Positions 1-64,000 of a DNA stretch of 64,000 bases are shown piece by piece (within the stretch, counting starts at the first letter, position 1; the number at the start of each line of letters is the position of its first letter). Location of the stretch: positions 1 to 64,000 of the forward strand of contig JAFXCE010000124.1 in the NCBI GenBank assembly GCA_017521565.1. Reading direction: 5' to 3'. Source of the stretch: Clostridia bacterium (GTDB lineage: Bacteria; Bacillota; Clostridia; Christensenellales; Aristaeellaceae). A program made the translations under genes and the position numbers. The notes beneath the pieces were generated by a model. That model worked only from the letters and a program-made list of their open reading frames with translations. It was not told where the DNA came from and did not search any database.

Positions 1-135
1 AGGCATAAAAAACAGGCCGCTTTAGCGGCGGCCTGAGACAACCATGCGGTTGCCGGACTATTCGGTGCGTCTTGAGACGCTGCTAGTACATTCGCCTTGA
101 AGGCGTGGAGCATACCACCGGCTTAGCCGGTGGTT
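1..135. other. Run of short hairpins (possible ncRNA or element end)
   Basis: Five compact hairpins follow each other: about 13-35 (arms around TTTA), 43-53, 68-80 (GCGTC and GACGC arms), 92-104 (CGCCTT and AAGGCG arms) and 114-134 (ACCACCGGC, TTA, GCCGGTGGT). Read on the minus strand, the hairpin at 13-35 is followed by a T-run (A-run at 7-12), so it can terminate the minus-strand gene that stops at 152. The other hairpins are not needed for that. Such a string of small stems suggests a structured RNA or the end of an IS200/IS605-like element, but no transposase is seen and the window edge cuts the region. Confidence 0.4.
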
Positions 136-151
136 TTGATTTGATCGGGGA

Positions 152-691
152 TTACGGGCGCTTGCCGTGCAGCTTGCTTTCCGGCATGCGCTCGCTCAGG
201 AAAGCCCACATTTCAGCGGGGGAGAGGGTATATTGTCCGTCGGGCAGGATGAATGCGCGCGCCGGCGCAGCGTAGAGATAATACGCGCCCTTCACACGAT
301 ATGCGCCGTACAGCGCATCATATGCGAGGCGAAGCTCATCCTCGGGCTTGATGTCGTTGATGACGCGCATTTCGCTTTCGGTCAGATTGATCGTGTAGAC
401 CGGACGCGGCTTTTTCAGGCCAAGGCGCTTGCACTGGTCATGCACCTGCAGCAGGAAGGAGAGCAGATAGGCCATAGGAAGCAGGAAACCCACGGCAAGC
501 AGCAGCGAGCCCAGCATGCCGGACTGTTCTTTGCCGGAGGCGAAGGCGATCACGGAGAAGGCGAGGAAGATCAAAAGGAAGAGCGCCGGCGCTTTCCAGC
601 GGCGCTGGCGGATGAAGGTATCGAACAGGGCGAAGCTTCGGAAGGTGCGGCTATCCATCCGGACGTGCGCGGTCAGTGCATTAATTCTCAT
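152..691 (-). CDS. YcxB-like small membrane protein
   Basis: A 179-residue protein with two adjacent membrane segments (about residues 34-53 and 58-82) followed by a roughly 90-residue soluble domain that begins with a stretch resembling the YcxB-like domain (TINLTESEMRVIND). Such proteins are common and uncharacterised in Clostridia. The ATG at 689-691 is preceded by AGGCCTTTAT, a modest ribosome binding site. It is transcribed alone, and a minus-strand terminator can form at 7-35. No function can be assigned. The family assignment is from architecture and is tentative. Confidence 0.65.
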   Translation of the reverse strand: MRINALTAHVRMDSRTFRSFALFDTFIRQRRWKAPALFLLIFLAFSVIAFASGKEQSGMLGSLLLAVGFLLPMAYLLSFLLQVHDQCKRLGLKKPRPVYTINLTESEMRVINDIKPEDELRLAYDALYGAYRVKGAYYLYAAPARAFILPDGQYTLSPAEMWAFLSERMPESKLHGKRP

Positions 692-996
692 ATAAAGGCC
701 TCCATGAAAACTGAAATTATGGAATATTCACATAATCTGTTAAGTGCGTATTTATGCGGCAAGAATTCTTCATATATAAACAACAGAATCATTCTTGCAC
801 AGACTGGATAAAAATGCAAGTACATCAAGCAATATAGATAAATATGTAAATAGTGAAAAAGTATCTGAATAATTTTTATAAAGTACCTTACCGGATACTA
901 GACAAGGGTGTGAAGAATATGGTAAAATAATGACAAGAATTCGTCGAAATGGTCTTTCTATTTGGACGAATAATACAAGACTAGGAGGAATCCCCT
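692..996. promoter_or_regulatory. AT-rich divergent intergenic region with dctP promoter
   Basis: This stretch separates the minus-strand membrane protein from the TRAP operon and holds no gene. A plus-strand promoter is readable as TAGACA (899-904), 18 bp, TAAAAT (923-928). Just downstream an imperfect inverted repeat, ATTCGTCGAAAT at 939-950 and ATTTGGACGAAT at 960-971, lies in the expected leader and could be an operator or an RNA stem. The dctP ribosome binding site AGGAGG follows at about 982. Confidence 0.5.
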
Positions 997-1983
997 ATGA
1001 AGAAGCTTCTCGCTCTCGTGCTGGCTCTGGTTATGGTCGCGGCCTGCGCCGTCGCCATGGCTGATCCGATCACCCTGACCTATGCTGAGGTTAACCCGCT
1101 TGACGGCACCATCGTTGGCGAAATGGCTAAGGCTTTCAAGGCTAAGGTTGAAGAAGTTTCCGCTGGCGAAATCATCATCGACATTCAGGCCAACGGCGTT
1201 CTGGGCTCTGAAGACCAGATCCTCGACAACCTGCTGGGCTACGGCAACATCACCGACATCAGCCGTATTTCCGCTTTCGCTCTGACCCAGTATGGCTGCG
1301 GCAAGGCCAGCCTGCTCTCCATCCCGTATACCTTCGTGAGCGAAGAGCACTTCTGGAATTTCGCTGACAGCGAGCTGGCCCAGGAGTTCCTGCTTGAGCC
1401 GCAGGAGATCGGTCTCCCGCTGCGCGGCCTGTGCTACGGCGAAGAAGGCTTCCGTCACTTCTTCTTCAAGAACGAAGTCAAGAGCCTCGAAGACCTGAAG
1501 GGCCTCAAGATCCGCGTTTCTGCTGACCCGGTCATGACCGGCATGGTCAGCAATCTGGGCGCTGCGGCGACCACCGTTCCGTTCACCGAGCTCTACAGCG
1601 CTCTGAACACCGGTGTTGTGGATGGCGCTGAGCAGCCGACCGCTAACTACTACTCCGGCGCGTTCCCGGAGGTTGCTCCGTACCTGCTGCTGGACGGCCA
1701 CACCCTGGGCGCTCTGCAGATCATCATCACCGACAATGCCTGGAACAAGCTGAACGAGCAGCAGCAGGGCTGGATCATGGAAGGTGCCAAGCACGCTTCT
1801 GCGGTCTGCCGTGAGAAGGTTGCTGCGATCGAAGCTGAGACCTTCGAGAAGCTGGCTGCTGAGGGTCGCTATGTGATCGAAGTTACCGACAAGGCTCCGT
1901 GGGTTGAGGCTTGCCAGCCGACCATCGAGGCCAACACCGCTGCTCTGGCTGATCTGTACCAGCAGATCCTGGACATGCAGTAA
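997..1983 (+). CDS. dctP: TRAP transporter solute-binding protein DctP
   Basis: This 328-residue extracytoplasmic binding protein begins with a signal peptide (basic start, hydrophobic residues 4-20, cleavage near AMA-DP). The mature part has the DctP fold signatures: an early GT-V-G-MAKAFK helix, the LKIRV segment (about residues 169-173) whose Arg normally pairs with the carboxylate of the ligand, and the NTGVVDGAEQP motif near residue 210. It presents an organic acid, substrate unknown, to DctQM. The AGGAGG site lies 8 nt before the ATG. It opens the dctPQM operon; the 92-nt gap to dctQ contains two hairpins that could make this product more abundant than the membrane subunits. Confidence 0.92.
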   Translation: MKKLLALVLALVMVAACAVAMADPITLTYAEVNPLDGTIVGEMAKAFKAKVEEVSAGEIIIDIQANGVLGSEDQILDNLLGYGNITDISRISAFALTQYGCGKASLLSIPYTFVSEEHFWNFADSELAQEFLLEPQEIGLPLRGLCYGEEGFRHFFFKNEVKSLEDLKGLKIRVSADPVMTGMVSNLGAAATTVPFTELYSALNTGVVDGAEQPTANYYSGAFPEVAPYLLLDGHTLGALQIIITDNAWNKLNEQQQGWIMEGAKHASAVCREKVAAIEAETFEKLAAEGRYVIEVTDKAPWVEACQPTIEANTAALADLYQQILDMQ

Positions 1984-1992
1984 TGCATAAGC

Positions 1993-2046
1993 CTGACTGA
2001 TTATCAGTCAGCCCTGAAGGAGCGCAGGGTTATCCTGCGCTCCTTC
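1993..2046 (+). promoter_or_regulatory. Two hairpins between dctP and dctQ
   Basis: The first is CTGACTGA-TTA-TCAGTCAG (1993-2011). The second is a 13-bp stem at 2016-2046 followed by TTATC, resembling a weak terminator. Such structures behind a binding-protein gene commonly stabilise the upstream message or allow partial termination; that role is inferred here. Confidence 0.55.
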
Positions 2047-2075
2047 TTATCACATTGGAAAGGTGAGACGCATTT

Positions 2076-2615
2076 ATGCCTGCAATCCTCCGGACGCTTA
2101 ATAAGATTAAGCCTGTGTACGACTGGACTTACAAGATTATCATGTTTGTTTGTAAGATCCTGTTGGTTGCTGATATACTCATCACCTGCTGGGTGGTTCT
2201 GGGTCGCTATGCTTCCTTCATTGCTACTCCTTATTGGGGTGAAGAAATTATCCTGACCTTGATGGTCTACATGGCCGTGCTTTCTGCTACGCTGGCCATC
2301 CGTACCCGTTCCCATATCCGCATGACGGCTTTTGACAAATACCTGCCCAGAAAGGTGCTGTTGGTTTCTGACCTGCTGGCCGACCTCGCGGTTCTGGCGT
2401 TGGGCGTTGTGCTGGTTGTGTTCGGTACCAAGTTCTGCAATTCCCCGCTGAGCCTGCGTGGCAAGTATGCTTCCATCCCCACGCTGAGTAAGGTCTGGCA
2501 GTATATTCCCGTGGTCGTTGCCGGCGTCGGCATGATCATCTTCGAACTGGAGCAGGTGTTCCGGCACATCGAAAGCCTTTTCATCAAAGATGATGAGAAT
2601 AAGGAGGTGGCCTGA
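2076..2615 (+). CDS. dctQ: TRAP transporter small permease DctQ
   Basis: This 179-residue protein has four predicted membrane helices (about residues 17-42, 55-75, 94-117 and 138-160), the normal topology of the small TRAP subunit. The TLAIRTRSHIRMTAFDKYLP loop after helix 2 matches the conserved R-x-x-x-H-I region of DctQ proteins. DctQ joins DctM to form the sodium-driven symporter fed by DctP. An AAAGGTGAG ribosome binding site precedes the ATG. The stop lies 2 nt from the dctM start and the dctM ribosome binding site AAGGAGG sits inside this gene, indicating translational coupling. Confidence 0.9.
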   Translation: MPAILRTLNKIKPVYDWTYKIIMFVCKILLVADILITCWVVLGRYASFIATPYWGEEIILTLMVYMAVLSATLAIRTRSHIRMTAFDKYLPRKVLLVSDLLADLAVLALGVVLVVFGTKFCNSPLSLRGKYASIPTLSKVWQYIPVVVAGVGMIIFELEQVFRHIESLFIKDDENKEVA

Positions 2616-2617
2616 GT

Positions 2618-3916
2618 ATGAATCCTGAAACCCTGTCTACCCTGATTCTGCTGGGCAGTTTCATTGTCATGATCATTCTCCGGTTCCCCATTGCTTACGC
2701 TGTGGGCATCTCCACTGTTCTGTGCATGTCCTCTATGGGTCAGAACCTGGTTACCCTGCCGCAGCAGATGGTTAAGGGCGTATGGTCCTTCTCTCTGATG
2801 GCGGTTCCGTTCTTCATCACCATGGGCGTGCTGATGGGCTCCGGCGGCATCTCCGACAAGCTGATCGCCTTGGCGAACTCGCTGGTCGGCTGGATGCGCG
2901 GCGGCTTGGCGATGGTTAACATCGTTGCGTCCTACTTCTTCGGCGGCATCTCCGGCTCCGCTTCTGCGGATACCGCTTCCCTGGGTTCCATCCTGATCCC
3001 GATGATGGTCGACGAAGGTTACGACGCGGACTTCTCTACCGCCGTTACCATCACCTCCTCCTGTGAGGGCCTGCTGGTTCCACCGAGCCACAACATGGTC
3101 ATCTACGCCACCACTGCCGGCGGCGTATCCGTGGGCGCTCTGTTCATGGCCGGCTATCTGCCCGGCGCGCTGCTGGCGCTCTCACTGATGATCGGTTCCT
3201 ACATCATCTCTGTCAAGCGCAACTACCCGAAGGGCGCTCCCTTCTCCCTGAAGACCTTTGGCAAGCAGCTCCTTGACTCCTTCTGGGCTCTGGCTGCTGT
3301 CATCATCGTCGTTGTCGGTGTTGTAGGCGGCCTGTTTACCGCTACCGAATCTGCCGCTATCGCGGTCGTCTACTCCCTGATCGTGTCCGTGTTTATCTAC
3401 AAGGGCATCACTTGGAAGGGCGTTTGGGAGAGCTTCGACAAGTGCGTGGAGACTCTGTCCATCGTGCTGATCCTCATCGCGATGAGCGCTGCTTTCGGCA
3501 ACTGCCTCACGCTGCTGCACGTGCCGGCCAAGGCTGCTACGCTGATCACCACCATTACCAGCAATCCGGTGATCATCATCCTGCTGCTGAACGTGATTCT
3601 GCTTCTGCTGGGCATGATCATGGATATGGCTCCGATCATCCTGATCGCGACCCCGATCCTCCTGCCCGTCGCGCAGAGCGTTGGCCTGCATCCGATCCAG
3701 TTCGGCATCATGATGGTGCTCAACTGCGGTATCGGCCTGCTGACCCCGCCCGTGGGCGCGGTTCTGTTCATCGGTTCCGCGGTTGCCAAGCGCCCCATGG
3801 AAAAGGTCGTCAAGGCTACGCTTCCGTTCTATCTCTGCATGATCATCGCTCTGCTGCTGATCTCCTTCGTACCGCAGATCAGCCTGCTGCTGCCGCAGCT
3901 GACCGGTTCTCTGTGA
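2618..3916 (+). CDS. dctM: TRAP transporter large permease DctM
   Basis: The 432-residue large TRAP subunit is a polytopic membrane protein of about 12 helices with two inverted halves, the ion-transporter-like core of the symporter. Family features visible are the SGSASADTASLGSILIPMM segment (about residues 112-130), the PPSHNMVIYA re-entrant motif (about 152-161) and, in the second half, MDMAPIILIATPILLPV and LTPPVGAVLF. Length is normal. It uses the cation gradient to move the acid delivered by DctP. A strong terminator follows immediately. Substrate cannot be told from sequence. Confidence 0.93.
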   Translation: MNPETLSTLILLGSFIVMIILRFPIAYAVGISTVLCMSSMGQNLVTLPQQMVKGVWSFSLMAVPFFITMGVLMGSGGISDKLIALANSLVGWMRGGLAMVNIVASYFFGGISGSASADTASLGSILIPMMVDEGYDADFSTAVTITSSCEGLLVPPSHNMVIYATTAGGVSVGALFMAGYLPGALLALSLMIGSYIISVKRNYPKGAPFSLKTFGKQLLDSFWALAAVIIVVVGVVGGLFTATESAAIAVVYSLIVSVFIYKGITWKGVWESFDKCVETLSIVLILIAMSAAFGNCLTLLHVPAKAATLITTITSNPVIIILLLNVILLLLGMIMDMAPIILIATPILLPVAQSVGLHPIQFGIMMVLNCGIGLLTPPVGAVLFIGSAVAKRPMEKVVKATLPFYLCMIIALLLISFVPQISLLLPQLTGSL

Positions 3917-3931
3917 TCGAACGTTTTTCCC

Positions 3932-3960
3932 CCTGCCTCCGTCCGGAGGCAGGTTTTTTT
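3932..3960 (+). terminator. Terminator of the dctPQM operon
   Basis: CCTGCCTCCG (3932-3941) pairs with CGGAGGCAGG (3944-3953) and is followed by seven T residues. Confidence 0.9.
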
Positions 3961-4026
3961 GTGTGCAGATTGCTGTTCTGCATGCACGATGTGCCTACTG
4001 ATAGGAGTTTGCTCTGGTTTGCAGCA

Positions 4027-4057
4027 TAAAAAAGGCTTCCCCGATCGGGGAAGCCTT
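4027..4057 (-). terminator. Terminator of the uracil permease gene
   Basis: A nearly perfect palindrome, AAGGCTTCCCC with its complement, lies 35 nt after the minus-strand stop. The A-run at 4028-4033 gives a T-run on the transcribed strand. Confidence 0.88.
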
Positions 4058-4090
4058 GTGGAAGCGACTTCTCGTGGAAACGGCTGTGAA

Positions 4091-5407
4091 TCAGTGATGC
4101 TTCTTCTTGCCGCTGGCGTAGTTGCTGGTGAACTTGAAATCGTTGCCCGGCAGCAGCGCGTTGACGGCAATGCCGACGATGGCCGCAACAGCCAGACCGG
4201 AGAACTTCAGGGTGATCGCGCCGACGTTGAAGGTGATCGCGCCGGCAGCAGAGAAGGTGATACCCAGCGCCAGAGACATGATCAGAGAGACGACGATGAC
4301 GTTGCGGCTCTCGGAGAGATTCACGTGGTTCTCAACCAGGTTGCGCACGCCGATCGCGGAGATCATGCCGTAGAGGATCAGGGAAACGCCGCCGATGGTG
4401 CCGGTCGGCATCGCAGAGACGAGCGCAGCAAACTTCGGGCAGAAGGACGCGATGATCGCAAAGACGGCCGCAATGCGGACGACGAGCGGATCATACACCT
4501 TGGTCAGCGCGAGCACGCCGGTGTTCTCGCCGTAGGTGGTGTTCGCCGGGGCACCGAAGAGGGAGGCCAGCGCGGTCGCGATACCATCGCCCATCAGGGT
4601 ACGGTGCAGGCCCGGCTCCTCGATGAAATTCTCACCGACGGTGGAGGAGATGGCGCAGATGTCGCCGATGTGCTCGATCATCGTCGCGAAGGCGATCGGC
4701 ATGATCGCGATGATCGCGGAGATGAGCAGGTTGGTGTCGCAATTGCCGAAGAGGGAGAAAACAGTGTTCTCAAACTTGACCGGCAGGCCGATCCACGCGG
4801 CGGAAGCCACGCCGGAGAAGTCCACCTTGCCCAGCAGGGCGGCGAACACATAGGAGACGAGCACACCCATCAGGATCGGAATGATCTTGAACATGCCCTT
4901 GCCCCAGATGTTGAAGACGACGACGGTCACGATCGCCACCAGCGCGATGAGCCAGTTGCCATTGCAGTTGTTGATGGCGGAGTTGGCCAGCGTCATGCCG
5001 ATGCAGATGATGATCGGACCGGTGACGACCGGCGGGAAGAAGCTCATGACCTTATCGGTGCCGAAGCTCTTGACCAGCGCGGCCAGCACCAGGTACAGGA
5101 TCGCAGAGCAGGCGACGCCCACACAGGCGTACGGCAGCAGAGCGGCTTCACCGTTCGGCGCGATGGCGGCATAGCCGGCCAGATACGCGAACGAGCTGCC
5201 CAGGAAGGCAGGAACCTTGCCCTTCGCCAGGAAGTGGAACAGCAGCGTGCCAAGACCCGCGAACAGCAGCGTGGCAGAGACGCTCAGACCCGTCAGCGCC
5301 GGAACGAGCACCGTTGCGCCAAACATGGCGAACATATGCTGCAGGCCGAGGACGAGCATCTTTGGCAGACCGAGCTGACGCGCGTCGCGGATACCTTGAT
5401 TTTCCAT
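4091..5407 (-). CDS. uraA: Uracil permease, NCS2 family
   Basis: A 438-residue NCS2 (xanthine/uracil) transporter with about 14 membrane helices. It starts MENQGIRDARQLGLPK and continues with the family LGLQHMFAMFGATVLVPALTG segment and the GSSFAYLAG motif (about residues 75-83); later GENTGVLALTKVYD carries the conserved acidic position of NCS2 symporters. It most likely imports uracil by proton symport. The start at 5407 is chosen over an ATG 45 nt upstream because AGGAGT lies 7 nt before it. Promoter at 5467-5495. It is divergent from a PfkB kinase resembling pseudouridine kinase, which may link the two in pyrimidine salvage. Confidence 0.88.
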   Translation of the reverse strand: MENQGIRDARQLGLPKMLVLGLQHMFAMFGATVLVPALTGLSVSATLLFAGLGTLLFHFLAKGKVPAFLGSSFAYLAGYAAIAPNGEAALLPYACVGVACSAILYLVLAALVKSFGTDKVMSFFPPVVTGPIIICIGMTLANSAINNCNGNWLIALVAIVTVVVFNIWGKGMFKIIPILMGVLVSYVFAALLGKVDFSGVASAAWIGLPVKFENTVFSLFGNCDTNLLISAIIAIMPIAFATMIEHIGDICAISSTVGENFIEEPGLHRTLMGDGIATALASLFGAPANTTYGENTGVLALTKVYDPLVVRIAAVFAIIASFCPKFAALVSAMPTGTIGGVSLILYGMISAIGVRNLVENHVNLSESRNVIVVSLIMSLALGITFSAAGAITFNVGAITLKFSGLAVAAIVGIAVNALLPGNDFKFTSNYASGKKKHH

Positions 5408-5466
5408 AATCAGGACTCCTTTGTATGAAATTTTGAAGCGGCAAACTTGCATTTGCGCCGGACGAT

Positions 5467-5495
5467 ATTATAAAGGATACTTTGCGGAAATACAA
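5467..5495 (-). promoter_or_regulatory. Promoter of uraA
   Basis: On the minus strand: TTGTAT (5495-5490), 17 bp, TATAAT (5472-5467). It stands back to back with the kinase promoter at 5527. Confidence 0.75.
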
Positions 5496-5526
5496 GGGAT
5501 AAATGCCGATTTCTCCGGTATTTCTA

Positions 5527-5555
5527 TTGTCTTTCTTTGGGAAAAAAGGTACAAT
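5527..5555 (+). promoter_or_regulatory. Promoter of the PfkB kinase gene
   Basis: TTGTCT (5527-5532), 17 bp, TACAAT (5550-5555). The ribosome binding site AAAGGAG follows at 5587-5593. Confidence 0.72.
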
Positions 5556-5601
5556 ATATAAAGAATAGATGCGCGCTTGGCGGTGCAAAGGAGAAGATGA
5601 T

Positions 5602-6525
5602 ATGGGCTACATTGCTGGTATCGGCGCTGCGAATGTGGATATCCGCGGCAGGAGTGACTCGAAGCTGATCATGGGTGATTCCAATCCCGGTACGCTGTAT
5701 ACGACGCTGGGCGGCGTCTGCCGCAATATTTGCGAGAATCTGGTGCGGCTGGGCAGCAATGTGAAGCTGATCACGGCGGTTGGCGATGATGAAAATGGAA
5801 GGACCATCCTGCGCGGCTGCGAGGCAGTTGGCATCGACATGAGCCATACGCGCATCCTTGAGGGCGAGCGCTCCTCGAGCTATATGTCCATCCTCGATGA
5901 GAAGGGCGACAAGGTCATCTCCATGAGCGACGTGCACATCGTCAAGCGTCTGGATGAGGATTTTGTGGAGAGCGCGCGCGTGGTGCTGAGCAATGCGGAT
6001 ATGGTCGTCTGTGATGGCAACCTCTCTAAGGAGACGATTGCCCGGCTGACGGAGGTCTGCCTTGCACCGCTGTATCTGGATCCGGTTTCGACCACGTGGG
6101 CCAAGGAAATTGCACCGTACATCGGCTACTTTGATACCGTGAAACCCAACCGCATGGAACTCGCTGCACTGACCGGCGTGAGGACCGACAGCATTGCGGG
6201 TGTGATGCAGGCTTGCGATATTCTCTTCCGTAAGGGCGTGCGCCGCGTGTTTGTATCGCTGGGGCGCGAGGGAATGATTTACCGCGGCCGCGAGGGTACG
6301 GTGCATCGCATTGCGCGCCCGTTCCCGGATGTGGTGGATGTGACCAGCGCGGGCGAAGCGGCGATGGCCGGCATCGTTTGGGGCAGCCGCCAGGGCATGA
6401 CGGCGGACGAGATTGTTCAGACTGCGATGGCTGCGGGCATGATCGCAATCTCCTCGCCGCATACCATCAGCGCGGAGATGAACGCAGAAAGGATCGAAGA
6501 GATTATCCGGGACTATATCGCGTAA
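5602..6525 (+). CDS. PfkB-family kinase, pseudouridine kinase-like
   Basis: A 307-residue ribokinase-fold protein. The N-terminal GAANVDIRG and the GGVCRNICENLVRLG substrate-binding segment (about residues 37-51) are typical of PsuK-type pseudouridine kinases and related nucleoside kinases; YLDPVSTTWA and KPNRMELAALTG follow as in the family. The anion-hole signature reads DVTSAGEAAMAG, so the usual catalytic Asp of GAGD is Glu and the first Gly is Ser. Activity is therefore uncertain. If active it would phosphorylate a nucleoside with ATP in the cytosol. The ATG at 5602 has AAAGGAG 8 nt upstream; an upstream in-frame ATG at 5569 lacks one. PsuG is not in the window. Confidence 0.8.
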   Translation: MGYIAGIGAANVDIRGRSDSKLIMGDSNPGTLYTTLGGVCRNICENLVRLGSNVKLITAVGDDENGRTILRGCEAVGIDMSHTRILEGERSSSYMSILDEKGDKVISMSDVHIVKRLDEDFVESARVVLSNADMVVCDGNLSKETIARLTEVCLAPLYLDPVSTTWAKEIAPYIGYFDTVKPNRMELAALTGVRTDSIAGVMQACDILFRKGVRRVFVSLGREGMIYRGREGTVHRIARPFPDVVDVTSAGEAAMAGIVWGSRQGMTADEIVQTAMAAGMIAISSPHTISAEMNAERIEEIIRDYIA

Positions 6526-6583
6526 AGCGGGAATACATCATATTTTAGAGGCGCGAATATCATTTGAATCAATTGAGCGAGAA

Positions 6584-6617
6584 GAAACCGCCGGCAGATT
6601 AATCTGCCGGCGGTTTC
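6584..6617. terminator. Palindrome between convergent genes
   Basis: A perfect 34-bp palindrome (GAAACCGCCGGCAGATT and its complement) sits between the kinase gene and the convergent beta-glucosidase gene. T-runs on either side are poor, so termination is inferred from position. The remaining sequence to 6704 shows no gene. Confidence 0.6.
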
Positions 6618-6704
6618 GGGCTCCTAAAGAATGGTGCAAGTCATCATGCTGCGGGCACTGAGGCCACCGAGCTGTTTAGCGGCAGATACGACCTTCGGTG
6701 TGTC

Positions 6705-8066
6705 TTACAGGTTTTCGCCGTTTTCTTCCATCACGGTCTTGTACCAGTAGAAGCTGTCCTTGACGATGCGCTCCTGCGTTTCGTAGTCCACATAGATCAT
6801 GCCGAAGCGCTCGGTGTAGCCATACGCCCATTCGTAGTTGTCCATCAGCGACCAGGCGAGATAGCCCGCCGCGTCTACGCCATCCTCCGCAGCCTGCTTA
6901 TAGGCCTTCAGATAGCGGTGCATGTAGTCCTGACGGTTTGGATCGTGTACCTTGCCGTCGAGAGATACCGTGTCATGCGCGGACATGCCGTTTTCGCTGA
7001 TGATGAACGGGGTTTTATAGCGCTCATAAAGGAACTTGGGGCCCCAGTAGAGCGCATCCGGCGTAATCGGCCACTGGATGGCCGTCTTGGGATGACCGAC
7101 AGGCGGCGGAACCATCTCAAAGCCCAGCTCATTGTCTGCGGCGCGGACGACGTCGCCGTTGTAGATGTTCTGGCAGTAATAATCAAGCGGCTGGTGGATG
7201 GTATCAAGGTCTTTCTCCCAGCCTTCGGGCAGATACTTGCCTAAAAGCTGCAGGCCCTGCTCGGGATACTTGCCCAGCATCGGAGGATCGCTCCACCAGC
7301 TGACGTTGAACGCCCAGAACGGCGGATAGTCATTGACCATAAAATACGCCTTGCGCGCGGCTTCGATGTCCTGAGGATCGTTGCTTGCCGGGATACGTGG
7401 ATTGCCGCAGGGCGCATAGCCGACGCGGCAGCCAGGCGCATACCTGCGCAGCGCCTTGACCGCAAGGCCGTGCGCCACCATGACATAATGGCTCATCGCG
7501 ACCGTAGCGGACAGCGGCAGCTGATAGCCCGGCGCATGCTCGCCCTTACCGTAGCCAAGGCCGATGAAGCACTGCGGCTCGTTGAGGGTGATAAAGTCCT
7601 TGACACGATCGCCAAAACGCTTGGCAACGAGCTCGGCGTATGCTTCAAACCACCTCGGGCTATCCGGGTTTTCCCATGCGCCCTTTGCCTGCAGCGCGCT
7701 GGGGTAGTCCCAGTGGAAGAGCGTGACGAACGGACGGATACCGTTTGCGATCAGCTCGTCGATCAGTGCATTGTAAAACGCTACGCCCGCCTCGTTCACT
7801 TCGCCCACACCCTGCGGAATCAGGCGTGGCCAGGAGAGGGAGAAGCGGTAGTTCTTCACGCCCATTTTCTTCATGAGCGCAACATCCTCTTTAAAGCGGT
7901 GATAGTGGTCACAGGCGACATCGCCGGTGTGTCCCTCAAGAATCTTACCCGGTTCATGAGAGAAGCGATCCCAGACGGAGAGGCCCTTGCCGTCCTCGTA
8001 TGCGGCGCCCTCGATCTGGTAGGACGCGGTCGCAGCGCCCCAGATAAAGTCTTTGCGGAAGCTCAT
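6705..8066 (-). CDS. GH1 beta-glucosidase
   Basis: A 453-residue family GH1 enzyme of normal length. It opens FIWGAATASYQIEGA, the GH1 N-terminal signature, and has the acid/base Glu163 in TLNEPQ and the nucleophile Glu358 in ISENGMS; WSLMDNYEWAYGY near residue 407-419 is the aglycone/glycone-site stretch. There is no signal peptide, so it acts on imported beta-glucosides such as cellobiose. Whether it prefers phosphorylated substrates is not settled; the SLMDNYEWA stretch has Glu-Trp-Ala as in plain glucosidases rather than the Ser/Lys pattern of 6-phospho-enzymes. AGGAGGG precedes the ATG. It is divergent from a cellobiose phosphorylase. Confidence 0.92.
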   Translation of the reverse strand: MSFRKDFIWGAATASYQIEGAAYEDGKGLSVWDRFSHEPGKILEGHTGDVACDHYHRFKEDVALMKKMGVKNYRFSLSWPRLIPQGVGEVNEAGVAFYNALIDELIANGIRPFVTLFHWDYPSALQAKGAWENPDSPRWFEAYAELVAKRFGDRVKDFITLNEPQCFIGLGYGKGEHAPGYQLPLSATVAMSHYVMVAHGLAVKALRRYAPGCRVGYAPCGNPRIPASNDPQDIEAARKAYFMVNDYPPFWAFNVSWWSDPPMLGKYPEQGLQLLGKYLPEGWEKDLDTIHQPLDYYCQNIYNGDVVRAADNELGFEMVPPPVGHPKTAIQWPITPDALYWGPKFLYERYKTPFIISENGMSAHDTVSLDGKVHDPNRQDYMHRYLKAYKQAAEDGVDAAGYLAWSLMDNYEWAYGYTERFGMIYVDYETQERIVKDSFYWYKTVMEENGENL

Positions 8067-8110
8067 GGTAGTCCCTCCTGTCTGTCAGCGGGAAAAAATA
8101 GCTTTTCTCC

Positions 8111-8139
8111 ATTATACGGGACTTCTGTGGCGAAAGCAA
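8111..8139 (-). promoter_or_regulatory. Promoter of the GH1 gene
   Basis: Minus strand: TTGCTT (8139-8134), 17 bp, TATAAT (8116-8111). Confidence 0.75.
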
Positions 8140-8184
8140 GTGGGATATGCGCGCCGAAAAGACGGAAAGTATCGTCAAAATGCC

Positions 8185-8213
8185 TTGCAATCGGCGTAGG
8201 AATCGGTTATATT
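8185..8213 (+). promoter_or_regulatory. Promoter of the GH94 gene
   Basis: TTGCAA (8185-8190), 17 bp, TATATT (8208-8213). Only 45 bp separate it from the -35 of the divergent GH1 promoter, so one regulator could act on both. Confidence 0.72.
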
Positions 8214-8262
8214 GTAACAAAATAGGATGTGGCGATCTGATGAACAAGGAGGTCGATCAGCC

Positions 8263-10695
8263 ATGAAATACGGATACTTCGACGATCGTTCGCGGGAGTA
8301 CGTGATTACCCGTCCGGATACGCCGTCCCCGTGGATCAACTATCTGGGCAGCGAGGAGTTCTTCACCCTCATGTCCAATACTAGCGGCGGATATAGCTTC
8401 TATAAGGATGCGCGCATGCTGCGCATTACCCGCTACCGCTACAACAACGTCCCGACCGACGCAGGCGGACAGTATTTCTACATTAAAGATGGCGACACCG
8501 TCTTTACCCCGGGCTGGATGCCGGTGAAGACGCCGCTGGACTATTACGAGTGCCGCCATGGCCTGGGCTATACAAACATCCATGCGGAGAAAAACGGCCT
8601 CGCTGTGACGCAGACGAGCATGGTGCCCCGCGGCGTGAATGCGCTTGTGAGCAAAATCGTGCTGGAGAACCGTACGCATTACCATAAGGAAATCTCGGTC
8701 TTCAGCTTTGTGGAATTCTGCCTGTGGAATGCGCAGGACGACACCACCAATTTCCAGCGCAATTTCTCCACGGGCGAGGTGGAGGTTGAGGGAAGCGCCA
8801 TCTACCACAAGACCGAGTACCGCGAGCGCCGCAATCACTATGCGGTGTACGCCGTCAATGCGCCGCTGGACGGCTTTGATACTGACCGTGACGCTTTCCT
8901 CGGCGCGTATAATGGCTTCGACGCGCCGTCCGCCGTCTTTGAGGACAGGAGCCGCGGCTCCATCGCCAGCGGCTGGGCGCCCATTGGCAGCCACCGCCTG
9001 CATGGCACGCTGGCCCCGGGCGAGCGCGTGTGCTTTGTATACGTGCTGGGCTACTGCGAGAACCCGCAGGAGGAGAAGTTCATCGCGCCCGGCGTTATCA
9101 ACAAGGCGCCTGCGTATGCGCTTATGGAGCAGTTTGACACCGAGAAGAAGTTCGATGCGGCGATGGATACGCTGCGCGCTTACTGGGACGAGCTGCTTTC
9201 CACCTATCAGGTGCGAAGCGGCGAGGAGCGGTTTGACCGCATGGTCAACATCTGGAACCAGTACCAGTGCATGGTCACCTTCAACATGTCCCGCTCCGCT
9301 TCCTATTATGAATCCGGCATCGGCCGCGGCATGGGCTTCCGCGATTCCACACAGGATCTGCTGGGCTTCGTGCATCTGATTCCCGAGCGCGCGCGGGAGC
9401 GTATCCTCGACATCGCAGCGACGCAGTTCCCCGACGGCAGCGCCTATCATCAGTATCAGCCGCTGACCAAGCGCGGTAACTTTGACGTTGGCTCCGGCTT
9501 CAACGACGATCCGCTCTGGCTGATCTTCGGCGTGGCGGCGTACATCAAGGAGACGGGCGACGCGTCCATCCTCTCGGAGATGGTGCCCTTTGACAACGAC
9601 GAGAGCCTCGCACAGCCGCTGATGGAGCACCTGCGCCGCAGCTTCCACTATACGCTCGACCATCTCGGCCCGCACAAGCTGCCGCTCATCGGCCGCGCGG
9701 ACTGGAATGACTGCCTGAACCTCAACTGCTTCTCCGCGACCCCGGGCGAGAGCTTCCAGACGACGGCAAACTTCGAGTCCGGTGTGGCGGAATCGCTCTT
9801 CATCGCCGGCATGTTCTGCGGCGTCTGCCCGGATTATGAGACGCTCTGCCGCCTCTATGGCTGGACGGAGGAAGCTGAAGCTGTTGCCGGTCACTATGCG
9901 GCGATGGAACAGGCGATCCTCGCGCATGGCTGGGATGGAAAGTGGTTCCTGCGCGCGTACGATGCCTTTGGCAAGAAGATCGGTTCTGATGAATGCGAGG
10001 AAGGCAAGATCTATATCGAGCCGCAGGGCTTCATCATCATGGCAGGCGTGGGCGTGAAGGAAGGCTATGCGCAGCTGGCGCTGGACTCTGTGCGCGAGCA
10101 TCTGCTTTCCGAGCACGGCGTGGCCATCCATACCCCGCCGTATACGGTCTATCACCTTGAACTGGGCGAAATCAGCTCCTACCCGCCGGGATACAAAGAG
10201 AACGGCGGCATCTTCTGTCACAACAATCCGTGGATCGTGCTCGCGGAGGCGGAGCTTGGCCACGGCGGCCGCGCGTATGACGTCTACCGCCGTACCTGTC
10301 CGGCGTATATCACCGATCAGAAGCTGCACCATACCGAACCGTACGTCTACAGTCAGATGGTTGCCGGTCCGTATGCGCCGAAGTTTGGTCAGGCGAAGAA
10401 TTCCTGGCTGACCGGCACAGCTGCGTGGACGTTCTATGCGGCCTCTCAGGGTATTCTCGGCGTGAAGCCGGATTATGACGGACTGAAGATCGACCCGTGC
10501 CTGCCGGCGGAGCTTGGAGAATTGACGGTCACGCGCCGATTCCGCGGCAGCGAATATGCGATTCACATTGTGAACAGGGCCGGCGATGAAAAGGGCGCGC
10601 TTGAGATCACCGTGGACGGCAAGGCGATTGACGGCCGCGTGATCCCGGCGGACGAAAAGCCGGGCAAGCATATCGTTGAGGTTGTATTGAACTGA
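8263..10695 (+). CDS. Cellobiose phosphorylase, GH94
   Basis: An 810-residue cytosolic GH94 enzyme that splits cellobiose with phosphate into glucose 1-phosphate and glucose, saving one ATP compared with hydrolysis. It has the N-terminal beta-sandwich ([20 protein letters not shown]), the (alpha/alpha)6 barrel with catalytic Asp483 in [12 protein letters not shown], and the [17 protein letters not shown] phosphate-site segment. Length and the NCF after the catalytic motif fit cellobiose rather than chitobiose phosphorylases. The ATG at 8263 follows AAGGAGG by 10 nt; an ATG 36 nt upstream has none. It is paired divergently with the GH1 enzyme. No cognate sugar importer is adjacent. Confidence 0.92.
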
Positions 10696-10830
10696 AAGGA
10701 ACCACCCCTCAGGCGCTGGCGCGCCAGCTCACCTTAAAAGGGGAGACTTTGGCAGCTCGAAGTTGCGTGCATAGCCCTTGCCTCCCCTTAAAAGGGGAGG
10801 GGGACCGCGTGAGCGGTGGAAGGGTGATTG
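10696..10830. repeat. Dispersed inverted-repeat element
   Basis: The segment has complementary-looking ends (CCACCCCTCAGGCGC at the left; a GCGGTGGAAGGGTG end at the right), an internal GGCGCTGGCGCGCCAGC palindrome, and two copies of CTTAAAAGGGGAG near 10734 and 10787. This pattern of ACCACCCCT and GGTGGAAGGGTG ends around a purine-rich core is familiar from intergenic MITE-like repeats in gut Clostridia (recalled, not searched). It has no credible gene. Confidence 0.6.
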
Positions 10831-10883
10831 AAAAACAAATCAAAACACCACCGGAGAACGGGATTTCCCGTTCTCCGGTGGTG
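10831..10883 (-). terminator. Terminator of the flavin reductase gene
   Basis: An 18-bp stem (10846-10863 with 10866-10883) precedes, on the minus strand, the T-rich complement of 10831-10845. Confidence 0.82.
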
Positions 10884-10894
10884 CTTTATGTGGT

Positions 10895-11527
10895 TTATCG
10901 AATGAAATTCGTGCGCTTTTTTTCCTTTTCCATGGCGGGCGGCTCAATGCCATGTTCCTTGGCGATGGCGAAGCTCTTCATCATCCATGCGAGGTTGCGC
11001 GCGAGATGGCGCATGATCTGAAGGCCTTCTTCGTCCTGCAGAACCTCCTGCGGCGTGTTGCCGTGCACCATCGGCCAGTACTGGCTGGTGGCGATGGGCA
11101 TGCCGGAGATGGTGAAGTACTTGTTCAGCTGGTCGATCGCGGCGGTTGTGCCGGCGCGGCGGGCGGAGACAATCGCGGCGGCAGGCTTGCCGCGCATGAT
11201 GCGCGAGCCGCAGTAGAACATGCGGTCCATCAGGCTGGTGATCGCGCCGCCTGCGCTGGCATAGTGCACGGGGGAACCGAAGACAAAGCCGTCGCACCCT
11301 TCGGCGATTTTAAGCGCGCGGTTGACGCTGTCGTCGTCGTGCACACAGCGATTGCATTTCATTTTGAAGCATGCGCCGCAGCCCGTGCATCCGCGGATGG
11401 GCGCGCTGCCTAGCTGAAACAGCTCGGTTTCAATGCCTTCCTCGTGCAGCACCTTTTCGATTTCGGCAAGGGCGGTATACGTGCAGCCGCTCTCGTGCGG
11501 GCTGCCGTTGATAAGCATGACTTTCAT
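10895..11527 (-). CDS. NADPH-dependent FMN reductase / flavodoxin-fold protein
   Basis: A 210-residue protein of the NADPH-dependent FMN reductase family. The N-terminal KVMLINGSPHESGCTYTAL is the FMN phosphate loop, and GSPVHYASAGGAITSLMDR (about residues 86-104) is the second flavin-binding loop. Four Cys in GCTGCGACFKMKCNRC (about residues 45-60) may bind a metal or iron-sulfur centre, as in iron-sulfur flavoproteins, although the spacing is not identical to the archaeal type. It probably reduces quinones, nitro compounds or another acceptor. MKVMLING is preferred as start over MICP, 12 nt upstream, because the latter overlaps the AAGGATG ribosome binding site. Confidence 0.82.
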   Translation of the reverse strand: MKVMLINGSPHESGCTYTALAEIEKVLHEEGIETELFQLGSAPIRGCTGCGACFKMKCNRCVHDDDSVNRALKIAEGCDGFVFGSPVHYASAGGAITSLMDRMFYCGSRIMRGKPAAAIVSARRAGTTAAIDQLNKYFTISGMPIATSQYWPMVHGNTPQEVLQDEEGLQIMRHLARNLAWMMKSFAIAKEHGIEPPAMEKEKKRTNFIR

Positions 11528-11565
11528 AGGGCATATCATCCTTCCGGTGTTATTGCGCTGGCATC

Positions 11566-11595
11566 ATTATACGCGAGCGCAGCGCCTCTGTGCAA
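11566..11595 (-). promoter_or_regulatory. Promoter of the flavin reductase gene
   Basis: Minus strand: TTGCAC (11595-11590), 18 bp, TATAAT (11571-11566). Confidence 0.65.
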
Positions 11596-11646
11596 GCGGA
11601 TGCGCACGCAAGAGATAAAAAAGTTGAGTTATGCCGTGATTATGCC

Positions 11647-11675
11647 TTGAAGCAGACCTGTAAATCCTGTATAAT
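11647..11675 (+). promoter_or_regulatory. Promoter of the nucleotidyltransferase gene
   Basis: TTGAAG (11647-11652), 17 bp, TATAAT (11670-11675). Confidence 0.78.
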
Positions 11676-11716
11676 GATACCGTACAATAGCTCTACTATG
11701 GAGGAGGATGTTCACA

Positions 11717-12625
11717 ATGGGCGCTACTCTTTTGATCATGGCTGCGGGCATGGGCTCGCGTTACGGCGGCAACAAGCAGGTGGACGGTCTCGGCCCGAAC
11801 GGCGAGATCCTGATGGAGTACTCCATCTATGACGCAATCCGCGCTGGTTTCGATCATGTTGTGTTTGTGATCAAGCCGGGCATGCAGGAGCTGATCGCCG
11901 GTATCTGCGGCGACCGCATTGCCAAGAAGGTCAAGGTTGACTATGCCTTCCAGGATTTCTCCAGCGTTCCTTCTTTCTATAAGATTCCGGAAGACCGCGT
12001 GAAGCCGTTTGGCACCGTGCACGCCGTGCTCGTGGCCAAGGACGTTATCAACCAGCCGTTCTGCGTGCTCAACGCTGACGACTACTACGGTGTTTCTGCG
12101 TTCAAGGCTGCGTATGACAAGCTGCAGGTGATGGCGGCTGAAGGCGAGGCCTGCATGGTCGGCTACATGCTCAAGAATACCGTTTCCAAGAACGGCACCG
12201 TTTCCCGCGGCGTGTGCAAGTCCGACGAGAACGGCTACCTCACCGAGGTTGTCGAGACCCTCAAGATCAAGCTGTGCGAGAACGGCGAGATCCGCGACAT
12301 CGACGAAGGCGAGCCGGGCAAGCTGCTTGACGCCGAGGCGCCGTCCAGCATGAACTTCTGGGGCTTCACCCCGTGGTTCTTCACCAAGCTGGAGGAGTAC
12401 TTCAATAACTTCCTCAAGGGCCTTGCTCCGGACGCGATCAAGGCCGAGGCGCTGCTCCCGCGCATGGTCGACGACCTGATGAAGGCGAACGAGCTTAAGG
12501 TCTCCGTCCTGACCACCGATGCGCAGTGGTTCGGCGTGACCTACAAGGAGGACAAGCCGAACGTTCAGGCTTCTCTGAAGGCCCTGCATGATTCCGGCGT
12601 GTATCCGGCTTCTCTCCACGAGTAA
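11717..12625 (+). CDS. Sugar-phosphate-type nucleotidyltransferase
   Basis: A 302-residue protein with the nucleotidyltransferase Rossmann-like fold: LLIMAAGMGSRYGGNKQVD (residues 4-22) is the signature loop that binds the NTP, GTVHAV follows near residue 99, and the metal-binding NADDYYG lies near residue 118. The later part (MNFWGFTPWFF) resembles the sugar-binding half of these enzymes, but no particular sugar can be named. Relatives activate sugars or choline phosphate as nucleotide derivatives. The ATG at 11717 has GGAGGAGG upstream; an ATG at 11708 overlaps that site. It is monocistronic, with its own promoter and terminator. Confidence 0.8.
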   Translation: MGATLLIMAAGMGSRYGGNKQVDGLGPNGEILMEYSIYDAIRAGFDHVVFVIKPGMQELIAGICGDRIAKKVKVDYAFQDFSSVPSFYKIPEDRVKPFGTVHAVLVAKDVINQPFCVLNADDYYGVSAFKAAYDKLQVMAAEGEACMVGYMLKNTVSKNGTVSRGVCKSDENGYLTEVVETLKIKLCENGEIRDIDEGEPGKLLDAEAPSSMNFWGFTPWFFTKLEEYFNNFLKGLAPDAIKAEALLPRMVDDLMKANELKVSVLTTDAQWFGVTYKEDKPNVQASLKALHDSGVYPASLHE

Positions 12626-12634
12626 TAAAAACAC

Positions 12635-12676
12635 ATCCCGTGCGGCGCTCTGGCTGGGCGCTGCATGGGATTTTTT
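12635..12676 (+). terminator. Terminator of the nucleotidyltransferase gene
   Basis: ATCCC/GGGAT, TGC/GCA and GGCGC/GCGC(T) arms form an interrupted stem, followed by six T residues. Confidence 0.75.
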
Positions 12677-12771
12677 CCTCCTGTGGTGTTGCTCCATGGG
12701 GGATTTGGAAACAATCCCGATTCTATTCTTTACAGGGCCTTTGCTTGCAGAAGCGAAGGAGGAAGAGGTCT

Positions 12772-13704
12772 ATGAAACTGAAACCGTCAACATTTAAGGG
12801 CGGCATGCCGGAGCATGCCAAGGTCAGAAAAGCAGCGATGCTCTCGATCGTCTTTAACATTCTGGAAATTGTGGCGGGTCTGGCGATGGTTATACTCGTC
12901 AGCCGGATGCTTCAGGAGAGCGTGGAGGCCAATATTGCGCGCATGACCACGCTGCTGTGTGTGACCATTGTCAGCTGGGGTGCGCTGACGGATATCGGCG
13001 CGTCGATCACCAGCCTGCAGATGGTCAAGAAATCGCAGGAGCTGGAGGAGGCCTACGGACAGCTGGAGGATCTCAATCGTGAGATGCGCGCGCAGCGGCA
13101 TGACTTTATGAACCATCTTCAGGTGGTTTACAGCCTGATTGAGATGAACGAGCCCGGGGAAGCCATGAGCTATATGGATCAGGTCTACGGCGACATGCAG
13201 CGCGTGAGCCGCATGCTGCGAACGAGCTGCCCGGCGGTCAATGCGCTGCTTCAGGCGAAGGTGGTTGAGGCGAGCGAACGCGGGGCGGAGCTCAAGTTGT
13301 CCATCGCTGCAAAATGGGACGATGATCTGATGCCGGCGTGGGAGATCTGCCGTGTGCTGGCCAATCTGATTGATAATGCGCTGGACGCGGCCTGCGCAGC
13401 GGAGCATCCTGAGGGAGAGAAGCCCACAGTAGAGCTGGTGCTGGGCGAGGATCTGCGCAGCTGGTTCTTTTCCGTGCGCAACAATGGCCCGGTGATTGAT
13501 GAAAAGACGCGCCGCAGGATCTTTGAACCCGGTTTCACGACCAAATCGACGGGGCAGGGTATGGGACTCTATATTGTCAGTCAGACGGTGACTGCGCTCG
13601 GCGGACGTATTACGCTGGAGACGCACGATGGGGATACGGTTTTTTCTGGTTTTGTGCCGCGCAGGCGCCTGGAACTGGCGGAAAATACCGATAAATGTGA
13701 ATAA
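12772..13704 (+). CDS. Orphan Spo0B/DpiB-type sensor histidine kinase
   Basis: A 310-residue membrane kinase with two helices near the N-terminus (about residues 20-45 and 58-78), a short coiled coil, then a phosphoacceptor H110 in QRHDFMNHLQV, the H-box form of Spo0B-, CitA/DcuS- and AgrC-like kinases. The GHKL ATPase has NLIDNALDAA (N-box), an FSVRNNGP stretch and GQGMGLYIV (G-box). There is almost no extracellular domain, so sensing may be intramembrane. The ATG at 12772 has AAGGAGG upstream; longer in-frame starts run back into the preceding terminator. No response regulator lies beside it. Confidence 0.85.
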   Translation: MKLKPSTFKGGMPEHAKVRKAAMLSIVFNILEIVAGLAMVILVSRMLQESVEANIARMTTLLCVTIVSWGALTDIGASITSLQMVKKSQELEEAYGQLEDLNREMRAQRHDFMNHLQVVYSLIEMNEPGEAMSYMDQVYGDMQRVSRMLRTSCPAVNALLQAKVVEASERGAELKLSIAAKWDDDLMPAWEICRVLANLIDNALDAACAAEHPEGEKPTVELVLGEDLRSWFFSVRNNGPVIDEKTRRRIFEPGFTTKSTGQGMGLYIVSQTVTALGGRITLETHDGDTVFSGFVPRRRLELAENTDKCE

Positions 13705-13752
13705 AAAACCGAAAAAGGATGACAATTCCATAAACGAACAAGCTAAATGTGG

Positions 13753-13781
13753 TTGACAAATTAATAATTCTGTAATAAAAT
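13753..13781 (+). promoter_or_regulatory. Promoter of the SH3/PG-binding protein gene
   Basis: TTGACA (13753-13758), 17 bp, TAAAAT (13776-13781). The leader of about 105 nt holds a 7-bp stem (GTCTGCC, GGTA, GGCGGAC near 13852-13870) just upstream of the ribosome binding site. It does not match any riboswitch I know. Confidence 0.8.
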
Positions 13782-13893
13782 TGTCTCGTAATGATATCTA
13801 TGGGTGCGTATGTCCGCGCGGAGGAAGCAAAGCGCGGCGCGCGCAATCAAGCCGTCTGCCGGTAGGCGGACACGAAAGAGGGGACAAACCACT

Positions 13894-16800
13894 ATGAGAA
13901 ACAGGATCACCAAGTGTGTGTCGATGATCGCGATCCTGTGCGTCCTGATGGCAGCCCTTGCGGCGCCGGCGCTTGCCGCCAGCTACAGCAAGGTCTATGG
14001 TCAGACGCAGGCGAAGATCCGCGTTCGTGAGAGCGCGTCTTCGAGTGCGGACGTCATCGACAACATCATCAAGGGGGCGTGCGTGTACGTTACGTCCTCT
14101 AAGACCAGCGGAAGCAACACCTTTATTAAGGTGCGCTACCGCAACAGCGATGGCGAGATCAGCAGCGGCTGGCTCTGCCAGAGCGATAGCGACGAGACCT
14201 ATGTCAAGATTCTCAGCGCGACCAAGGCAGATGAGCTCTTTGACGTAGAGGGCGGCGATCTGCCCAGCAAGCGTGTGGGCACCTTCACTGCGGCCCAGCG
14301 CGAGGAAGGCGAGTCCAGCCCGGGTACGGGCTCTGCGACCACCGTTCCGGAGCATAACAACAAGGAAACCATCAAGACCGTGCAGCGCATGCTGGCGGAG
14401 CTTGGCTACTATAACGGCGAAGTCACCGGCAATGTCGGCACCAAGACCGAAACGGCGATCAAGTCCTTCCAGAGCAGGAATGGTCTGGAGGCGGACGGTG
14501 TTGTCGGTCCGGCGACGCTTGCCAAACTCGAATCCGTCTACAACAAGAGGGGCAGTGTCTCTTCTTCCAGCAGCTCTGGTTCTTCTTCCGGGCTGAAGCT
14601 GGGTTCTACCGGCGCTGCTGTGCGCAATCTGCAGAGCGATCTGGAAGCGCTGGGCTACTATTGGGCGGATATCACCGGCAATTTCGGCTCTAAGACGGAG
14701 GCTGCGGTGAAGCTCTTCCAGAGCAAGAACAACCTGACCGCCGATGGCATCGCGGGTCAGAAGACCCTTGAGGCGATTGCAGCGGCGATGAACCGCAAGG
14801 GAAGCAGCACCAGCTCGTCCACTTCCGGCATCATCCAGGAAGGCAGTCAGGGCGATGCGGTTTCTCAGCTGCAGCGCGATCTCAAGCAGCTGGGCTACTA
14901 TTATGCGGATATTACGGGCAATGTCGGTTCCAAGACCGTCACGGCCATCAAGGAATTCCAGGAGAAGAACGGCCTGACGGCGGACGGCGTTGCCGGCCAG
15001 AAGACCCTGCAGGCCATCGCTGCGAAGGTCAGGGCGGCCGGCGGCAGCGTCTCTTCTTCTTCCGGCATTGCCGGATTGAAGCTGGGCTCCACCGGCTCCG
15101 GCGTTTCTTCCCTGCAGAGCAACCTGACGCTGCTGGGCTATTACTACGGGGATATCACCGGCCATTACGGCAGCCTGACGCAGAGCGCGGTGAAGAAGTT
15201 CCAGAAGGCGCGCGGCCTGACGCAGGACGGCGTTGCGGGCGATAAGACCATCGCTGCGATTGAAAGCGCGGTCAAGAATAGCGGCGGTGCTGTGCCGGAT
15301 TCTTCTTCCGGTGTGGGTTCTGCCCTGCGCGAGGGTGATAGCGGCGTGGCGGTTACCGAGCTGCAGCAGATGCTCAACAAGCTTGAGTATTACTACGGCG
15401 AGATCACCGGCCATTACGGCAGTCTGACCAAGAAGGCGGTTCGCTCCTTCCAGGATGACAATGATCTGACGGTCGACGGTATTGCGGGTGTGAACACCAT
15501 CAACCTGCTGCGCTCCAAGACCGGTTCGACAGGCTCCTCCGCCGGCAGTACCGGTGGGGCGACCGTCTCCATGTCCAGCTCCTACGGCCGCATCATCAAG
15601 GACAATGTCTATCTGCGTGCCTCCTACTCCACCAGTTCCGCCTCCAAGGCGAGCCTGGATCAGGGCACGAAGTGCCGTATCACCAAGGTGTATACCGTTG
15701 GCGACTACAAGTGGTACTACATTACCGTTACGGTTGATAAGTATTCCTATAAGGGCTATGTCCGTTCCGACATGATCGAGACGATCAGTGAGAACGAGTA
15801 TGGCTCCGGCGCTTCCGATGGTGACGATCACGATTCCGAGACGCTGGGCATGATCCGCGTGACGGCAGACAACGTTGCGCTGCGCGTCGGCCCGGGCAGG
15901 GATTATGACCGCGCGGATCAGGCTGATACCGGCGATGTGTTCTACTACATCGATACCGAGGACGGTTGGTTCCGCACCAAGAGCGGCTACTGGATCAGCA
16001 AGGATTACGCAAAGGTCATGAGCGGCGACGAGGTTGACGATTATGTTGGCAGCGGTTCCATTGGCTCTTCCGGCTCCGATGCGCTGACCTTTGGCTCTAC
16101 CGGCTCCGATGTCGGCTATGTCCAGAAGGCGCTGAAGAAGCTGGGCTACTACGATGGCAGCATCACCAACCATTACGGCAACCTGACCAAGCAGGCGGTT
16201 ATGGACTTCCAAGGCGACTACGGTCTGTCCCGCGACGGCGTTGTCGGCGCAAAGACCATGGCTGCGATCGTTGCGGCGTACAGCGCCGAAAGCAATGCGG
16301 GCTCTGGCAACACGGGCGTGAACCTGCAGAATACGGTTTACGATCTGCACTGGTATAACTACAAGGCTGTGTATAATGCGGTCGGCATTGCCCGCGGAAA
16401 GACGTTCACGCTGACGGATCTGAAGACGGGCAAGTCCTTCAACGTCTATGTCCAGTCCACCGGCCAGCATGCTGACGTTGAGCCGGCGACGGCCAACGAT
16501 ACCGCCATCATGTGCAGCATCTATGGCGTCTCCAAGGCTTCCGACATCAACTATGTCCGCCGCGCCATGATTGCGACTGTCGGCAACTACCAGTTCGCCT
16601 GCTCGATGTACGGCGAGCCGCACGGCAGCGAAGTGATCGGCGCTGAGAACAACTATGACGGTCAGTTCTGTGTGCACTTCCGTCAGTCCAAGACTTCTGA
16701 TACGAAGGTTGTCCACGAGGAGAACCAGGCTCCGATTGATCAGGCTGTGACCTTTGTTAAGTCCAAGGGTAAGAATGTGGCGACCCACCTTGCCCTGTAA
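13894..16800 (+). CDS. Secreted SH3 / peptidoglycan-binding repeat protein
   Basis: A 968-residue exported protein. After a signal peptide (cleaved near ALAAS, residue 28-30) come an SH3-like domain (about 32-105), five PG_binding_1 repeats (about 155-560, each with LGYY-G-ITG-G--T--AV--FQ---GL--DG-AG--T), separated by Ser/Gly linkers, two more SH3-like domains (about 570-715), a sixth PG_binding_1 repeat (about 730-795) and a C-terminal domain of about 150 residues. That last domain has HADVEP, YVRRAMIATVGNYQFACSMYGEPHG and GQFCVHF motifs, seen behind PG-binding repeats in other Clostridia; its catalytic role, if any, is unknown to me. It probably acts in the cell wall. GAGGGG precedes the ATG at 13894; the reading frame upstream of it has no ribosome binding site. 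Confidence 0.85.
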   Translation: MRNRITKCVSMIAILCVLMAALAAPALAASYSKVYGQTQAKIRVRESASSSADVIDNIIKGACVYVTSSKTSGSNTFIKVRYRNSDGEISSGWLCQSDSDETYVKILSATKADELFDVEGGDLPSKRVGTFTAAQREEGESSPGTGSATTVPEHNNKETIKTVQRMLAELGYYNGEVTGNVGTKTETAIKSFQSRNGLEADGVVGPATLAKLESVYNKRGSVSSSSSSGSSSGLKLGSTGAAVRNLQSDLEALGYYWADITGNFGSKTEAAVKLFQSKNNLTADGIAGQKTLEAIAAAMNRKGSSTSSSTSGIIQEGSQGDAVSQLQRDLKQLGYYYADITGNVGSKTVTAIKEFQEKNGLTADGVAGQKTLQAIAAKVRAAGGSVSSSSGIAGLKLGSTGSGVSSLQSNLTLLGYYYGDITGHYGSLTQSAVKKFQKARGLTQDGVAGDKTIAAIESAVKNSGGAVPDSSSGVGSALREGDSGVAVTELQQMLNKLEYYYGEITGHYGSLTKKAVRSFQDDNDLTVDGIAGVNTINLLRSKTGSTGSSAGSTGGATVSMSSSYGRIIKDNVYLRASYSTSSASKASLDQGTKCRITKVYTVGDYKWYYITVTVDKYSYKGYVRSDMIETISENEYGSGASDGDDHDSETLGMIRVTADNVALRVGPGRDYDRADQADTGDVFYYIDTEDGWFRTKSGYWISKDYAKVMSGDEVDDYVGSGSIGSSGSDALTFGSTGSDVGYVQKALKKLGYYDGSITNHYGNLTKQAVMDFQGDYGLSRDGVVGAKTMAAIVAAYSAESNAGSGNTGVNLQNTVYDLHWYNYKAVYNAVGIARGKTFTLTDLKTGKSFNVYVQSTGQHADVEPATANDTAIMCSIYGVSKASDINYVRRAMIATVGNYQFACSMYGEPHGSEVIGAENNYDGQFCVHFRQSKTSDTKVVHEENQAPIDQAVTFVKSKGKNVATHLAL

Positions 16801-16839
16801 GCGCAAAAAGACATTTTCATCCCCTCTCTTTATGAGAAG

Positions 16840-16868
16840 CGGCGCGAGTAATCGCGCCGTTTCTTTTG
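16840..16868 (+). terminator. Terminator of the SH3/PG-binding protein gene
   Basis: CGGCGCGA, loop GTAA, TCGCGCCG (16840-16859), then TTTCTTTT. Confidence 0.85.
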
Positions 16869-16900
16869 CCTTAAGGCCAATCGGCGTGAAAGATAAGGGG

Positions 16901-16928
16901 TTGATTCCTGCATGGAACGTGATATACT
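16901..16928 (+). promoter_or_regulatory. Promoter of the first DMT permease gene
   Basis: TTGATT (16901-16906), 16 bp, TATACT (16923-16928). It overlaps an upstream in-frame ATG at 16912, which argues that translation starts at 16975. Confidence 0.6.
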
Positions 16929-16974
16929 GTCACAAGAGGAAAGCTCAATACATCAAGGTGATAGGGATAACGAT

Positions 16975-17898
16975 ATGCAAAAGAAAAACATGATGGCAAA
17001 GCCCCTTGTCGTGACGGTGCTGGCCATTGTCTGCAATATGCTTTGGGGCAGCGCAATCCCCTTTATCAATCTGGGTTATCGGTATTTCAATATTCCGTCC
17101 GGAGAAACAGCGACGCAGATTCTCTTTGCAGGCGTGCGCTTTTTTCTGGCAGGTTTGATGACCATTCTGTTTACCAGCCTGCTGGGCAGAAAACTGGTGC
17201 GTCCCCGCAGGAAGAATGCGCATATGGTTGTCAAGCTGAGCATGCTTCAGACGGTGATGCAGTATGTCTTCTTCTATATTGGCGTTGCGCATACGGTTGG
17301 CGTCAAGAGCGCAATCATTCAGGGGCTTAACGCATTTGTCGCTATTCTGATCGCCTGCTATTTCTTCCGCAGCGAACGAATGAATGCCCTGAAATGGATC
17401 GGCGGTGCGCTGGGCGTATCGGGCATCGTTGTGGTCAATCTCGGCGGAGATCTGGGCGGGGGAATGCGACTGACGGGCGAAGGATTTTTGCTGATTTCGA
17501 TGATCGCAGGTGCATGCAGCGCAGGCGCGATCAAGTATTTCGCGCAGAAGGAGGATCCTGTGGCGCTCAGCGGCTGGCAGTTCATGTTTGGCGGCCTGAT
17601 CATGGCGGCTGCCGGATTCTGCCTCGGCGGAAGGCTGAATCCCTCGGGCTGGGGCGCTCCTGCGGTGCTTGTGTATCTGGCCGGTCTCTCCGCGGTGGCA
17701 TATACGGTATGGTCCGTGCTGCTCAAGTACAATCCGGTGTCAAGAATTGCGCCGTTTATGTTCCTGCAGCCGATCTTCGGCGTTTTGCTGTCACTGATCT
17801 TCTCTCCCGGCACGCAGGTGCCGTTTGTGCGCTATGGCTGTGCGCTTGTGCTGGTCTGTGCGAGCATCATTGTGATTGGAAAAGGGCAGAAAGCCTAA
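16975..17898 (+). CDS. DMT-superfamily (EamA) permease
   Basis: A 307-residue membrane protein with ten predicted helices in two EamA repeats. The first opens VCNMLWGSAIPFINLGYRYF, the typical N-terminal helix with Trp-Gly-Ser/Ala-Pro; the second begins at about residue 158. Such drug/metabolite transporters export amino acids, metabolites or drugs; no substrate can be named. The ATG at 16975 is chosen because the alternative at 16912 falls inside the promoter; its ribosome binding site (AGGGATA) is weak. Transcribed alone. A second member of the family lies at 47740. Confidence 0.85.
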   Translation: MQKKNMMAKPLVVTVLAIVCNMLWGSAIPFINLGYRYFNIPSGETATQILFAGVRFFLAGLMTILFTSLLGRKLVRPRRKNAHMVVKLSMLQTVMQYVFFYIGVAHTVGVKSAIIQGLNAFVAILIACYFFRSERMNALKWIGGALGVSGIVVVNLGGDLGGGMRLTGEGFLLISMIAGACSAGAIKYFAQKEDPVALSGWQFMFGGLIMAAAGFCLGGRLNPSGWGAPAVLVYLAGLSAVAYTVWSVLLKYNPVSRIAPFMFLQPIFGVLLSLIFSPGTQVPFVRYGCALVLVCASIIVIGKGQKA

Positions 17899-17920
17899 GA
17901 ATCCAGAAAAAAGAATAAAA

Positions 17921-17999
17921 CATGTAAAGCAAAAAGACTTGACAGAACTGCCAAAGTGTCGTATAATGTGCAGGCTGTCAAGTTATTTTGCTTTACATG
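17921..17999. promoter_or_regulatory. ylxM-ffh promoter bracketed by a 25-bp inverted repeat
   Basis: The promoter is TTGACA (17939-17944), 17 bp, TATAAT (17962-17967). The arm 17921-17945 (CATGTAAAGCAAAA, two variable bases, ACTTGACAG) recurs inverted at 17975-17999 with 23 of 25 positions matching. The left arm includes the -35 and the right arm lies just past the expected transcription start. The 29-bp centre holds the -10. This geometry suggests a repressor or YlxM operator, which is an inference. Confidence 0.7.
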
Positions 18000-18011
18000 G
18001 GAGTGAAGGAC

Positions 18012-18350
18012 GTGGAGGAGAGGCTGGAGACCGGCTGGCTGCTTACGTTCTACGGCCCGCTGTTGACCGAGCGCCAGCAGAAGCTGCTTGCGCTGTACTG
18101 CGAGGAGGATTTTTCCCTCTCGGAGATTGCGGCGCGGGAGGGGATTTCCCGTCAGGGCGTATATGACGCGGTTCGCCGCGGCGCGCGCCAGCTGGAGGAA
18201 TACGAGGCGATGCTCGGCCTTGCCGAGCGTTATCGCCGGCTGACAGAGGGGCTGAGCGAAGGACTTGAGGTGCTCCGGGATGCGCCCGGAGATCATGCGC
18301 AGCGCGCCAGAGAGATTCTGACGAGGCTGCTTTCACAAGAGGAGGAGTAA
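18012..18350 (+). CDS. ylxM: YlxM, SRP-associated helix-turn-helix protein
   Basis: A 112-residue, nearly all-helical protein of the YlxM/p13 family. WLLTFYGPLLTERQQKLLALY and DFSLSEIAAREGISRQGVYDAVRRGARQLEEYE (split over about residues 8-70) match the family's sigma-70 region-4-like helix-turn-helix. In streptococci YlxM binds the SRP and stimulates it. A GTG at 18012 with GGGAG 8 nt upstream gives the usual N-terminal length; an ATG at 17997 is the other candidate but lacks a ribosome binding site. The stop at 18350 is 1 nt before the ffh start, showing coupling. Confidence 0.88.
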   Translation: MEERLETGWLLTFYGPLLTERQQKLLALYCEEDFSLSEIAAREGISRQGVYDAVRRGARQLEEYEAMLGLAERYRRLTEGLSEGLEVLRDAPGDHAQRAREILTRLLSQEEE

Positions 18351-18351
18351 G

Positions 18352-19689
18352 ATGGCCTTTGAAGGATTGACGCAAAGACTGCAGCAGGCCTTTGGAAAGA
18401 TGCGCGGCAAGGGCAAGCTGACGGAGGAAGACGTCAAGCTTGTGATGCGTGAGGTTCGCATGGCGCTGCTCGAGGCGGACGTCAACTATAAGGTCGTCAA
18501 GGACTTTGTCAAGAAGGCGACGGAGCGCTGCGTCGGTCAGGAACTGATCGAAAGCCTGAATGCGCAGCAGCAGATCATCAAGATCGTCAATGAGGAACTG
18601 ACCGCGCTGATGGGCGGAACCAACGCTCGCCTGCAGTACAGCTCCTCTCCCGTGACGGTGTTCATGCTCTGCGGTCTGCAGGGTGCCGGTAAGACAACGA
18701 TGTCTGCCAAGCTCGCAAACTGGCTCAGGAAGGACGGCAAGAAGCCGCTGCTGGTTGCCTGCGATATCTACCGCCCGGCTGCGATCAAGCAGCTGCAGGT
18801 CGTCGGCGCGCAGGTTGGCGTTCCGGTATTTGAGCGCGGTACCCAGGATCCTGTCGCCACCGCGAAGGAAGCCGTGGAATTCGCCCGCAGCCGCCAGCAC
18901 GATGTCGTGATTCTGGATACGGCGGGTCGCCTGCATATCGATGAGACGCTCATGGACGAGCTGGCCCGCGTACGCGAGGCCGTCGGCCCGACGGAAATCC
19001 TGCTGACCATCGACGCGATGACCGGTCAGGATGCTGTAAACGTTGCCAATACCTTCAACGAGAAGCTGGAGATCACCGGCGTGATCCTCACCAAGCTCGA
19101 CGGCGATACCCGCGGCGGCGCGGCGCTGTCCGTGCGCGCAGTGACGGGCAAGCCGATCAAGTTTGCTGGTACCGGCGAAAAGCTCTCCGATCTTGAGGCG
19201 TTCCACCCGGAGCGCATGGCTTCCCGCATCCTCGGCATGGGCGACATGATGACGCTCATCGAAAAGGTGCAGGAGAACGTCGGCGAGCAGGATCTTGAGC
19301 AGAACGCGGACTTCGCCAAGCGCATGAAGACTGCGGACTTCACGCTCGATGACTTCCTGACGCAGATGCAGCAGATCAAAAAGATGGGTCCGCTCTCCGG
19401 CATCCTCAAGATGCTGCCGGGCATGAGCAGTATCGGCGACATCGACATCCCGGACGATGCGATGAAAAAGCCTGAGGCGATTATCCGCTCGATGACGCTC
19501 AAGGAACGCCGCCATCCCGAGGTCCTCAACGCGAGCCGCCGCCGCAGAATTGCAGCGGGCAGCGGCACGACCGTGCAGGACGTCAACCAGCTGATTCGTC
19601 AATTCGAGGAATCGAAGAAGCAGATGAAGATGATGATGAATCAGATGAAGGGCCGCAAGGGACGCTTCAAGTTCCCGATGGGCCGCTAA
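18352..19689 (+). CDS. ffh: Signal recognition particle protein Ffh
   Basis: The 445-residue SRP54 homologue. It has the helical N domain (residues 1-90), the NG GTPase with the P-loop GLQGAGKTT (about residue 107), DTAGRLHID (about 189) and TKLDGDTRGG (about 248), then the Met-rich M domain that binds signal peptides and SRP RNA, ending MKMMMNQMKGRKGRFKFPMG. With FtsY it targets nascent membrane and secreted proteins to SecYEG. The AGGAGG site overlaps the end of ylxM. The SRP RNA and ftsY are not in the window. Confidence 0.98.
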   Translation: MAFEGLTQRLQQAFGKMRGKGKLTEEDVKLVMREVRMALLEADVNYKVVKDFVKKATERCVGQELIESLNAQQQIIKIVNEELTALMGGTNARLQYSSSPVTVFMLCGLQGAGKTTMSAKLANWLRKDGKKPLLVACDIYRPAAIKQLQVVGAQVGVPVFERGTQDPVATAKEAVEFARSRQHDVVILDTAGRLHIDETLMDELARVREAVGPTEILLTIDAMTGQDAVNVANTFNEKLEITGVILTKLDGDTRGGAALSVRAVTGKPIKFAGTGEKLSDLEAFHPERMASRILGMGDMMTLIEKVQENVGEQDLEQNADFAKRMKTADFTLDDFLTQMQQIKKMGPLSGILKMLPGMSSIGDIDIPDDAMKKPEAIIRSMTLKERRHPEVLNASRRRRIAAGSGTTVQDVNQLIRQFEESKKQMKMMMNQMKGRKGRFKFPMGR

Positions 19690-19764
19690 GTTACTTCAAT
19701 ACCGCCAATCATCAAGATTGTGGTCATATATTTCTATCAACAGAGATTTGAGGAGGATACAATT

Positions 19765-20007
19765 ATGGTTAAGATTCGTCTGAAGAGAATGGGCATGAAG
19801 AAGAAGCCGTTCTATCGTGTTGTTGTTGCTGACGAGCGTGCGACCCGTGACGGCCGCTTCGTGGATGAGATCGGCTACTACAATCCGGTTTCCAATCCGG
19901 TCGAACTGAAGATCGACGTGGAGAAGGCCCAGACCTGGCTCAAGAACGGCGCTCAGCCGACTGACACCGTTCGCGCGCTGCTCAAGAAGACCGGCGCGAT
20001 CGCCTAA
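19765..20007 (+). CDS. rpsP: 30S ribosomal protein S16
   Basis: An 80-residue S16 protein ([22 protein letters not shown] at residues 2-23, then the GY-NP and [16 protein letters not shown] segments). It is needed for 30S assembly. The ATG at 19765 follows AGGAGG by 8 nt; an upstream in-frame start at 19720 has no ribosome binding site. It follows ffh by 75 nt in the usual order. Confidence 0.97.
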
Positions 20008-20034
20008 TCGGCATTTCGCCGCGAGGGCTGAGCA

Positions 20035-20262
20035 ATGGAAGAATTGGTTCGCTATATTGCCAAGACGCTCGTGGATCATCCCGATCAGGTGCAGGTAAAG
20101 ACCGTTGAAGGTCCGGAATCTGTCATTATCGAGCTGAGCGTTGGCCCGGATGATATGGGCAAGGTGATCGGCAAACAGGGCCGCATTGCCAAGTCCATCC
20201 GTGCCGTTGTCAAGGCAGCGACCGCCCGCAACGAAAAGCCGGTGTTCGTGGAGATCATGTGA
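20035..20262 (+). CDS. khpA: KH-domain RNA-binding protein KhpA
   Basis: A 75-residue single KH domain with GKVIGKQGRIAKSIRAVV (about residues 40-57), containing the GxxG RNA-binding loop as GKQG. KhpA pairs with KhpB/Jag in Gram-positive bacteria and affects cell-wall synthesis and RNA metabolism. It sits between rpsP and rimM, its common place. GAGGGCTGAGC precedes the ATG. Confidence 0.94.
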   Translation: MEELVRYIAKTLVDHPDQVQVKTVEGPESVIIELSVGPDDMGKVIGKQGRIAKSIRAVVKAATARNEKPVFVEIM

Positions 20263-20344
20263 TTTTCACTACACGTCGCGCCGCATGGCGCGGTGCAAGG
20301 CGGATGCGTCCTGCAGGATGAACGTGCACGAAGATGCATGAAAG

Positions 20345-20387
20345 TACATACACTGCCGCGCAGCGATGCGCGGCAGTTGTGTATGTA
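20345..20387 (+). promoter_or_regulatory. Strong hairpin before rimM
   Basis: CTGCCGCGCA (20353-20362), loop GCGA, TGCGCGGCAG (20367-20376), extended by TACATACA and TGTATGTA with a 3-nt bulge. There is no T-run, so it is probably an mRNA-stability or processing structure within the operon. A smaller GCGCCGCATGGCGC palindrome lies at about 20278-20291. Confidence 0.6.
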
Positions 20388-20414
20388 AACGATTTGTGAA
20401 ATGAGGGTGAACTG

Positions 20415-20963
20415 ATGCAGACTGAATATCTGCAGATCGGTGAAATCGTCCGCCCGCAGGGCATCAAGGGCGAAGTAAAGCTGCGCGCGATGACGAGCGA
20501 TCTGACGCGCTATGCGCGCCTTGAGAGCGTGTTTCTGCTCGAGCGCGGTGCGTATCGCGCGGTGCGCGTGCAGAAGGGCCGCACCTATGACGGCTTTGCG
20601 TTCCTCAAGCTCGAGGGTGTGGATGACCGCAATGCGGCGGAGCTGCTGCGCGGGGTGAAGGTCTTTGTCGATCGCGAGCATGCGATTGAGCTTGATGATG
20701 ACGAGAACTTTGTCTGCGACCTGATCGGCCTGACGGCTGTCAATACCAGGGGCGAGGAAATCGGCGAGCTGGTCGACGTGCTCAGCCCGAATCAGATCTG
20801 CGACGTCTATGTCTTTGATACGCCGCGCGGTGAGATGATGATTCCTGCGCTGCGCCGCGTCGTGGTGGAAGTGGATCTTGACGAGGAAAAGATTGTTCTG
20901 GATGAAAATGTCCTGCCTGAGGTGGCTGTCTGGGAGGACGAACCCGCGGAGCGCGACGAATAA
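20415..20963 (+). CDS. rimM: 16S rRNA processing protein RimM
   Basis: A 182-residue protein with the RimM N-terminal beta-barrel (IGEIVRPQGIKGEVKLRAMT, residues 7-26) and the PRC-barrel (about residues 95-175, with DVYVFDTPRGEMMIPAL). It assists 16S rRNA maturation and binds S19. GAGGGTG lies before the ATG at 20415. In most Bacillota rimM is followed by trmD and rplS; here the next gene encodes an unrelated secreted protein. Confidence 0.95.
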   Translation: MQTEYLQIGEIVRPQGIKGEVKLRAMTSDLTRYARLESVFLLERGAYRAVRVQKGRTYDGFAFLKLEGVDDRNAAELLRGVKVFVDREHAIELDDDENFVCDLIGLTAVNTRGEEIGELVDVLSPNQICDVYVFDTPRGEMMIPALRRVVVEVDLDEEKIVLDENVLPEVAVWEDEPAERDE

Positions 20964-21040
20964 ATGTTTCGGTGATTCGGGAAGAAAAACACACCCGGAT
21001 ACGTCTATTGTTTATCCATGAACATAAGGATACATACGAC

Positions 21041-22216
21041 ATGAACATCAGAATCAAATGGAAAGCGGCTGCTGCGGCTGTGTGGATGCTTGTGCTGCTG
21101 CTGAGCAGCGCGGCGGCGCAAACGCTGCCGGGTATCGAGTGCTTTTCGCCCGGGCTTGTGCGCGTGAGCGCGCTGGAGGCGGAGGGCGCGCCGGTGACGG
21201 CGGAAGCGTCCATCACGATCGATAAGGCCATGTATGCGCGCGATCTGTCTGTGCTTGGCGATATGCTCTCCGGCATGACGTTTTCCTACACGGGCACGGA
21301 AACCGAGGAGCGGCTGATTCTTTCGCATGGCGGCGAGACGCTGGCGGTCTATGAGCCTGACTTCGGGGCGGCAGATCCGCTTCTGGATGGGCTGACGCAG
21401 GCGCTCTGCGGCAGCGCCATTTTGGAACGCGTGCCGCTTGAGCGCGTGGCGCAGTGGCTGGAGGGCCTTGATGCGGGCGATTCGCTGGGATTTGGCTTTG
21501 CTGTCGTCGAGCCGGTAAGGCTGGAACGGACGATGTCCGATGATGGAACGCGTCTGACGAAGATCAGCTTTCTCTCGGGCAGCATTGCGCGCGGTGGGCA
21601 AGCGCCGTACAGCGTAACCGGGTTTATGCGCCAGCCGGCGGGGCGCGCGCCTAAGGATACCTTTGAGCTCGTGCTGATGCAGGATGAGCGCAACCGGCTG
21701 GAGCTGTCCTACAGCGCGCTGCGCGAAAGTGAGATTGCCAAAAAGAACCGGCAGGGAACGATGTCCGTGCGCACGGCGATCAAGGCGGCAGGAAAGCTCG
21801 CAGGCTATGACATTTCAAGCCGGCTCAGCGTCAATCTGCGCAACAACTGGACGGCGGACGGCGAAAACCTCAACGAGAAGATCACCATATCTGCAGCGCT
21901 TTCCCATAAGGACAATACGCCGGGCAGGCGGATGATGCGCCTGAATCAGGCGGAGGCTGAGAGCAAAAATATCATTCGCCTGAAGACGCAGGAGTCCGGC
22001 AATGCGAGGATTGAGCTGACCGATGAAGTCACCATGGATGTGACGATGGACGGCAATGCATTCCTTGCGGCAGGCGCGAAGATTCAAGCGGTCATCGGCG
22101 GAGATGCGCCGCAGTCCATACCGCTTATGCCTGTCACGGTTGAGGAGCTTTCGGCAAAGATTTATCGCCGGATGAGCGAAAAAGCGCAGGCGAAGGCTAT
22201 GGAAGGCCTGAAATAA
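21041..22216 (+). CDS. Secreted protein of unknown function
   Basis: A 391-residue exported protein: basic start, hydrophobic residues 7-25, likely cleavage after SAAA. The mature part alternates beta-strand-like segments rich in charged and Thr/Ser residues, with no motif I recognise and no membrane anchor at the end. The ATG at 21041 follows ATAAGGATA; a start 69 nt upstream has no ribosome binding site. It is 77 nt downstream of rimM and 56 nt upstream of another secreted protein, so the pair may be one unit. No function is proposed. Confidence 0.75.
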   Translation: MNIRIKWKAAAAAVWMLVLLLSSAAAQTLPGIECFSPGLVRVSALEAEGAPVTAEASITIDKAMYARDLSVLGDMLSGMTFSYTGTETEERLILSHGGETLAVYEPDFGAADPLLDGLTQALCGSAILERVPLERVAQWLEGLDAGDSLGFGFAVVEPVRLERTMSDDGTRLTKISFLSGSIARGGQAPYSVTGFMRQPAGRAPKDTFELVLMQDERNRLELSYSALRESEIAKKNRQGTMSVRTAIKAAGKLAGYDISSRLSVNLRNNWTADGENLNEKITISAALSHKDNTPGRRMMRLNQAEAESKNIIRLKTQESGNARIELTDEVTMDVTMDGNAFLAAGAKIQAVIGGDAPQSIPLMPVTVEELSAKIYRRMSEKAQAKAMEGLK

Positions 22217-22272
22217 CAGCGGATAACCGGGAAACCGGTAAGAAACGAAGCGAAATAACAGGGAGGTACACG

Positions 22273-23976
22273 ATGAAAAAACGGATTCTTTCCTTTTTGC
22301 TCAGCGCAGTGATGCTGCTGTCTGCGCCTGCTGCGATGGCGGAAGAGGCGGTTCCCAGCTATTATGCGGGTGAAATGACCTCGATTGTGATTGGCGACAG
22401 CTACTTTGGCGGCAATCAGATTAATCTGGACGTGGCGTTTGGCGTGGATGCGACGAAGCAGTTCAGCCATGAAAAGCTGCAGGCCATTGCAGACGTGCTT
22501 GCTGAGGGCAGACTGCATATGTCCTTTTATGATGACTTTGGTACGGGCCGTATCCATGCGGAATTTGACTCCGATGACGTCAGTCTGCTGACGGCAGATG
22601 TGCTGATCTATGAAGATGGTTCCGTCCAGATGATGACGAACCTTACCGGCAATCTGGTGCTGGCGCTTCCTGCGGGCACGTTTGCAGGCGGCACGCTGAA
22701 TCTCGATGCGTTTTCCAGCAGCAGCGGCGTGGAGTACGATTTTTCAACGCCGGAAGGCATTGCTGCGTTCAAGGCGCTGCCGGCCCTGGAGCGCCTCAAG
22801 ATCACCGGCAGCGATCTGATTTCTACGGTGATTAACCATCTTCTCGGCTGGGTGTCCTTTACCCAGATGGAGAGCGGCGAGCTGTATGTCTTTGACGATA
22901 CGTACATTGAGGCGACCGAGACGCGCGACCCTGTGGCGCAGCGCATGATCGGTACGATTCAGGCGCATGAATTCAATACGCTCATGTGGAATGTTGCAGC
23001 GACGGTCTGCGACGCACATGGTGACTTCCAGCAGGCGCTGGCGGATGTACTCGCCGAACTCGGCGTGACCCGCCACCAGATGCGCACGGTCATCGATGCC
23101 ATCTTCAAGGATGAGGTGATCGATCCTGCGACGGACTGGGTGCAGACTTCCTGGGCGGTGTTCCAGGGCAGCGAGGATGCGCTGTGCGAATATGACGATG
23201 TGTCCTACTTCTTCAAGAAGCTGGTTAAGTGCACCGACAATCTTTGGACATACAGCGCGCTGAACACGCTGGGCATGGACGTCAGCTATGACGACTTTGG
23301 CGGCATGGTCGGCTTCGATGCGGATCTCAAGCAGTTCACGGTGCTTCTGCCGTACGAGGGTACCTTCACGTATTCGCTGAAGACCGACGACTACTGGCAG
23401 CAGTGGCATACCGCGCACGGTGAGCTTCAGATTTATGATGATCATCGCATTACTGGCGATCTGGATGTGTTCAACGGCGAAGATGTGGACGGCGAAAATG
23501 TCAGCCACTTTATCGGCTATGCGGATGTTGTCAATCAGAAGGACAGCACGTCCGTGGGCATCGGCGTCGATGCGAAGATGGATTTCCGCGTTTCTGTGAA
23601 TGAGGATGCGACGGAGAGCGAGCTCTTTGAGGGCAGCGCGCTGCTGAACCGCAGAGAGAACGGCGAGGATGCCGCAGTGCTCTGCGCGACGGTCAGCGGT
23701 ATGACGACGATGGATGATCTGGGATTCGGCATGGCGGCGACTGCCGCGCTTGAGGTGCCGGGCACGGCGACGCTGGTGGCCGATGCGACCCTTGAGCAGG
23801 TGGACTATGAGGAGATTCCCTTTGCCGGCGGGCAGGCGATTGACCTGACGAAGCTCGACGAGGCGAAGAAGGACGCCATCAAGAAGGAAGTGGCGGTTCA
23901 GGCGGCGAAGATGTCCCTGAGCATGATCGCTAAGCCGGGTCTGCTGGCAAGCCTGACGAAGCTGTTTGTCAAGTAA
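22273..23976 (+). CDS. Secreted protein of unknown function
   Basis: A 567-residue exported protein with a clear signal peptide (MKKRILSFLLSAVMLL, cleavage near AMAEE). The mature protein is acidic, with long beta-rich stretches and repeated -D-Y-D or aromatic-Asp pairs, ending in a helical tail (about residues 530-567). I see no catalytic or anchoring motif. GGGAGG precedes the ATG. It shares general composition and location with the preceding secreted protein, and the last terminator before the two-component genes was probably its own. Confidence 0.75.
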   Translation: MKKRILSFLLSAVMLLSAPAAMAEEAVPSYYAGEMTSIVIGDSYFGGNQINLDVAFGVDATKQFSHEKLQAIADVLAEGRLHMSFYDDFGTGRIHAEFDSDDVSLLTADVLIYEDGSVQMMTNLTGNLVLALPAGTFAGGTLNLDAFSSSSGVEYDFSTPEGIAAFKALPALERLKITGSDLISTVINHLLGWVSFTQMESGELYVFDDTYIEATETRDPVAQRMIGTIQAHEFNTLMWNVAATVCDAHGDFQQALADVLAELGVTRHQMRTVIDAIFKDEVIDPATDWVQTSWAVFQGSEDALCEYDDVSYFFKKLVKCTDNLWTYSALNTLGMDVSYDDFGGMVGFDADLKQFTVLLPYEGTFTYSLKTDDYWQQWHTAHGELQIYDDHRITGDLDVFNGEDVDGENVSHFIGYADVVNQKDSTSVGIGVDAKMDFRVSVNEDATESELFEGSALLNRRENGEDAAVLCATVSGMTTMDDLGFGMAATAALEVPGTATLVADATLEQVDYEEIPFAGGQAIDLTKLDEAKKDAIKKEVAVQAAKMSLSMIAKPGLLASLTKLFVK

Positions 23977-23989
23977 ATCATTCAATGAA

Positions 23990-24260
23990 AAGAAGCCGAG
24001 AGGCTTCTCAGCCTGTCAAAAAGTGTTTTTGACAGGCTGGTGGACGGGGGAACTTTTCCCCCGCCACGACCACCCCCTACAGATTTTACTTGAAGCCTGC
24101 GGCTTCCGGCCGTAAAATCTGCAAAGAAACGATTTTTCTTCCGGGAAATGGGATTTCCCTCCATAAAAATCGCTGCGGTCGCGCCGTACATGCCGCCGCG
24201 ACCGATTTGATTTTCATTCTATTGAAGTTTTTAGACAGTCTAAGAAGCCGAGAGGCTTCT
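23990..24260. mobile_element. Probable 233-bp MITE-like insertion flanked by a 19-bp direct repeat
   Basis: The 19-bp sequence AAGAAGCCGAGAGGCTTCT, itself a terminator hairpin, occurs at 23990-24008 and again at 24242-24260, where it is followed by the T-run. The 233 bp between them have weakly inverted ends (CAGCCTGTCAAAAA at the left; TTTTTAGACAGTCTA at the right) and are full of hairpins: 24010-24038, 24080-24121, 24133-24173 and about 24172-24205. There is no coding capacity. The likeliest reading is a non-autonomous element in the terminator of the upstream gene. Two independent, similar terminators are the alternative. Confidence 0.55.
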
Positions 24261-24266
24261 TTTTTC
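24242..24266 (+). terminator. Terminator after the putative insertion
   Basis: AGAAGCC, GAGA, GGCTTCT followed by TTTTTT. It probably originally terminated the secreted-protein gene ending at 23976. Confidence 0.8.
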
Positions 24267-24284
24267 TATTGTTTTCTGAGAGAA

Positions 24285-24316
24285 TTCATCCTGCATTCAT
24301 ACAAAACAGCTAATCT
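24285..24316 (+). promoter_or_regulatory. Direct repeat and -10 before the response regulator gene
   Basis: TTCAT at 24285-24289 and 24296-24300 (period 11 bp), then 10 bp, then TAATCT (24311-24316) as a possible -10. The same layout occurs before the PepSY-like gene, suggesting an OmpR-type activator site. Confidence 0.5.
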
Positions 24317-24350
24317 ATATGATACAATAAGCGCAAAGAAGGTGATGAAA

Positions 24351-25019
24351 ATGCGGATGCTGATTGCAGAAGACGACCGCATGACGGCGGACACGCTGGC
24401 CAAAAGGCTCAAGGAGGAGCACTATGCCGTGGACGTCTGCTATGATGGACAGGAGGCATGGGCGTATCTCAACAGCGCGGCGTATGACGTCGCGGTGCTG
24501 GATATCATGATGCCCGGCATGGATGGCATGACGCTGGTGCGCCGCCTGCGCAGCGCGGATATCCATACGCCGGTTTTGCTGCTGACGGCACGCGATGCTG
24601 TCAGCGACAGGGTCGAGGGGCTCAATGCCGGTGCAGACGATTATCTGGTGAAGCCGTTTGCCTTTGAGGAGCTTTCCGCGAGGCTGCGCGTGCTGACCCG
24701 GCGAACCAAACAGACGACCAACCGCTTCGCGCTTTGTGATCTGGTTGTGGACGCGGACAGGCGCACAGCCAGCCGCGGCGAAGAGGAGATTGCGCTCACC
24801 AGCCGGGAATATGCGCTGCTGGAGTATATGATTCGCAACAAGGGCCGCGTTCTCAGCAGAAACCAGATTCTGGAGCATGTGTGGAGCTACGACTACGAGG
24901 GCGCGTCCAACATGGTCGATGTCTATATCCGCACGCTGCGCAGGAAAATCGACGAGGGACGTGCGGTGAAGCTCATTCACACAGTGCGCTATGCGGGCTA
25001 TGTGCTCAAAGAGGGATAA
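24351..25019 (+). CDS. OmpR-family response regulator
   Basis: A 222-residue regulator with receiver domain residues 1-115 (acidic pocket EDD at 7-9, phosphoacceptor Asp51 in LDIMMPG, Lys in YLVKPF near 101) and a winged-helix DNA-binding domain (about 125-222) with LTSREYALLEYMIRNKG and the RTLRRKID recognition helix. Its kinase is encoded next. The ATG at 24351 has AGAAGG 8 nt upstream; an ATG 6 nt earlier is too close to it. The TTCAT direct repeats before this gene and before the PepSY-like gene are the best candidates for its binding sites. Confidence 0.95.
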   Translation: MRMLIAEDDRMTADTLAKRLKEEHYAVDVCYDGQEAWAYLNSAAYDVAVLDIMMPGMDGMTLVRRLRSADIHTPVLLLTARDAVSDRVEGLNAGADDYLVKPFAFEELSARLRVLTRRTKQTTNRFALCDLVVDADRRTASRGEEEIALTSREYALLEYMIRNKGRVLSRNQILEHVWSYDYEGASNMVDVYIRTLRRKIDEGRAVKLIHTVRYAGYVLKEG

Positions 25020-25036
25020 CGGAAGGGGAATGCAGC

Positions 25037-26401
25037 GTGAAGAAAGGGATTTCGCTGTCGATCAAGGCGCGCATTACCCTCTGGTATGCGATGCTTCTCG
25101 TGGCGATCTGTACGGCTGCCGCCGTGATTCTTGTGGGCATTTCAGAGCATGCAATCGATGCGTACAGTCGGGATACGCTCATGAGCGCCGCTGTCGTCCT
25201 GATGGATGAGATGGAAGTGGAGCATGGCATGCTGGAGATCGACACCGATCTTGAGGATGTGCCCAATGTCTATGCATCCTTGTTCGAGGAGGACGGCAGA
25301 CTGATTTACGGGCGAAAGCGGGTCAATCTTCCGTTTGAGGATGGCGCTGTACGGGAGACGAAAGGGGCCGGTCACAGCTGGTATATTTATGATGTCAGGC
25401 TCAGTATACCGGAGAAAGGAACTGTATGGCTGAGGCTGTATCTCTCCTCAGACGCCTCCTCCGGCGTATATGATGCGCTTGCGCATTACAGCATATGGCT
25501 GCTTCCTCTGCTGGGGATTCTTGCGCTGGGCGGCGGTTATCTGATTACGGCGCGTGCATTCCGCCCTGTGAAGGAGATGACGCAGCTGGCAGCGTCCATC
25601 GCAGGCGGCAAGGACCTGTCCTGTCGCGTAGTGACGCCGGAAGGCGGAACAGGTGATGAGCTGCATACCCTCGCTGCGACGCTCAACGCGATGCTCGAGC
25701 GCCTGCAGCGGGCGTTTGAACATGAGCGTCAGTTTACCTCGGATGCAGCGCACGAGCTGCGCACGCCGCTTAATGCCATGCGGATACAGGGCGAATATGC
25801 GCTCACCCGGGAGAACTGCGAGGAGAAGGATGAAGCCATTGTGCGCATGCTGGAAAAGAACGGCGAAATGCATGCGCTGGTTAGCCAGCTGCTGATGATC
25901 GCGCGGATGGACGCAGGACAGACGCCGCTGGAGGATGCCTGCGATCTCGCACAGATGGTTGTTCAGGCCGCAGAGGATATGCAGCCGGTTGCGGATGAAC
26001 GGGGCGTGCGGATCGAAACGGAGATCACTCCCTGTGTGGTGCAGGGCAACCGGGCGGTGCTCATGCGCGCTGTGATCAATCTGACGGATAACGCCATCCG
26101 CTATGGCAAAGAGAATGGCCTTGTCCGTATAGCGCTCCATGCCGAAGGGGAAGAGGTGTGCATCACCGTATCGGATGACGGACCGGGGATGGACAAGGAA
26201 GATCTGCTGCATGTGTTCGATCGGTTCTGGCGCGCGGACAGCGCAAGGACATCGCAGGGTACCGGCATCGGGCTGGCGATCGTGCGCGCTGCGGCGCGGA
26301 TGCACGGCGGCGAGGCATACGCCGAAAGTGAGAAAGAAAAGGGAAGCTGCTTCACGATCCGGCTGCCGAAGAACAGAAAGAGAAAAACTGAAAAAAGATG
26401 A
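25037..26401 (+). CDS. HAMP-containing sensor histidine kinase
   Basis: A 454-residue kinase: helix 1 (about 14-36), an extracytoplasmic domain of about 110 residues, helix 2 (about 150-172), HAMP (about 173-228), HisKA with phosphoacceptor His239 in DAAHELRTPLN, and HATPase with NLTDNAIRYG, DDGPGMDKED and GTGIGLAIV. The GTG at 25037 is chosen because GGAAGGGG precedes it; no ATG is well placed. It is 17 nt after the regulator gene. Kinases of this type beside a PepSY-like gene often sense envelope or cationic-peptide stress; the signal here is unknown. Confidence 0.93.
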   Translation: MKKGISLSIKARITLWYAMLLVAICTAAAVILVGISEHAIDAYSRDTLMSAAVVLMDEMEVEHGMLEIDTDLEDVPNVYASLFEEDGRLIYGRKRVNLPFEDGAVRETKGAGHSWYIYDVRLSIPEKGTVWLRLYLSSDASSGVYDALAHYSIWLLPLLGILALGGGYLITARAFRPVKEMTQLAASIAGGKDLSCRVVTPEGGTGDELHTLAATLNAMLERLQRAFEHERQFTSDAAHELRTPLNAMRIQGEYALTRENCEEKDEAIVRMLEKNGEMHALVSQLLMIARMDAGQTPLEDACDLAQMVVQAAEDMQPVADERGVRIETEITPCVVQGNRAVLMRAVINLTDNAIRYGKENGLVRIALHAEGEEVCITVSDDGPGMDKEDLLHVFDRFWRADSARTSQGTGIGLAIVRAAARMHGGEAYAESEKEKGSCFTIRLPKNRKRKTEKR

Positions 26402-26407
26402 TAAACT

Positions 26408-26448
26408 TTCATTTTCTTCATGTTAGATTCATCTACCGGCTTTATACT
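26408..26448 (+). promoter_or_regulatory. TTCAT repeats and -10 before the PepSY-like gene
   Basis: TTCAT occurs at 26408, 26417 and 26428; the last two have the same 11-bp period as before the regulator gene. Ten bp later is TATACT (26443-26448). The repeats take the place of a -35, as in PhoB-type activated promoters. Confidence 0.55.
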
Positions 26449-26469
26449 GGCATCAATAAAAGAAACAAA

Positions 26470-26558
26470 CCGGCATGATGCCGGCTGCATCACCGACAAA
26501 GCAATGTAAATCTTGCATGTTTGCGGACGAGGCCGATGCTTCTCAAATCGATTTACAT
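26470..26558 (+). promoter_or_regulatory. Structured leader of the PepSY-like gene
   Basis: A CCGGCA-TGA-TGCCGG hairpin (26470-26484) is followed by a long-range stem, ATGTAAATC (26504-26512) with GATTTACAT (26550-26558), enclosing a GCAT/ATGC pair. The ribosome binding site lies outside at 26581-26586. Function unknown. Confidence 0.45.
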
Positions 26559-26593
26559 AACAAAAGCCAATCAAGCCAAAGGAGGATATAAGT

Positions 26594-27079
26594 ATGAAGA
26601 ACATCGTAAAGAAGGACTGGGTTATGGTCGTGCTGGTGATCCTGCTGGTGCTGATTTCCTGCGAGGTGTTTGCCGAGAGCGCAGATCCGTATGCAGCGCA
26701 GCGCGAGGCGGCGATTGCGGCGATGAAGGTCAGCCTGCCGGCTGCGGAGGTCGACTATACCGTGCGTGAGCGCGACGACGGACGCTACGAGTGGAACATC
26801 TTCTACGTGCAGGACGGCCGGTTCGGCGTGTGCAAGGTGCTGGAGGCGACCAATGAAGTTCGCCGTGTGGAGCTCTTCAATCCGCCTGCAGGCGCACTGA
26901 AGGCCAGCGAGGCGATGGCGAAGCTGGCGCAGGAGAAGGGCGCGGTGGAGATCACTGATCTGGAGCTCGACTGGGACGATGGCTATCTCAGATACGAGGG
27001 CGAGGCGGTCATGAATGAACGCCGCTACGAGTTTGAAATGGACGTGGACGGCTCCTTCATCGAGTGGGAGCGCGACTGA
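26594..27079 (+). CDS. PepSY-like exported protein
   Basis: A 161-residue protein with an N-terminal hydrophobic stretch (about 10-27) that ends in ISCEVFAES, either a signal peptide or a lipoprotein-like C. The mature part has PepSY-like segments: AMKVSLPAAEVDYTVRERDDGRYEWNIFY and, near the C-terminus, YEFEMDVDGSFIEWE. PepSY proteins often modulate peptidases or sense peptides near the membrane. GGAGGATAT precedes the ATG. Its promoter shares a direct repeat with that of the response regulator, so it is a probable target and possible feedback partner of the system. Confidence 0.75.
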   Translation: MKNIVKKDWVMVVLVILLVLISCEVFAESADPYAAQREAAIAAMKVSLPAAEVDYTVRERDDGRYEWNIFYVQDGRFGVCKVLEATNEVRRVELFNPPAGALKASEAMAKLAQEKGAVEITDLELDWDDGYLRYEGEAVMNERRYEFEMDVDGSFIEWERD

Positions 27080-27090
27080 TAGAAGCTAAA

Positions 27091-27140
27091 GCGCATACAC
27101 GAAAGCTCCCCGGCGGCGCCGGGGAGCTTTCGCTGTATGC
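27091..27140. terminator. Bidirectional terminator between convergent genes
   Basis: GAAAGCTCCCCGGC pairs with GCCGGGGAGCTTTC (27101-27131), and the flanks GCGCATACA and TGTATGCGC (27091-27099, 27132-27140) extend the stem. T-rich runs are short. Confidence 0.7.
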
Positions 27141-27150
27141 GCTTACATAT

Positions 27151-30138
27151 TTACTTTGCCAGCAGCAGATGCATATTCAGGAATTCGGAATCCGCAAGAT
27201 CGACAAGGAATGCATTGTACGACTTTTCATACGTCTCAAACATATCCTTCACATCAAAGACGGTATTGAGGCTGAATGTCCCCATTCTGTATGCGGTGAC
27301 AAATGCGCCGATGCCGGTGTTCTTTCCTGCGATGTCCTCTGTCAGGATTTTTGCCGTATCCACGAAGATATCAAGGAAATCCTGCGCTTCGACTTCGCCG
27401 CCGCTGATGGCCTTTGTCAGCTTGGTCGATACATTGTGGACCATGTAGTAAATCGGGTCGTCCTCCGTGACCGCGTCCAGCATCTTGCTGATATTCCGCA
27501 GACCGACGCCGAAAGCAGACTGGCAATCGACGATCTCCTGAATGATCTTGGAAGAAATGTCTGTCGTGATGCGCCAGTATCCGGAGGCAGCCGCGTAGTA
27601 ATCCAGCGCCTGCATGCACAGATCATAATCATAGAGCTCCTCGTCGGCATAGCTCTGCACCAGTTCATCGATCAGCGCATTGTAGGTTTGGGCGGTTGTG
27701 ATGCACGTTTCCTGCAGCTCGGAGATGATCTTCATCTGCGTCAGCGTCAGAAGAAGCTTGGAATCTACCGCATCCACTGTCACAGCCTGTATGAAATTCT
27801 TGAGCGCTGCGCCGGGGTTGCCCCACAGCAGCTGAAGGCCGGAGGTCGCAATCTCGCCGACCGCCTCCATGCTGAGATCATGGCTGTGGATATCGTTTGC
27901 CAGTTCGGCATGTTCTGCCGCAGTTTTCAACAGGCTGCTGACAGACTCCCTGCGCTTTTGCAGCGTCTGGCTTTCGCCCTGAGCATGATCCCATGCCGTG
28001 TCATCGCCGACAAACAGCCACATGGTCAGCAGCTTTTCAAGCACGGCTTCATCCGTGACCACGCGCAGATTCTCATCCAGATAGAACATCGAAGAGGTCT
28101 TTTCGTTGGTAGGCTGTATGCCGGCATGCTCCTTGAGCAGCTCAGCGCGGTAATAGATTCGATCGCCGATGCGATAGCGCTCAACGAAATCAAACGATTC
28201 GATCGGGAGATCGCTTCCATTGGGGTAGGCTCTCATCAGTAAGCAGCGCCAGCAGTCCGGCAGGAAAGAAGAATTGCGCCAGTAGCTGTCATCGCAATGC
28301 GTGCAGACATAACGGATGACGTGCGCATGGCGTGCAGTGGTGTGCCATGGGACGTAGATGTGATCGGTGCCGCGGTAGTCTGCAATGAATGTGTGGCTGT
28401 TATTTCCAGCAAAAGCTTCGGCGGAAGTATCAGCAAGGCCGTGTATGGTCAGCTTTTTCTTGTATCCGCCCAGCTGCAGCGTACCGACGCTCAGATTGGG
28501 TCCCATCCAGATTGTCTTGATGTACTGCGTACTGTCTCCATAGAATGCCCATGGGTTGACGGACGTCACGCTCTCGGGCAGGAATAGCTCCTCTACACCT
28601 GAACCATAGAACGCCTTTGAATCGATGTACTCCACCGTATCGGGCAGATGCACGCTGACCAGATTGTTCATGCCGTAGAACGCCTGCTCCGGCACCCTTG
28701 TGCAGCCTTCCGGCATGGTGATCGCGGTGAGTCCGCTGCAGCCATAGAACGGGCTTGCGTCGATGCGTTCCAGATAATCGATTCCGTGATTATGATCGAT
28801 AGAAGCGGCAGAAAAACCAACCGCATTCCAGCCGACAGGCAGCTTGACATTCGTCACATTTTTGCAGTTTGCAAAAGCAAAGGTTTCCAGATCGGTCACA
28901 TGATCCGGAATGCGGATCTCCCTCAGATTTTGGCAATTGGCGAATGCACATGAACCGATGGATCGCAGCGTCGAAGGGAAAGAGATGCTGCGAATAGCAC
29001 TATCTGCAAAGAGGAACGGAGCAACGTGTGAAATCCCTTCTGGAATGGCGATGCTGGTGATCTTTGGGCAGCCTTCAAACGGGCCCTCTGTCTGATCAAC
29101 CCATGTATACCACTGATCAGACAGATAGTATTCCACGACGCCAAGATAATCTCGGCCCTGCTTCAGGCCGACTGGATAATTGAACCTTTCCAGATTTACG
29201 CAATTCTTAAAGGCGGATTCACCAAGGCTTTCGAGGCTGCTGGGGAAGTGGATTTCCGTCAGCGATGTGCAGCCCTCAAATGCTCGTGCCCAAATTTTCT
29301 TGATTCCACTCGGAAGCGTGAGATTCCGAAGGGATGTACATCCTTTAAATGCGTTGTATTGGATAACTGTCAGCGAATCCGGAAGCGTCACATTCTGAAG
29401 CGCAGTGCAGCCTTCAAACGCACTTCCAAGATATTGAACGCTTTCTGGCAGGATGATTTCCTCCAGTGCTGTGCAGTTTTTAAATGCACTGCCAATATCG
29501 GTCAGGTTTTGGGAAAGAACGACATGCTCAAGGGCAGTACAGTCTTCAAATGCGTATGATATATTCGTGACCGTGTCCGGTATCACGACACTCGTGATCC
29601 GCGTATTGCCGCTGAAAGCCCGGTATGAGATTCTGACAACGGGCAATCCATTTTCATCATGCGTAGGCAGGCGCAGTTCCGTACTGTTTCCGCTGTAGCG
29701 ATCGATTACGCTGCCGATGACGACCCATTGTCCATCGATGTAACTCGTGGCTTCGCTGAACGTATACCCTGTGGTATCAATGATCAGAGGCTGAACGGCT
29801 ACCTGATTTGCTTCGCACCAGTCCCATGCATAGCTGCCCTCTAGTGCTGTTACTACAACCTTGTGACAACCTAAAAAGGCATCGTCAGCAATCTCATTTA
29901 CCGTATACGGAATGGTGACCTCTGTCAGGTTTCCGCAGGAGGCAAACGCTCTCGCGCCGATGCGCGTCGCTCCGGCGGGGATGACCACCGAGGTGAGGCT
30001 GTCATCACCCATAAAAGCCTCATCTGCCACAGAGGACAGGCTTCGGGGCAGGGTCAGCACACCTTCTGCCGCGTATGCTGCAGATGATAAACACAGCAGC
30101 AGACAGAGTATCCATATCAATCGGAAAGACAGCTTCAT
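27151..30138 (-). CDS. BspA-like leucine-rich repeat surface protein
   Basis: A 995-residue exported protein: signal peptide (residues 1-23, cleavage near AYAAE), then many LRR_5 (BspA-type) repeats over about residues 25-600 with the pattern L-xx-I-x-IP-xx-V--I---AF--C--L. The C-terminal 390 residues are not LRR; they begin with a Cys-rich stretch (VCTHCDDSYWR, then DCWRC) and are mostly helical, with no known anchor or sortase signal. BspA-like repeats mediate adhesion or ligand binding on gut and oral bacteria. AGGAGG lies 9 nt before the ATG at 30136-30138. Promoter at 30189-30217 is a perfect match to consensus. Confidence 0.88.
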   Translation of the reverse strand: MKLSFRLIWILCLLLCLSSAAYAAEGVLTLPRSLSSVADEAFMGDDSLTSVVIPAGATRIGARAFASCGNLTEVTIPYTVNEIADDAFLGCHKVVVTALEGSYAWDWCEANQVAVQPLIIDTTGYTFSEATSYIDGQWVVIGSVIDRYSGNSTELRLPTHDENGLPVVRISYRAFSGNTRITSVVIPDTVTNISYAFEDCTALEHVVLSQNLTDIGSAFKNCTALEEIILPESVQYLGSAFEGCTALQNVTLPDSLTVIQYNAFKGCTSLRNLTLPSGIKKIWARAFEGCTSLTEIHFPSSLESLGESAFKNCVNLERFNYPVGLKQGRDYLGVVEYYLSDQWYTWVDQTEGPFEGCPKITSIAIPEGISHVAPFLFADSAIRSISFPSTLRSIGSCAFANCQNLREIRIPDHVTDLETFAFANCKNVTNVKLPVGWNAVGFSAASIDHNHGIDYLERIDASPFYGCSGLTAITMPEGCTRVPEQAFYGMNNLVSVHLPDTVEYIDSKAFYGSGVEELFLPESVTSVNPWAFYGDSTQYIKTIWMGPNLSVGTLQLGGYKKKLTIHGLADTSAEAFAGNNSHTFIADYRGTDHIYVPWHTTARHAHVIRYVCTHCDDSYWRNSSFLPDCWRCLLMRAYPNGSDLPIESFDFVERYRIGDRIYYRAELLKEHAGIQPTNEKTSSMFYLDENLRVVTDEAVLEKLLTMWLFVGDDTAWDHAQGESQTLQKRRESVSSLLKTAAEHAELANDIHSHDLSMEAVGEIATSGLQLLWGNPGAALKNFIQAVTVDAVDSKLLLTLTQMKIISELQETCITTAQTYNALIDELVQSYADEELYDYDLCMQALDYYAAASGYWRITTDISSKIIQEIVDCQSAFGVGLRNISKMLDAVTEDDPIYYMVHNVSTKLTKAISGGEVEAQDFLDIFVDTAKILTEDIAGKNTGIGAFVTAYRMGTFSLNTVFDVKDMFETYEKSYNAFLVDLADSEFLNMHLLLAK

Positions 30139-30188
30139 GGGGATTCCTCCTGCAGGCACGTACAGCATCACATTTCACTACATCATAG

Positions 30189-30217
30189 ATTATATATTCG
30201 ACGGAATTGACTGTCAA
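30189..30217 (-). promoter_or_regulatory. Promoter of the BspA-like gene
   Basis: Minus strand: TTGACA (30217-30212), 17 bp, TATAAT (30194-30189). Confidence 0.85.
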
Positions 30218-30238
30218 GAATTCCCCGAAATATAAGGA

Positions 30239-30274
30239 AAATGAAAAGGACGGAACAGATTCTGTCTCCGTCCT
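30239..30274 (-). terminator. Terminator of the M18 aminopeptidase gene
   Basis: AGGACGGA (30247-30254) and TCCGTCCT (30267-30274) flank CAGATTCTG; on the minus strand the stem is followed by TTTTCATTTTC. Confidence 0.8.
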
Positions 30275-30305
30275 GATGGGCTTGTGGAATAGGGGGATGC
30301 GAAGA

Positions 30306-31613
30306 TTACTCGATCACGAATGCGCCGTCCGCCTGCATGGCGATGTTTGCTGTGTAAAGTCTATTCAGCGCGCGGATCATGTAATCGACGTCGTCGCAGC
30401 CGGCGGTCTCGTAGCTGGAATGCATCGCCAGCTGCGCAAGGCCGATGTCAACCGTGTTCATGGAGATATGCGTGTTGGCGATGTTGCCCAGCGTGGAACC
30501 GCCCAGCACGTCACTGCGGTTGGCAAAGTGCTGCACCGGTACGCCCGCCTGATGGCAGATCTCCGAGAAGATCGCGCAGGAGACAGCGTCGGTGGTGTAC
30601 TTCTGGTTCGCGTTATGCTTGATGACCACGCCGCCGTTCATGAACGTGCGGTTCTGCGCGTCGTACTTTTCGGGGTGGTTGGGGTGCAGCGCATGCGCGT
30701 TGTCCGCAGAGGCCATGAAGCTGGCGGAGATGGCGGCGCGGATTTCGCTGTCCGACGCGCCGAGCGCCGCACCCACGCGCGCGAATACATCGCCAAGGAA
30801 GGTGGAGTCCGCGCCCTGCTTGGAGCCGCTGCCGACCTCTTCGTTGTCCATCACGGCGAGGACATTGATGTGGCCCTCGGCCTTCGCTGTCAGGAATGCG
30901 GCCAGGGAAGTATAGGCGCACTCGAGATCGTCGATGCGCGGGCAGGAGAAGAACTCGTTCTGCGCGCCCCAGACGCTGCCCGGCGTGCGCGGATAGAGGA
31001 ACAGATCCTGCGCGACGATGGCGTCCTCCTCGCAGCCGGCGGCCTTCGCCAGCTCGGCGCGCAGCATGCCCTTTGCGCCCTTGCCGCCGTACAGCGGCAG
31101 AAGGTCGACCTGCGCATTGTACTTGTAGCCGTCGTTGACCTCGCGGTTGAAGTGGATGGGCATGTTGGGGATGAGCACCGCATCACGGCCAAAGTCGACC
31201 AGCTTTGTCTCAAGCGCGTTTCCTTCGCGCACGAGCACGCGGCCCGCGATGGAGAGCGGGCGGTCAAACCAGGTGGACATGATCATGCCGCCATAGCGCT
31301 CGACGTTCAGGCGGATATGGCCGCCCGCCGCCTCGTCCTCCGTGCTGTGCTTGAGCTTGAAGGTCGGGGAGTCGCTGTGGGAGGCGACGATCTGGAAATG
31401 GGCAAAGCCGGTTTCCGGCACGGCAAAGGCGATGACCGCGCTGCGGTTGCGCGTGACGAAATACTTGCCGCCGGGCACAATCGCCCACGGCGCGCACTCA
31501 TTCAGTTCGGCGAAGCCAGCGCTGCGCAGCGCCTGGCAGATGCTGTCCGCCGCGTGGAACGCGCTGGGGGAGCGCTTGATGAAGTCAAGAAAAAGCTGAA
31601 CATGATTGGACAT
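30306..31613 (-). CDS. M18-family aminopeptidase
   Basis: A 435-residue cytosolic metallopeptidase of the aspartyl-aminopeptidase family. Metal and catalytic residues are visible as His79 and Asp81 in ASHSDSP, Glu258-Glu259 in MDNEEVGS, the ADNAHALHPN segment and a His near residue 407 (AMHSSYE). It trims N-terminal acidic or other residues from peptides. The start at 31613 follows GGAGGAATTTCTC; a longer start 24 nt upstream overlaps the ribosome binding site. It has its own promoter, a nearly ideal TTGACA/TATAAT pair with an 18-bp spacer. Confidence 0.93.
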   Translation of the reverse strand: MSNHVQLFLDFIKRSPSAFHAADSICQALRSAGFAELNECAPWAIVPGGKYFVTRNRSAVIAFAVPETGFAHFQIVASHSDSPTFKLKHSTEDEAAGGHIRLNVERYGGMIMSTWFDRPLSIAGRVLVREGNALETKLVDFGRDAVLIPNMPIHFNREVNDGYKYNAQVDLLPLYGGKGAKGMLRAELAKAAGCEEDAIVAQDLFLYPRTPGSVWGAQNEFFSCPRIDDLECAYTSLAAFLTAKAEGHINVLAVMDNEEVGSGSKQGADSTFLGDVFARVGAALGASDSEIRAAISASFMASADNAHALHPNHPEKYDAQNRTFMNGGVVIKHNANQKYTTDAVSCAIFSEICHQAGVPVQHFANRSDVLGGSTLGNIANTHISMNTVDIGLAQLAMHSSYETAGCDDVDYMIRALNRLYTANIAMQADGAFVIE

Positions 31614-31645
31614 GAGAAATTCCTCCGAAGCTATCAATTTTCTCT

Positions 31646-31675
31646 ATTATACATGCTGTGGGATGCAGCTGTCAA
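31646..31675 (-). promoter_or_regulatory. Promoter of the M18 gene
   Basis: Minus strand: TTGACA (31675-31670), 18 bp, TATAAT (31651-31646). It stands directly behind the terminator of the upstream GH36 gene. Confidence 0.82.
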
Positions 31676-31684
31676 ACGGCATGG

Positions 31685-31709
31685 AAAAAGGGACGGCGAA
31701 AACCGTCCC
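31685..31709 (-). terminator. Terminator of the GH36 gene
   Basis: GGGACGG and CCGTCCC (31690-31709) with an A-run at 31685-31689, which is a T-run on the minus strand. Confidence 0.82.
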
Positions 31710-31727
31710 GTTCATATAGATTGCTGT

Positions 31728-33896
31728 TTAGTCGATTGCCTTCAGGTAGAACTGCTGGCTCATGTAGTCGCCCCAAGGCTTCTTGATGATGATGCCGTAG
31801 TACATCAGCTCGTCGCCGCCGTAGGTCATGCCGGTGTCCTCGTCGCGGTAGGTGAGGTTCGGATCGAGACCGGCAAGGCGCATGAGCTTGTCCTTCATGT
31901 TCGGCACGGCCTGTGCGCAGACATGGGTGACGACGGCTTCGCGCTTGTCCCCCGAGACGGTCATCCACGCCGCTTCGTTGCCCTCGTAGGGGGAGACCAG
32001 ACGGTAGTAATCGCCGTAGAACAGCAGCGGCTGCAGCTGGCGCACGCGCTTGTTCAGCTTGCGGATCTCGGCAATCTCCTCCGCAGGCAGATTTGTCAGG
32101 TCGAACTCGTAGCCGTAGGTGCCGCTCATCGCGACAGCGGCACGGGTGGCAAGCGGGGTGGAGCGGCCGGTCTGGTGGTTCGGCACGGCGGAAACATGCG
32201 CGCCCATCGTGCTCGGCGGGAAGACGAAGGACGTGGAGTGCTGGATTTTGCAGCGCATCCATGCGTCGGTGTCGTCGGTGCACCAGCCCTGCGGCATGAA
32301 GCACATCATGCCCAGGTCGAAGCGCCCGCCGCCGCCGGCGCAGCTCTCAAAGAGCACGTCCGGGAATGCCTGTGTGATGCGGCGCATCATGTCATACACG
32401 CCGAGGATATAGCGATGGCCGAGCTCCTGCTGGCGCTGTGCCGGCAGGCTTGCTGAGCCCCACATGTTGATGAAGCGGTTCATATCCCACTTGACGTAGT
32501 CCACGTTGCCGCGATCAAGCGCCGCGATGATCACATCCACGATATGATCGCGGACCTCGTCGCGGGAGAGGTCGAGCACCAGCTGGTTGCGGTATTCGAT
32601 GCGCGGATAGCCCGGCACGTGGATGCACCAGTCCGGATGCGCGCGATACAGTTCGCTGTCCACGGAGATCATCTCCGGCTCAATCCACAGGCCGAACTTG
32701 AGCCCCAGCGCGTGGATCTCATCGCTCAGATGGCGAAGACCCTTGGGCAGCTTGTTCAGGTCGTCAAACCAGTCGCCCAGCGAGGAATTGTCGCCGTTGC
32801 GATGGCCGAACCAACCATCGTCGAGTACGAACAGATCGATGTCCGCCTCCTTCGCGCAGAGGGCGAGCGAGAGGAGCTTTTCCTCGTTGAAGTCGAAATA
32901 GGTCGCTTCCCAGTTGTTGCACAGGATCGGGCGCGTGCTGTGGGCGAATTTACCGGTGGTGATGTGATTGTGCACCAGCGCATGGAAGCTGCGGCTCATG
33001 CCGCCCATGCCCTCGCAGGAATAGCACAGGTATGCTTCCGGCGTCTGGAAATCCTCGCCCGGCTGCAGCTGCCAGCTGAAGTTAAACGGCTGAATGCCGA
33101 TCTGCGCGCGGGAGATGAAGTGCTGGTCGACGTGCACGCTTGCCTCGAAGCCGCCGGAATAGCACAGCGCAAAGCCGTAGACCTCGCCGCGCTCCTCGGT
33201 GGCGTCCTTGCGGGCGAGCATCATGAACGGGCTGGTCTGCACGCTGGACGCGCCGCGCGTGGAGGATGTACCCTGATCGCCCGGGACGAGCGGACGGGTA
33301 TACATCTGGCGCTCGCGCGTCCATGCGCCGGAGAGCGTTGTGAGGTTGAAATCATAGCCCTCGAAGTCGACGCAGGCGCTCAGCGCTTTGTCGACGGTCA
33401 CGGCAGTCTTTCCGCCGTTGATGATGCGCGCGCTGCGGGCGATCACATCCACATCGCTGTAAATCGTGTAGCACAGCTCGACCGCTACGCCGCTGACTTT
33501 GTCGCGCAGCGTCAGCAGAAGGGACTCAGCCCCTTCGCCGCGGGCGGAGGGCAGCGCGCCAAGCGCCGGCTTTCCGGTCATGATCCGGTGGGATTCATAC
33601 TCAAGCAGCAGCGCGGACATGCCGTTCTCGTGGATGACATGAATCATGCCCTCACGAAGGTCACCTGCAAACGTCGGGCATTCCATCGGCAGGAAATCAA
33701 ACGCAGTCTCGTTCAGGGAGAACGTCTCCTCCGTCCAGATCGTGCGGCGCTCGATCATCCTGTCGGTTACCTTGCGGACGCGGCGGCCCCAGTGCACATG
33801 CATGGGATATTTGCCGCCAGCCAGACGGAAGATGTAGCTGACGCGGTCGTTGGACAGATGGAAAACGCTGGTGCTTGGGTCAAAAAGGATAGACAT
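31728..33896 (-). CDS. GH36 alpha-galactosidase
   Basis: A 722-residue GH36 enzyme of normal length: N-terminal beta-supersandwich, a (beta/alpha)8 barrel and a C-terminal sheet. The nucleophile is Asp471 in YVKWDMNR and the acid/base probably Asp541 in CTDDTDAW; LDDGWFGHRNGD near residue 359, GLWIEPEMIS and ESCAGGGGRFD complete the family. Without a signal peptide it would hydrolyse imported raffinose-type sugars or melibiose. GGAGGATTCTC precedes the ATG. The next gene downstream on the strand, the M18 peptidase, has its own promoter, so this is a single-gene unit. Confidence 0.94.
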   Translation of the reverse strand: MSILFDPSTSVFHLSNDRVSYIFRLAGGKYPMHVHWGRRVRKVTDRMIERRTIWTEETFSLNETAFDFLPMECPTFAGDLREGMIHVIHENGMSALLLEYESHRIMTGKPALGALPSARGEGAESLLLTLRDKVSGVAVELCYTIYSDVDVIARSARIINGGKTAVTVDKALSACVDFEGYDFNLTTLSGAWTRERQMYTRPLVPGDQGTSSTRGASSVQTSPFMMLARKDATEERGEVYGFALCYSGGFEASVHVDQHFISRAQIGIQPFNFSWQLQPGEDFQTPEAYLCYSCEGMGGMSRSFHALVHNHITTGKFAHSTRPILCNNWEATYFDFNEEKLLSLALCAKEADIDLFVLDDGWFGHRNGDNSSLGDWFDDLNKLPKGLRHLSDEIHALGLKFGLWIEPEMISVDSELYRAHPDWCIHVPGYPRIEYRNQLVLDLSRDEVRDHIVDVIIAALDRGNVDYVKWDMNRFINMWGSASLPAQRQQELGHRYILGVYDMMRRITQAFPDVLFESCAGGGGRFDLGMMCFMPQGWCTDDTDAWMRCKIQHSTSFVFPPSTMGAHVSAVPNHQTGRSTPLATRAAVAMSGTYGYEFDLTNLPAEEIAEIRKLNKRVRQLQPLLFYGDYYRLVSPYEGNEAAWMTVSGDKREAVVTHVCAQAVPNMKDKLMRLAGLDPNLTYRDEDTGMTYGGDELMYYGIIIKKPWGDYMSQQFYLKAID

Positions 33897-33932
33897 GAGA
33901 ATCCTCCTGAGATTTGCAGAAATATACAGTCC

Positions 33933-33961
33933 ATTTTCTCATATTGCGAAGCTTGGGTCAA
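33933..33961 (-). promoter_or_regulatory. Promoter of the GH36 gene
   Basis: Minus strand: TTGACC (33961-33956), 17 bp, GAAAAT (33938-33933). Confidence 0.55.
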
Positions 33962-34038
33962 GCAGATTGAATTTAATAACGCAGAATATGCGAAGAGGCA
34001 TTCTGAAGAATTCATGGATAAGAAATTGGTGTTTTGTG

Positions 34039-34067
34039 TAGACGAATCCATCCAAAAGGTTTATGAT
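34039..34067 (+). promoter_or_regulatory. Promoter of azlC
   Basis: TAGACG (34039-34044), 17 bp, TATGAT (34062-34067). The match is moderate. Confidence 0.5.
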
Positions 34068-34105
34068 GTACGTTAGTTTACCAAAGTCCCGGAGGAGGGG
34101 ATTAT

Positions 34106-34828
34106 ATGCTTCAGGAAAACAAGACGTGGTATCTGCGCGGCATGCGAGACGGCGTGCCGATTATGCTGGGCTATGCGGCGGTCGGCTTCACGCTGGGTAT
34201 CGCTGCGCGCAATGCGGGGCTGACGGCCTTTCAGGCGTTTTTGGCCAGCCTGCTCAACAACGCTTCCGCCGGCGAAAAGGCTGGATTCACGGTCATAGAA
34301 CACAACGAGGGCTATATCGCCATGGCGATCATGATGCTCATCATCAACGCCCGCTATCTGCTCATGTCCTGTTCGCTCAGTCAGAAGATTTCACCGAAGA
34401 CCGGACTCATTCCGCGTCTGATCATCGGCTTTGAGGTCACGGACGAGATTTTCGGCGTACAGATGAATGTGCCGGGGATGATCAATCCGTTTTATACCTA
34501 CGGCGTGATCACCATGGCGCTGCCGGGCTGGTCGCTGGGCACGTATTTCGGCGTGGTGATGGGCAACGTCCTGCCCGCCAACATCGTCAGCGCGCTGAGT
34601 GTGGGCCTGTACGGCATGTTCCTTGCGATCATCATTCCCCCGGCAAAGAAGAGCCGCATCATCGCTGCGTTGGTTGTGATCGCCATGGCGGCCAGCTGTG
34701 CGTTTGCGTATCTGCCGCTTTTGTCCGGCGTGTCTGCCGGCATGCGCGTGATTATCCTGACCGTGGTCATCTCTGCCGCGGCGGCGTATCTGTTCCCGGT
34801 GAAGGAGGAGGACGGCTATGGAGCGTAA
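34106..34828 (+). CDS. azlC: Branched-chain amino acid exporter subunit AzlC
   Basis: A 240-residue membrane protein with seven or eight helices, the large subunit of the AzlCD (LIV-E) exporter. GVPIMLGYAAVGFTLGIAAR (about residues 14-33) and NARYLLMSCSLSQKI (about 79-93) are family segments. It exports branched-chain amino acids or azaleucine analogues. GGAGGAGGGG precedes the ATG. It overlaps azlD by 11 nt, the usual arrangement for these partner subunits. Confidence 0.92.
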   Translation: MLQENKTWYLRGMRDGVPIMLGYAAVGFTLGIAARNAGLTAFQAFLASLLNNASAGEKAGFTVIEHNEGYIAMAIMMLIINARYLLMSCSLSQKISPKTGLIPRLIIGFEVTDEIFGVQMNVPGMINPFYTYGVITMALPGWSLGTYFGVVMGNVLPANIVSALSVGLYGMFLAIIIPPAKKSRIIAALVVIAMAASCAFAYLPLLSGVSAGMRVIILTVVISAAAAYLFPVKEEDGYGA

Positions 34829-35126
34829 CATCTATGTGTATATCCTCGTCATGTTCGTGGTTACGTATCTCATCCGCGTGCTGCCGCTGACGCTGATCAG
34901 AAAGCCCATCAAAAACCGCTTTATTCGCTCCTTCCTGTATTATGTGCCCTATGTCACCCTCGCGGTGATGACCTTTCCTGACATCGTACAGGCGACGACG
35001 GCGCCTATTGCGGGCCTGCTTGCGCTGATTGCGGGCATTGCGCTGGCTTGGAGCGGCAGAAGCCTTCTGACCGTGGCGGTCGCGTCCTGCGCAGTGGTGT
35101 TCATCACCGAGATGATCGTGCTGTAA
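34818..35126 (+). CDS. azlD: Branched-chain amino acid exporter subunit AzlD
   Basis: A 102-residue protein with four helices, the small subunit that works with AzlC; YLIRVLPLTLIRKPIKNRFIRSF is split around residues 13-36 and is typical. Its start lies inside the azlC end, whose GAAGGAGGAGG is its ribosome binding site. A HAD phosphatase gene begins 25 nt later. Confidence 0.9.
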   Translation: MERNIYVYILVMFVVTYLIRVLPLTLIRKPIKNRFIRSFLYYVPYVTLAVMTFPDIVQATTAPIAGLLALIAGIALAWSGRSLLTVAVASCAVVFITEMIVL

Positions 35127-35151
35127 TATGGCACGCGAAAGGGAGAACAAC

Positions 35152-35844
35152 GTGTATAAGCTGATCGTCTTTGATCTGGACGGTACCCTTGCCGCGCTGG
35201 GGAAGGGAATCCTTCCGCAGGACCTTGCGCTGCTGCGCAGGCTGGAGGAGGCGGGTGCGCGCATCGCCATCTGCTCCGGCAAGCCGACATATTACCTGTG
35301 CGGCCTGATGCGTCAGGTCGGGCTGAGCGCGCCGGTGCTTGTGGGGGAGAACGGCGCGGTGATCCAGCTGGGGGTGGATCTGCCGCCCAAGGATTATTTC
35401 GTCGCGCCCTACAGCGATGCGGCGAAGTGTTCCATCCGCCTGCTGCGTGATGCGCTTGAGCGCGGCGTGCCGGGCATGTGGTATCAGCCCAACGAGGTTG
35501 GCCTCACGCCCTTTCCGCGCTCTGATGCGGAGTTTGACGCTGTGCAGCGCGTAATTGATACGCTTGCGCCCGAACTGCGCGATGTGATCATCTACCGGCA
35601 CTGCGATAGCTTTGACATCACGCCGGAGGGCATCACGAAGAGCAGCGGCCTTGCGCGTCTGGGTGCGCTGCTGGGCGTTGCGCCGGAGGAGACGATTGCC
35701 GTCGGCGACGGTGTGAACGACTATCCGATGTTTGAATACGCAGGGCTTTCTGTGGGTGTGAATGTCAAAGACGAGGGACGCGTCGATGTGAATTTTGCTT
35801 CGGCGCATGAAGCGCTGTGTTTTTTGATGGAACAGGTGCAGTAG
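35152..35844 (+). CDS. HAD-superfamily (Cof-like) phosphatase
   Basis: A 230-residue HAD hydrolase with motif I KLIVFDLDGTL (nucleophile Asp9, Asp11), motif II ICSGK (about residue 43), a C2-type cap in the middle, the conserved Lys in GITKSSGL (motif III) and motif IV VGDGVNDYPMF. It is likely a phosphosugar or phosphoglycolate-type phosphatase; the substrate is not evident. A GTG at 35152 with GGGAG upstream is preferred to an ATG at 35128 that lacks a ribosome binding site. It follows azlD by 25 nt, likely in the same transcript. Confidence 0.85.
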   Translation: MYKLIVFDLDGTLAALGKGILPQDLALLRRLEEAGARIAICSGKPTYYLCGLMRQVGLSAPVLVGENGAVIQLGVDLPPKDYFVAPYSDAAKCSIRLLRDALERGVPGMWYQPNEVGLTPFPRSDAEFDAVQRVIDTLAPELRDVIIYRHCDSFDITPEGITKSSGLARLGALLGVAPEETIAVGDGVNDYPMFEYAGLSVGVNVKDEGRVDVNFASAHEALCFLMEQVQ

Positions 35845-35872
35845 GAACTGTGCGGGAGAAAGGGGAAAGAAC

Positions 35873-36796
35873 ATGGATAGAAGAATGCGCCTGCTGTATG
35901 GGGTGATCCGCATCCTGCTGGTTGTGCTGCTTGTGGTCAGCGCGATCCGCGTGGGCATGTATGCGGCGGATTATCTGCAGGCGCGAAGGGCCTCCAAGGG
36001 GCTGAGGGAGGCTTACCATGCGGAGGAAGCGATTCCTGCCGGCACGCCGCAGGAGGTGTTCGTGCCGGCTGAAACGCCTGTGCAGACCATTGCGGAGGAT
36101 ACTCCATCCGCTGCTCCGGCTTCTCCTGCGCCCGAAGTGCTGGAGAGCATCTATTATCCCGACAATCCGATGGCCAAGGTTTCCTCCAGATTTCAAAAGA
36201 TCCGCAGGCAGAATAAGGACATCGTCGGCTGGCTGACCATTGATGAACTCGTCGATGAGGCGGTTGTGCATCGGGATAATCAATATTATCTGGATCATGA
36301 TTATCGGGGCTATCGCAATGTCAACGGAGCGATCTTCCTTGACGAAGCCTGCGACCTGAATACGCGGCCCTATACGCTGATGCTCTTTGGTCATAACATG
36401 AAAAACGGACTCATGTTCGGCGGACTGAGGAATTATGAGAACATCGGCTTTTATCGCCGCAATCCGCTGATCACGTTTGATACGGCCTATGAGAATGGGC
36501 GATATGTGATTTTTTCCGTTGCGACGGTCAATTTGAATCCGCACAGCCGCAATTATGTCGATTTTTTCGGATTGACCGGACAGGAGGTTTCCCGGCGCAG
36601 GTCGGCGATCCGCGCGCTGAAAAACTGCTCGCTGTACACGGCGGCGATCGATGTGGAGGCGGAGGATCAGATTCTGCTGCTGATTACCTGTGTGGATGAT
36701 GACAACGAGCGCCGCGTGATCGCGGCCCGCCGTGTGCGTCCGGATGAAGATGAGGAATGGATCCGGCGCTATGTGCAGGAGGTTCGAAAAAAATAA
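35873..36796 (+). CDS. srtB: Class B sortase
   Basis: A 307-residue membrane-anchored transpeptidase: helix at about residues 8-32, a Pro/Ala-rich linker (about 50-90), then the sortase barrel with catalytic His174 in FGHNMKNG, Cys273 in LLLITC and an Arg near 280-281 in NERRVIAARR. These choices and length fit SrtB. It attaches proteins with NPQTN-like or LPXTG-like signals to the wall. No such signal is evident in the C-termini of the secreted proteins of this window. GAAAGGGGAAAG precedes the ATG, 28 nt after the HAD gene. Confidence 0.92.
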   Translation: MDRRMRLLYGVIRILLVVLLVVSAIRVGMYAADYLQARRASKGLREAYHAEEAIPAGTPQEVFVPAETPVQTIAEDTPSAAPASPAPEVLESIYYPDNPMAKVSSRFQKIRRQNKDIVGWLTIDELVDEAVVHRDNQYYLDHDYRGYRNVNGAIFLDEACDLNTRPYTLMLFGHNMKNGLMFGGLRNYENIGFYRRNPLITFDTAYENGRYVIFSVATVNLNPHSRNYVDFFGLTGQEVSRRRSAIRALKNCSLYTAAIDVEAEDQILLLITCVDDDNERRVIAARRVRPDEDEEWIRRYVQEVRKK

Positions 36797-36880
36797 CGCA
36801 CCGAAAAATTACAGAACATGCAAGAATTTCCTTCTTTGGATCGTCGTATAGGCAGCGACGGACAAAGGGGGATTTTTCTC

Positions 36881-38053
36881 ATGAAACACACCGTGTTCTG
36901 CGTGCTTGCGCTGCTGATGCTGCTTTTTTGCACGGCGGCCTGCGCGCAGGAATACACGTTTGAAGACGAGAGCAACAGCTATTTTGTCTGCAGGGTCTTT
37001 GGCAGCGAACTCACGCCGGAGGGGGAAATGATCTTTGAGTCTCTTCTGCGCGAAGGAGACGAAGTGCTTTGCGGTACGATGTTTACCGAGGAATACAAAA
37101 CACAGACCAGCATAACGGGCCGCGGCGCGGCGCTGCTCGCTGTCCGCCGGGATGGAAAGATTCTGCTGATGGGCGCGGACAGGAACAGCGATAAAAACTG
37201 GCATGCGAGCATGGAGACGGACAGCTTCCTGCCGCCGGATGCGGTGTTTACGATTACCTGCGAACCCATGGGGACGAAGTACGTCTCTTATGTCCATCTT
37301 GCGCTGACGGTGGACGATGAGGTGTTTGCTTTGCGCACGCGGTTTAGCGGTGCGCTGGATCTGTACGAATACCGCCGCAAGGAAGCGGATGGCTGTGAGC
37401 TGGTTATCAATTGCTATGGCGGCTCGTATCGCTGCACGGAAAGAAGGGACGGCGAGGAGACGACGATTCATGCGCCGGATGGCGGTCTGCCCACCCGCCT
37501 TTGCGCCTGGACGGTGGAGAGTTTTCCGGATACGCCGGAGAGGATTGATGCGTGGCTTGCTGCGCATCCGATGGACGAACCGGAGGACGTTGGCTATATC
37601 TGGGGTGTGAACCTGCGCGAGAAACCGACCGGGCAGTCACGTTCATGGGGAACGTATTCTGCTAAAGTGAAGATCCTTGATAAGCAGCCGGGCAAAGAAG
37701 CGCCGTGGTTCCATGTAAGAATCGGAAACCTTGAAGGATGGGTCAGCGGCGTGTATCTGCGCACACAGCGCGCTGTGCGCGCGGATGAATGGGCGGATTC
37801 CGTCAATACGGTGCTGCGCGTCTGCCGCATGAAGGGAGAGACGACGCTTCTGCGGCTGCCGGACGGCGAAGCGGTGACAGATGTTCCTGCGGGAGCGCTG
37901 CTGCATGTCATCGAGGAAAATAATGGATGGCTGCATGTGATCCTCCCGCGAGGGGAGATTTCGTGGCAAACCGACTGGGACGGCACATATGGCTTTATCC
38001 CTGTGAAGGATGCGGTAGTCGGCATATCGATCGCAGATGCGATGGGAAAGTAA
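36881..38053 (+). CDS. Secreted protein with SH3-like domains
   Basis: A 390-residue exported protein: basic start, hydrophobic residues 4-17, then TAACAQEY, cleavable by signal peptidase I or possibly a weak lipobox. Residues about 25-230 are beta-rich and unknown. An SH3-like domain follows (about 240-305, with VNLREKPTGQSRSWGTY and WVSGVYLR), then a second at about 310-385. SH3-like domains usually bind the wall. AAAGGGGGA precedes the ATG. It lies 84 nt after srtB and could be in the same operon, but has no sorting signal. Confidence 0.78.
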   Translation: MKHTVFCVLALLMLLFCTAACAQEYTFEDESNSYFVCRVFGSELTPEGEMIFESLLREGDEVLCGTMFTEEYKTQTSITGRGAALLAVRRDGKILLMGADRNSDKNWHASMETDSFLPPDAVFTITCEPMGTKYVSYVHLALTVDDEVFALRTRFSGALDLYEYRRKEADGCELVINCYGGSYRCTERRDGEETTIHAPDGGLPTRLCAWTVESFPDTPERIDAWLAAHPMDEPEDVGYIWGVNLREKPTGQSRSWGTYSAKVKILDKQPGKEAPWFHVRIGNLEGWVSGVYLRTQRAVRADEWADSVNTVLRVCRMKGETTLLRLPDGEAVTDVPAGALLHVIEENNGWLHVILPRGEISWQTDWDGTYGFIPVKDAVVGISIADAMGK

Positions 38054-38054
38054 T

Positions 38055-38090
38055 AAAGCAGCTGCCTGTTTGATTGCAGGCAGCTGCTTT
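38055..38090. terminator. Bidirectional terminator
   Basis: AAGCAGCTGCCTG pairs with CAGGCAGCTGCTT around TTTGATTG, between two convergent genes. Confidence 0.8.
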
Positions 38091-38107
38091 GTTATGTGCG
38101 GCTTGTA

Positions 38108-40123
38108 TTACTTGATCGGGCTCCACTTGAACTCAGGCTGGTTGTACACGAGCACGAGCGCATCGCCCTCGCGCTTATAGACCGCCATGCAGTACGGCGC
38201 AAGCTCAAGGTTTTCCGCCCATACATAGGCTTCCGTCATGTTCTGCAGGAAGACGTATTCTCCGCGCGCGCTGGCATGGACGCCCTCGGGCAGATGCGTC
38301 GGCCAGCAGGAGGAGACAACGTCCTCACAAATGAGCCGGTAGAGCGGCTTATAGAAATCCCTTTCAAGGCGCGTGGCAATGTAGTACGCCTTGCCCTTGC
38401 CGAAGGCATGCTCCGTCACCACGGGCGCGCCGGAGAAGTAATCCTCATCGTAGACCATCAGCGGCTGCGCGCCCTCAAGCGCGGCGACCTCGCACAGGAT
38501 GCTGCCGTGGGCGACCTGCGGCAGCTCGTCGCTCTCGGTCACGCAGCGGCGGGTTTCCCCGTCGTACATCGCGTCAATCTCCATCCTGCGCACACCAAGC
38601 ACATCGGTAAGGTTGTGCGGCGTATCGCCGAGGTAGCAAAGATCGGTCTCATTCACCACGCCGGACCAGTAGGTGACGACCAGCACGCCGCCATCCTGAA
38701 CGAACCTGCGCAGCTTTTCGCAGAAATCCTCGCGCAGCATATAGAGCATCGGCGCGACGACAACCTTGTAGCCGGTCAGGTCGCTGTCCTGATTGATGAT
38801 CTGCACGTCGATGCCGTTCTGCGTGAGGCCCTGGTGGTGGCGCAGCAGCTCATGCTTATAGGAGAGGCCCTTGTTGCGCGGGCCCTGCGCATCCTCAAGC
38901 GCCCATTTGTTGCTCCAGTCGTAGACGATGGCGGCCTGCTTTTCGCGCTTGGCGCCTGCAACGGGCGCAATCTCCTTGAGGATGCTGCCCAGCTCAGCGC
39001 ATTCCATGTAAATGCGGTTGTCCTCGCGGCAGTCGTGCGAGACGACGGCGGCGTGGAACTTTTCGCTGGAGCCCTGGCTCTGGCGCCACTGGAAATACAG
39101 CACGCCATCGCCGCCGTGCGCAACGGTCTGCAGGCCGGCAAAGATGTTCATGCCGGGCTTTTTGCCCTTGGAGATGGGCTGCCAGTTGGTCGGACCGGGG
39201 CAGTTTTCCATCAGCCAGAACGGCTGGCCCTTCACGGAGTAGTAAAGGTCATGCATGAACGCCGTGTCAATGGCCGTGTCCTCAATGGTTTCGGTCGGCT
39301 TATGCCAGGTAGGATAGGCGTCCCAGGTGGCCAGGTCGATCTCCTTCGCCATATCGAAGTAGTCGATGCCGTCGTAGAAGTACATCATGTTCGCGCAGAC
39401 CTTGCTCTCCGGCACGATCTCGCGGAGGCAGTCGCGCTCCCACTTCATGAAGTCGATCGTCTGATGGGAGACGAAGCGCTTCCAGTCGAGCTTCAGACCA
39501 TGGACGCTGTTTTCGCCGTGCGGCGCGGGACTCTCGATGTAGGAGAAATCCGGATAGTCATGGCTCCAGAACTTGCTGTTCCAGGCCTTGTTGACCGCCT
39601 CAATCGTGCCGTATTTTTCCCGGAGCCAGCCGCGGAACGCCTCCTGGCAGAGCTCGCAGTGGCATTCGCCGCCGTATTCGTTGGAAAGATGCCACATGAT
39701 CACGCCGGGATGACGGCCAAAGCGGGCGGCCAGCTGCTGGTTCATCTGCTTGACTTTCTCGCGGTAGACGGGAGAGGTGTAGCAGTGGTTGTGGCGCTCG
39801 CCGAAAAGGTTGCGCACGCGGTTCGCGCCTACGCGCAGCACCTCCGGGTATTTGCGCGTCATCCACGCGGGGCGCGCGCCAGAGGGTGTTGCCAGATTCA
39901 CCCTGACGCCGGCGGCATAGAGATCGTCGATGATCTTCGCCATCCAGTCGAGGTTGTACTTGCCCTCCTCGGGCTCAAGGGTTGCCCAGGCGAAAATGCC
40001 CAGAGAGACGACGCTGATATTCGCTTTTTTCATCAGCTCAATGTCCTGCGCGAGGATGTCCGGGCGGTCAAGCCACTGATCAGGATTGTAATCTGCACCG
40101 TAGTATACTTTGGAATGCGGCAT
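38108..40123 (-). CDS. GH42 beta-galactosidase
   Basis: A 671-residue GH42 enzyme. The (beta/alpha)8 barrel starts YYGADYNPDQW; the acid/base is Glu149 in HLSNEYGG and the nucleophile probably Glu306 in FWLMENCPG. Cys114, Cys154, Cys156 and Cys159 match the zinc site of many GH42 proteins. The trimerisation domain and a C-terminal beta-domain follow. It has no signal peptide and would act on imported galacto-oligosaccharides. AAGGAGC precedes the ATG. Its promoter overlaps that of the divergent gene. Confidence 0.94.
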   Translation of the reverse strand: MPHSKVYYGADYNPDQWLDRPDILAQDIELMKKANISVVSLGIFAWATLEPEEGKYNLDWMAKIIDDLYAAGVRVNLATPSGARPAWMTRKYPEVLRVGANRVRNLFGERHNHCYTSPVYREKVKQMNQQLAARFGRHPGVIMWHLSNEYGGECHCELCQEAFRGWLREKYGTIEAVNKAWNSKFWSHDYPDFSYIESPAPHGENSVHGLKLDWKRFVSHQTIDFMKWERDCLREIVPESKVCANMMYFYDGIDYFDMAKEIDLATWDAYPTWHKPTETIEDTAIDTAFMHDLYYSVKGQPFWLMENCPGPTNWQPISKGKKPGMNIFAGLQTVAHGGDGVLYFQWRQSQGSSEKFHAAVVSHDCREDNRIYMECAELGSILKEIAPVAGAKREKQAAIVYDWSNKWALEDAQGPRNKGLSYKHELLRHHQGLTQNGIDVQIINQDSDLTGYKVVVAPMLYMLREDFCEKLRRFVQDGGVLVVTYWSGVVNETDLCYLGDTPHNLTDVLGVRRMEIDAMYDGETRRCVTESDELPQVAHGSILCEVAALEGAQPLMVYDEDYFSGAPVVTEHAFGKGKAYYIATRLERDFYKPLYRLICEDVVSSCWPTHLPEGVHASARGEYVFLQNMTEAYVWAENLELAPYCMAVYKREGDALVLVYNQPEFKWSPIK

Positions 40124-40141
40124 GGGGAAAGCTCCTTTCTG

Positions 40142-40191
40142 ATGATATGAAACGGATTTGGATTGACAAGGAAGCTGGGGCGTGGTATATT
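40142..40191. promoter_or_regulatory. Overlapping divergent promoters
   Basis: Plus strand: TTGACA (40163-40168), 17 bp, TATATT (40186-40191). Minus strand: TTGTCA (40169-40164), 16 bp, TATCAT (40147-40142). The two -35 boxes occupy the same bases, so polymerase binding should be mutually exclusive. Confidence 0.65.
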
Positions 40192-40197
40192 ACTTGG

Positions 40198-40242
40198 GCA
40201 GCTTTCAGCGTTTCTTTATCAAACGCGGAGAGCTGCTTTTTT
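40198..40242 (+). promoter_or_regulatory. Terminator-like hairpin in the leader of the YczE-like gene
   Basis: GCAGCT (40198-40203) pairs with AGCTGC (40231-40236), GCGTTT with AAACGC inside, and six T residues follow. The predicted transcript begins at the stem. The loop CTTTATCAA (40214-40222) is complementary at 8 of 9 positions to TTGATAAGG (40243-40251), which includes part of the ribosome binding site. An attenuation or start-site masking role is inferred. Confidence 0.55.
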
Positions 40243-40264
40243 GTTGATAAGGAGGCGTATACCG

Positions 40265-40954
40265 ATGAAAAAGAAACCTGTGCTGCACAGCGAAGCAGCT
40301 TATCTGCTGGGTATTGCGATTCTGGCGCTGGGTACGGCATTGATGGAAAAGGCGGATTTCGGCATGTCCATGGTGGTCGCGCCGGCATATCTTCTGCATC
40401 TCAGGCTGGTGGAAGCGCTGCCGTTTTTCTCGTTCGGCATGGCGGAATACATGCTTCAGGGCGTGATTCTGGTGCTCTTGGCGTTGGCGATGCGCCGTTT
40501 CAGGCGCGTCTATCTCTTGTCCTTCGGCACGGCGGTGCTCTACGGGTTTACGCTTGACGCCATGCTGGCGCTTGCTGCGCCGCTGGGCGCGGACAGCTTT
40601 GCGCTGCGCGTGCTGTGGTATGTGCTGGGCATGGTCGTCTGTTCACTGGGCGTCGCGCTGTTTTTCAAGACGTATATTTCGCCTGAGGCATATGAACTCT
40701 TTGTTAAGGAGATCGCCGGGAGGACCGGGCAGCCGATTGCAAAGGTCAAGACGATCTATGACTGCGTGAGCTGTCTGCTCTCTGTGATCATGAGCTTTGC
40801 CTTTTTCGGGTTCGGACATTTCGAGGGTGTAAAGCTGGGCACGGTGATTTGCGCGTTGGTCAACGGAGCAATCATCGGCGCGATCTCCGCATGGCTGGAT
40901 CGGACCTTTGATCTCCGCGATGCGCTTGCGCTGCGCAGCTTTTTTGAAGCATAA
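40265..40954 (+). CDS. YczE/YitT-like membrane protein
   Basis: A 229-residue protein with five or six helices. LGTALMEKADFGMSMVVAPAYLLH (split around residues 18-42) fits the YczE-like group related to YitT, with its ADFGMS segment after helix 1. Function of these proteins is not known. AAGGAGG lies 7-13 nt before the ATG at 40265. The leader contains a terminator-like hairpin and the promoter overlaps that of the GH42 gene. Confidence 0.75.
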   Translation: MKKKPVLHSEAAYLLGIAILALGTALMEKADFGMSMVVAPAYLLHLRLVEALPFFSFGMAEYMLQGVILVLLALAMRRFRRVYLLSFGTAVLYGFTLDAMLALAAPLGADSFALRVLWYVLGMVVCSLGVALFFKTYISPEAYELFVKEIAGRTGQPIAKVKTIYDCVSCLLSVIMSFAFFGFGHFEGVKLGTVICALVNGAIIGAISAWLDRTFDLRDALALRSFFEA

Positions 40955-41164
40955 GATGAACCGCATAGACAGCTGGGCGCTGCCCGGCTTTTTGTATACG
41001 GTGAAACATCGTATGCGACTGAATACAGTATAGTTGTTCTGCGGATGAAAGTCAATTTGCATGCGGGGATGCGTGCAGATTCGTTGACAGATTCTGTCTG
41101 GCATGTTAATCTGTTGTCATACTGAATGCTGGCAGGCATTCGCAAAAGAAGGAGGAAGTCCCTA

Positions 41165-43210
41165 ATGAAAAAGAGCATCATTGCCCTTGTTCTCGCGCTG
41201 TGCATGATTATGCCTGCGTGCGGCATGGCGGCTGCTTACACCCCCGGCACCTATGAAGCCGAGGCAACCGGCATGATGGGCCCGGTGAAGGTGACCGTCA
41301 CTGTGAGCGAGACTGAAATCACCGACATCATCGCCGACGTGTCCGGTGAAACCGAGAGCATCGCAGCGCCGGTTCCGGAAGCGCTGAAGTCCGCGATCCT
41401 CGCTGCGCAGAGCGCCGAGGTTGACGGCGTGGCGGGCGCGACCATGACCAGCAACGCCATCAAGGCCGCCGTGCAGAAGTGCCTTGACGAGGCTGCTGGC
41501 GCCACTGCGTGGGACGGCACCTATACCGCCGGTACCTATACCGCTGCTGCCAAGGGCCGCAACGGCGATGTGACCGTTGAGGTTACCTTCACCGAGAACG
41601 CCATCGCGGATGTGAAGGTTGTCTCTCATGCGGAAAACCTGGGCCTTGGCTACGGCGTGCCGAATGCGCCGCTTGATACCTTCCCGGGCAAGATCGTGGA
41701 GAATCAGTCTCTGGCCATTGACGTTGTGACCAACGCGACTGTCTCCGGCAACGCCGTGATCGCTGCTGTGGCCGATGCCGTTGCGCAGGCTGGCGGCGAC
41801 GCCGAGGTGCTCAAGGCGAAGGCTGTTCCGGCCGCGGCTGTCGATACCGTTTATGAGGTGGACGTCGTGGTTGTCGGCGCGGGCGCTGCAGGCCTGTCCG
41901 CAGCCATCGCTGCGCAGGAAGCGGGCGCGAACGTGCTGCTGCTTGAAAAGGGCGGCCTCTCCGGCGGTTCCACCGTGCGCTCCGGCGGCAAGATCCTTGC
42001 GGCGGGCACCCCGTGGCAGGAGAAGCAGGGCTACACTGACAACGCAGACATGATGTATGAGTATCTGATGAGCTTTGACCGCGACGACATCATGAGCGAG
42101 GAGCTCGTGCGTGCATTCTGCGACAACTCTGCGGAGAACCTGCAGTGGCTCGAGGATCGCGGCGTTATGGTGCAGGACGTTGAGTATATTCACAGCTCCA
42201 TCACCCCGTGGCGCGTGCATAACACCATGGGCGGCGGCGGCCAGACCAGCGGACACGGCGGCCAGTTCACCGCGCCGCTGACCAACCTCTATGAAGGCAA
42301 GGGCGGCAAGACCCTGTACAACTGCCGCGCGGAAGAGCTGATCACCAACGAAGCCGGCGCTGTCGTGGGTGTGAAGGCCACCATGAAAGACGGCACGAAG
42401 GTAGAGGTGAACGCCAAGGCGGTTATCCTCGCTACCGGCGGCTATGCCCAGAATCCGGAAATGCTCGCCAAGTATGCGGACTTCCTGCCCTACAGCCCGT
42501 ATGGTTCCGTGCCGATGACCAACACCGGCGACGGCCTGACCATGGCGGTTGCTGTCGGTGCGAAGAACTTCGACGCTCCGGGCCTGCAGCTGGTGTACGT
42601 CAGCTATGACTGCTACTGCGGCATCAATGAGGAGTCCGGCCTGATCGTCTCTGAGGACGGCCTGCGCGTGGTGGACGAGTACACCTATCAGTCCCATGTT
42701 GCTCAGGCTCTGGCGGATGCGGACAGCACCTGCGGCTTCTATATCGCGGCGAAGAAGGACGGCTATGCCGTTGAGCCGTATCCGATGATCCAGTGGGGCG
42801 TGACGATGGAGCATGTGCCGCATGCGGCCACCATCGGCGAGCTTGCCGCGCTCATCGGCGTGGACGCGGCTGCCCTTGAGGCGACTGTTGCCCGCTACAA
42901 CGAGCTGTGCGCCAAGGGCGTGGACGAGGACTTTAACAAGCCCGCTCAGTACATGATTCCGGTCGAGGGCGACGAGTACTACGCCTTCCGCATGACGCCG
43001 GGCACCTCCGTGACCTTCGGCGGTCTTGAGATCGACACCGGCGCGCATGTGCTGGATACCAACAACCAGCCGATCCCGGGCCTGTATGCTGCGGGTGAGG
43101 TGGCGTTTACCGGCCTGTTTGATGCAGAGTATCCGTGCTGCGGCATGGCGATCGGCTCTGCGGTCTATTATGGCCGCGTGGCTGCGCTCAACGCTGTTGC
43201 AGGCAAGTAA
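41165..43210 (+). CDS. Secreted flavoprotein reductase with two FMN-binding domains
   Basis: A 681-residue exported protein: signal peptide (cleaved near AAAYT, residue 22-25), FMN-binding domain 1 (about 27-108, DGVAGATMTS with probable flavin-accepting Thr93), FMN-binding domain 2 (about 122-208, DVVTNATVSG with Thr192), then an FAD-dependent fumarate-reductase-like domain (about 230-680, VVVVGAGAAGLSAAIAAQEAG, LATGGYAQNPEM and GLYAAGEV). This is the layout of extracellular reductases of urocanate, fumarate or similar acceptors in anaerobes, with covalent FMN added by ApbE. The electron donor and acceptor are not evident; ApbE is not in the window. AAGGAGG precedes the ATG at 41165. Confidence 0.9.
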   Translation: MKKSIIALVLALCMIMPACGMAAAYTPGTYEAEATGMMGPVKVTVTVSETEITDIIADVSGETESIAAPVPEALKSAILAAQSAEVDGVAGATMTSNAIKAAVQKCLDEAAGATAWDGTYTAGTYTAAAKGRNGDVTVEVTFTENAIADVKVVSHAENLGLGYGVPNAPLDTFPGKIVENQSLAIDVVTNATVSGNAVIAAVADAVAQAGGDAEVLKAKAVPAAAVDTVYEVDVVVVGAGAAGLSAAIAAQEAGANVLLLEKGGLSGGSTVRSGGKILAAGTPWQEKQGYTDNADMMYEYLMSFDRDDIMSEELVRAFCDNSAENLQWLEDRGVMVQDVEYIHSSITPWRVHNTMGGGGQTSGHGGQFTAPLTNLYEGKGGKTLYNCRAEELITNEAGAVVGVKATMKDGTKVEVNAKAVILATGGYAQNPEMLAKYADFLPYSPYGSVPMTNTGDGLTMAVAVGAKNFDAPGLQLVYVSYDCYCGINEESGLIVSEDGLRVVDEYTYQSHVAQALADADSTCGFYIAAKKDGYAVEPYPMIQWGVTMEHVPHAATIGELAALIGVDAAALEATVARYNELCAKGVDEDFNKPAQYMIPVEGDEYYAFRMTPGTSVTFGGLEIDTGAHVLDTNNQPIPGLYAAGEVAFTGLFDAEYPCCGMAIGSAVYYGRVAALNAVAGK

Positions 43211-43225
43211 TTCAATACACAAAAT

Positions 43226-43256
43226 GGCCCGTGCCGGATTACCCCGGCACGGGCCG
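43226..43256. terminator. Bidirectional terminator
   Basis: GGCCCGTGCCGG pairs with CCGGCACGGGCC around ATTACC, between the reductase gene and the convergent phosphatase gene. Confidence 0.8.
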
Positions 43257-43282
43257 CTTTCATATATAGCCGACAGGCTGCC

Positions 43283-43735
43283 TTATCCGACAATCGCCTT
43301 CAAAAGCCCTTCGCAGCCGCGCACGACGTCCTGATACGTCGCTTCAAAGTCTCCGGTGTACCAGGGATCGGCAATATCCGCATCGGAGTCGGCAAATTCC
43401 AGCAGCTTATGCACCTTGCCATCAGGATCGTTCCCGAGAATGCGCAGCATGTTGCGGATGTTCCATGTATCCATGCCGATCAGGTAATCGTACCGGTCGT
43501 AGTCCTGTCTGGTCATCTGCGTTGCGTAATGCGTCAGCACGGGAACGCCCTTTTCGCGGCATTTGCGCACCGTGCCATGGTGCGGCGGATTGCCGATTTC
43601 CTCACGGCTGGTTGCTGCAGAGTCGATGATGAACAGATGATCCATTTTGCGGCGCTTAACCATATCAGCAAAAACGAATTGCGCCATGGTGCTTCGACAA
43701 ATGTTGCCGTGGCAGATAAAGAGAATATTCGTCAT
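43283..43735 (-). CDS. Low-molecular-weight protein tyrosine phosphatase
   Basis: A 150-residue LMW-PTP. The P-loop CHGNICRS has the Cys8-x5-Arg14-Ser15 signature and the general-acid motif is DPWYTG (about residues 121-126). It dephosphorylates phosphotyrosine in bacterial tyrosine kinases or arginine-phosphorylated proteins in some Bacillota; which one applies is not decidable. AAGGAG lies 10 nt before the ATG. It has a good promoter of its own. Confidence 0.92.
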   Translation of the reverse strand: MTNILFICHGNICRSTMAQFVFADMVKRRKMDHLFIIDSAATSREEIGNPPHHGTVRKCREKGVPVLTHYATQMTRQDYDRYDYLIGMDTWNIRNMLRILGNDPDGKVHKLLEFADSDADIADPWYTGDFEATYQDVVRGCEGLLKAIVG

Positions 43736-43767
43736 CCTATGGAGACTCCTTTTGCGCTGTTTTGATC

Positions 43768-43796
43768 ATTATATCAGGAAGAGGAAGTCATTTCAA
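43768..43796 (-). promoter_or_regulatory. Promoter of the LMW-PTP gene
   Basis: Minus strand: TTGAAA (43796-43791), 17 bp, TATAAT (43773-43768). Confidence 0.78.
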
Positions 43797-43827
43797 TACG
43801 GCCTACTCTGATGGATGCGCGATGTGC

Positions 43828-43872
43828 TTGACAGAATGATCCGCTCATGTTATATTGAGTTAGGGAAAACTA
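43828..43872 (+). promoter_or_regulatory. Distal PFL promoter and GTTAG palindrome
   Basis: TTGACA (43828-43833), 17 bp, TATATT (43851-43856). Immediately downstream is GTTAG-GGAAAA-CTAAC (43859-43874), a palindrome resembling DtxR/IdeR- or Fur-type operators seen before iron genes of Clostridia. Such a link is an inference. Confidence 0.55.
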
Positions 43873-43923
43873 ACGAGATTTGATTTGTGTTTTTTTAAAC
43901 AGGTATGCGATGCGTGCATGCCA

Positions 43924-43952
43924 TTGAAAATCAAAAGGGAGTATGGTATAGT
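43924..43952 (+). promoter_or_regulatory. Proximal PFL promoter
   Basis: TTGAAA (43924-43929), 17 bp, TATAGT (43947-43952). The leader holds GGCAAAAC and GTTTTGCC separated by 17 nt (about 44002-44034). The whole gap 43736-44095 contains no credible gene. Confidence 0.6.
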
Positions 43953-44095
43953 TGTTTACATGTGGGCTCATGGAGAGCGCATGTATTGAATTTGAACGAT
44001 GGGCAAAACTTCTGTATGGCGGAATCTGTTTTGCCTTGCTTTAGCCGGCTGCCTATCCGGGCGGCAGGTATAGAAGAAGAGAAAGGGAGAAAAGC

Positions 44096-46225
44096 ATGGA
44101 TCATCTGTATTATATGGATTACGATTTTGAGGAATGGGAAGGATTTGAGCGGGCAACCTGGTGCCGCGAAATCAATGTCCGCAGCTTCCTTCAGCACAAT
44201 CATACGCCGTATGACGGCGATGAGAGCTTCCTGACCGAGCCGACACAGGATACGCTGGATCTGTGGGCGCAGGTGATGGAACTGACGAAAGAGGAGATTG
44301 CCAGGGGCGGCGTTCTGGATATGGATACCGATGTGGTGTCCACCATCACCTCGCATGGCCCGGGTTATCTGAACAAGAGCAAGGAGAAGATTGTCGGCCT
44401 GCAGACCGATAAGCCCTTCAAGCGCGCGTTCATGCCCTATGGCGGCATCCGCATGGCGGAGAAGGCCTGCAAGGACAACGGCTACACCGTCGATCCGAAG
44501 ATGAGCGAGTTCTTCTCTACCCACCGCAAGACGCACAACGCCGGCGTGTTCGACGTATATACTCCGGAAATGCGCGCCTGCCGCTCCAGCCATATCATCA
44601 CCGGCCTCCCGGATGCTTATGGCCGCGGCCGCATCATCGGCGACTATCGCCGCGTGGCGCTCTATGGCGTGGATTGCCTGATTGAGGATAAGCTCGAGCA
44701 GAAGGAAGAGACCCGCTCTGCGATGTATTCCAACGTCATCCGCCAGCGCGAGGAGATCTCCGAGCAGATCCGTGCGCTGCAGGAGCTCAAGAAGATGGCG
44801 GCAAGCTATGGCTACGACATCTCCCGCCCGGCGAAGGACGTGAAGGAGGCCATCCAGTGGCTTTACTTCGGTTATCTCGGTGCGATCAAGGAACAGAACG
44901 GCGCGGCGATGTCTCTGGGCCGCACCTCCACGTTCCTGGATATCTATGCTGAGCGCGACCTGAAGAAGGGCCTTTACACCGAGCAGGAAATTCAGGAGAT
45001 GGTCGACCACTTCATCATGAAGCTGCGCATGGTCAAGTTCGCCCGCACGCCGGAATACAACCAGCTCTTCTCCGGTGATCCGCAGTGGGTGACCGAGTCC
45101 ATCGGCGGCGTGGCGATTGACGGCCGTCATCTGGTTTCCAAGATGAGCTACCGCTACCTGCATACCCTCAAAAACCTCGGTCCGAGCCCGGAACCGAACC
45201 TGACGGTTCTGTGGAGCGTGCATCTGCCGCTGCCCTTCAAGCGCTACTGCGCGAAGGTGTCCATCGAGTCCTCCTCCGTGCAGTATGAAAACGACGACAT
45301 GATGCGCTTCACGCACGGCGATGACTATGCCATTGCCTGCTGCGTGTCCTCCATGCGTCTGGGTCTGGAGATGCAGTTCTTTGGCGCGCGTGCGAATCTG
45401 GCTAAGTGCTTGCTCTACGCCATCAACGGCGGCGTGGACGAGATCAGCCACAAGCAGGTCGGCCCGAAGTTTACGCCAATTACAGCGGATTACCTCAATT
45501 ATGACGAGGTTATGGACAAGTTCGACGCGATGATGCGCTGGCTGGCGGAGGTGTATGTCAATACCCTCAACATCATCCACTATATGCATGATAAGTATTG
45601 CTACGAGCGCCTGCAGATGGCCCTGCATGACAAGAATGTGACCCGCTGGTTTGCAACCGGCATTGCAGGTCTTTCCGTCGTGGCGGATTCCCTCTCGGCG
45701 ATCAAGTATGCCAAGGTGAAGGTCATCCGCGACGAGACCGGCCTGGCGGTGGATTACGAAGTCGAAGGCGACTTCCCGAAGTACGGCAATGATGACGACC
45801 GCGTGGACAACATCGCTCGCGGCATCGTGCATCGCTTCATGGAACACATCCGCAAGAACCACACCTATCGCGATTCTATCCCGACGACCTCCATCCTGAC
45901 GATTACCTCCAACGTTGTCTACGGTAAGGCGACCGGCTCCACGCCGGACGGCCGCAAGAAGGGCGAGGCCTTTGCCCCGGGCGCAAACCCGATGCATCGC
46001 CGCGATACGCATGGTGCGGTCGCGTCGCTGGCTTCTGTTGCGAAGCTCCCGTTCAAGGATGCGAAGGATGGCATTTCCAACACCTTCTCCATCATCCCCG
46101 GCGCGCTGGGCAAGGAGGATCAGATCTTCTGCGGCGATCTCGATGTGGATATCGACTGCGGAAACGGCGGCTGCTTCAGCCCGACGCTCTTTGAGGGCCT
46201 CGACGCAGACGCGAACGAAGTGTAA
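44096..46225 (+). CDS. pflB: Pyruvate formate-lyase, main body without glycyl-radical domain
   Basis: A 709-residue formate C-acetyltransferase body. It has the PFL barrel with the adjacent catalytic cysteines Cys415-Cys416 in IACCVSSM, the [19 protein letters not shown] segment (split about residues 316-335) and the late [15 protein letters not shown]. It stops at TAA 46223-46225, just where a normal PFL (about 750-760 residues) would continue into its radical-bearing C-terminal domain. That domain is encoded by the next gene, in the same frame. PFL turns pyruvate and CoA into acetyl-CoA and formate in the cytosol under anoxia. AGGGAG precedes the ATG; two tandem promoters lie upstream. Confidence 0.92.
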
Positions 46226-46240
46226 GAAAGGAGTATCACC

Positions 46241-46483
46241 ATGACGGCTACGAACAATCAGATCGATAATCTGGTGTCCCTGCTGGATGGCTATGTCAGC
46301 AAGGGAGGCCATCACCTCAACGTCAATGTGTTTTCTAAAGAGACCCTGCTGGATGCGCAGGCGCACCCGGAGAAGTATCCGCAGCTGACCATCCGCGTCA
46401 GCGGCTACGCGGTCAACTTCATCAAGCTGACCAAGGAGCAGCAGGACGAGGTCATCTCCCGCACCTTCCACGACAAGATCTGA
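46241..46483 (+). CDS. Separate glycyl-radical domain of pyruvate formate-lyase
   Basis: An 80-residue protein equal to the C-terminal domain of [23 protein letters not shown], then [17 protein letters not shown] with the radical Gly55 in RVSGYAV, and a normal end (TFHDKI). It begins 15 nt after the stop of the main body with its own AAAGGAG 7 nt before the ATG, and is in frame with it, so a single TAA separates the two. It presumably docks in the main body to rebuild the enzyme, as the spare domain GrcA/YfiD does in Escherichia coli. GrcA repairs damaged PFL; here the domain seems to be the only copy at the locus. Confidence 0.92.
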
Positions 46484-46559
46484 TGAGAGCGTTGGGGACG
46501 CTGGGCTGCCGATCCGGGAAACTGGCATAGTCGCGCAAGCGCTCCTTGCCATTTCCGAC

Positions 46560-46670
46560 GCTTCTCCTGCCTGCATCCGCCACAGGCGGCGGCAGGCTAC
46601 GGTCCCGGACCTGCTCGGGGACGATGTCCCCGAACCCCTTCTTCGCTTCGCGCATACAGATCGTGATTTG
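46560..46670. repeat. Hairpin-rich dispersed repeat, copy 1
   Basis: Between the radical-domain gene and pflA lies CGGGGACGATGTCCCCG followed by AACCCCTTCTTCGCTTCGCG. The complement of that pattern occurs at 62942-63085. The rest of the 212-nt gap shows no gene. It separates pflA from the split pfl genes. Confidence 0.6.
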
Positions 46671-46695
46671 TAAGGTTACAAAGAGAGAGAAACGG

Positions 46696-47445
46696 ATGGA
46701 CGGATATATTCACTCGATTGAGAGCTTCGGCACGGTGGACGGCCCGGGCGTGCGCCTGGTGGTCTTCTGCCAGGGCTGCCCGATGCGCTGTCAGTACTGC
46801 CATAACCCCGATACGTGGGAGATGGGCAAGGGAACAAGGATGTCCGCTGAGGAGATCATGCGCCTGTATGAGCGCAACAAGGCGTTCTATTCCCGGGGCG
46901 GCATCACGGTGACCGGCGGCGAGCCGCTTCTGCAGCCCGACTTCCTGTTGGAGCTTTTTGCTCTGGCAAAGGCGCGCGGCGTCCATACCTGCATCGACAC
47001 CTCCGGCGCAACATACCGCGAGGGCCAGTCGCCATATAATGAAAAGCTGGATAGACTTATGGAGATGACCGATCTGGTGATGCTGGATATTAAGCACATC
47101 GATGATGCGGCCCACAGGGAGCTGACCGGTATGCCCAATGGAGGCGTTCTGGCCTTTGCGAAATATCTGGAGCAGAGGAATGTGCCGCTCTGGGTGCGCC
47201 ATGTTGTTGTGCCCGGCATCACGGATGAAGAAGCGCAGCTTGAGCGTCTCGGGCGATTTATCGGCAGCCTCAAGAACCTCAAGGCGCTCGATGTTCTGCC
47301 GTATCACACGATGGGAACGGTTAAGTATCAGCAGATGGGGATACCCTATCCGCTGGAGGGCGTGGAGCCTATGTCCAAGGCAGGCGCGGAGCTGGCGAGA
47401 AAGACGATTATCGCCGGAATACGAGCGGCGCGCGGGAAAAACTGA
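46696..47445 (+). CDS. pflA: Pyruvate formate-lyase activating enzyme
   Basis: A 249-residue radical SAM enzyme. CQGCPMRCQYCHNPDTW contains the CX3CX2C cluster motif (Cys28, Cys32, Cys35); VTGGEPLLQPDF (about residue 72) is the SAM-binding GGE. It abstracts hydrogen from the glycine of PFL, here residing on the separate 80-residue protein. Length is normal. AGAGAGAAACGG before the ATG at 46696 is a moderate site; in-frame starts further upstream fall in the repeat. A terminator follows. Confidence 0.95.
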   Translation: MDGYIHSIESFGTVDGPGVRLVVFCQGCPMRCQYCHNPDTWEMGKGTRMSAEEIMRLYERNKAFYSRGGITVTGGEPLLQPDFLLELFALAKARGVHTCIDTSGATYREGQSPYNEKLDRLMEMTDLVMLDIKHIDDAAHRELTGMPNGGVLAFAKYLEQRNVPLWVRHVVVPGITDEEAQLERLGRFIGSLKNLKALDVLPYHTMGTVKYQQMGIPYPLEGVEPMSKAGAELARKTIIAGIRAARGKN

Positions 47446-47462
47446 ATTCCATATCACCGATG

Positions 47463-47496
47463 AAAGCCTGTGAAGCGACTGCTTGACAGGCTTTTT
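47463..47496 (+). terminator. Terminator of pflA
   Basis: AAGCCTGT and ACAGGCTT enclose AAGC-GACT-GCTT, followed by TTTTT. Confidence 0.8.
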
Positions 47497-47563
47497 GTAT
47501 TAATGAGAATGGCGTAAGATTGAAGGGTTGTTCGCAAGCGGAGGAGGATGCTGGCCGATGGGC

Positions 47564-47739
47564 TTGACCGCTGCGGGAATTGGTGGCATAATGAAATTCT
47601 GCTGACAATACGGGCTTTTCTGCGCATGCGGCGGACAAGCCAGACTGCTGGCTGAGACGATGCGCATCTGCTGCAAGGGAGCCATAGGGCTGCAGCAGCG
47701 GCGAAGGCGATACCAAGGGAAAACAGGAGGAACAAACAC
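47564..47739 (+). promoter_or_regulatory. Promoter and structured leader of the second DMT permease gene
   Basis: TTGACC (47564-47569), 17 bp, CATAAT (47587-47592). The leader of about 140 nt contains GCCAG-CTGGC (about 47639-47652) and CTGCTGCA-TGCAGCAG arms around AGCC-ATA-GGCT (about 47670-47700). I could not match it to a known riboswitch class. Confidence 0.5.
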
Positions 47740-48669
47740 TTGAACAGACAGACAAAGATGGCGCTTCTTGCCACGATGACAGGCAATTCCATATTCGGAT
47801 TCAGCTTCATGTTTTCCCGCCTTGCATTGGCGGAGGCATCGCCGTTTACAATGCTGATGTACCGGTTCATTCTGGCCTTTTTCGGGCTCAATCTGCTGGC
47901 GCTTTGGACGATGAAGGGCAGAAAGGCAAAAAGCACCGGCAGCGCAGAGGATTTCCTGCGATTTGACTTGCGCGGGAAGCCGGTCTTGCCGCTGCTGGCG
48001 CTGGGCGTCGTGCAGCCGGTGATCTATTTTCTGTGTGAGAGCTACGGGATTGCGATGACCAACGCGTCGTTTTCCGGCGTGATCATCGCGCTCGTGCCGA
48101 TTGCGGCGCTGGGCCTGGGTGCGCTGCTGCTCAAAGAGATTCCTACAAAAAAGCAGGTGCTCTGCTCGCTGGTGTCCATTGCGGGCGTGATCGTCATGAC
48201 CCTGCAGCAGAGCGCAGAGGGGGAGATTCGTCCGCTGGGCGTGGTGCTGCTCTTTGGCGCGGTGCTCTCCGGCGTGATGTTCAACATCATCAGCCGCGGG
48301 ATTTCCGGGCAGTTTTCCGCGCTGGAGCGCACGTATGTGATGATGGGCGTGGGCGCGGCGGCCTTTACCGTGCTTGCGGTTTTCGAACAGTGTGCTAATC
48401 CTGCTGCGCTGCTTGCCCCGATGGAGAGCGCGTCGTTTATGCTGGGCATGGCGTATCTGTCGCTGGTGTCCTCCATTGGTGCGTTCCTGCTGCTGAATTT
48501 CGCCAGCGGGCATCTGCCCGTAGCGAAGATGACGGCATTTTGTAACCTGACTACGGTGATCTCTGTTTTTGCCGGCGTGGTGTTTCTGCATGAGCCATTC
48601 AGCGCTGTTTCTCTGGCGGCTTCCGCGGTGATCATCCTCGGCATCTGGGGCGTGCAGCGCGCCGGATAA
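47740..48669 (+). CDS. DMT-superfamily (EamA) permease
   Basis: A 309-residue protein with ten predicted helices in two EamA repeats; TGNSIFGFSFMFSRLAL (about residues 14-30) is the first helix and SLVSSIGAFLLLNFASGHLPVAKMTAF (split at about 243-269) belongs to the second. The substrate is unknown. It starts with TTG at 47740, 9 nt after AGGAGG; no ATG is near. It has its own promoter and a long leader, so it may be separately regulated. Confidence 0.85.
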   Translation: MNRQTKMALLATMTGNSIFGFSFMFSRLALAEASPFTMLMYRFILAFFGLNLLALWTMKGRKAKSTGSAEDFLRFDLRGKPVLPLLALGVVQPVIYFLCESYGIAMTNASFSGVIIALVPIAALGLGALLLKEIPTKKQVLCSLVSIAGVIVMTLQQSAEGEIRPLGVVLLFGAVLSGVMFNIISRGISGQFSALERTYVMMGVGAAAFTVLAVFEQCANPAALLAPMESASFMLGMAYLSLVSSIGAFLLLNFASGHLPVAKMTAFCNLTTVISVFAGVVFLHEPFSAVSLAASAVIILGIWGVQRAG

Positions 48670-48704
48670 ACCGCCTTTGCGGATGAACATGACCGATCAT
48701 ACAA

Positions 48705-48733
48705 AAAAGCGATGGCGTGCGGCCATCGCTTTT
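48705..48733. terminator. Bidirectional terminator
   Basis: AAAAGCGATGGC pairs with GCCATCGCTTTT around GTGCG. T-runs exist for both directions. Confidence 0.85.
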
Positions 48734-48784
48734 CTCGTATTATGCTTTATGGATCATGACGTCTTATCCGCTGCGCATGCGGGA

Positions 48785-49306
48785 TCAATCGGTTTTCTTC
48801 TCTGCGCGCAGAGCGGCGACGAGCTTGTCAAGGTATACCTTATGCGCGACGGTGATGATGATGTTATGCAGCATGATCTTCTCATCTGCCGCATCCGCCT
48901 CAACGGAATCAAGGGCGTTTTCGCGCTCGAACACATAGGCGAGAACCTGCTCAAACTCGCGGCGGAAATAGTTGTATGCGATTTCGCTGGGATAGGTGCT
49001 GCGCTGTATGGCCATGACGATATGCAGATCATCCATGGAGATAACCGTCTTGGCGGTGGCAATAAAGATCAGCTGTGCAATCTGTTCGCGGTTATACTGC
49101 TTGTGTATGGGCTTGGCGATCAGTCCCTTTTTGACGTAGTTGCTGATCATCGAGCCGGTGACAGGGGTTTCCTGCACAGGCGCAAGGTAATCCGATATAT
49201 ATTTTGCCGTCTGCTCAAGATACAGGCCAACGTCCGGAATCTCGTTGTAGGCGGGCAGCTTGAAATTCTTAATGGACGAGCAAATCTGCTGCTTTGTTTC
49301 GGGCAT
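48785..49306 (-). CDS. DUF1836 putative transcription regulator
   Basis: A 173-residue protein of the DUF1836 type: an N-terminal region with LYLEQTAKYISDYLAP, a MerR-like helix-turn-helix at about residues 45-75 (TGSMISNYVKKGLIAKPIHKQYNREQIAQL, shown in part), and a helical C-terminal half. Such proteins occur in Clostridia without assigned targets. The start at 49306 follows GGAGGG by 9 nt; the preceding TTG is not needed. It is divergent from the degV gene, with 30 bp between the -35 boxes, so it could regulate that gene. Confidence 0.8.
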   Translation of the reverse strand: MPETKQQICSSIKNFKLPAYNEIPDVGLYLEQTAKYISDYLAPVQETPVTGSMISNYVKKGLIAKPIHKQYNREQIAQLIFIATAKTVISMDDLHIVMAIQRSTYPSEIAYNYFRREFEQVLAYVFERENALDSVEADAADEKIMLHNIIITVAHKVYLDKLVAALRAEKKTD

Positions 49307-49332
49307 CAAGGGAATCCCTCCAATCAGGAGAT

Positions 49333-49361
49333 ATTATACACTGCTCATGATCGAAAGTCAA
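49333..49361 (-). promoter_or_regulatory. Promoter of the DUF1836 gene
   Basis: Minus strand: TTGACT (49361-49356), 17 bp, TATAAT (49338-49333). Confidence 0.78.
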
Positions 49362-49391
49362 TGAACCTGATCATCGGTTTCAAAAAAACCC

Positions 49392-49420
49392 TTGACGCAG
49401 TATGCGGAATATAGTACAAT
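49392..49420 (+). promoter_or_regulatory. Promoter of the degV-family gene
   Basis: TTGACG (49392-49397), 17 bp, TACAAT (49415-49420). Confidence 0.75.
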
Positions 49421-49477
49421 GAGGAAGGTAAGATATGCTCATTTATACAAACATTTTGATCTGTTGAGGGATAGAGT

Positions 49478-50317
49478 ATGCAGTATAAGATTGTTGCGGA
49501 TTCTTCGTCCAATATGCGCAGCCTGGATGGCGTGGGTTTTGCCAATGTGCCGCTGAAGATCATCACCAAGGAGAAGGAGTATGTCGATGATCAGACGCTC
49601 GACCTTGCGCAGATGGTGGAAGATCTGAAGGCCTATAAGGGAACATCCGGTACGTCCTGCCCGAATGTGATGGAATGGCTGGAGGCGTTCGGCGATGCGG
49701 ACTGCGTGTTTGCCATCGCGATCACCAGCAACCTTTCCGGCAGCTGTAATGCGGCCCGTCAGGCTGCGCAGGAGTACATGGAGGAGCATCCGGACAGGAA
49801 GGTGTGCGTGCTGGATTCGCTGTCCGCCGGCCCCGAGCTTCGACTCATTGCGGAAAAGATTCGCGAAGGCGTCCTCGCGCAGAAATCGTTTGAGGAGATT
49901 GAAGCCCAGACGCGCGCGTACATGGAGCATACGCATCTTCTCTTTACGCTCCAGTCTCTGGCGAATCTCGCGCGCAACGGCCGCGTGAGCCCGGCTGTGG
50001 CGAAGATTGCCGGCGTTCTGGGGATTGTGATCGTCGGCAAGGCGAGCGACGTGGGTACCCTGCAGCAGATGCATAAGTGCCGCGGTGAAAAGCGCGCCAT
50101 CGATACGCTCTACAAGGAAATGAAGACGCATGGCTATGCTGGCGGCAAGGTTCGTATCGGCCATAACTTCAACCTTGACGGCGCACATCAGCTCAGAGAC
50201 ATCATCCTTGCGGAGTTCCCCGCTGCGGATATCGGCATCGAGCAGAGCACGGGCCTGTGTCTGTTCTATGCGGAGGAAGGCGGCCTGATGATCGGCTACG
50301 AGGATAAGGACGCCTGA
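49478..50317 (+). CDS. DegV-family fatty-acid-binding protein
   Basis: A 279-residue DegV protein: IVADSSSNM at residues 5-13, TSGTSCPNVMEWLEAF (about 56-71), ITSNLSGSCNAARQA (about 87-101) and the C-terminal GIEQSTGLCLFYAEEGGLMIGY. DegV/FakB proteins bind a fatty acid and present it to FakA for phosphorylation. No fakA is nearby, and some DegV proteins have other roles. GAGGGATAGAGT precedes the ATG. Promoter at 49392; terminator at 50343. Confidence 0.88.
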   Translation: MQYKIVADSSSNMRSLDGVGFANVPLKIITKEKEYVDDQTLDLAQMVEDLKAYKGTSGTSCPNVMEWLEAFGDADCVFAIAITSNLSGSCNAARQAAQEYMEEHPDRKVCVLDSLSAGPELRLIAEKIREGVLAQKSFEEIEAQTRAYMEHTHLLFTLQSLANLARNGRVSPAVAKIAGVLGIVIVGKASDVGTLQQMHKCRGEKRAIDTLYKEMKTHGYAGGKVRIGHNFNLDGAHQLRDIILAEFPAADIGIEQSTGLCLFYAEEGGLMIGYEDKDA

Positions 50318-50342
50318 GCGCATATGATCTGAATGACATATT

Positions 50343-50370
50343 AAAAGCTCCGATTGATCGGAGCTTTTTT
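50343..50370. terminator. Bidirectional terminator
   Basis: AAAAGCTCCGAT and ATCGGAGCTTTT around TG, followed by TT; it serves both convergent genes. Confidence 0.88.
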
Positions 50371-50405
50371 GCTGTATGGAAAACTGTGTGCAGCCCTTCC
50401 GCCGC

Positions 50406-51980
50406 TCATTTGACCGCCTGCACGTTGGTGAAGCCGGTGGAATCCTTGGAGAGAGAGAAGACGTCCGTCGCCGTATCGGAGGAGGACTGCAGGCTGCGCG
50501 GGCCGAATCCGCCGCCAAAGTCGCCGCCGAAGCCCCGGAAGAAGCCGCGGTTTATCTCCTGCATGGCCTTCACGTCGATATCGCCGAAGAACTTGTCTAT
50601 CTGTTCCTTGCTGAGCAGCTCGCTGATATCATAGGCGGAAAGGAGCGCATTGAGATCAAGTGCCTTGAGCAGAGCGTTGAGATCGACGTCTTTGAGCAGT
50701 TCGTTGAGATCGACGGCTTCGAGCGCCTGCTGATAAGCCATGATGTCTTTCATTCTGCCGTTCATTCCGTCGGGTGCCTGCGGCATATCGCTCATATCGG
50801 GCATGGGCGCCTGCCTGCGCATCTGTGCGTTACCTTCGCCGTGCTGCATCCGCTCACCCGGGACATAGGACGTGATATCCGAATACATGCCGTTGATCGC
50901 CGTACCTTCAATTTCGCCGCCGAGGTAGACGTGGTAACGGCCTTCCTTCAGATCGGGTGTGGAGAAGGCGATGTACATGTAATCGTGCGGGAAGTCATAC
51001 GCAAAGACGGGCACGTCGTTTTCGTCGGTGACGACGACGAGCTTGTTGGTCGCCTCTGCGAATTCGAGCATCATGAACAGCTGCGCAGAGCTTTCCTCAA
51101 TGGGGTCGTACATGTTGCCCGCGCCGATGATCACGCCGCCATTGATCGTGCTGCCCATATCGGAGTCGATGCCGCCGTCCTGACTGCTGGGATGGGCCAG
51201 GTTGATGACGGTGCCGCCGTTGAAAACGATATAGCCGTTGGAGTCGATGCCATCGCCCTCGCCGCCGTCCAGCGGCTTGACATAGGAATACACATAACCG
51301 TCGTTGACGGTCAGCGTGCCGATGCCATCTTCAGATACATTGAGCGGGTCGTCGCAGGCGGCGATAGTGAATACGCCGCCGTTGATGGTCAGGTGACCGT
51401 GTGCGACCTCAATGCCCTCGTTGTCTGCGTCGACAGTCAGACTGCCGCTGCCTTCGAAGCCGAGGGAGACCTGCGAGCCGATCGCGCCGTCGTATTCGAG
51501 GTCGTCGTCATCCGGGGCTTTGGTGTGGGAACCGGTGATGGCATTTTCGCTTCCGGCTGCCAGCTCGATGGTCACGCCGTATTTTCCGGCGATGCGAGGA
51601 TCGTGCGCGGAAAGGATGGCAATCGCCGGTGCGGTGCGACAGGTGATGTTCACGCCGTCAAGAATGATGCGGACATCGTCGGTTTCATCGGCGCGCACGG
51701 CGATCTGCGTGTCCTGCGCTGTGCCGCTGATGCGGTAAGTACCGGCGCCGGCGATGACGACAACGCGGTTTTCAAGGGTTTTCAGTTTTTCGGGCACATC
51801 TTCATGCGTCTGCGTTTCCAGCGCGAGATAGACGCTTCGGGCTGTGTCCTGCGTGATGGCTTCGCCGCCGACGGTGATGGCGTCTTCGGAGAGCTGAATG
51901 ACAGTTTCGCCGCCTTCTGCGCATGCGGCGGCTGTGAGCAGCATCAGCGCGTAAAGGAGGCTGATGATCCTGTTTTTCAT
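50406..51980 (-). CDS. Cthe_2159-like carbohydrate-binding secreted protein
   Basis: A 524-residue exported protein. The N-terminus has a signal peptide ending LTAAACAEGG. Residues about 25-310 match the Cthe_2159 family (DUF4353), a beta-helix with NRVVVIAGAGTYRISGTAQD, VRIILDGVNIT, GSGSLTVDADNEGIEVAHGH and GGGIDSN/DGGIDSDMGSTI repeats; the Clostridium thermocellum member binds cellulose and acidic sugars. The C-terminal part holds a Met/Pro-rich linker and a tandem DLNxLLK-type helical repeat (about residues 430-470), and ends with a Gly/Phe-rich tail. Start at 51980 with AAAGGTG upstream. Confidence 0.85.
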   Translation of the reverse strand: MKNRIISLLYALMLLTAAACAEGGETVIQLSEDAITVGGEAITQDTARSVYLALETQTHEDVPEKLKTLENRVVVIAGAGTYRISGTAQDTQIAVRADETDDVRIILDGVNITCRTAPAIAILSAHDPRIAGKYGVTIELAAGSENAITGSHTKAPDDDDLEYDGAIGSQVSLGFEGSGSLTVDADNEGIEVAHGHLTINGGVFTIAACDDPLNVSEDGIGTLTVNDGYVYSYVKPLDGGEGDGIDSNGYIVFNGGTVINLAHPSSQDGGIDSDMGSTINGGVIIGAGNMYDPIEESSAQLFMMLEFAEATNKLVVVTDENDVPVFAYDFPHDYMYIAFSTPDLKEGRYHVYLGGEIEGTAINGMYSDITSYVPGERMQHGEGNAQMRRQAPMPDMSDMPQAPDGMNGRMKDIMAYQQALEAVDLNELLKDVDLNALLKALDLNALLSAYDISELLSKEQIDKFFGDIDVKAMQEINRGFFRGFGGDFGGGFGPRSLQSSSDTATDVFSLSKDSTGFTNVQAVK

Positions 51981-52085
51981 GGCTTTACACACCTTTCATG
52001 GAATGGTCGGATCTGGATTTGCTGCTATCTATCATATGCCTGCAGCGTGACGGATACATGAATGTAATGTGGCGGCAATGTGAAA

Positions 52086-52110
52086 CCGCCTGCCGGTATT
52101 CGGCAGGCGG
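52086..52110 (-). terminator. Terminator of the FtsX-type permease gene
   Basis: CCGCCTGCCG (52086-52095) pairs with CGGCAGGCGG (52101-52110); the minus strand continues TTTCACATT. Confidence 0.65.
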
Positions 52111-52115
52111 CGGTA

Positions 52116-54419
52116 TTATTCGACCGACTTCAGCGCTTCGACCATGTCGATTCCGCGCACCTTGCGCGCCAGAAGAAGCTGAATCAGAATGGAGAAGCAG
52201 AATGTGACGGCACTGGAGATCAGGATGCTCTCCGGCGTCACCGTGCTGACATAGCGCATGGATTCCGACTCAACCAGAGAGAGGATCATGTCCGTAAAGC
52301 CCGCGCCGGGGAGAACGGAAAGGATGAGCGCCAGCACCGTGATGATCAGGTTTTCGCTCAGGATCAGCCGGCGGATTTCTTTTTGGTGATAGCCCAGTAC
52401 CTTGAGCGTGGCGTATTCGCGCGTGCGCTCGGCAAAGTTGATCAGACCCATGTTGTAGCAGATAACAAACGCCAGTGCGAGCGCGATGATGGTAAGGATG
52501 GAAAAGACCATCGACACAGCGTTGAGATAAAGGAACGCTTCTTCGCGCTGATCGGTGATATAGTCAAGGCCCTCAACCTCGTCCATGGTGTTGAGCTTTT
52601 CAATCGTCTGCTGCGCTGGCGCGAGCAGATAGATGGACGTTGGCGTATATGCGCCCCGGCGCAGGCGTTCCCACGCGCTTCGGGTCAGGTACATGCCCTG
52701 ATTGAGGTTGTTGGCGGCGATCTGGACAACCGTCATCTCAAACGTTTCGTCGCTGGCGGGGAGCTGACAGGCGATCGTGTCGCCAAGAGCTGCGCCGAGC
52801 GTAGCGGCCAGCTTTTCGGTGAGGATCGCGCCCTGAGAGGAAAGCGCCATGTGCTTGAAGCCTTCTCCCAGGCGGAGTAGCTGCTGATCGTCACGCAGAA
52901 CGGTGAGCATCGTTGTGCGCTGCGCGGAAGAGGAGCGCAGGGAGAGCGAAGTCTCCATGACGCATTCAATGCGCTCAGCATCCAGATGGCGCTCATAGGC
53001 ATCGGCTTCGCCGACGGTGCCGGTGAGCTGCGCGCTTACGTCGTAGGCGAGCGTTCCGCCATAATGACCGTTGAGCGTCAGCTTGACGGAATCCTGAAGG
53101 CCCATGGAGGCAATCAGCAGGGCGTTGCAGCACAGAAGGCCCACAAGGGACATGAATGTGCGCGCCTTGGAGCGCAGCAGGTTGCGCGTGATCATCTTTG
53201 CATTGAAGCTCATGTGCCTCCAGAGCGGCGTAATCCGCTCCAGAATGATGCGCTCGCCGGCCTTGGGCGGCTTTGGACGCAGGAGCGCTGCGGTACATTC
53301 TTTCGCGCTCTTGCCAAAGGTATGCAGGCAGATCGCGGCAGAGACAAAAACATTGAGCGCGGCGATGAGCAGGGATTGCGCAGAGACCGGCGGATGAATC
53401 AGATAGGGGTATTCGTTCTGCCCGAAGAGCACATCCCAGAATGCGGCGGGAAGCCCGTAGAAACCGAGAAACAGGCCGAGGAAGGAGCCGATGGCGGACG
53501 GAACAATGGCGTAGCAGAGATAGTGACGGCGGATTCTGGCGTCGCTGTAGCCCAGCGCGCGCAGCGTGCCGATCTGCATGCGCTCGTTGTCGACCATGCG
53601 GCTGAGCGTCGTCATGACGATCAGCGCGGCGACGGCGTAGGCAGCCAGCGGGAAGAGGAAGGAAAGATCCCGGAACATCTGCGCGTTGTTTTCAACAACG
53701 GCGGTGCTTTGGTGTGTGCGCCGGTCGACGATGAACGCCGTGGGCAGCGCATGCTCGATTGCTGTCCGTACAGCGTGTTCATCTGCACCGTCTTTGAGGG
53801 ATACGGCGATCTGCGTCAGCGGGATTTCGCCAAAGGCCTGCGCATTGACGAGCATGTAGCCGTATTGCGTGCTGTCCACCTGCATGCCGTCGGAAAGGCT
53901 GATGTATTCCGGGCTGTTGACGATACCGCGGATAAAGAACGGATAGCGCATGCCATGATGCTTGATGGTGATGCTGTCGCCGACAGAGAAGCTGTGTGCG
54001 CGTGCGAAGGCTTCCTGAAGCAGACAACCTCTCCTGTCGGAGGGGTCAAGCGGCTCGCCTTCAAGGATATAGGGGACATTAACGCGCATTTCACCGTCAA
54101 ACGCCGTCACATTCAGCTGGGGATCGCCGGGCAGATCGACATCCATATCCATGCAGAAGCGAGCCTGTGCAGCGTCTACGCCATCGATGGCGCGTATCTT
54201 TGACAGCGCGCTGCGGTCTGCCAGCGGCAGGTTGATAAAAAAATGCGCGAGGCGGTTCTCGCGGAAGAAGGCATGGTTGGTTTCCTTGGTGATCAGGGCG
54301 AAGGCGTCGATGCCGGAAAAGAGAAATACGCTCAGCATGCACAGCGCGATCAGGGCAAAGAACTGCATCTTGGCGCGCAGCATATCCCGTATCAGCTTTT
54401 TGCGCAGCATGTTTTTCAT
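52116..54419 (-). CDS. ABC transporter permease, FtsX/MacB type
   Basis: A 767-residue membrane protein with ten helices: one near the N-terminus (about 17-40), a large extracellular MacB-like core (about 45-245), three helices (about 250-380), another N-terminal-type helix (about 430), a second core and three final helices (about 620-760). The cytosolic coupling stretches read QIGTLRALGYSDARIRRHYL and EYATLKVLGYHQKEIRRLIL. This is the size of a two-FtsX-domain permease that works with an ATPase of the LolD/MacB type in lipoprotein, peptide or hydrolase-linked processes. No ATPase gene is adjacent. Ribosome binding site is weak (GGTGACGG). Confidence 0.9.
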   Translation of the reverse strand: MKNMLRKKLIRDMLRAKMQFFALIALCMLSVFLFSGIDAFALITKETNHAFFRENRLAHFFINLPLADRSALSKIRAIDGVDAAQARFCMDMDVDLPGDPQLNVTAFDGEMRVNVPYILEGEPLDPSDRRGCLLQEAFARAHSFSVGDSITIKHHGMRYPFFIRGIVNSPEYISLSDGMQVDSTQYGYMLVNAQAFGEIPLTQIAVSLKDGADEHAVRTAIEHALPTAFIVDRRTHQSTAVVENNAQMFRDLSFLFPLAAYAVAALIVMTTLSRMVDNERMQIGTLRALGYSDARIRRHYLCYAIVPSAIGSFLGLFLGFYGLPAAFWDVLFGQNEYPYLIHPPVSAQSLLIAALNVFVSAAICLHTFGKSAKECTAALLRPKPPKAGERIILERITPLWRHMSFNAKMITRNLLRSKARTFMSLVGLLCCNALLIASMGLQDSVKLTLNGHYGGTLAYDVSAQLTGTVGEADAYERHLDAERIECVMETSLSLRSSSAQRTTMLTVLRDDQQLLRLGEGFKHMALSSQGAILTEKLAATLGAALGDTIACQLPASDETFEMTVVQIAANNLNQGMYLTRSAWERLRRGAYTPTSIYLLAPAQQTIEKLNTMDEVEGLDYITDQREEAFLYLNAVSMVFSILTIIALALAFVICYNMGLINFAERTREYATLKVLGYHQKEIRRLILSENLIITVLALILSVLPGAGFTDMILSLVESESMRYVSTVTPESILISSAVTFCFSILIQLLLARKVRGIDMVEALKSVE

Positions 54420-54462
54420 ATCGCCGTCACCAGCCTGAACGATAAAATGGTTTCTCCTTCAT

Positions 54463-54491
54463 ATTATAGCCAAAGCCCGGCACAATTGCAA
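54463..54491 (-). promoter_or_regulatory. Promoter of the FtsX-type permease gene
   Basis: Minus strand: TTGCAA (54491-54486), 17 bp, TATAAT (54468-54463). Confidence 0.75.
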
Positions 54492-54562
54492 TGACGGCAG
54501 TGTGAAGCCTTTTTGATAAGACGAGACATATGAAAATTGGTAGAAAAAACAGACGCAATCTA

Positions 54563-54592
54563 TTGACTTCGCCAGTGGGAAAGAGGTACACT
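54563..54592 (+). promoter_or_regulatory. Promoter of nagB
   Basis: TTGACT (54563-54568), 18 bp, TACACT (54587-54592). Confidence 0.65.
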
Positions 54593-54684
54593 ATATACGG
54601 ATAAAGTTGACATTTTCGTGTCAAAACATGGACGCTGGCCGTAATATAGCCGGCGTGAGAAAATTAGGGGAAGAGGTTATTTCT

Positions 54685-55410
54685 ATGAAGATTATCCGCA
54701 CCAAGAATTATGAGGATATGTCCCGTAAGGCTGCTGCGATTATCGCTGCGCAGGTCATTCACAACCCGGAGTGCGTTCTGGGTCTTGCGACCGGCGGCAC
54801 CCCGGTGGGTACCTATAAGAATCTGGTCGAGTGGTATGATAACGGTGATATCGATTTCTCTGCCATCCACACCGTGAACCTCGATGAGTACCGTGCGCTG
54901 CCGGTTGAGCATCCGGAAAGCTACTGGAGCTTCATGCACAGGAATCTGTTCAACCATGTGAACGTCAAGCCGGAGAACATCAACCTGCCCGACGGCAACA
55001 ATCTGGATGCCGACGCTGAGTGCGCGCGCTATGACGCTGTGATCGCCTCTCTGGGCGGCGTGGATCTGCAGCTGCTGGGCATCGGCCACGACGGTCATAT
55101 CGGCTTCAACGAGCCGGCGGATGCCTTTGATCTGGGCACCCACTGCGTCGATCTGACCGAGGAGACCATCGAGGCCAACAAGCGCTTCTTCAATTCCAAG
55201 GACGAGGTTCCGCGTCAGGCCTACACCATGGGCACCGGCACCATCATGAACGCCCGCAAGGTGCTGATGATCGTCTCCGGCAAGGACAAGGCCGAGATCA
55301 TCAAGAAGGCCTTCTTCGGTCCGATCACCCCGCAGGTCCCGGCGTCCATCCTGCAGATGCATCCGAACTTCGTGCTCGTCGCTGACGAGGACGCGCTTTC
55401 TCTGGTTTAA
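54685..55410 (+). CDS. nagB: Glucosamine-6-phosphate deaminase
   Basis: A 241-residue NagB. LGLATGGTPVGTYKNL (about residues 34-49), the catalytic Asp in VNLDEY (about residue 67) and GIGHDGHIGFNEP (about 132-144) with the His-Glu pair are all present. It converts glucosamine 6-phosphate to fructose 6-phosphate and ammonia. GGGGAAGAGG lies before the ATG at 54685; an earlier in-frame ATG has none. ptsH follows by 66 nt, and nagB opens a probable nagB-ptsH-ptsI-HIT run. No allosteric C-terminal tail of the enterobacterial type is present. Confidence 0.95.
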   Translation: MKIIRTKNYEDMSRKAAAIIAAQVIHNPECVLGLATGGTPVGTYKNLVEWYDNGDIDFSAIHTVNLDEYRALPVEHPESYWSFMHRNLFNHVNVKPENINLPDGNNLDADAECARYDAVIASLGGVDLQLLGIGHDGHIGFNEPADAFDLGTHCVDLTEETIEANKRFFNSKDEVPRQAYTMGTGTIMNARKVLMIVSGKDKAEIIKKAFFGPITPQVPASILQMHPNFVLVADEDALSLV

Positions 55411-55476
55411 TGACTCTGCTGCGTTGACATACTGATATCTGCATCTGCAGATCTGAATATGAGGAGGAGAATACCC

Positions 55477-55734
55477 ATGTATCAGTTTAGCTATACCATC
55501 AAGGATCCTGTTGGCATCCATGCCCGTCCGGCCGGCCTGCTGAGCAAGGAAGGCAAGAAGTATAAGAGCGCCATCACTGTCGAGAAGAATGGCACCGAGG
55601 TCAACGTCCTCAAGCTGATGGCTCTGATGAAGCTGGGCGTCAAGTGCGGTGAGACCGTGAACGTCAAGATCGAGGGCGAGGACGAGGCTGTGGCCGGTCC
55701 GGCGATGGAAGCGTTCTTTAACGCCAACCTGTAA
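55477..55734 (+). CDS. ptsH: HPr-like phosphocarrier without regulatory Ser46
   Basis: An 85-residue HPr. His15 in GIHARPAG, the site phosphorylated by enzyme I, is intact. At position 46, normally Ser and target of HPr kinase in Bacillota, the residue is Lys (NVLKLMALMKLG replaces the usual xxKSIMGVMSLG). It should therefore carry phosphate in the PTS but not serve as the CcpA co-repressor. AGGAGGAG precedes the ATG at 55477. ptsI follows, separated by a hairpin. Confidence 0.93.
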   Translation: MYQFSYTIKDPVGIHARPAGLLSKEGKKYKSAITVEKNGTEVNVLKLMALMKLGVKCGETVNVKIEGEDEAVAGPAMEAFFNANL

Positions 55735-55750
55735 TCTCAAAACATATCGG

Positions 55751-55787
55751 TCCGGCTGCGGCCTTTGGGGCGCAGCCGGTCTTTTCA
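55751..55787 (+). promoter_or_regulatory. Hairpin between ptsH and ptsI
   Basis: CCGGCTGCG pairs with CGCAGCCGG (about 55753-55782) and is followed by TCTTTTC. It could partly terminate or protect the ptsH message, giving more HPr than enzyme I. The ptsI ribosome binding site AAAAGGAG follows. Confidence 0.6.
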
Positions 55788-55804
55788 AAAAGGAGAATAA
55801 CCCC

Positions 55805-57487
55805 ATGATTACCATTCAGGGCAAGGGCGTATCCACCGGCATTGGCATGGGTCCGCTGTATTTCTACCGCCGCGCCAGCGCGGAGATCAAGCTGCGCGTG
55901 ATTGAGGATGTTGAGGCCGAGTGGCAGCGCTTCAAGGACGCGCAGGCGACCGCCATCGAGCAGCTGGGTGAGCTGGCTGAAAAAGCCCGTGAAGAAGCTG
56001 GTGACGACGCGGCGTTCCTCTTTGAAACCCATCAGATGATGGCCGAGGACATGGACTATGAGGAGTCCATCGAGGGCATCATCAAGGAAGAAAAGCTCAA
56101 TGCGGAAATCGCCGTCTCCCGCACCAGCGATCAGTTCGCCGAGATGTTTGCGACGATGGACGACAGCTATATGCAGGCGCGCGCTGCGGACGTGAAGGAC
56201 GTTTCCTCCCGCATCATCGCGATCCTCTGCGGTGCTCAGCAGGGCGGCATTGCGTCCGATGTGCCGGTTCTGCTGGCTGCGGATGATCTCGCGCCGTCCG
56301 AGACGATCCAGCTGGATAAATCCAAGATTCTCGGTTTCGTCACCTCTTACGGCTCCGGCTCCAGCCATACCGCCATCCTCGCCCGCACGATGGGCATTCC
56401 GGCGATTGTCGGCATGGGTGACAGCCTGAAGATGGAATACGAAGGCCGTCAGGTCATCGTCGATGGCAGCACCGGCGCGGTTGTGATCGACCCCGATGAG
56501 GAGACCCGCGCGCGCATGATCGCCAAGCGCGAGGAGCAGCTGGCTTTCCAGAAGATGCTCGAGACCCTCAAGGGGCAGGAGAACGTCACCAAGGACGGCA
56601 AAAAGATCCGCGTGTACTGCAACATCGGCTCTCCGGAGGATGTGCATGCTGTGCTGACGAACGACGGCGACGGCATCGGTCTGTTCCGCAGCGAATTCCT
56701 GTATCTGAATTCCAAAACCTATCCGACCGAGGACGAGCAGTTCGAGGCTTATAAGGCTGTGCTCTCCGATATGGACGGCCGCGAAGTTATCATTCGCACC
56801 TGCGATATCGGCGCGGACAAGCAGATCGATTATTTCGAGCTGCCCAAGGAGGAGAACCCGGCGATGGGCATGCGCGCGCTGCGCATTTCCCTCTCCCGCA
56901 TGGATTTCTTCCGCACGCAGCTGCGCGCGCTCTATCGCGCGTCTGCCTATGGCAAGCTGGGCATCATGTTCCCGATGGTCACGAGCGTCTGGGAGGTTCG
57001 CGAGGCCAAGAAGCTCTGTGAGAGCGTCAAGGCTGAGCTGCGCGCCGAGGGCGTCCCGTACAGCGAGCATGTCGAAATCGGCATCATGATCGAGACCCCG
57101 GCTGCCGCCGTGATGAGCGACCGCCTGGCTAGGGAAGTCGACTTCTTCTCCTGCGGCACCAACGACCTCACTCAGTACACCCTCGCCTGCGACCGCCAGA
57201 ATAACGATCTGGGCCGCTTCTATGACCCGCACCATCCGGCTGTCCTCCGCCTGATCAAGATGGTCGTCGATAACGCGCATAAAAACGGTATCTGGGTCGG
57301 CATCTGCGGCGAACTCGGCGCGGATCTGGATCTGACGGAGACCTTCCTGGCCATCGGTGTGGACGAACTGTCTGTCTCCCCGCGCGCGGTGCTGCCGCTG
57401 CGCAATGCCATCCGCAACACCGACATGAGCGAAAAGACCGAGAAGATCCTCGATGCGCTCATGGACGACCACACCCATCTCGTCTGA
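55805..57487 (+). CDS. ptsI: PTS enzyme I
   Basis: A 560-residue enzyme I, of normal length. The phosphohistidine is His188 in GSGSSHTAILAR (usually GGRTSHTAI); the PEP-binding part has DGIGLFRSEFLY, ENPAMGMRALRISL and FFSCGTNDLTQY, and the catalytic Cys in VGICGELG (about residue 501). It transfers phosphate from PEP to HPr to drive sugar uptake. No sugar-specific EII is in the window. AAAGGAG precedes the ATG. Confidence 0.96.
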   Translation: MITIQGKGVSTGIGMGPLYFYRRASAEIKLRVIEDVEAEWQRFKDAQATAIEQLGELAEKAREEAGDDAAFLFETHQMMAEDMDYEESIEGIIKEEKLNAEIAVSRTSDQFAEMFATMDDSYMQARAADVKDVSSRIIAILCGAQQGGIASDVPVLLAADDLAPSETIQLDKSKILGFVTSYGSGSSHTAILARTMGIPAIVGMGDSLKMEYEGRQVIVDGSTGAVVIDPDEETRARMIAKREEQLAFQKMLETLKGQENVTKDGKKIRVYCNIGSPEDVHAVLTNDGDGIGLFRSEFLYLNSKTYPTEDEQFEAYKAVLSDMDGREVIIRTCDIGADKQIDYFELPKEENPAMGMRALRISLSRMDFFRTQLRALYRASAYGKLGIMFPMVTSVWEVREAKKLCESVKAELRAEGVPYSEHVEIGIMIETPAAAVMSDRLAREVDFFSCGTNDLTQYTLACDRQNNDLGRFYDPHHPAVLRLIKMVVDNAHKNGIWVGICGELGADLDLTETFLAIGVDELSVSPRAVLPLRNAIRNTDMSEKTEKILDALMDDHTHLV

Positions 57488-57527
57488 TTTCTGCATCCAT
57501 TTTAATTGACATTAGGAGGAGATTCCC

Positions 57528-57947
57528 ATGAAAGACCAGAACTGCGGATACTGCATGCACGGTGAACTGCTCGACGCGTTCGGCATCTTCATTTGCGACC
57601 TGAGCGTCAGCCAGCTGATCCTCTTCAAGGAGCAGAGCCATCCGGGCCGCTGCATCGTGGCTTACAAGGATCACGTCAGCGAGATCGTGAACATCAGCGA
57701 TGAAGAGCGCAACGCATACTTCGCCGACGTCAACCGCGCCGCGAAGGCCATCCATGCTGCGTTCGCCCCGAAGAAGGTCAACTACGGCGCCTACGGCGAC
57801 ACCGGCTGCCACCTGCACTTCCACCTCGTTCCGAAGTATGAGGGCGAGTTCGAGTACGGCGGGGTGTTCGCGATGAACCCGGGCCAGACCTACCTGACCG
57901 ACGAGCAGTACGCCGAGATGATCGCCAAGATCAAGGCGAACCTGTAA
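57528..57947 (+). CDS. HIT-family nucleotide-binding protein
   Basis: A 139-residue histidine-triad protein. The HxHxHxx motif reads CHLHFHLVP (about residues 95-103), and two Cys near the N-terminus (NCGYCMHG) recall the zinc site of Hint-type proteins, of which the usual partner His residues may be present downstream. Such enzymes hydrolyse AMP-linked substrates or act as galactose-1-phosphate uridylyltransferase relatives. AGGAGGAG precedes the ATG. It is 40 nt after ptsI. Confidence 0.85.
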   Translation: MKDQNCGYCMHGELLDAFGIFICDLSVSQLILFKEQSHPGRCIVAYKDHVSEIVNISDEERNAYFADVNRAAKAIHAAFAPKKVNYGAYGDTGCHLHFHLVPKYEGEFEYGGVFAMNPGQTYLTDEQYAEMIAKIKANL

Positions 57948-57963
57948 TTCTCATCTGAATAAT

Positions 57964-58005
57964 AAAAGCGACAGCCGGTTATGATGACTGGCTGTCGCTT
58001 TTTAT
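57964..58005. terminator. Terminator of the HIT gene
   Basis: AAAGCGACAGCC pairs with GGCTGTCGCTTT around GGTTATGATGACT, followed by TTT for the plus strand and, reading the other way, by TTTTATT. Confidence 0.85.
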
Positions 58006-58087
58006 CTGCGGAGGGGAATGAGTTCCTGCTGGGCATCTGTAATGAAGCGCTCGACGTCTTCGACGCTCTCCTGAAAACCGCGTTCAA
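58002..58087 (-). pseudogene. Possible C-terminal gene remnant, minus strand
   Basis: Read on the minus strand this gives a plausible 28-residue C-terminus ending QQELIPLRR and a stop next to a terminator hairpin. It is cut where the glgB remnant begins at 58088. I do not recognise the protein, and chance is a real alternative. Confidence 0.25.
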
Positions 58088-58672
58088 TACAATGAGCGAT
58101 ACATCCTGCCCTTCTCGCATGATGAGGTTGTCCATGGCAAGAAGACCATCATCGACAAGCTGCAGGGCAGCTATGAGGAGAAGTTTGCGCAGGCACGGCT
58201 TCTGTATCTGTATATGATGACCCATCCCGGCAAAAAGCTGAACTTCATGGGCAACGAGATTGCGATGTTCCGGGAATGGGACGAGCGGCGGGAGATGGAC
58301 TGGGGTCTGTTTTCTCTGCCGGCCCATGATGCGTTCCGGCACTATATGCAGGCGCTCAACGAGCTGTATCTGAAAAGGAAAGCACTATGGCAGATGGACC
58401 ATACTGTTGACGGGTTCAAGTGGATCGATTTTGGGAGCAGCAGCCCCTGCGCCTTCGGCTATATCCGCATGGGGAAGAGGGAACGGATGGCTGTCTTATT
58501 GAATTTCTCGGACCAGTCAGCATCGGTTGCCCCTGTGCTGGAGGGAAAAGTTCATCTGCTGCTGCATACGGATTGGGAACCCTATGGAGGACGCACGCGC
58601 AGATTGGCAAACAGGAAGCTGCCGCAGGTTCTCCCGCCATACAGCGGCATGGCTTATTCCTGCGCGCTGTAG
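58088..58672 (+). pseudogene. glgB: Glycogen branching enzyme remnant, C-terminal third
   Basis: From TACAATGAG at 58088 the plus strand reads the C-terminal third of a GlgB: YNERYILPFSHDEVVHGKK (conserved region IV of the GH13 barrel), LYLYMMTHPGKKLNFMGNE, FREWDERREMDWGLF and the C-terminal beta-sandwich to the stop at 58672. A branching enzyme has about 640-750 residues; everything before region IV, including the nucleophile and acid/base, is missing and an in-frame TGA lies at 58043. No promoter or ribosome binding site precedes it. It is almost surely a 5'-truncated remnant. Confidence 0.85.
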
Positions 58673-58773
58673 CGCTTCGCCTGCTGCATGTAGTGCTTAT
58701 ACAGCGCGGAGAACCGGCCGAAATATGCCTTGTGCCATGGCTTGCGCTTGCCGCAGAAATGAAGGATGGCGGT
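58654..58773 (-). pseudogene. GT8 glycosyltransferase remnant, C-terminus
   Basis: On the minus strand, 39 codons read AILHFCGKRKPWHKAYFGR then FSALYKHYMQQAKRYSAQE and a stop (TAA, 58656-58654). The ILHF-G-KPWH motif is the C-terminal signature of family GT8 glycosyltransferases. A stop codon directly upstream (58776-58774) shows that the rest is gone. Its end overlaps that of the glgB remnant by 19 bp. Confidence 0.75.
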
Positions 58774-58795
58774 TTAGCGGTCAGTGCATATGAAA

Positions 58796-58821
58796 AGCCC
58801 GTGTGGTTGTCCACACGGGCT
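58796..58821 (-). terminator. Terminator of guaB
   Basis: AGCCCGTGTGG and CCACACGGGCT around TTGT, followed on the minus strand by TTTTCATATG. Confidence 0.82.
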
Positions 58822-58852
58822 GATGCTTTGTTGATAACTTTTGCCTTTGCGC

Positions 58853-60355
58853 TTAGACTTCCTTGTTGGTGGTCTTGAGCACGACGTCGTGCGCGCCGCC
58901 CTCAACGATGGAGACAGCGGAAACGAGCGTCAGGCGGGCCTTCTGCTGCAGCTCCGGAATGGAGAGCGCGCCGCAGTTGCACATGGTGGAGCGGACCTTG
59001 GCCAGCGTGATGTGCACGTTGTCGGAGAGCTTGCCGGCGTAGGTGACGTAGGAGTCGACGCCCTCTTCGAACTTGAGCTTCTTGTCGCCGCCCAGATCGT
59101 AGCGCTGCCAGTTGCGGGCGCGGTTGCTGCCCTCGCCCCAGTACTCCTTCATCAGGGTGCCGTTGACGTTGACCTTCGCAGACGGAGACTCGTCGAAGCG
59201 GGCGAAGTAGCGGCCCAGCATCACGAAGTCCGCGCCCATGGCCAGCGCCAGGGTCAGGTGATGATCGTGCACGATGCCGCCGTCGGAGCAAACCGGAACG
59301 TAGATGCCGGTCTCCTCGAAGTACTCGTCGCGCGCCTTGCAGACCTCGATCAGCGCGGTCGCCTGGCCGCGGCCGATGCCCTTGGTTTCGCGGGTGATGC
59401 AGATGGAGCCGCCGCCAATGCCGACCTTGATGAAGTCCGCGCCGCACTCGGCCAGGAAGCGGAAGCCTTCACGGTCGACGACGTTGCCCGCGCCGATCTT
59501 CACGCTGTCGCCATAGTTCTCGCGAACCCAGGCGATCGTGCGCTTCTGCCACTCGGAGAAGCCTTCGGAAGAGTCGATGCACAGCACGTCGACGCCCGCG
59601 GCCAGCAGGGCCGGGATGCGCTCGGCGTAATCGCGGGTGTTGATGCCCGCGCCAACAACGTAGCGCTTGTTGGCGTCCAGCAGTTCCATCGGGTTCTTCT
59701 TGTGGGAGTCATAGTCCTTGCGGAAGACGAAGGAGCTGAGGCGGCCGTCCTTGGTGACGATCGGCAGGGAGTTCAGCTTGTGATCCCAGATGATGTCGTT
59801 CGCTTCCTTCAGAGAGGTGCCTTCCGGCGCGGTGACAAGCTTGTCCAGCGGAGTCATGAAGGAAGAGACGGGAGTAGCAGTATCCATGCGGGAAACGCGA
59901 TAGTCGCGGCTGGTAACGATGCCCAGCAGCTTGCCGTTGGCGGTGCCGTCCTCGGTGACCGCGACGGTGGAGTGACCGGTCTTTTCCTTCAGCGCGAGGA
60001 TGTCGGCGAGGGTCTGATCCGGGCGGATATTGGAATTGCTGGTGACAAAGCCGGCCTTGTAGCCCTTGACAGCGGCGACCATCGCGGCCTCATCCTCGAT
60101 GCTCTGGGAGCCATAGATGAAGGACACGCCGCCCTCCTGCGCCAGCGCAATGGCCAGATCCTTGCCGGAAACGGCCTGCATGATCGCAGAGACCATCGGG
60201 ATCTTCATGGTGATCGCAGACTTCTCGCCCTTCTTATAGCGGACGAGCGGCGTCTCCAGATTCACGTTATCCGGGATGCACTCCGCGGAGGAGTAGCCCG
60301 GCACCAGCAGATATTCATTAAACGTATGAGACGGTTCGGAGAAATAATAAGCCAT
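58853..60355 (-). CDS. guaB: IMP dehydrogenase
   Basis: A 500-residue IMP dehydrogenase. The TIM barrel (about residues 1-95 and 225-480) encloses a CBS pair (about 100-220, with STVAVTEDG and SRDYRV). The catalytic loop is [18 protein letters not shown] with Cys319; the [10 protein letters not shown] and SDGGI motifs bind [15 protein letters not shown] differs from the more usual GPGSICTTR, as in a divergent clostridial group. It makes XMP from IMP with NAD+. GTGAGGTAG precedes the ATG. It has its own promoter within the end of purD. Confidence 0.95.
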
Positions 60356-60406
60356 AACTCTCTACCTCACTTACAATATACACGGTTTGTTTACGGGTTT
60401 CCCGCT

Positions 60407-60435
60407 ATTATAGCAGGGAGAATTACTTTTGTAAA
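60407..60435 (-). promoter_or_regulatory. Promoter of guaB
   Basis: Minus strand: TTTACA (60435-60430), 17 bp, TATAAT (60412-60407). The -35 overlaps the last codons of purD. Confidence 0.72.
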
Positions 60436-61697
60436 GAGAAATATTCCATCGCACGCGCGCCGATGTCGCTGCGGCGGTAGGCGTTCTCGAAATGAATCTC
60501 GTCACACAGTTTGTATGCGGACCGGATCGCCTCTGCGAGGTTCTCTGCGATTGCCGTCGTGCCGAGCACGCGGCCGCCGGAGGTGAGAAGCCTGCCGTCC
60601 TTGAGCTGCGCGCCGGCGACAAAAGTGTGTGCGTCGGCTTCTTTGCTCATGGTGATTTCAAAGCCCTTCTCGTAGCTGAGCGGATACCCCTTGGAGGCGG
60701 TCACGACGCAGCAGGCGGACTTGTCCGCGAAGACGACCTCGGTGTCGGCAAGGGTGCCGTTGGTCGTCGCCTGCATGATGGTCAGCAGGTCGCTTTCCAG
60801 CAGCGGCAGCACAACCTGCGTCTCCGGATCGCCGAAGCGGCAGTTGTACTCGATGACCTTCGGGCCGTCCTTGGTGATCATCAGGCCGAAGTAGAGGCAG
60901 CCGGTGAACGGGCGGCCTTCCTCACGCATGGCATTCACCGTCGGCAGGAAGATTTCCTTCATGCAGCGCTCGGCGACGTCCGCGGTGTAGTACGGGTTCG
61001 GCGCGATGGTGCCCATGCCGCCGGTATTGAGGCCGGTGTCGTGGTCGCCCGCGCGCTTATGGTCCATGGAGGAGACCATGGGTTTGACGCAGGTGCCGTC
61101 GGTGAAGGCGAGAACGGAGACTTCCGGCCCCTCGAGGAATTCCTCGATGACGACGGTGGAGCCGCTCTTGCCGAACTTCGCGCCCTGCATCATGTCCACG
61201 ACGGCCTCGCAGGCTTCCTCGCGGGTCATGGCGATAATGACGCCCTTGCCCAGCGCCAGGCCGTCCGCCTTGATGACGGTCGGGATCGGCGCGGTCTTCA
61301 GGTACTCGAGCGCCTTGTCCATCTCGGTGAAAATGGCGTACTGCGCGGTCGGGATGCCATGGCGGGCCATCAGCTCCTTGGCAAAGGCCTTGCTGCCCTC
61401 GATGATGGCGGCATTCGCCTTCGGGCCGAAGCAGGGGATACCGACCTCGTTCAGGCGGTCCACACAGCCCAGGACGAGCGGATCGTCCGGCGTGACGACG
61501 GCGTAATCGACCGGGTTCTCGGTGGCGAATTTCACGATACCATCAAGGTCCGTCGCCTTGATGGCGACGCAGGTGGCCTCGCTTGCCATGCCGCCGTTAC
61601 CCGGCAGGGCATAGATGGTCTCAACGGTGGGGTTCTTTCTCAGGGAGCGGATGACTGCGTGCTCGCGGCCGCCGCTGCCGACAACCAGAATATTCAT
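60423..61697 (-). CDS. purD: Phosphoribosylamine-glycine ligase
   Basis: A 424-residue GAR synthetase, of normal length. MNILVVGSGGREHA (residues 1-14), TPDDPLVLGCVDRL, the ATP-grasp KADGLALGKGVIIA (about residue 144) and EYNCRFGDPETQ (about 282) are standard. It makes GAR from phosphoribosylamine, glycine and ATP in purine synthesis. The start is 39 nt after the purH stop on the minus strand, so it follows purH in the operon. Confidence 0.97.
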   Translation of the reverse strand: MNILVVGSGGREHAVIRSLRKNPTVETIYALPGNGGMASEATCVAIKATDLDGIVKFATENPVDYAVVTPDDPLVLGCVDRLNEVGIPCFGPKANAAIIEGSKAFAKELMARHGIPTAQYAIFTEMDKALEYLKTAPIPTVIKADGLALGKGVIIAMTREEACEAVVDMMQGAKFGKSGSTVVIEEFLEGPEVSVLAFTDGTCVKPMVSSMDHKRAGDHDTGLNTGGMGTIAPNPYYTADVAERCMKEIFLPTVNAMREEGRPFTGCLYFGLMITKDGPKVIEYNCRFGDPETQVVLPLLESDLLTIMQATTNGTLADTEVVFADKSACCVVTASKGYPLSYEKGFEITMSKEADAHTFVAGAQLKDGRLLTSGGRVLGTTAIAENLAEAIRSAYKLCDEIHFENAYRRSDIGARAMEYFSLQK

Positions 61698-61736
61698 ATC
61701 GGATAGACCTCGTGAATCTGCTTGTTGGTTGGGGAA

Positions 61737-62921
61737 TTAGTGGTGGAACAGGCGCATGCCGGTAAAGGCCATGACCATGCCGTTCTTGTTGCACTCGTCG
61801 ATGACCGCGTCGTCACGGATGGATCCGCCCGGCTCGGCGATGTACTTGACGCCGGACTTCGCAGCGCGCTTGATGTTATCGGAGAACGGGAAGAACGCAT
61901 CGGAACCGAGCGCGACGTTTTCCTGCGCGGCAAGGAACGCGTCCTTATCTTCCTGGGTCAGGCGCTCCGGCTGGGCGGTGAAGTAGTTCTGCCAGATGCC
62001 CTCGGCGCAGACGTCCTCTTCGTTGCCGTTGATGTAGCCGTCGATCACGTTGTCGCGGTCCGCGCGGCCCATGCCCGCCTTGAAGGGCAGCGCCAGGGTC
62101 TTCGGGTGCTGGCGCAGGAACCAGGTGTCGGCCTTGGTGCCTGCCAGGCGGGTGCAGTGGATACGGGACTGCTGGCCCGCGCCCACGCCGATGGCCTGGC
62201 CGTCATAGGCATAGCACACGGAGTTGGACTGGGTGTACTTGAGGGTGATCAGCGCGACGATCAGGTCGATCTTCGCGTCCTCGGTCAGCTCCTTGTTCTC
62301 GGTGACGATGTTCTCGAAGAGATGCTCGCCGATCTTGAAATTGTTGCGGCCCTGCTCGAAGGTGATGCCGAAGACCTGCTTGGTCTCCTGCTCGGCCGGC
62401 ACATAGTTCGGATCGATCTCAACGACGTTGTAGCCGCCCTTGCGCTTCTTCTTGAGGATCTCCAGCGCTTCCGGCTCGTAGCCCGGGGCGATCACACCGT
62501 CGGAAACCTCGCGGGAAATCAGCTTGGCGGTAGTCACATCGCACACGTCGCTCAGGGCAACCCAGTCGCCGAAGGAGCACATGCGGTCGGTGCCGCGGGC
62601 GCGGGCATAGGCGCAGGCCAGCGGGCTTTCGTCCAGACCGGCGATATCATCGCAGAAGCAGGCCTTCTTGAGGTTCTCCGGCAGCACCTTGCCCACGGCC
62701 GCAGAGGTCGGGGAAACGTGCTTGAAGGAGGTCACGGCGCACATGCCAGTGGCTTCCTTGAGCTCCTTGACCAGCTGCCAGGAGTTGAGCGCATCCAGGA
62801 AGTTGATGTAGCCCGGACGGCCGTTGAGGATGGTGATGGGCAGCTCGCTGCCATCATGCATATAGATCTTGGACGGCTTCTGATTCGGGTTGCAGCCGTA
62901 CTTCAGTTCAAACTCTTTCAT
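61737..62921 (-). CDS. purH: AICAR transformylase without IMP cyclohydrolase domain
   Basis: A 394-residue protein equal to the C-terminal, formyl-transferring part of PurH. It opens with LKYGCNPNQKPSKIY (residues 6-20), the AICAR-site KYGxNP motif, contains the catalytic Lys-His pair in TSFKHVSPTSAAVG (about residues 64-77) and ends EPGGSIRDDAVIDECNKNGM. The N-terminal MGS-like IMP cyclohydrolase domain of bifunctional PurH (about 200 residues) is absent; a separate cyclohydrolase is encoded just upstream. AGAAGGAGAAAAG precedes the ATG. Confidence 0.93.
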   Translation of the reverse strand: MKEFELKYGCNPNQKPSKIYMHDGSELPITILNGRPGYINFLDALNSWQLVKELKEATGMCAVTSFKHVSPTSAAVGKVLPENLKKACFCDDIAGLDESPLACAYARARGTDRMCSFGDWVALSDVCDVTTAKLISREVSDGVIAPGYEPEALEILKKKRKGGYNVVEIDPNYVPAEQETKQVFGITFEQGRNNFKIGEHLFENIVTENKELTEDAKIDLIVALITLKYTQSNSVCYAYDGQAIGVGAGQQSRIHCTRLAGTKADTWFLRQHPKTLALPFKAGMGRADRDNVIDGYINGNEEDVCAEGIWQNYFTAQPERLTQEDKDAFLAAQENVALGSDAFFPFSDNIKRAAKSGVKYIAEPGGSIRDDAVIDECNKNGMVMAFTGMRLFHH

Positions 62922-62941
62922 TTGCTTTTCTCCTTCTGTTA

Positions 62942-63085
62942 GGCGACAGGGTGGAAAATGAGCGTCATGGGCGGAGCAGAGCCCCGCCCCTACATAGCTG
63001 CTTCAAGCAGCCGCGAAGCGAAGAAGGGTGCAGGGACGATGTCCCTGCGAGGGGTTCGGGGACACAGTCCCCGAGTGTCCTCTTC
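62942..63085. repeat. Hairpin-rich dispersed repeat, copy 2
   Basis: GGGCGG-CCGCCC, GCTGCTT-AAGCAGC, AGGGACGATGTCCCT and CGGGGACACAGTCCCCG hairpins stand in a row, with GCGAAGCGAAGAAGGG between them. The GCGAAGCGAAGAAGGG and GGGGTTCGGGGAC parts reappear inverted at 46590-46670. It lies between the purine genes purO and purH. Confidence 0.65.
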
Positions 63086-63799
63086 TTACTTGTTCTTGTT
63101 GATCAGGCGGGTATCAACCGCGCCGGTTTCCAGATCGGTGTAGCGGACGTAGAGAGAGATCTTGTTCTCGCTGTCCAGCGCGTTCCAGATCTCGCCCGTG
63201 AAGGCGTCGATGTCATCGACCATCGCCACGCGTTCCGGCTCGCCCTGGAAGGTCGGGATGACCGGGTTGCCGTCGCACACATAGGTGTGCAGGAAGTGGC
63301 CCAGACCCGCAGTCGCCGGATACTCATAGAAGAAACGCGCGCAGGCGTTGCCTTCCGGATCTGCTGCCTTGAGGATGGACATCTTGTAGCTGCCGTCACC
63401 GGCCTGAATGCCGGAGATGCGCGGGGTCCAGTTGGGGCCGTCGTCCTCGAACTGACGGGTGCGCAGAGCGGCCTCCCAGCTCTCGCCGCGGGCGAGATAC
63501 TCCCAGATGGTATCGGTTTGGTCGCCGTTGGTGACGATCAGGCCGCAGCCGGCCTCGCGGACCGGATGATAGATGATCAGGTGCGGATCGACCATCTTGG
63601 AGGGATCGTGCGCCTCGGTGCGGATGCCGTCCTTCTCCAGGGTGAAGATGCGGTTGCGGCTGTTGACGCTGCGGCCCATGATGAAGTAGGCGACGGCGGC
63701 CTTCTTGCCGTCCGGCGTCACGCCGATGACGATGCCGCGGCCCGGATAGCGGTTGCCTTCCAGACGCTCGGCCATGGTCTTGATCTCGTAAACGTTCAT
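63086..63799 (-). CDS. purO: PurO-type IMP cyclohydrolase
   Basis: A 237-residue protein whose N-terminus (MNVYEIKTMAERLEGNRYPG) and later VAYFIMGRS, RFFYEYPATAGLGHFLHTY and DGNPVIPTFQGEP match IMP cyclohydrolases of the archaeal PurO type. It closes the ring of FAICAR to give IMP, completing what the transformylase-only purH starts. The start at 63799 has GGGAGGAAC before it; longer in-frame starts run into purN. It is 1 nt from the purN stop. Its place between purN and purH supports the role. Confidence 0.88.
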   Translation of the reverse strand: MNVYEIKTMAERLEGNRYPGRGIVIGVTPDGKKAAVAYFIMGRSVNSRNRIFTLEKDGIRTEAHDPSKMVDPHLIIYHPVREAGCGLIVTNGDQTDTIWEYLARGESWEAALRTRQFEDDGPNWTPRISGIQAGDGSYKMSILKAADPEGNACARFFYEYPATAGLGHFLHTYVCDGNPVIPTFQGEPERVAMVDDIDAFTGEIWNALDSENKISLYVRYTDLETGAVDTRLINKNK

Positions 63800-63800
63800 C

Positions 63801-64000
63801 TTACTTGTTCCTCCCAATCTCATTTGCAACCATTTCAACGGCCTGCGGCAGCAGCTGCCACTCGGCCTGTTCCATCACGCGGCGCTGAAGGATTTCCGGC
63901 GTGTCGCCTTCCTTCACCTCAACGGCCTTCTGAAGGATGATCTCGCCGCCATCAGCGATTTCATTGACAAAGTGGACGGTTGCGCCGGTCAGCTTCACGC
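63801..64000 (-). CDS. purN: GAR formyltransferase, C-terminal part
   Basis: The window ends inside a gene whose product C-terminus reads LTGATVHFVNEIADGGEIILQ, then EGDTPEILQRRVMEQAEWQLLP: the end of PurN, including the conserved GxTVHFV-E--D-G region. It adds the third carbon of the purine ring with 10-formyl-THF. The last 66 codons are visible; the rest lies beyond position 64000. Confidence 0.92.
   Translation of the reverse strand, partial: VKLTGATVHFVNEIADGGEIILQKAVEVKEGDTPEILQRRVMEQAEWQLLPQAVEMVANEIGRNK

Follow-up and report, generated by a model that had tools for sequence, protein, structure and literature searches.

A pyruvate formate-lyase encoded as a catalytic body and a separate glycyl-radical subunit in gut and rumen Clostridia

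Introduction

In gut fermenters, pyruvate formate-lyase (PFL) is one of the main routes by which pyruvate yields formate and acetyl-CoA. The enzyme is destroyed by oxygen, which cuts its chain at the radical glycine. Some glycyl radical enzymes carry additional small subunits; that of HPAD binds a [4Fe-4S] cluster. The same holds for the small subunits of BSS, according to the accessible part of PMC12590467. For PFL itself, the available text of PMC12338860 reports that Escherichia coli GrcA can serve a radical-less PFL in vivo, and that of PMC8683613 describes an engineered E. coli protein truncated to residues 1-695 (tPFL) with poor binding of YfiD and lowered radical installation. In the accessible part of PMC9403272, PflB is treated as a single-enzyme step without GrcA, and the corresponding part of PMC13252398 holds nothing on a split PFL. 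In the open-licence PMC literature, no publication on a natural split PFL was seen among the papers listed, and the name GrcA3 was not found; such absence is weak evidence.

Here we describe a PFL locus in a member of the Clostridia whose first-pass annotation, made from the letters alone, proposed a split into a main body and an 80-residue glycyl-radical protein. By comparing the locus with its relatives, we conclude that it very probably encodes an obligate two-chain PFL, with the small subunit as the sole radical carrier and with a Cys element that may serve docking or guarding.

Results

Anatomy of the locus

The window, that is, the whole 64,000-nucleotide stretch of contig JAFXCE010000124.1 that was analysed, belongs to a draft assembly, which has 160 contigs and is 84.86% complete. 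The in-frame TAA, the AAAGGAG, the ATG at 46241 and the 80-residue ORF with Gly55 in an RVSGYAV motif are all present as first annotated (Table 1); the radical Gly55 is codon 46403-46405, and the small ORF starts 15 bases after the body stop, in frame with the body.

Table 1. Features of the split PFL locus in the window
Feature	Position	Strand	Evidence
PFL catalytic body, 709 aa	44096..46225	+	TIGR01255, 1105.6 bits (cut-off 994.2); PF01228 positions 1-50/106
C-terminal body tail K673-V709, Cys motif at Cys688 and Cys693	46112..46222	+	tail with at least two Cys in 56 of 97 distinct clade-A split bodies; dN/dS 0.23; predicted disordered
Body stop TAA	46223..46225	+	sequence reading
Ribosome-binding site AAAGGAG of small gene	46227..46233	+	direct reading
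Radical subunit, 80 aa, GrcA3 type	46241..46483	+	NF038360, 166.7 bits; PF01228 positions 49-106
PFL-activating enzyme PflA, radical SAM	46696..47445	+	TIGR02493, 302.3 bits (cut-off 231.75)

Body and small protein together make up one whole PFL model, because they match positions 1-666 and 663-744 of TIGR01255 (model length 744). In E. coli PFL coordinates, the alignment of the body ends at residue 680 and the small chain begins at 683. The active-site pair C415/C416 (45338-45343) does not vary when the body is aligned with four fused relatives (five rows), and beyond ...SIIPGALG the body has 37 extra residues that include the Cys motif. Members of TIGR01255 have the radical glycine on the same chain, but here it lies on the small ORF; therefore the body is a split relative rather than an ordinary member of this family.

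The first-pass annotation placed the break before the radical domain, but it falls inside the Pfam Gly_radical model (PF01228, 106 positions), which is divided into 1-50 on the body and 49 to 106 on the small protein. The body, which seemed to that annotation to have no radical domain of its own, lacks the glycine and retains only the first half of the domain. The suggested search for a second full-length PFL found none in this assembly (about 85% complete). The sole other Gly_radical match in the genome, at C131:32888-33187, belongs to a 794-residue frame (L002) of a non-PFL glycyl radical enzyme that ends with a VRVWGW motif. An FAD protein that resembles flavocytochrome c (TIGR01813 at 249 bits, short of its cut-off) is encoded upstream of the PFL locus, at 41126-43210 (+), with what we take to be an N-terminal FMN-binding repeat.

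Distribution and phylogeny

Matches of the GrcA3 type (E<=0.001) occur in 192 of the 396 genomes of an order sample, and the best 30 loci inspected comprise 15 split and 15 fused ones, some of the latter running off an end. At E<=1e-28, 153 of 291 genomes match in a class sample, where a stand-alone small ORF is present in at least 18, all within the 30 loci fetched; a phylum sample at the strict E<=1e-43 yielded 2 of 398, one being the source genome itself. On these counts many gut and rumen Clostridia have the split form, whereas an even sampling of the phylum shows it to be rare. It is also found in named records of Gastranaerophilales, Spirochaetales and Atopobiaceae, where bins can be contaminated. 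The split-locus set comprises 116 loci, or 115 when the identical L128 and L148 are counted once.

A tree of 148 bodies was built on 455 columns with the break region excluded (159 eligible rows, 11 dropped: 9 short and 2 lacking the cut motif). Clade A contains 94 split bodies, including this one, and no fused member (SH-aLRT 99), while 14 of the 18 bodies in clade B are split and the other 4 fused. A constraint that unites A and B is not rejected in a test on 69 of the 148 rows (p-AU 0.723, with a likelihood above that of the free tree), and thus a single ancient split with later re-fusion inside clade B is possible; two independent origins are also conceivable. Four fused PFLs of family f14 (L049, L051, L052 and L053) are nested among split ones in clade B. 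They are possibly natural re-fusions, which would show how reversible the split is.

A cysteine element on the body or on a third protein

The sequence-only account overlooked the Cys tail of the body, and could not see a third ORF that relatives have. Among 98 classified clade-A split loci (97 distinct), a body tail with at least two Cys, as in this locus, is found in 56, and a third small ORF in 38. A script identified 36 of these and inspection by eye one more (L131); in the last, L145, the third ORF follows the small gene. L153 was not counted for the tail, its body ORF being interrupted. L089, L155 and L128/L148 have neither, and no locus has both; the hypergeometric probability of zero overlap among the 98 is 5e-23 if the two are independent, with relatedness ignored. 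The named loci of clade A (n=74) divide similarly, into 42 with the tail, 30 with the third ORF and 2 with neither. All 16 classified clade-B loci have neither element, one of them having a single Cys. The distance from the body to the small gene has two size classes, and most long clade-A gaps contain the third ORF, which encodes 63-110 residues. Its place is not fixed, because in L145 (1882 and on; genome G587) it lies downstream of the radical subunit. On the tree, the state switches about 10 times between tail and third ORF, with the third ORF as the parsimony state at the base of A, although several forks are weakly supported.

Two candidates were rejected here. Transcription terminators in the long gaps were sought by a hairpin-plus-T-run scan, which matched a minority of loci at no common position, and an apparent natural fusion of body and third ORF in L113 proved to be a protein with a run of X and an off-frame stretch.

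What is the third protein? Its first ~30 residues resemble the start of the radical subunit (profile against the small protein of this locus: probability 93.4, E 2.6e-7; against the clade-A small-protein profile: probability 72.9, E 3.9e-6), and its profile also matches the same stretch of fused and split PFLs. It is without the glycyl loop and ends at the C-terminus in the Cys motif. This homology with the radical domain is in favour of a reading in which tail and third ORF are functionless, decayed leftovers of an ancestral radical domain, as are a third-ORF dN/dS of 0.61, which on nearly saturated pairs is alone weak evidence of constraint, the absence of both elements from the 3 distinct clade-A loci and from clade B, and the lack of the C..P[TN] part in 14 of the 56 Cys tails. 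However, all 37 third-ORF proteins share D, H, C, C and P without exception, the motif is on one carrier or the other in 94 of the 97 distinct clade-A loci and never on both in spite of the repeated switches, and the tail has a dN/dS of 0.23-0.29 (0.23 in the clade of this locus). We therefore consider decay unlikely and favour a working Cys element of the two-chain enzyme.

Tail and third protein are also linked by a profile of the third protein's C-terminus, with which 36 of the 56 tails outscore every one of 2800 shuffled tails and the remaining 20 are not recognised. In the class sample, strong matches to the third family (E<1e-19) came from 8 of the 291 genomes, and each of these 8 is one of the 18 with a split locus (Fisher p 4e-11). 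The Cys element, whether tail or third protein, appears to be undescribed: no description of it or of the third family was found in the open-licence PMC literature (where absence is weak evidence), Pfam or NCBIfam. A Pfam scan of the 37 third-ORF members gave nothing at E<=0.001 (best 0.007), and in an NCBIfam scan 19 of them matched GrcA3, with a best E of 4e-6, far short of the 158-bit cut-off, and matches to other families had E 0.028 or worse. Among PDB sequences, the best match of the third family had an E of 0.087, and the sole match of the tail was a ferredoxin at E 0.94. AlphaFold predicts a helix and two strands followed by a loose C-terminus for the third protein (mean pLDDT 71.8), and disorder for the tail (pLDDT <50 over model residues 675-714).

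Other copies of the genes

The small gene might instead be a spare part like E. coli GrcA that rescues a full-length PFL, with the truncated body as a decaying by-product. Its NCBI family name, autonomous glycyl radical cofactor GrcA3, points this way, and so do an orphan small-gene copy in the genome of L091 and the occurrence of both split and fused PFL in Claveliimonas bilis. The latter, however, is the only one of 23 split genomes with a fused PFL as well; in the other 22, many of them drafts, there is none at E<=1e-40. The body is also under strong purifying selection (dN/dS 0.095 in this locus's clade, with 0.107 for the small chain), which argues against decay and makes this explanation very unlikely. 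The GrcA3-type protein is best read as a subunit of a two-chain PFL, not as a spare, because it adjoins a body without a radical glycine.

Further copies were observed in several genomes. G019, one of the 23 split genomes, has a second, partial split copy. The L091 orphan (L091:5001-5240, Gastranaerophilales MAG) is a second radical-subunit gene on a contig other than that of the PFL body; its neighbours, read by eye, are a candidate ferritin and a Crp/Fnr-type regulator, and this suggests a stress-linked spare copy. The genome of L121 probably has an extra small gene without a body nearby. In addition, 1538 of 50,697 phage records have a GrcA-like match, mainly enterobacterial phages among the matches listed, and in 44 the match spans 80% or more of the query; faecal contigs, which head the matches listed, may be bacterial.

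Conservation of the break

The proposal that the locus has a settled two-gene form is strongly supported. When named genomes were scanned for the small protein, at least 582 relatives were obtained, and among the best 80 taken forward a split body lies upstream in 78 and a fused one in none; the body is out of view in two, L090 (contig end) and L091 (the orphan). The search for split bodies with a small gene behind them, which had been suggested at the outset, thus found such pairs in related genomes, and the small chains measure 76-83 residues throughout the 116 split loci. Of 28 same-genus genomes, seven have a close body (86-97% identity), every one split on inspection and ending in TAA or TGA; seven have a more distant fused PFL (59-63% identity), and the search returned no PFL-type match in 14. 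Neither a sense codon at the break nor an all-fused set of relatives came to light. In the eight relatives compared, the body stop is TAA or TGA and the ribosome-binding site of the small gene is GAAAGGAG or AGAGGAG.

The short in-frame gap of this locus would suit readthrough or recoding of the TAA, which would yield some fused PFL and make the start of the small ORF incidental. Across the 116 split loci, however, the small ORF occupies all three frames relative to the body (39/44/33), the body stops are TAA in 80, TGA in 27 and TAG in 9, and the gaps range from -17 to 868 bases (L153, with an interrupted body ORF, excluded). Moreover, the chosen start is ATG in all 116 and has a Shine-Dalgarno score of at least 4 in 115, compared with 261 of 3354 control ATGs inside bodies, although the start was taken as the best-scoring candidate and this choice favours the score. 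In L089 the activase gene even lies between body and small gene. Readthrough is thus highly improbable, and two separately translated chains remain the preferred reading. An assembly error or private nonsense mutation, in which a sense codon was misread or a gene freshly broken, could be imagined for a draft assembly, but its probability is close to negligible, and as a general explanation it is refuted by the relatives, since the break is common to the seven same-genus genomes and to records not labelled MAG (the complete chromosome of Claveliimonas bilis c-25, Ruminococcus sp. YE71, Blautia sp. An81 and Lachnospiraceae MD329), with differing stops and frames, a ribosome-binding site of the small gene's own and low dN/dS in both parts. 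The split is neither an error nor a private mutation.

The activase gene is downstream of the small gene in 74 of the 116 split loci, in five of which it starts at the very end of the small gene. Elsewhere it is upstream (three loci), between the two genes (one) or on the other strand (one), and it was not seen in 37, 19 of which offer at most 3 kb of room. L089 (4130-5240, Eubacterium sp. MAG) has the order body, activase, radical subunit, and neither a Cys tail nor a third ORF was seen there. L153 (G639) is a split-type locus whose body ORF is broken by a stop.

Discussion

How would a two-chain PFL work? The substrate site and the Cys pair that forms the thiyl radical would reside on the body, which could not itself hold a glycyl radical. 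The helix, barrel strand, glycyl loop and C-terminal helix that the body lacks would come from the 80-residue GrcA3-type subunit, translated from its own ribosome-binding site. PflA would install the radical on Gly55 of this subunit, which may dock where the C-terminus of a fused PFL lies. An AlphaFold fold was made on the read-through chain with fused PFLs in the alignment, and canonical docking in it is therefore largely built in. The Cys tail, or elsewhere the glycine-less mimic of the radical domain, may help to capture, position or guard the detachable subunit. After cleavage by oxygen, replacement might, more speculatively, be needed only for the cheap 80-residue chain. A built-in repair by subunit exchange, or a control device, as the first-pass annotation proposed, is a plausible candidate role, given the orphan small-gene copy and the ability of E. 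coli GrcA to serve a radical-less PFL.

We also advance, tentatively and with considerable doubt, a more specific control element, a Cys-x(n)-Cys-x-x-P-[TN] peptide carried either by the body or by the glycine-less mimic. The mimic, with its helix and barrel strand, would be a placeholder in the site of the radical subunit while the radical chain is absent or damaged, and the Cys peptide would sense oxygen or metal and gate the loading of a fresh radical chain. We know of no glycyl radical enzyme with such a swappable radical cartridge and placeholder. A half-of-sites model, with one radical subunit and one mimic per dimer, was dropped as the main reading because PMC12338860, in its accessible part, argues against half-site reactivity in E. 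coli.

With the radical of a natural enzyme on a detachable 80-residue chain, the spare-part idea can be put to its cleanest test, and a split PFL may suit the engineering of fermentations that are exposed to oxygen. A survey in which one chain must have both the Cys pair and the glycine would presumably discard split PFLs as fragments. Furthermore, the either-or occurrence of the Cys tail and the mimic points to a function in glycyl radical enzymes that is undescribed in Pfam and NCBIfam models.

Among the closest known systems is E. coli PflB (TIGR01255): the read-through chain is 64% identical to it over 745 aligned residues with the Cys pair kept, and the small subunit corresponds to its C-terminal radical domain. 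PflB, however, is unbroken, whereas the PFL described here is interrupted at about E. coli residue 680 and has a body extended by a Cys tail of 37 residues. Such a split is not wholly new, because GrcA3 is a named NCBI family and two PDB entries look like split bodies. The small protein scores above the curated cut-off of 158 for GrcA3 (NF038360, NCBIfam, model length 78), but what NCBI names an autonomous cofactor stands here beside a body without its own radical glycine. PDB 38la, a 'Formate acetyltransferase' chain of 687 residues ending in ...SLGKED, is like clade-B bodies by sequence alone, and 38lb, of the same name with 739 residues, aligns past the break and, compared without its last 43 residues, is like clade-A bodies. 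These likenesses suggest that split PFL bodies have already been solved by others; no small or third chain of these kinds was found among the PDB sequences.

The parallel with GrcA/YfiD (TIGR04365, 6owr), drawn in the first-pass annotation, is right in kind, since both are stand-alone glycyl-radical domains that work with a PFL body, but GrcA serves as a spare part, and for this PFL no radical carrier other than the small protein was found. The small protein reaches 93.1 bits against TIGR04365, below the 170-bit cut-off, and lacks the disordered residues 1-60 of YfiD, its match beginning at residue 21 of 80 compared with 67 of 126. The partner PFL of GrcA has its own radical domain, while no intact partner PFL was found here in an assembly that is about 85% complete. 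The poor binding of YfiD by tPFL (PMC8683613, in its available text) means that a split is not automatically benign. The natural break comes about 15 residues earlier than the end of tPFL at 695, as the body alignment stops at E. coli residue 680 and the small chain takes over from 683, and it leaves the helix before the barrel strand on the small chain. Finally, the BSS beta/gamma and HPAD small subunits likewise contain Cys and are encoded alongside a glycyl radical enzyme, but they differ in that here only two Cys are invariant and the radical itself is carried by the small chain.
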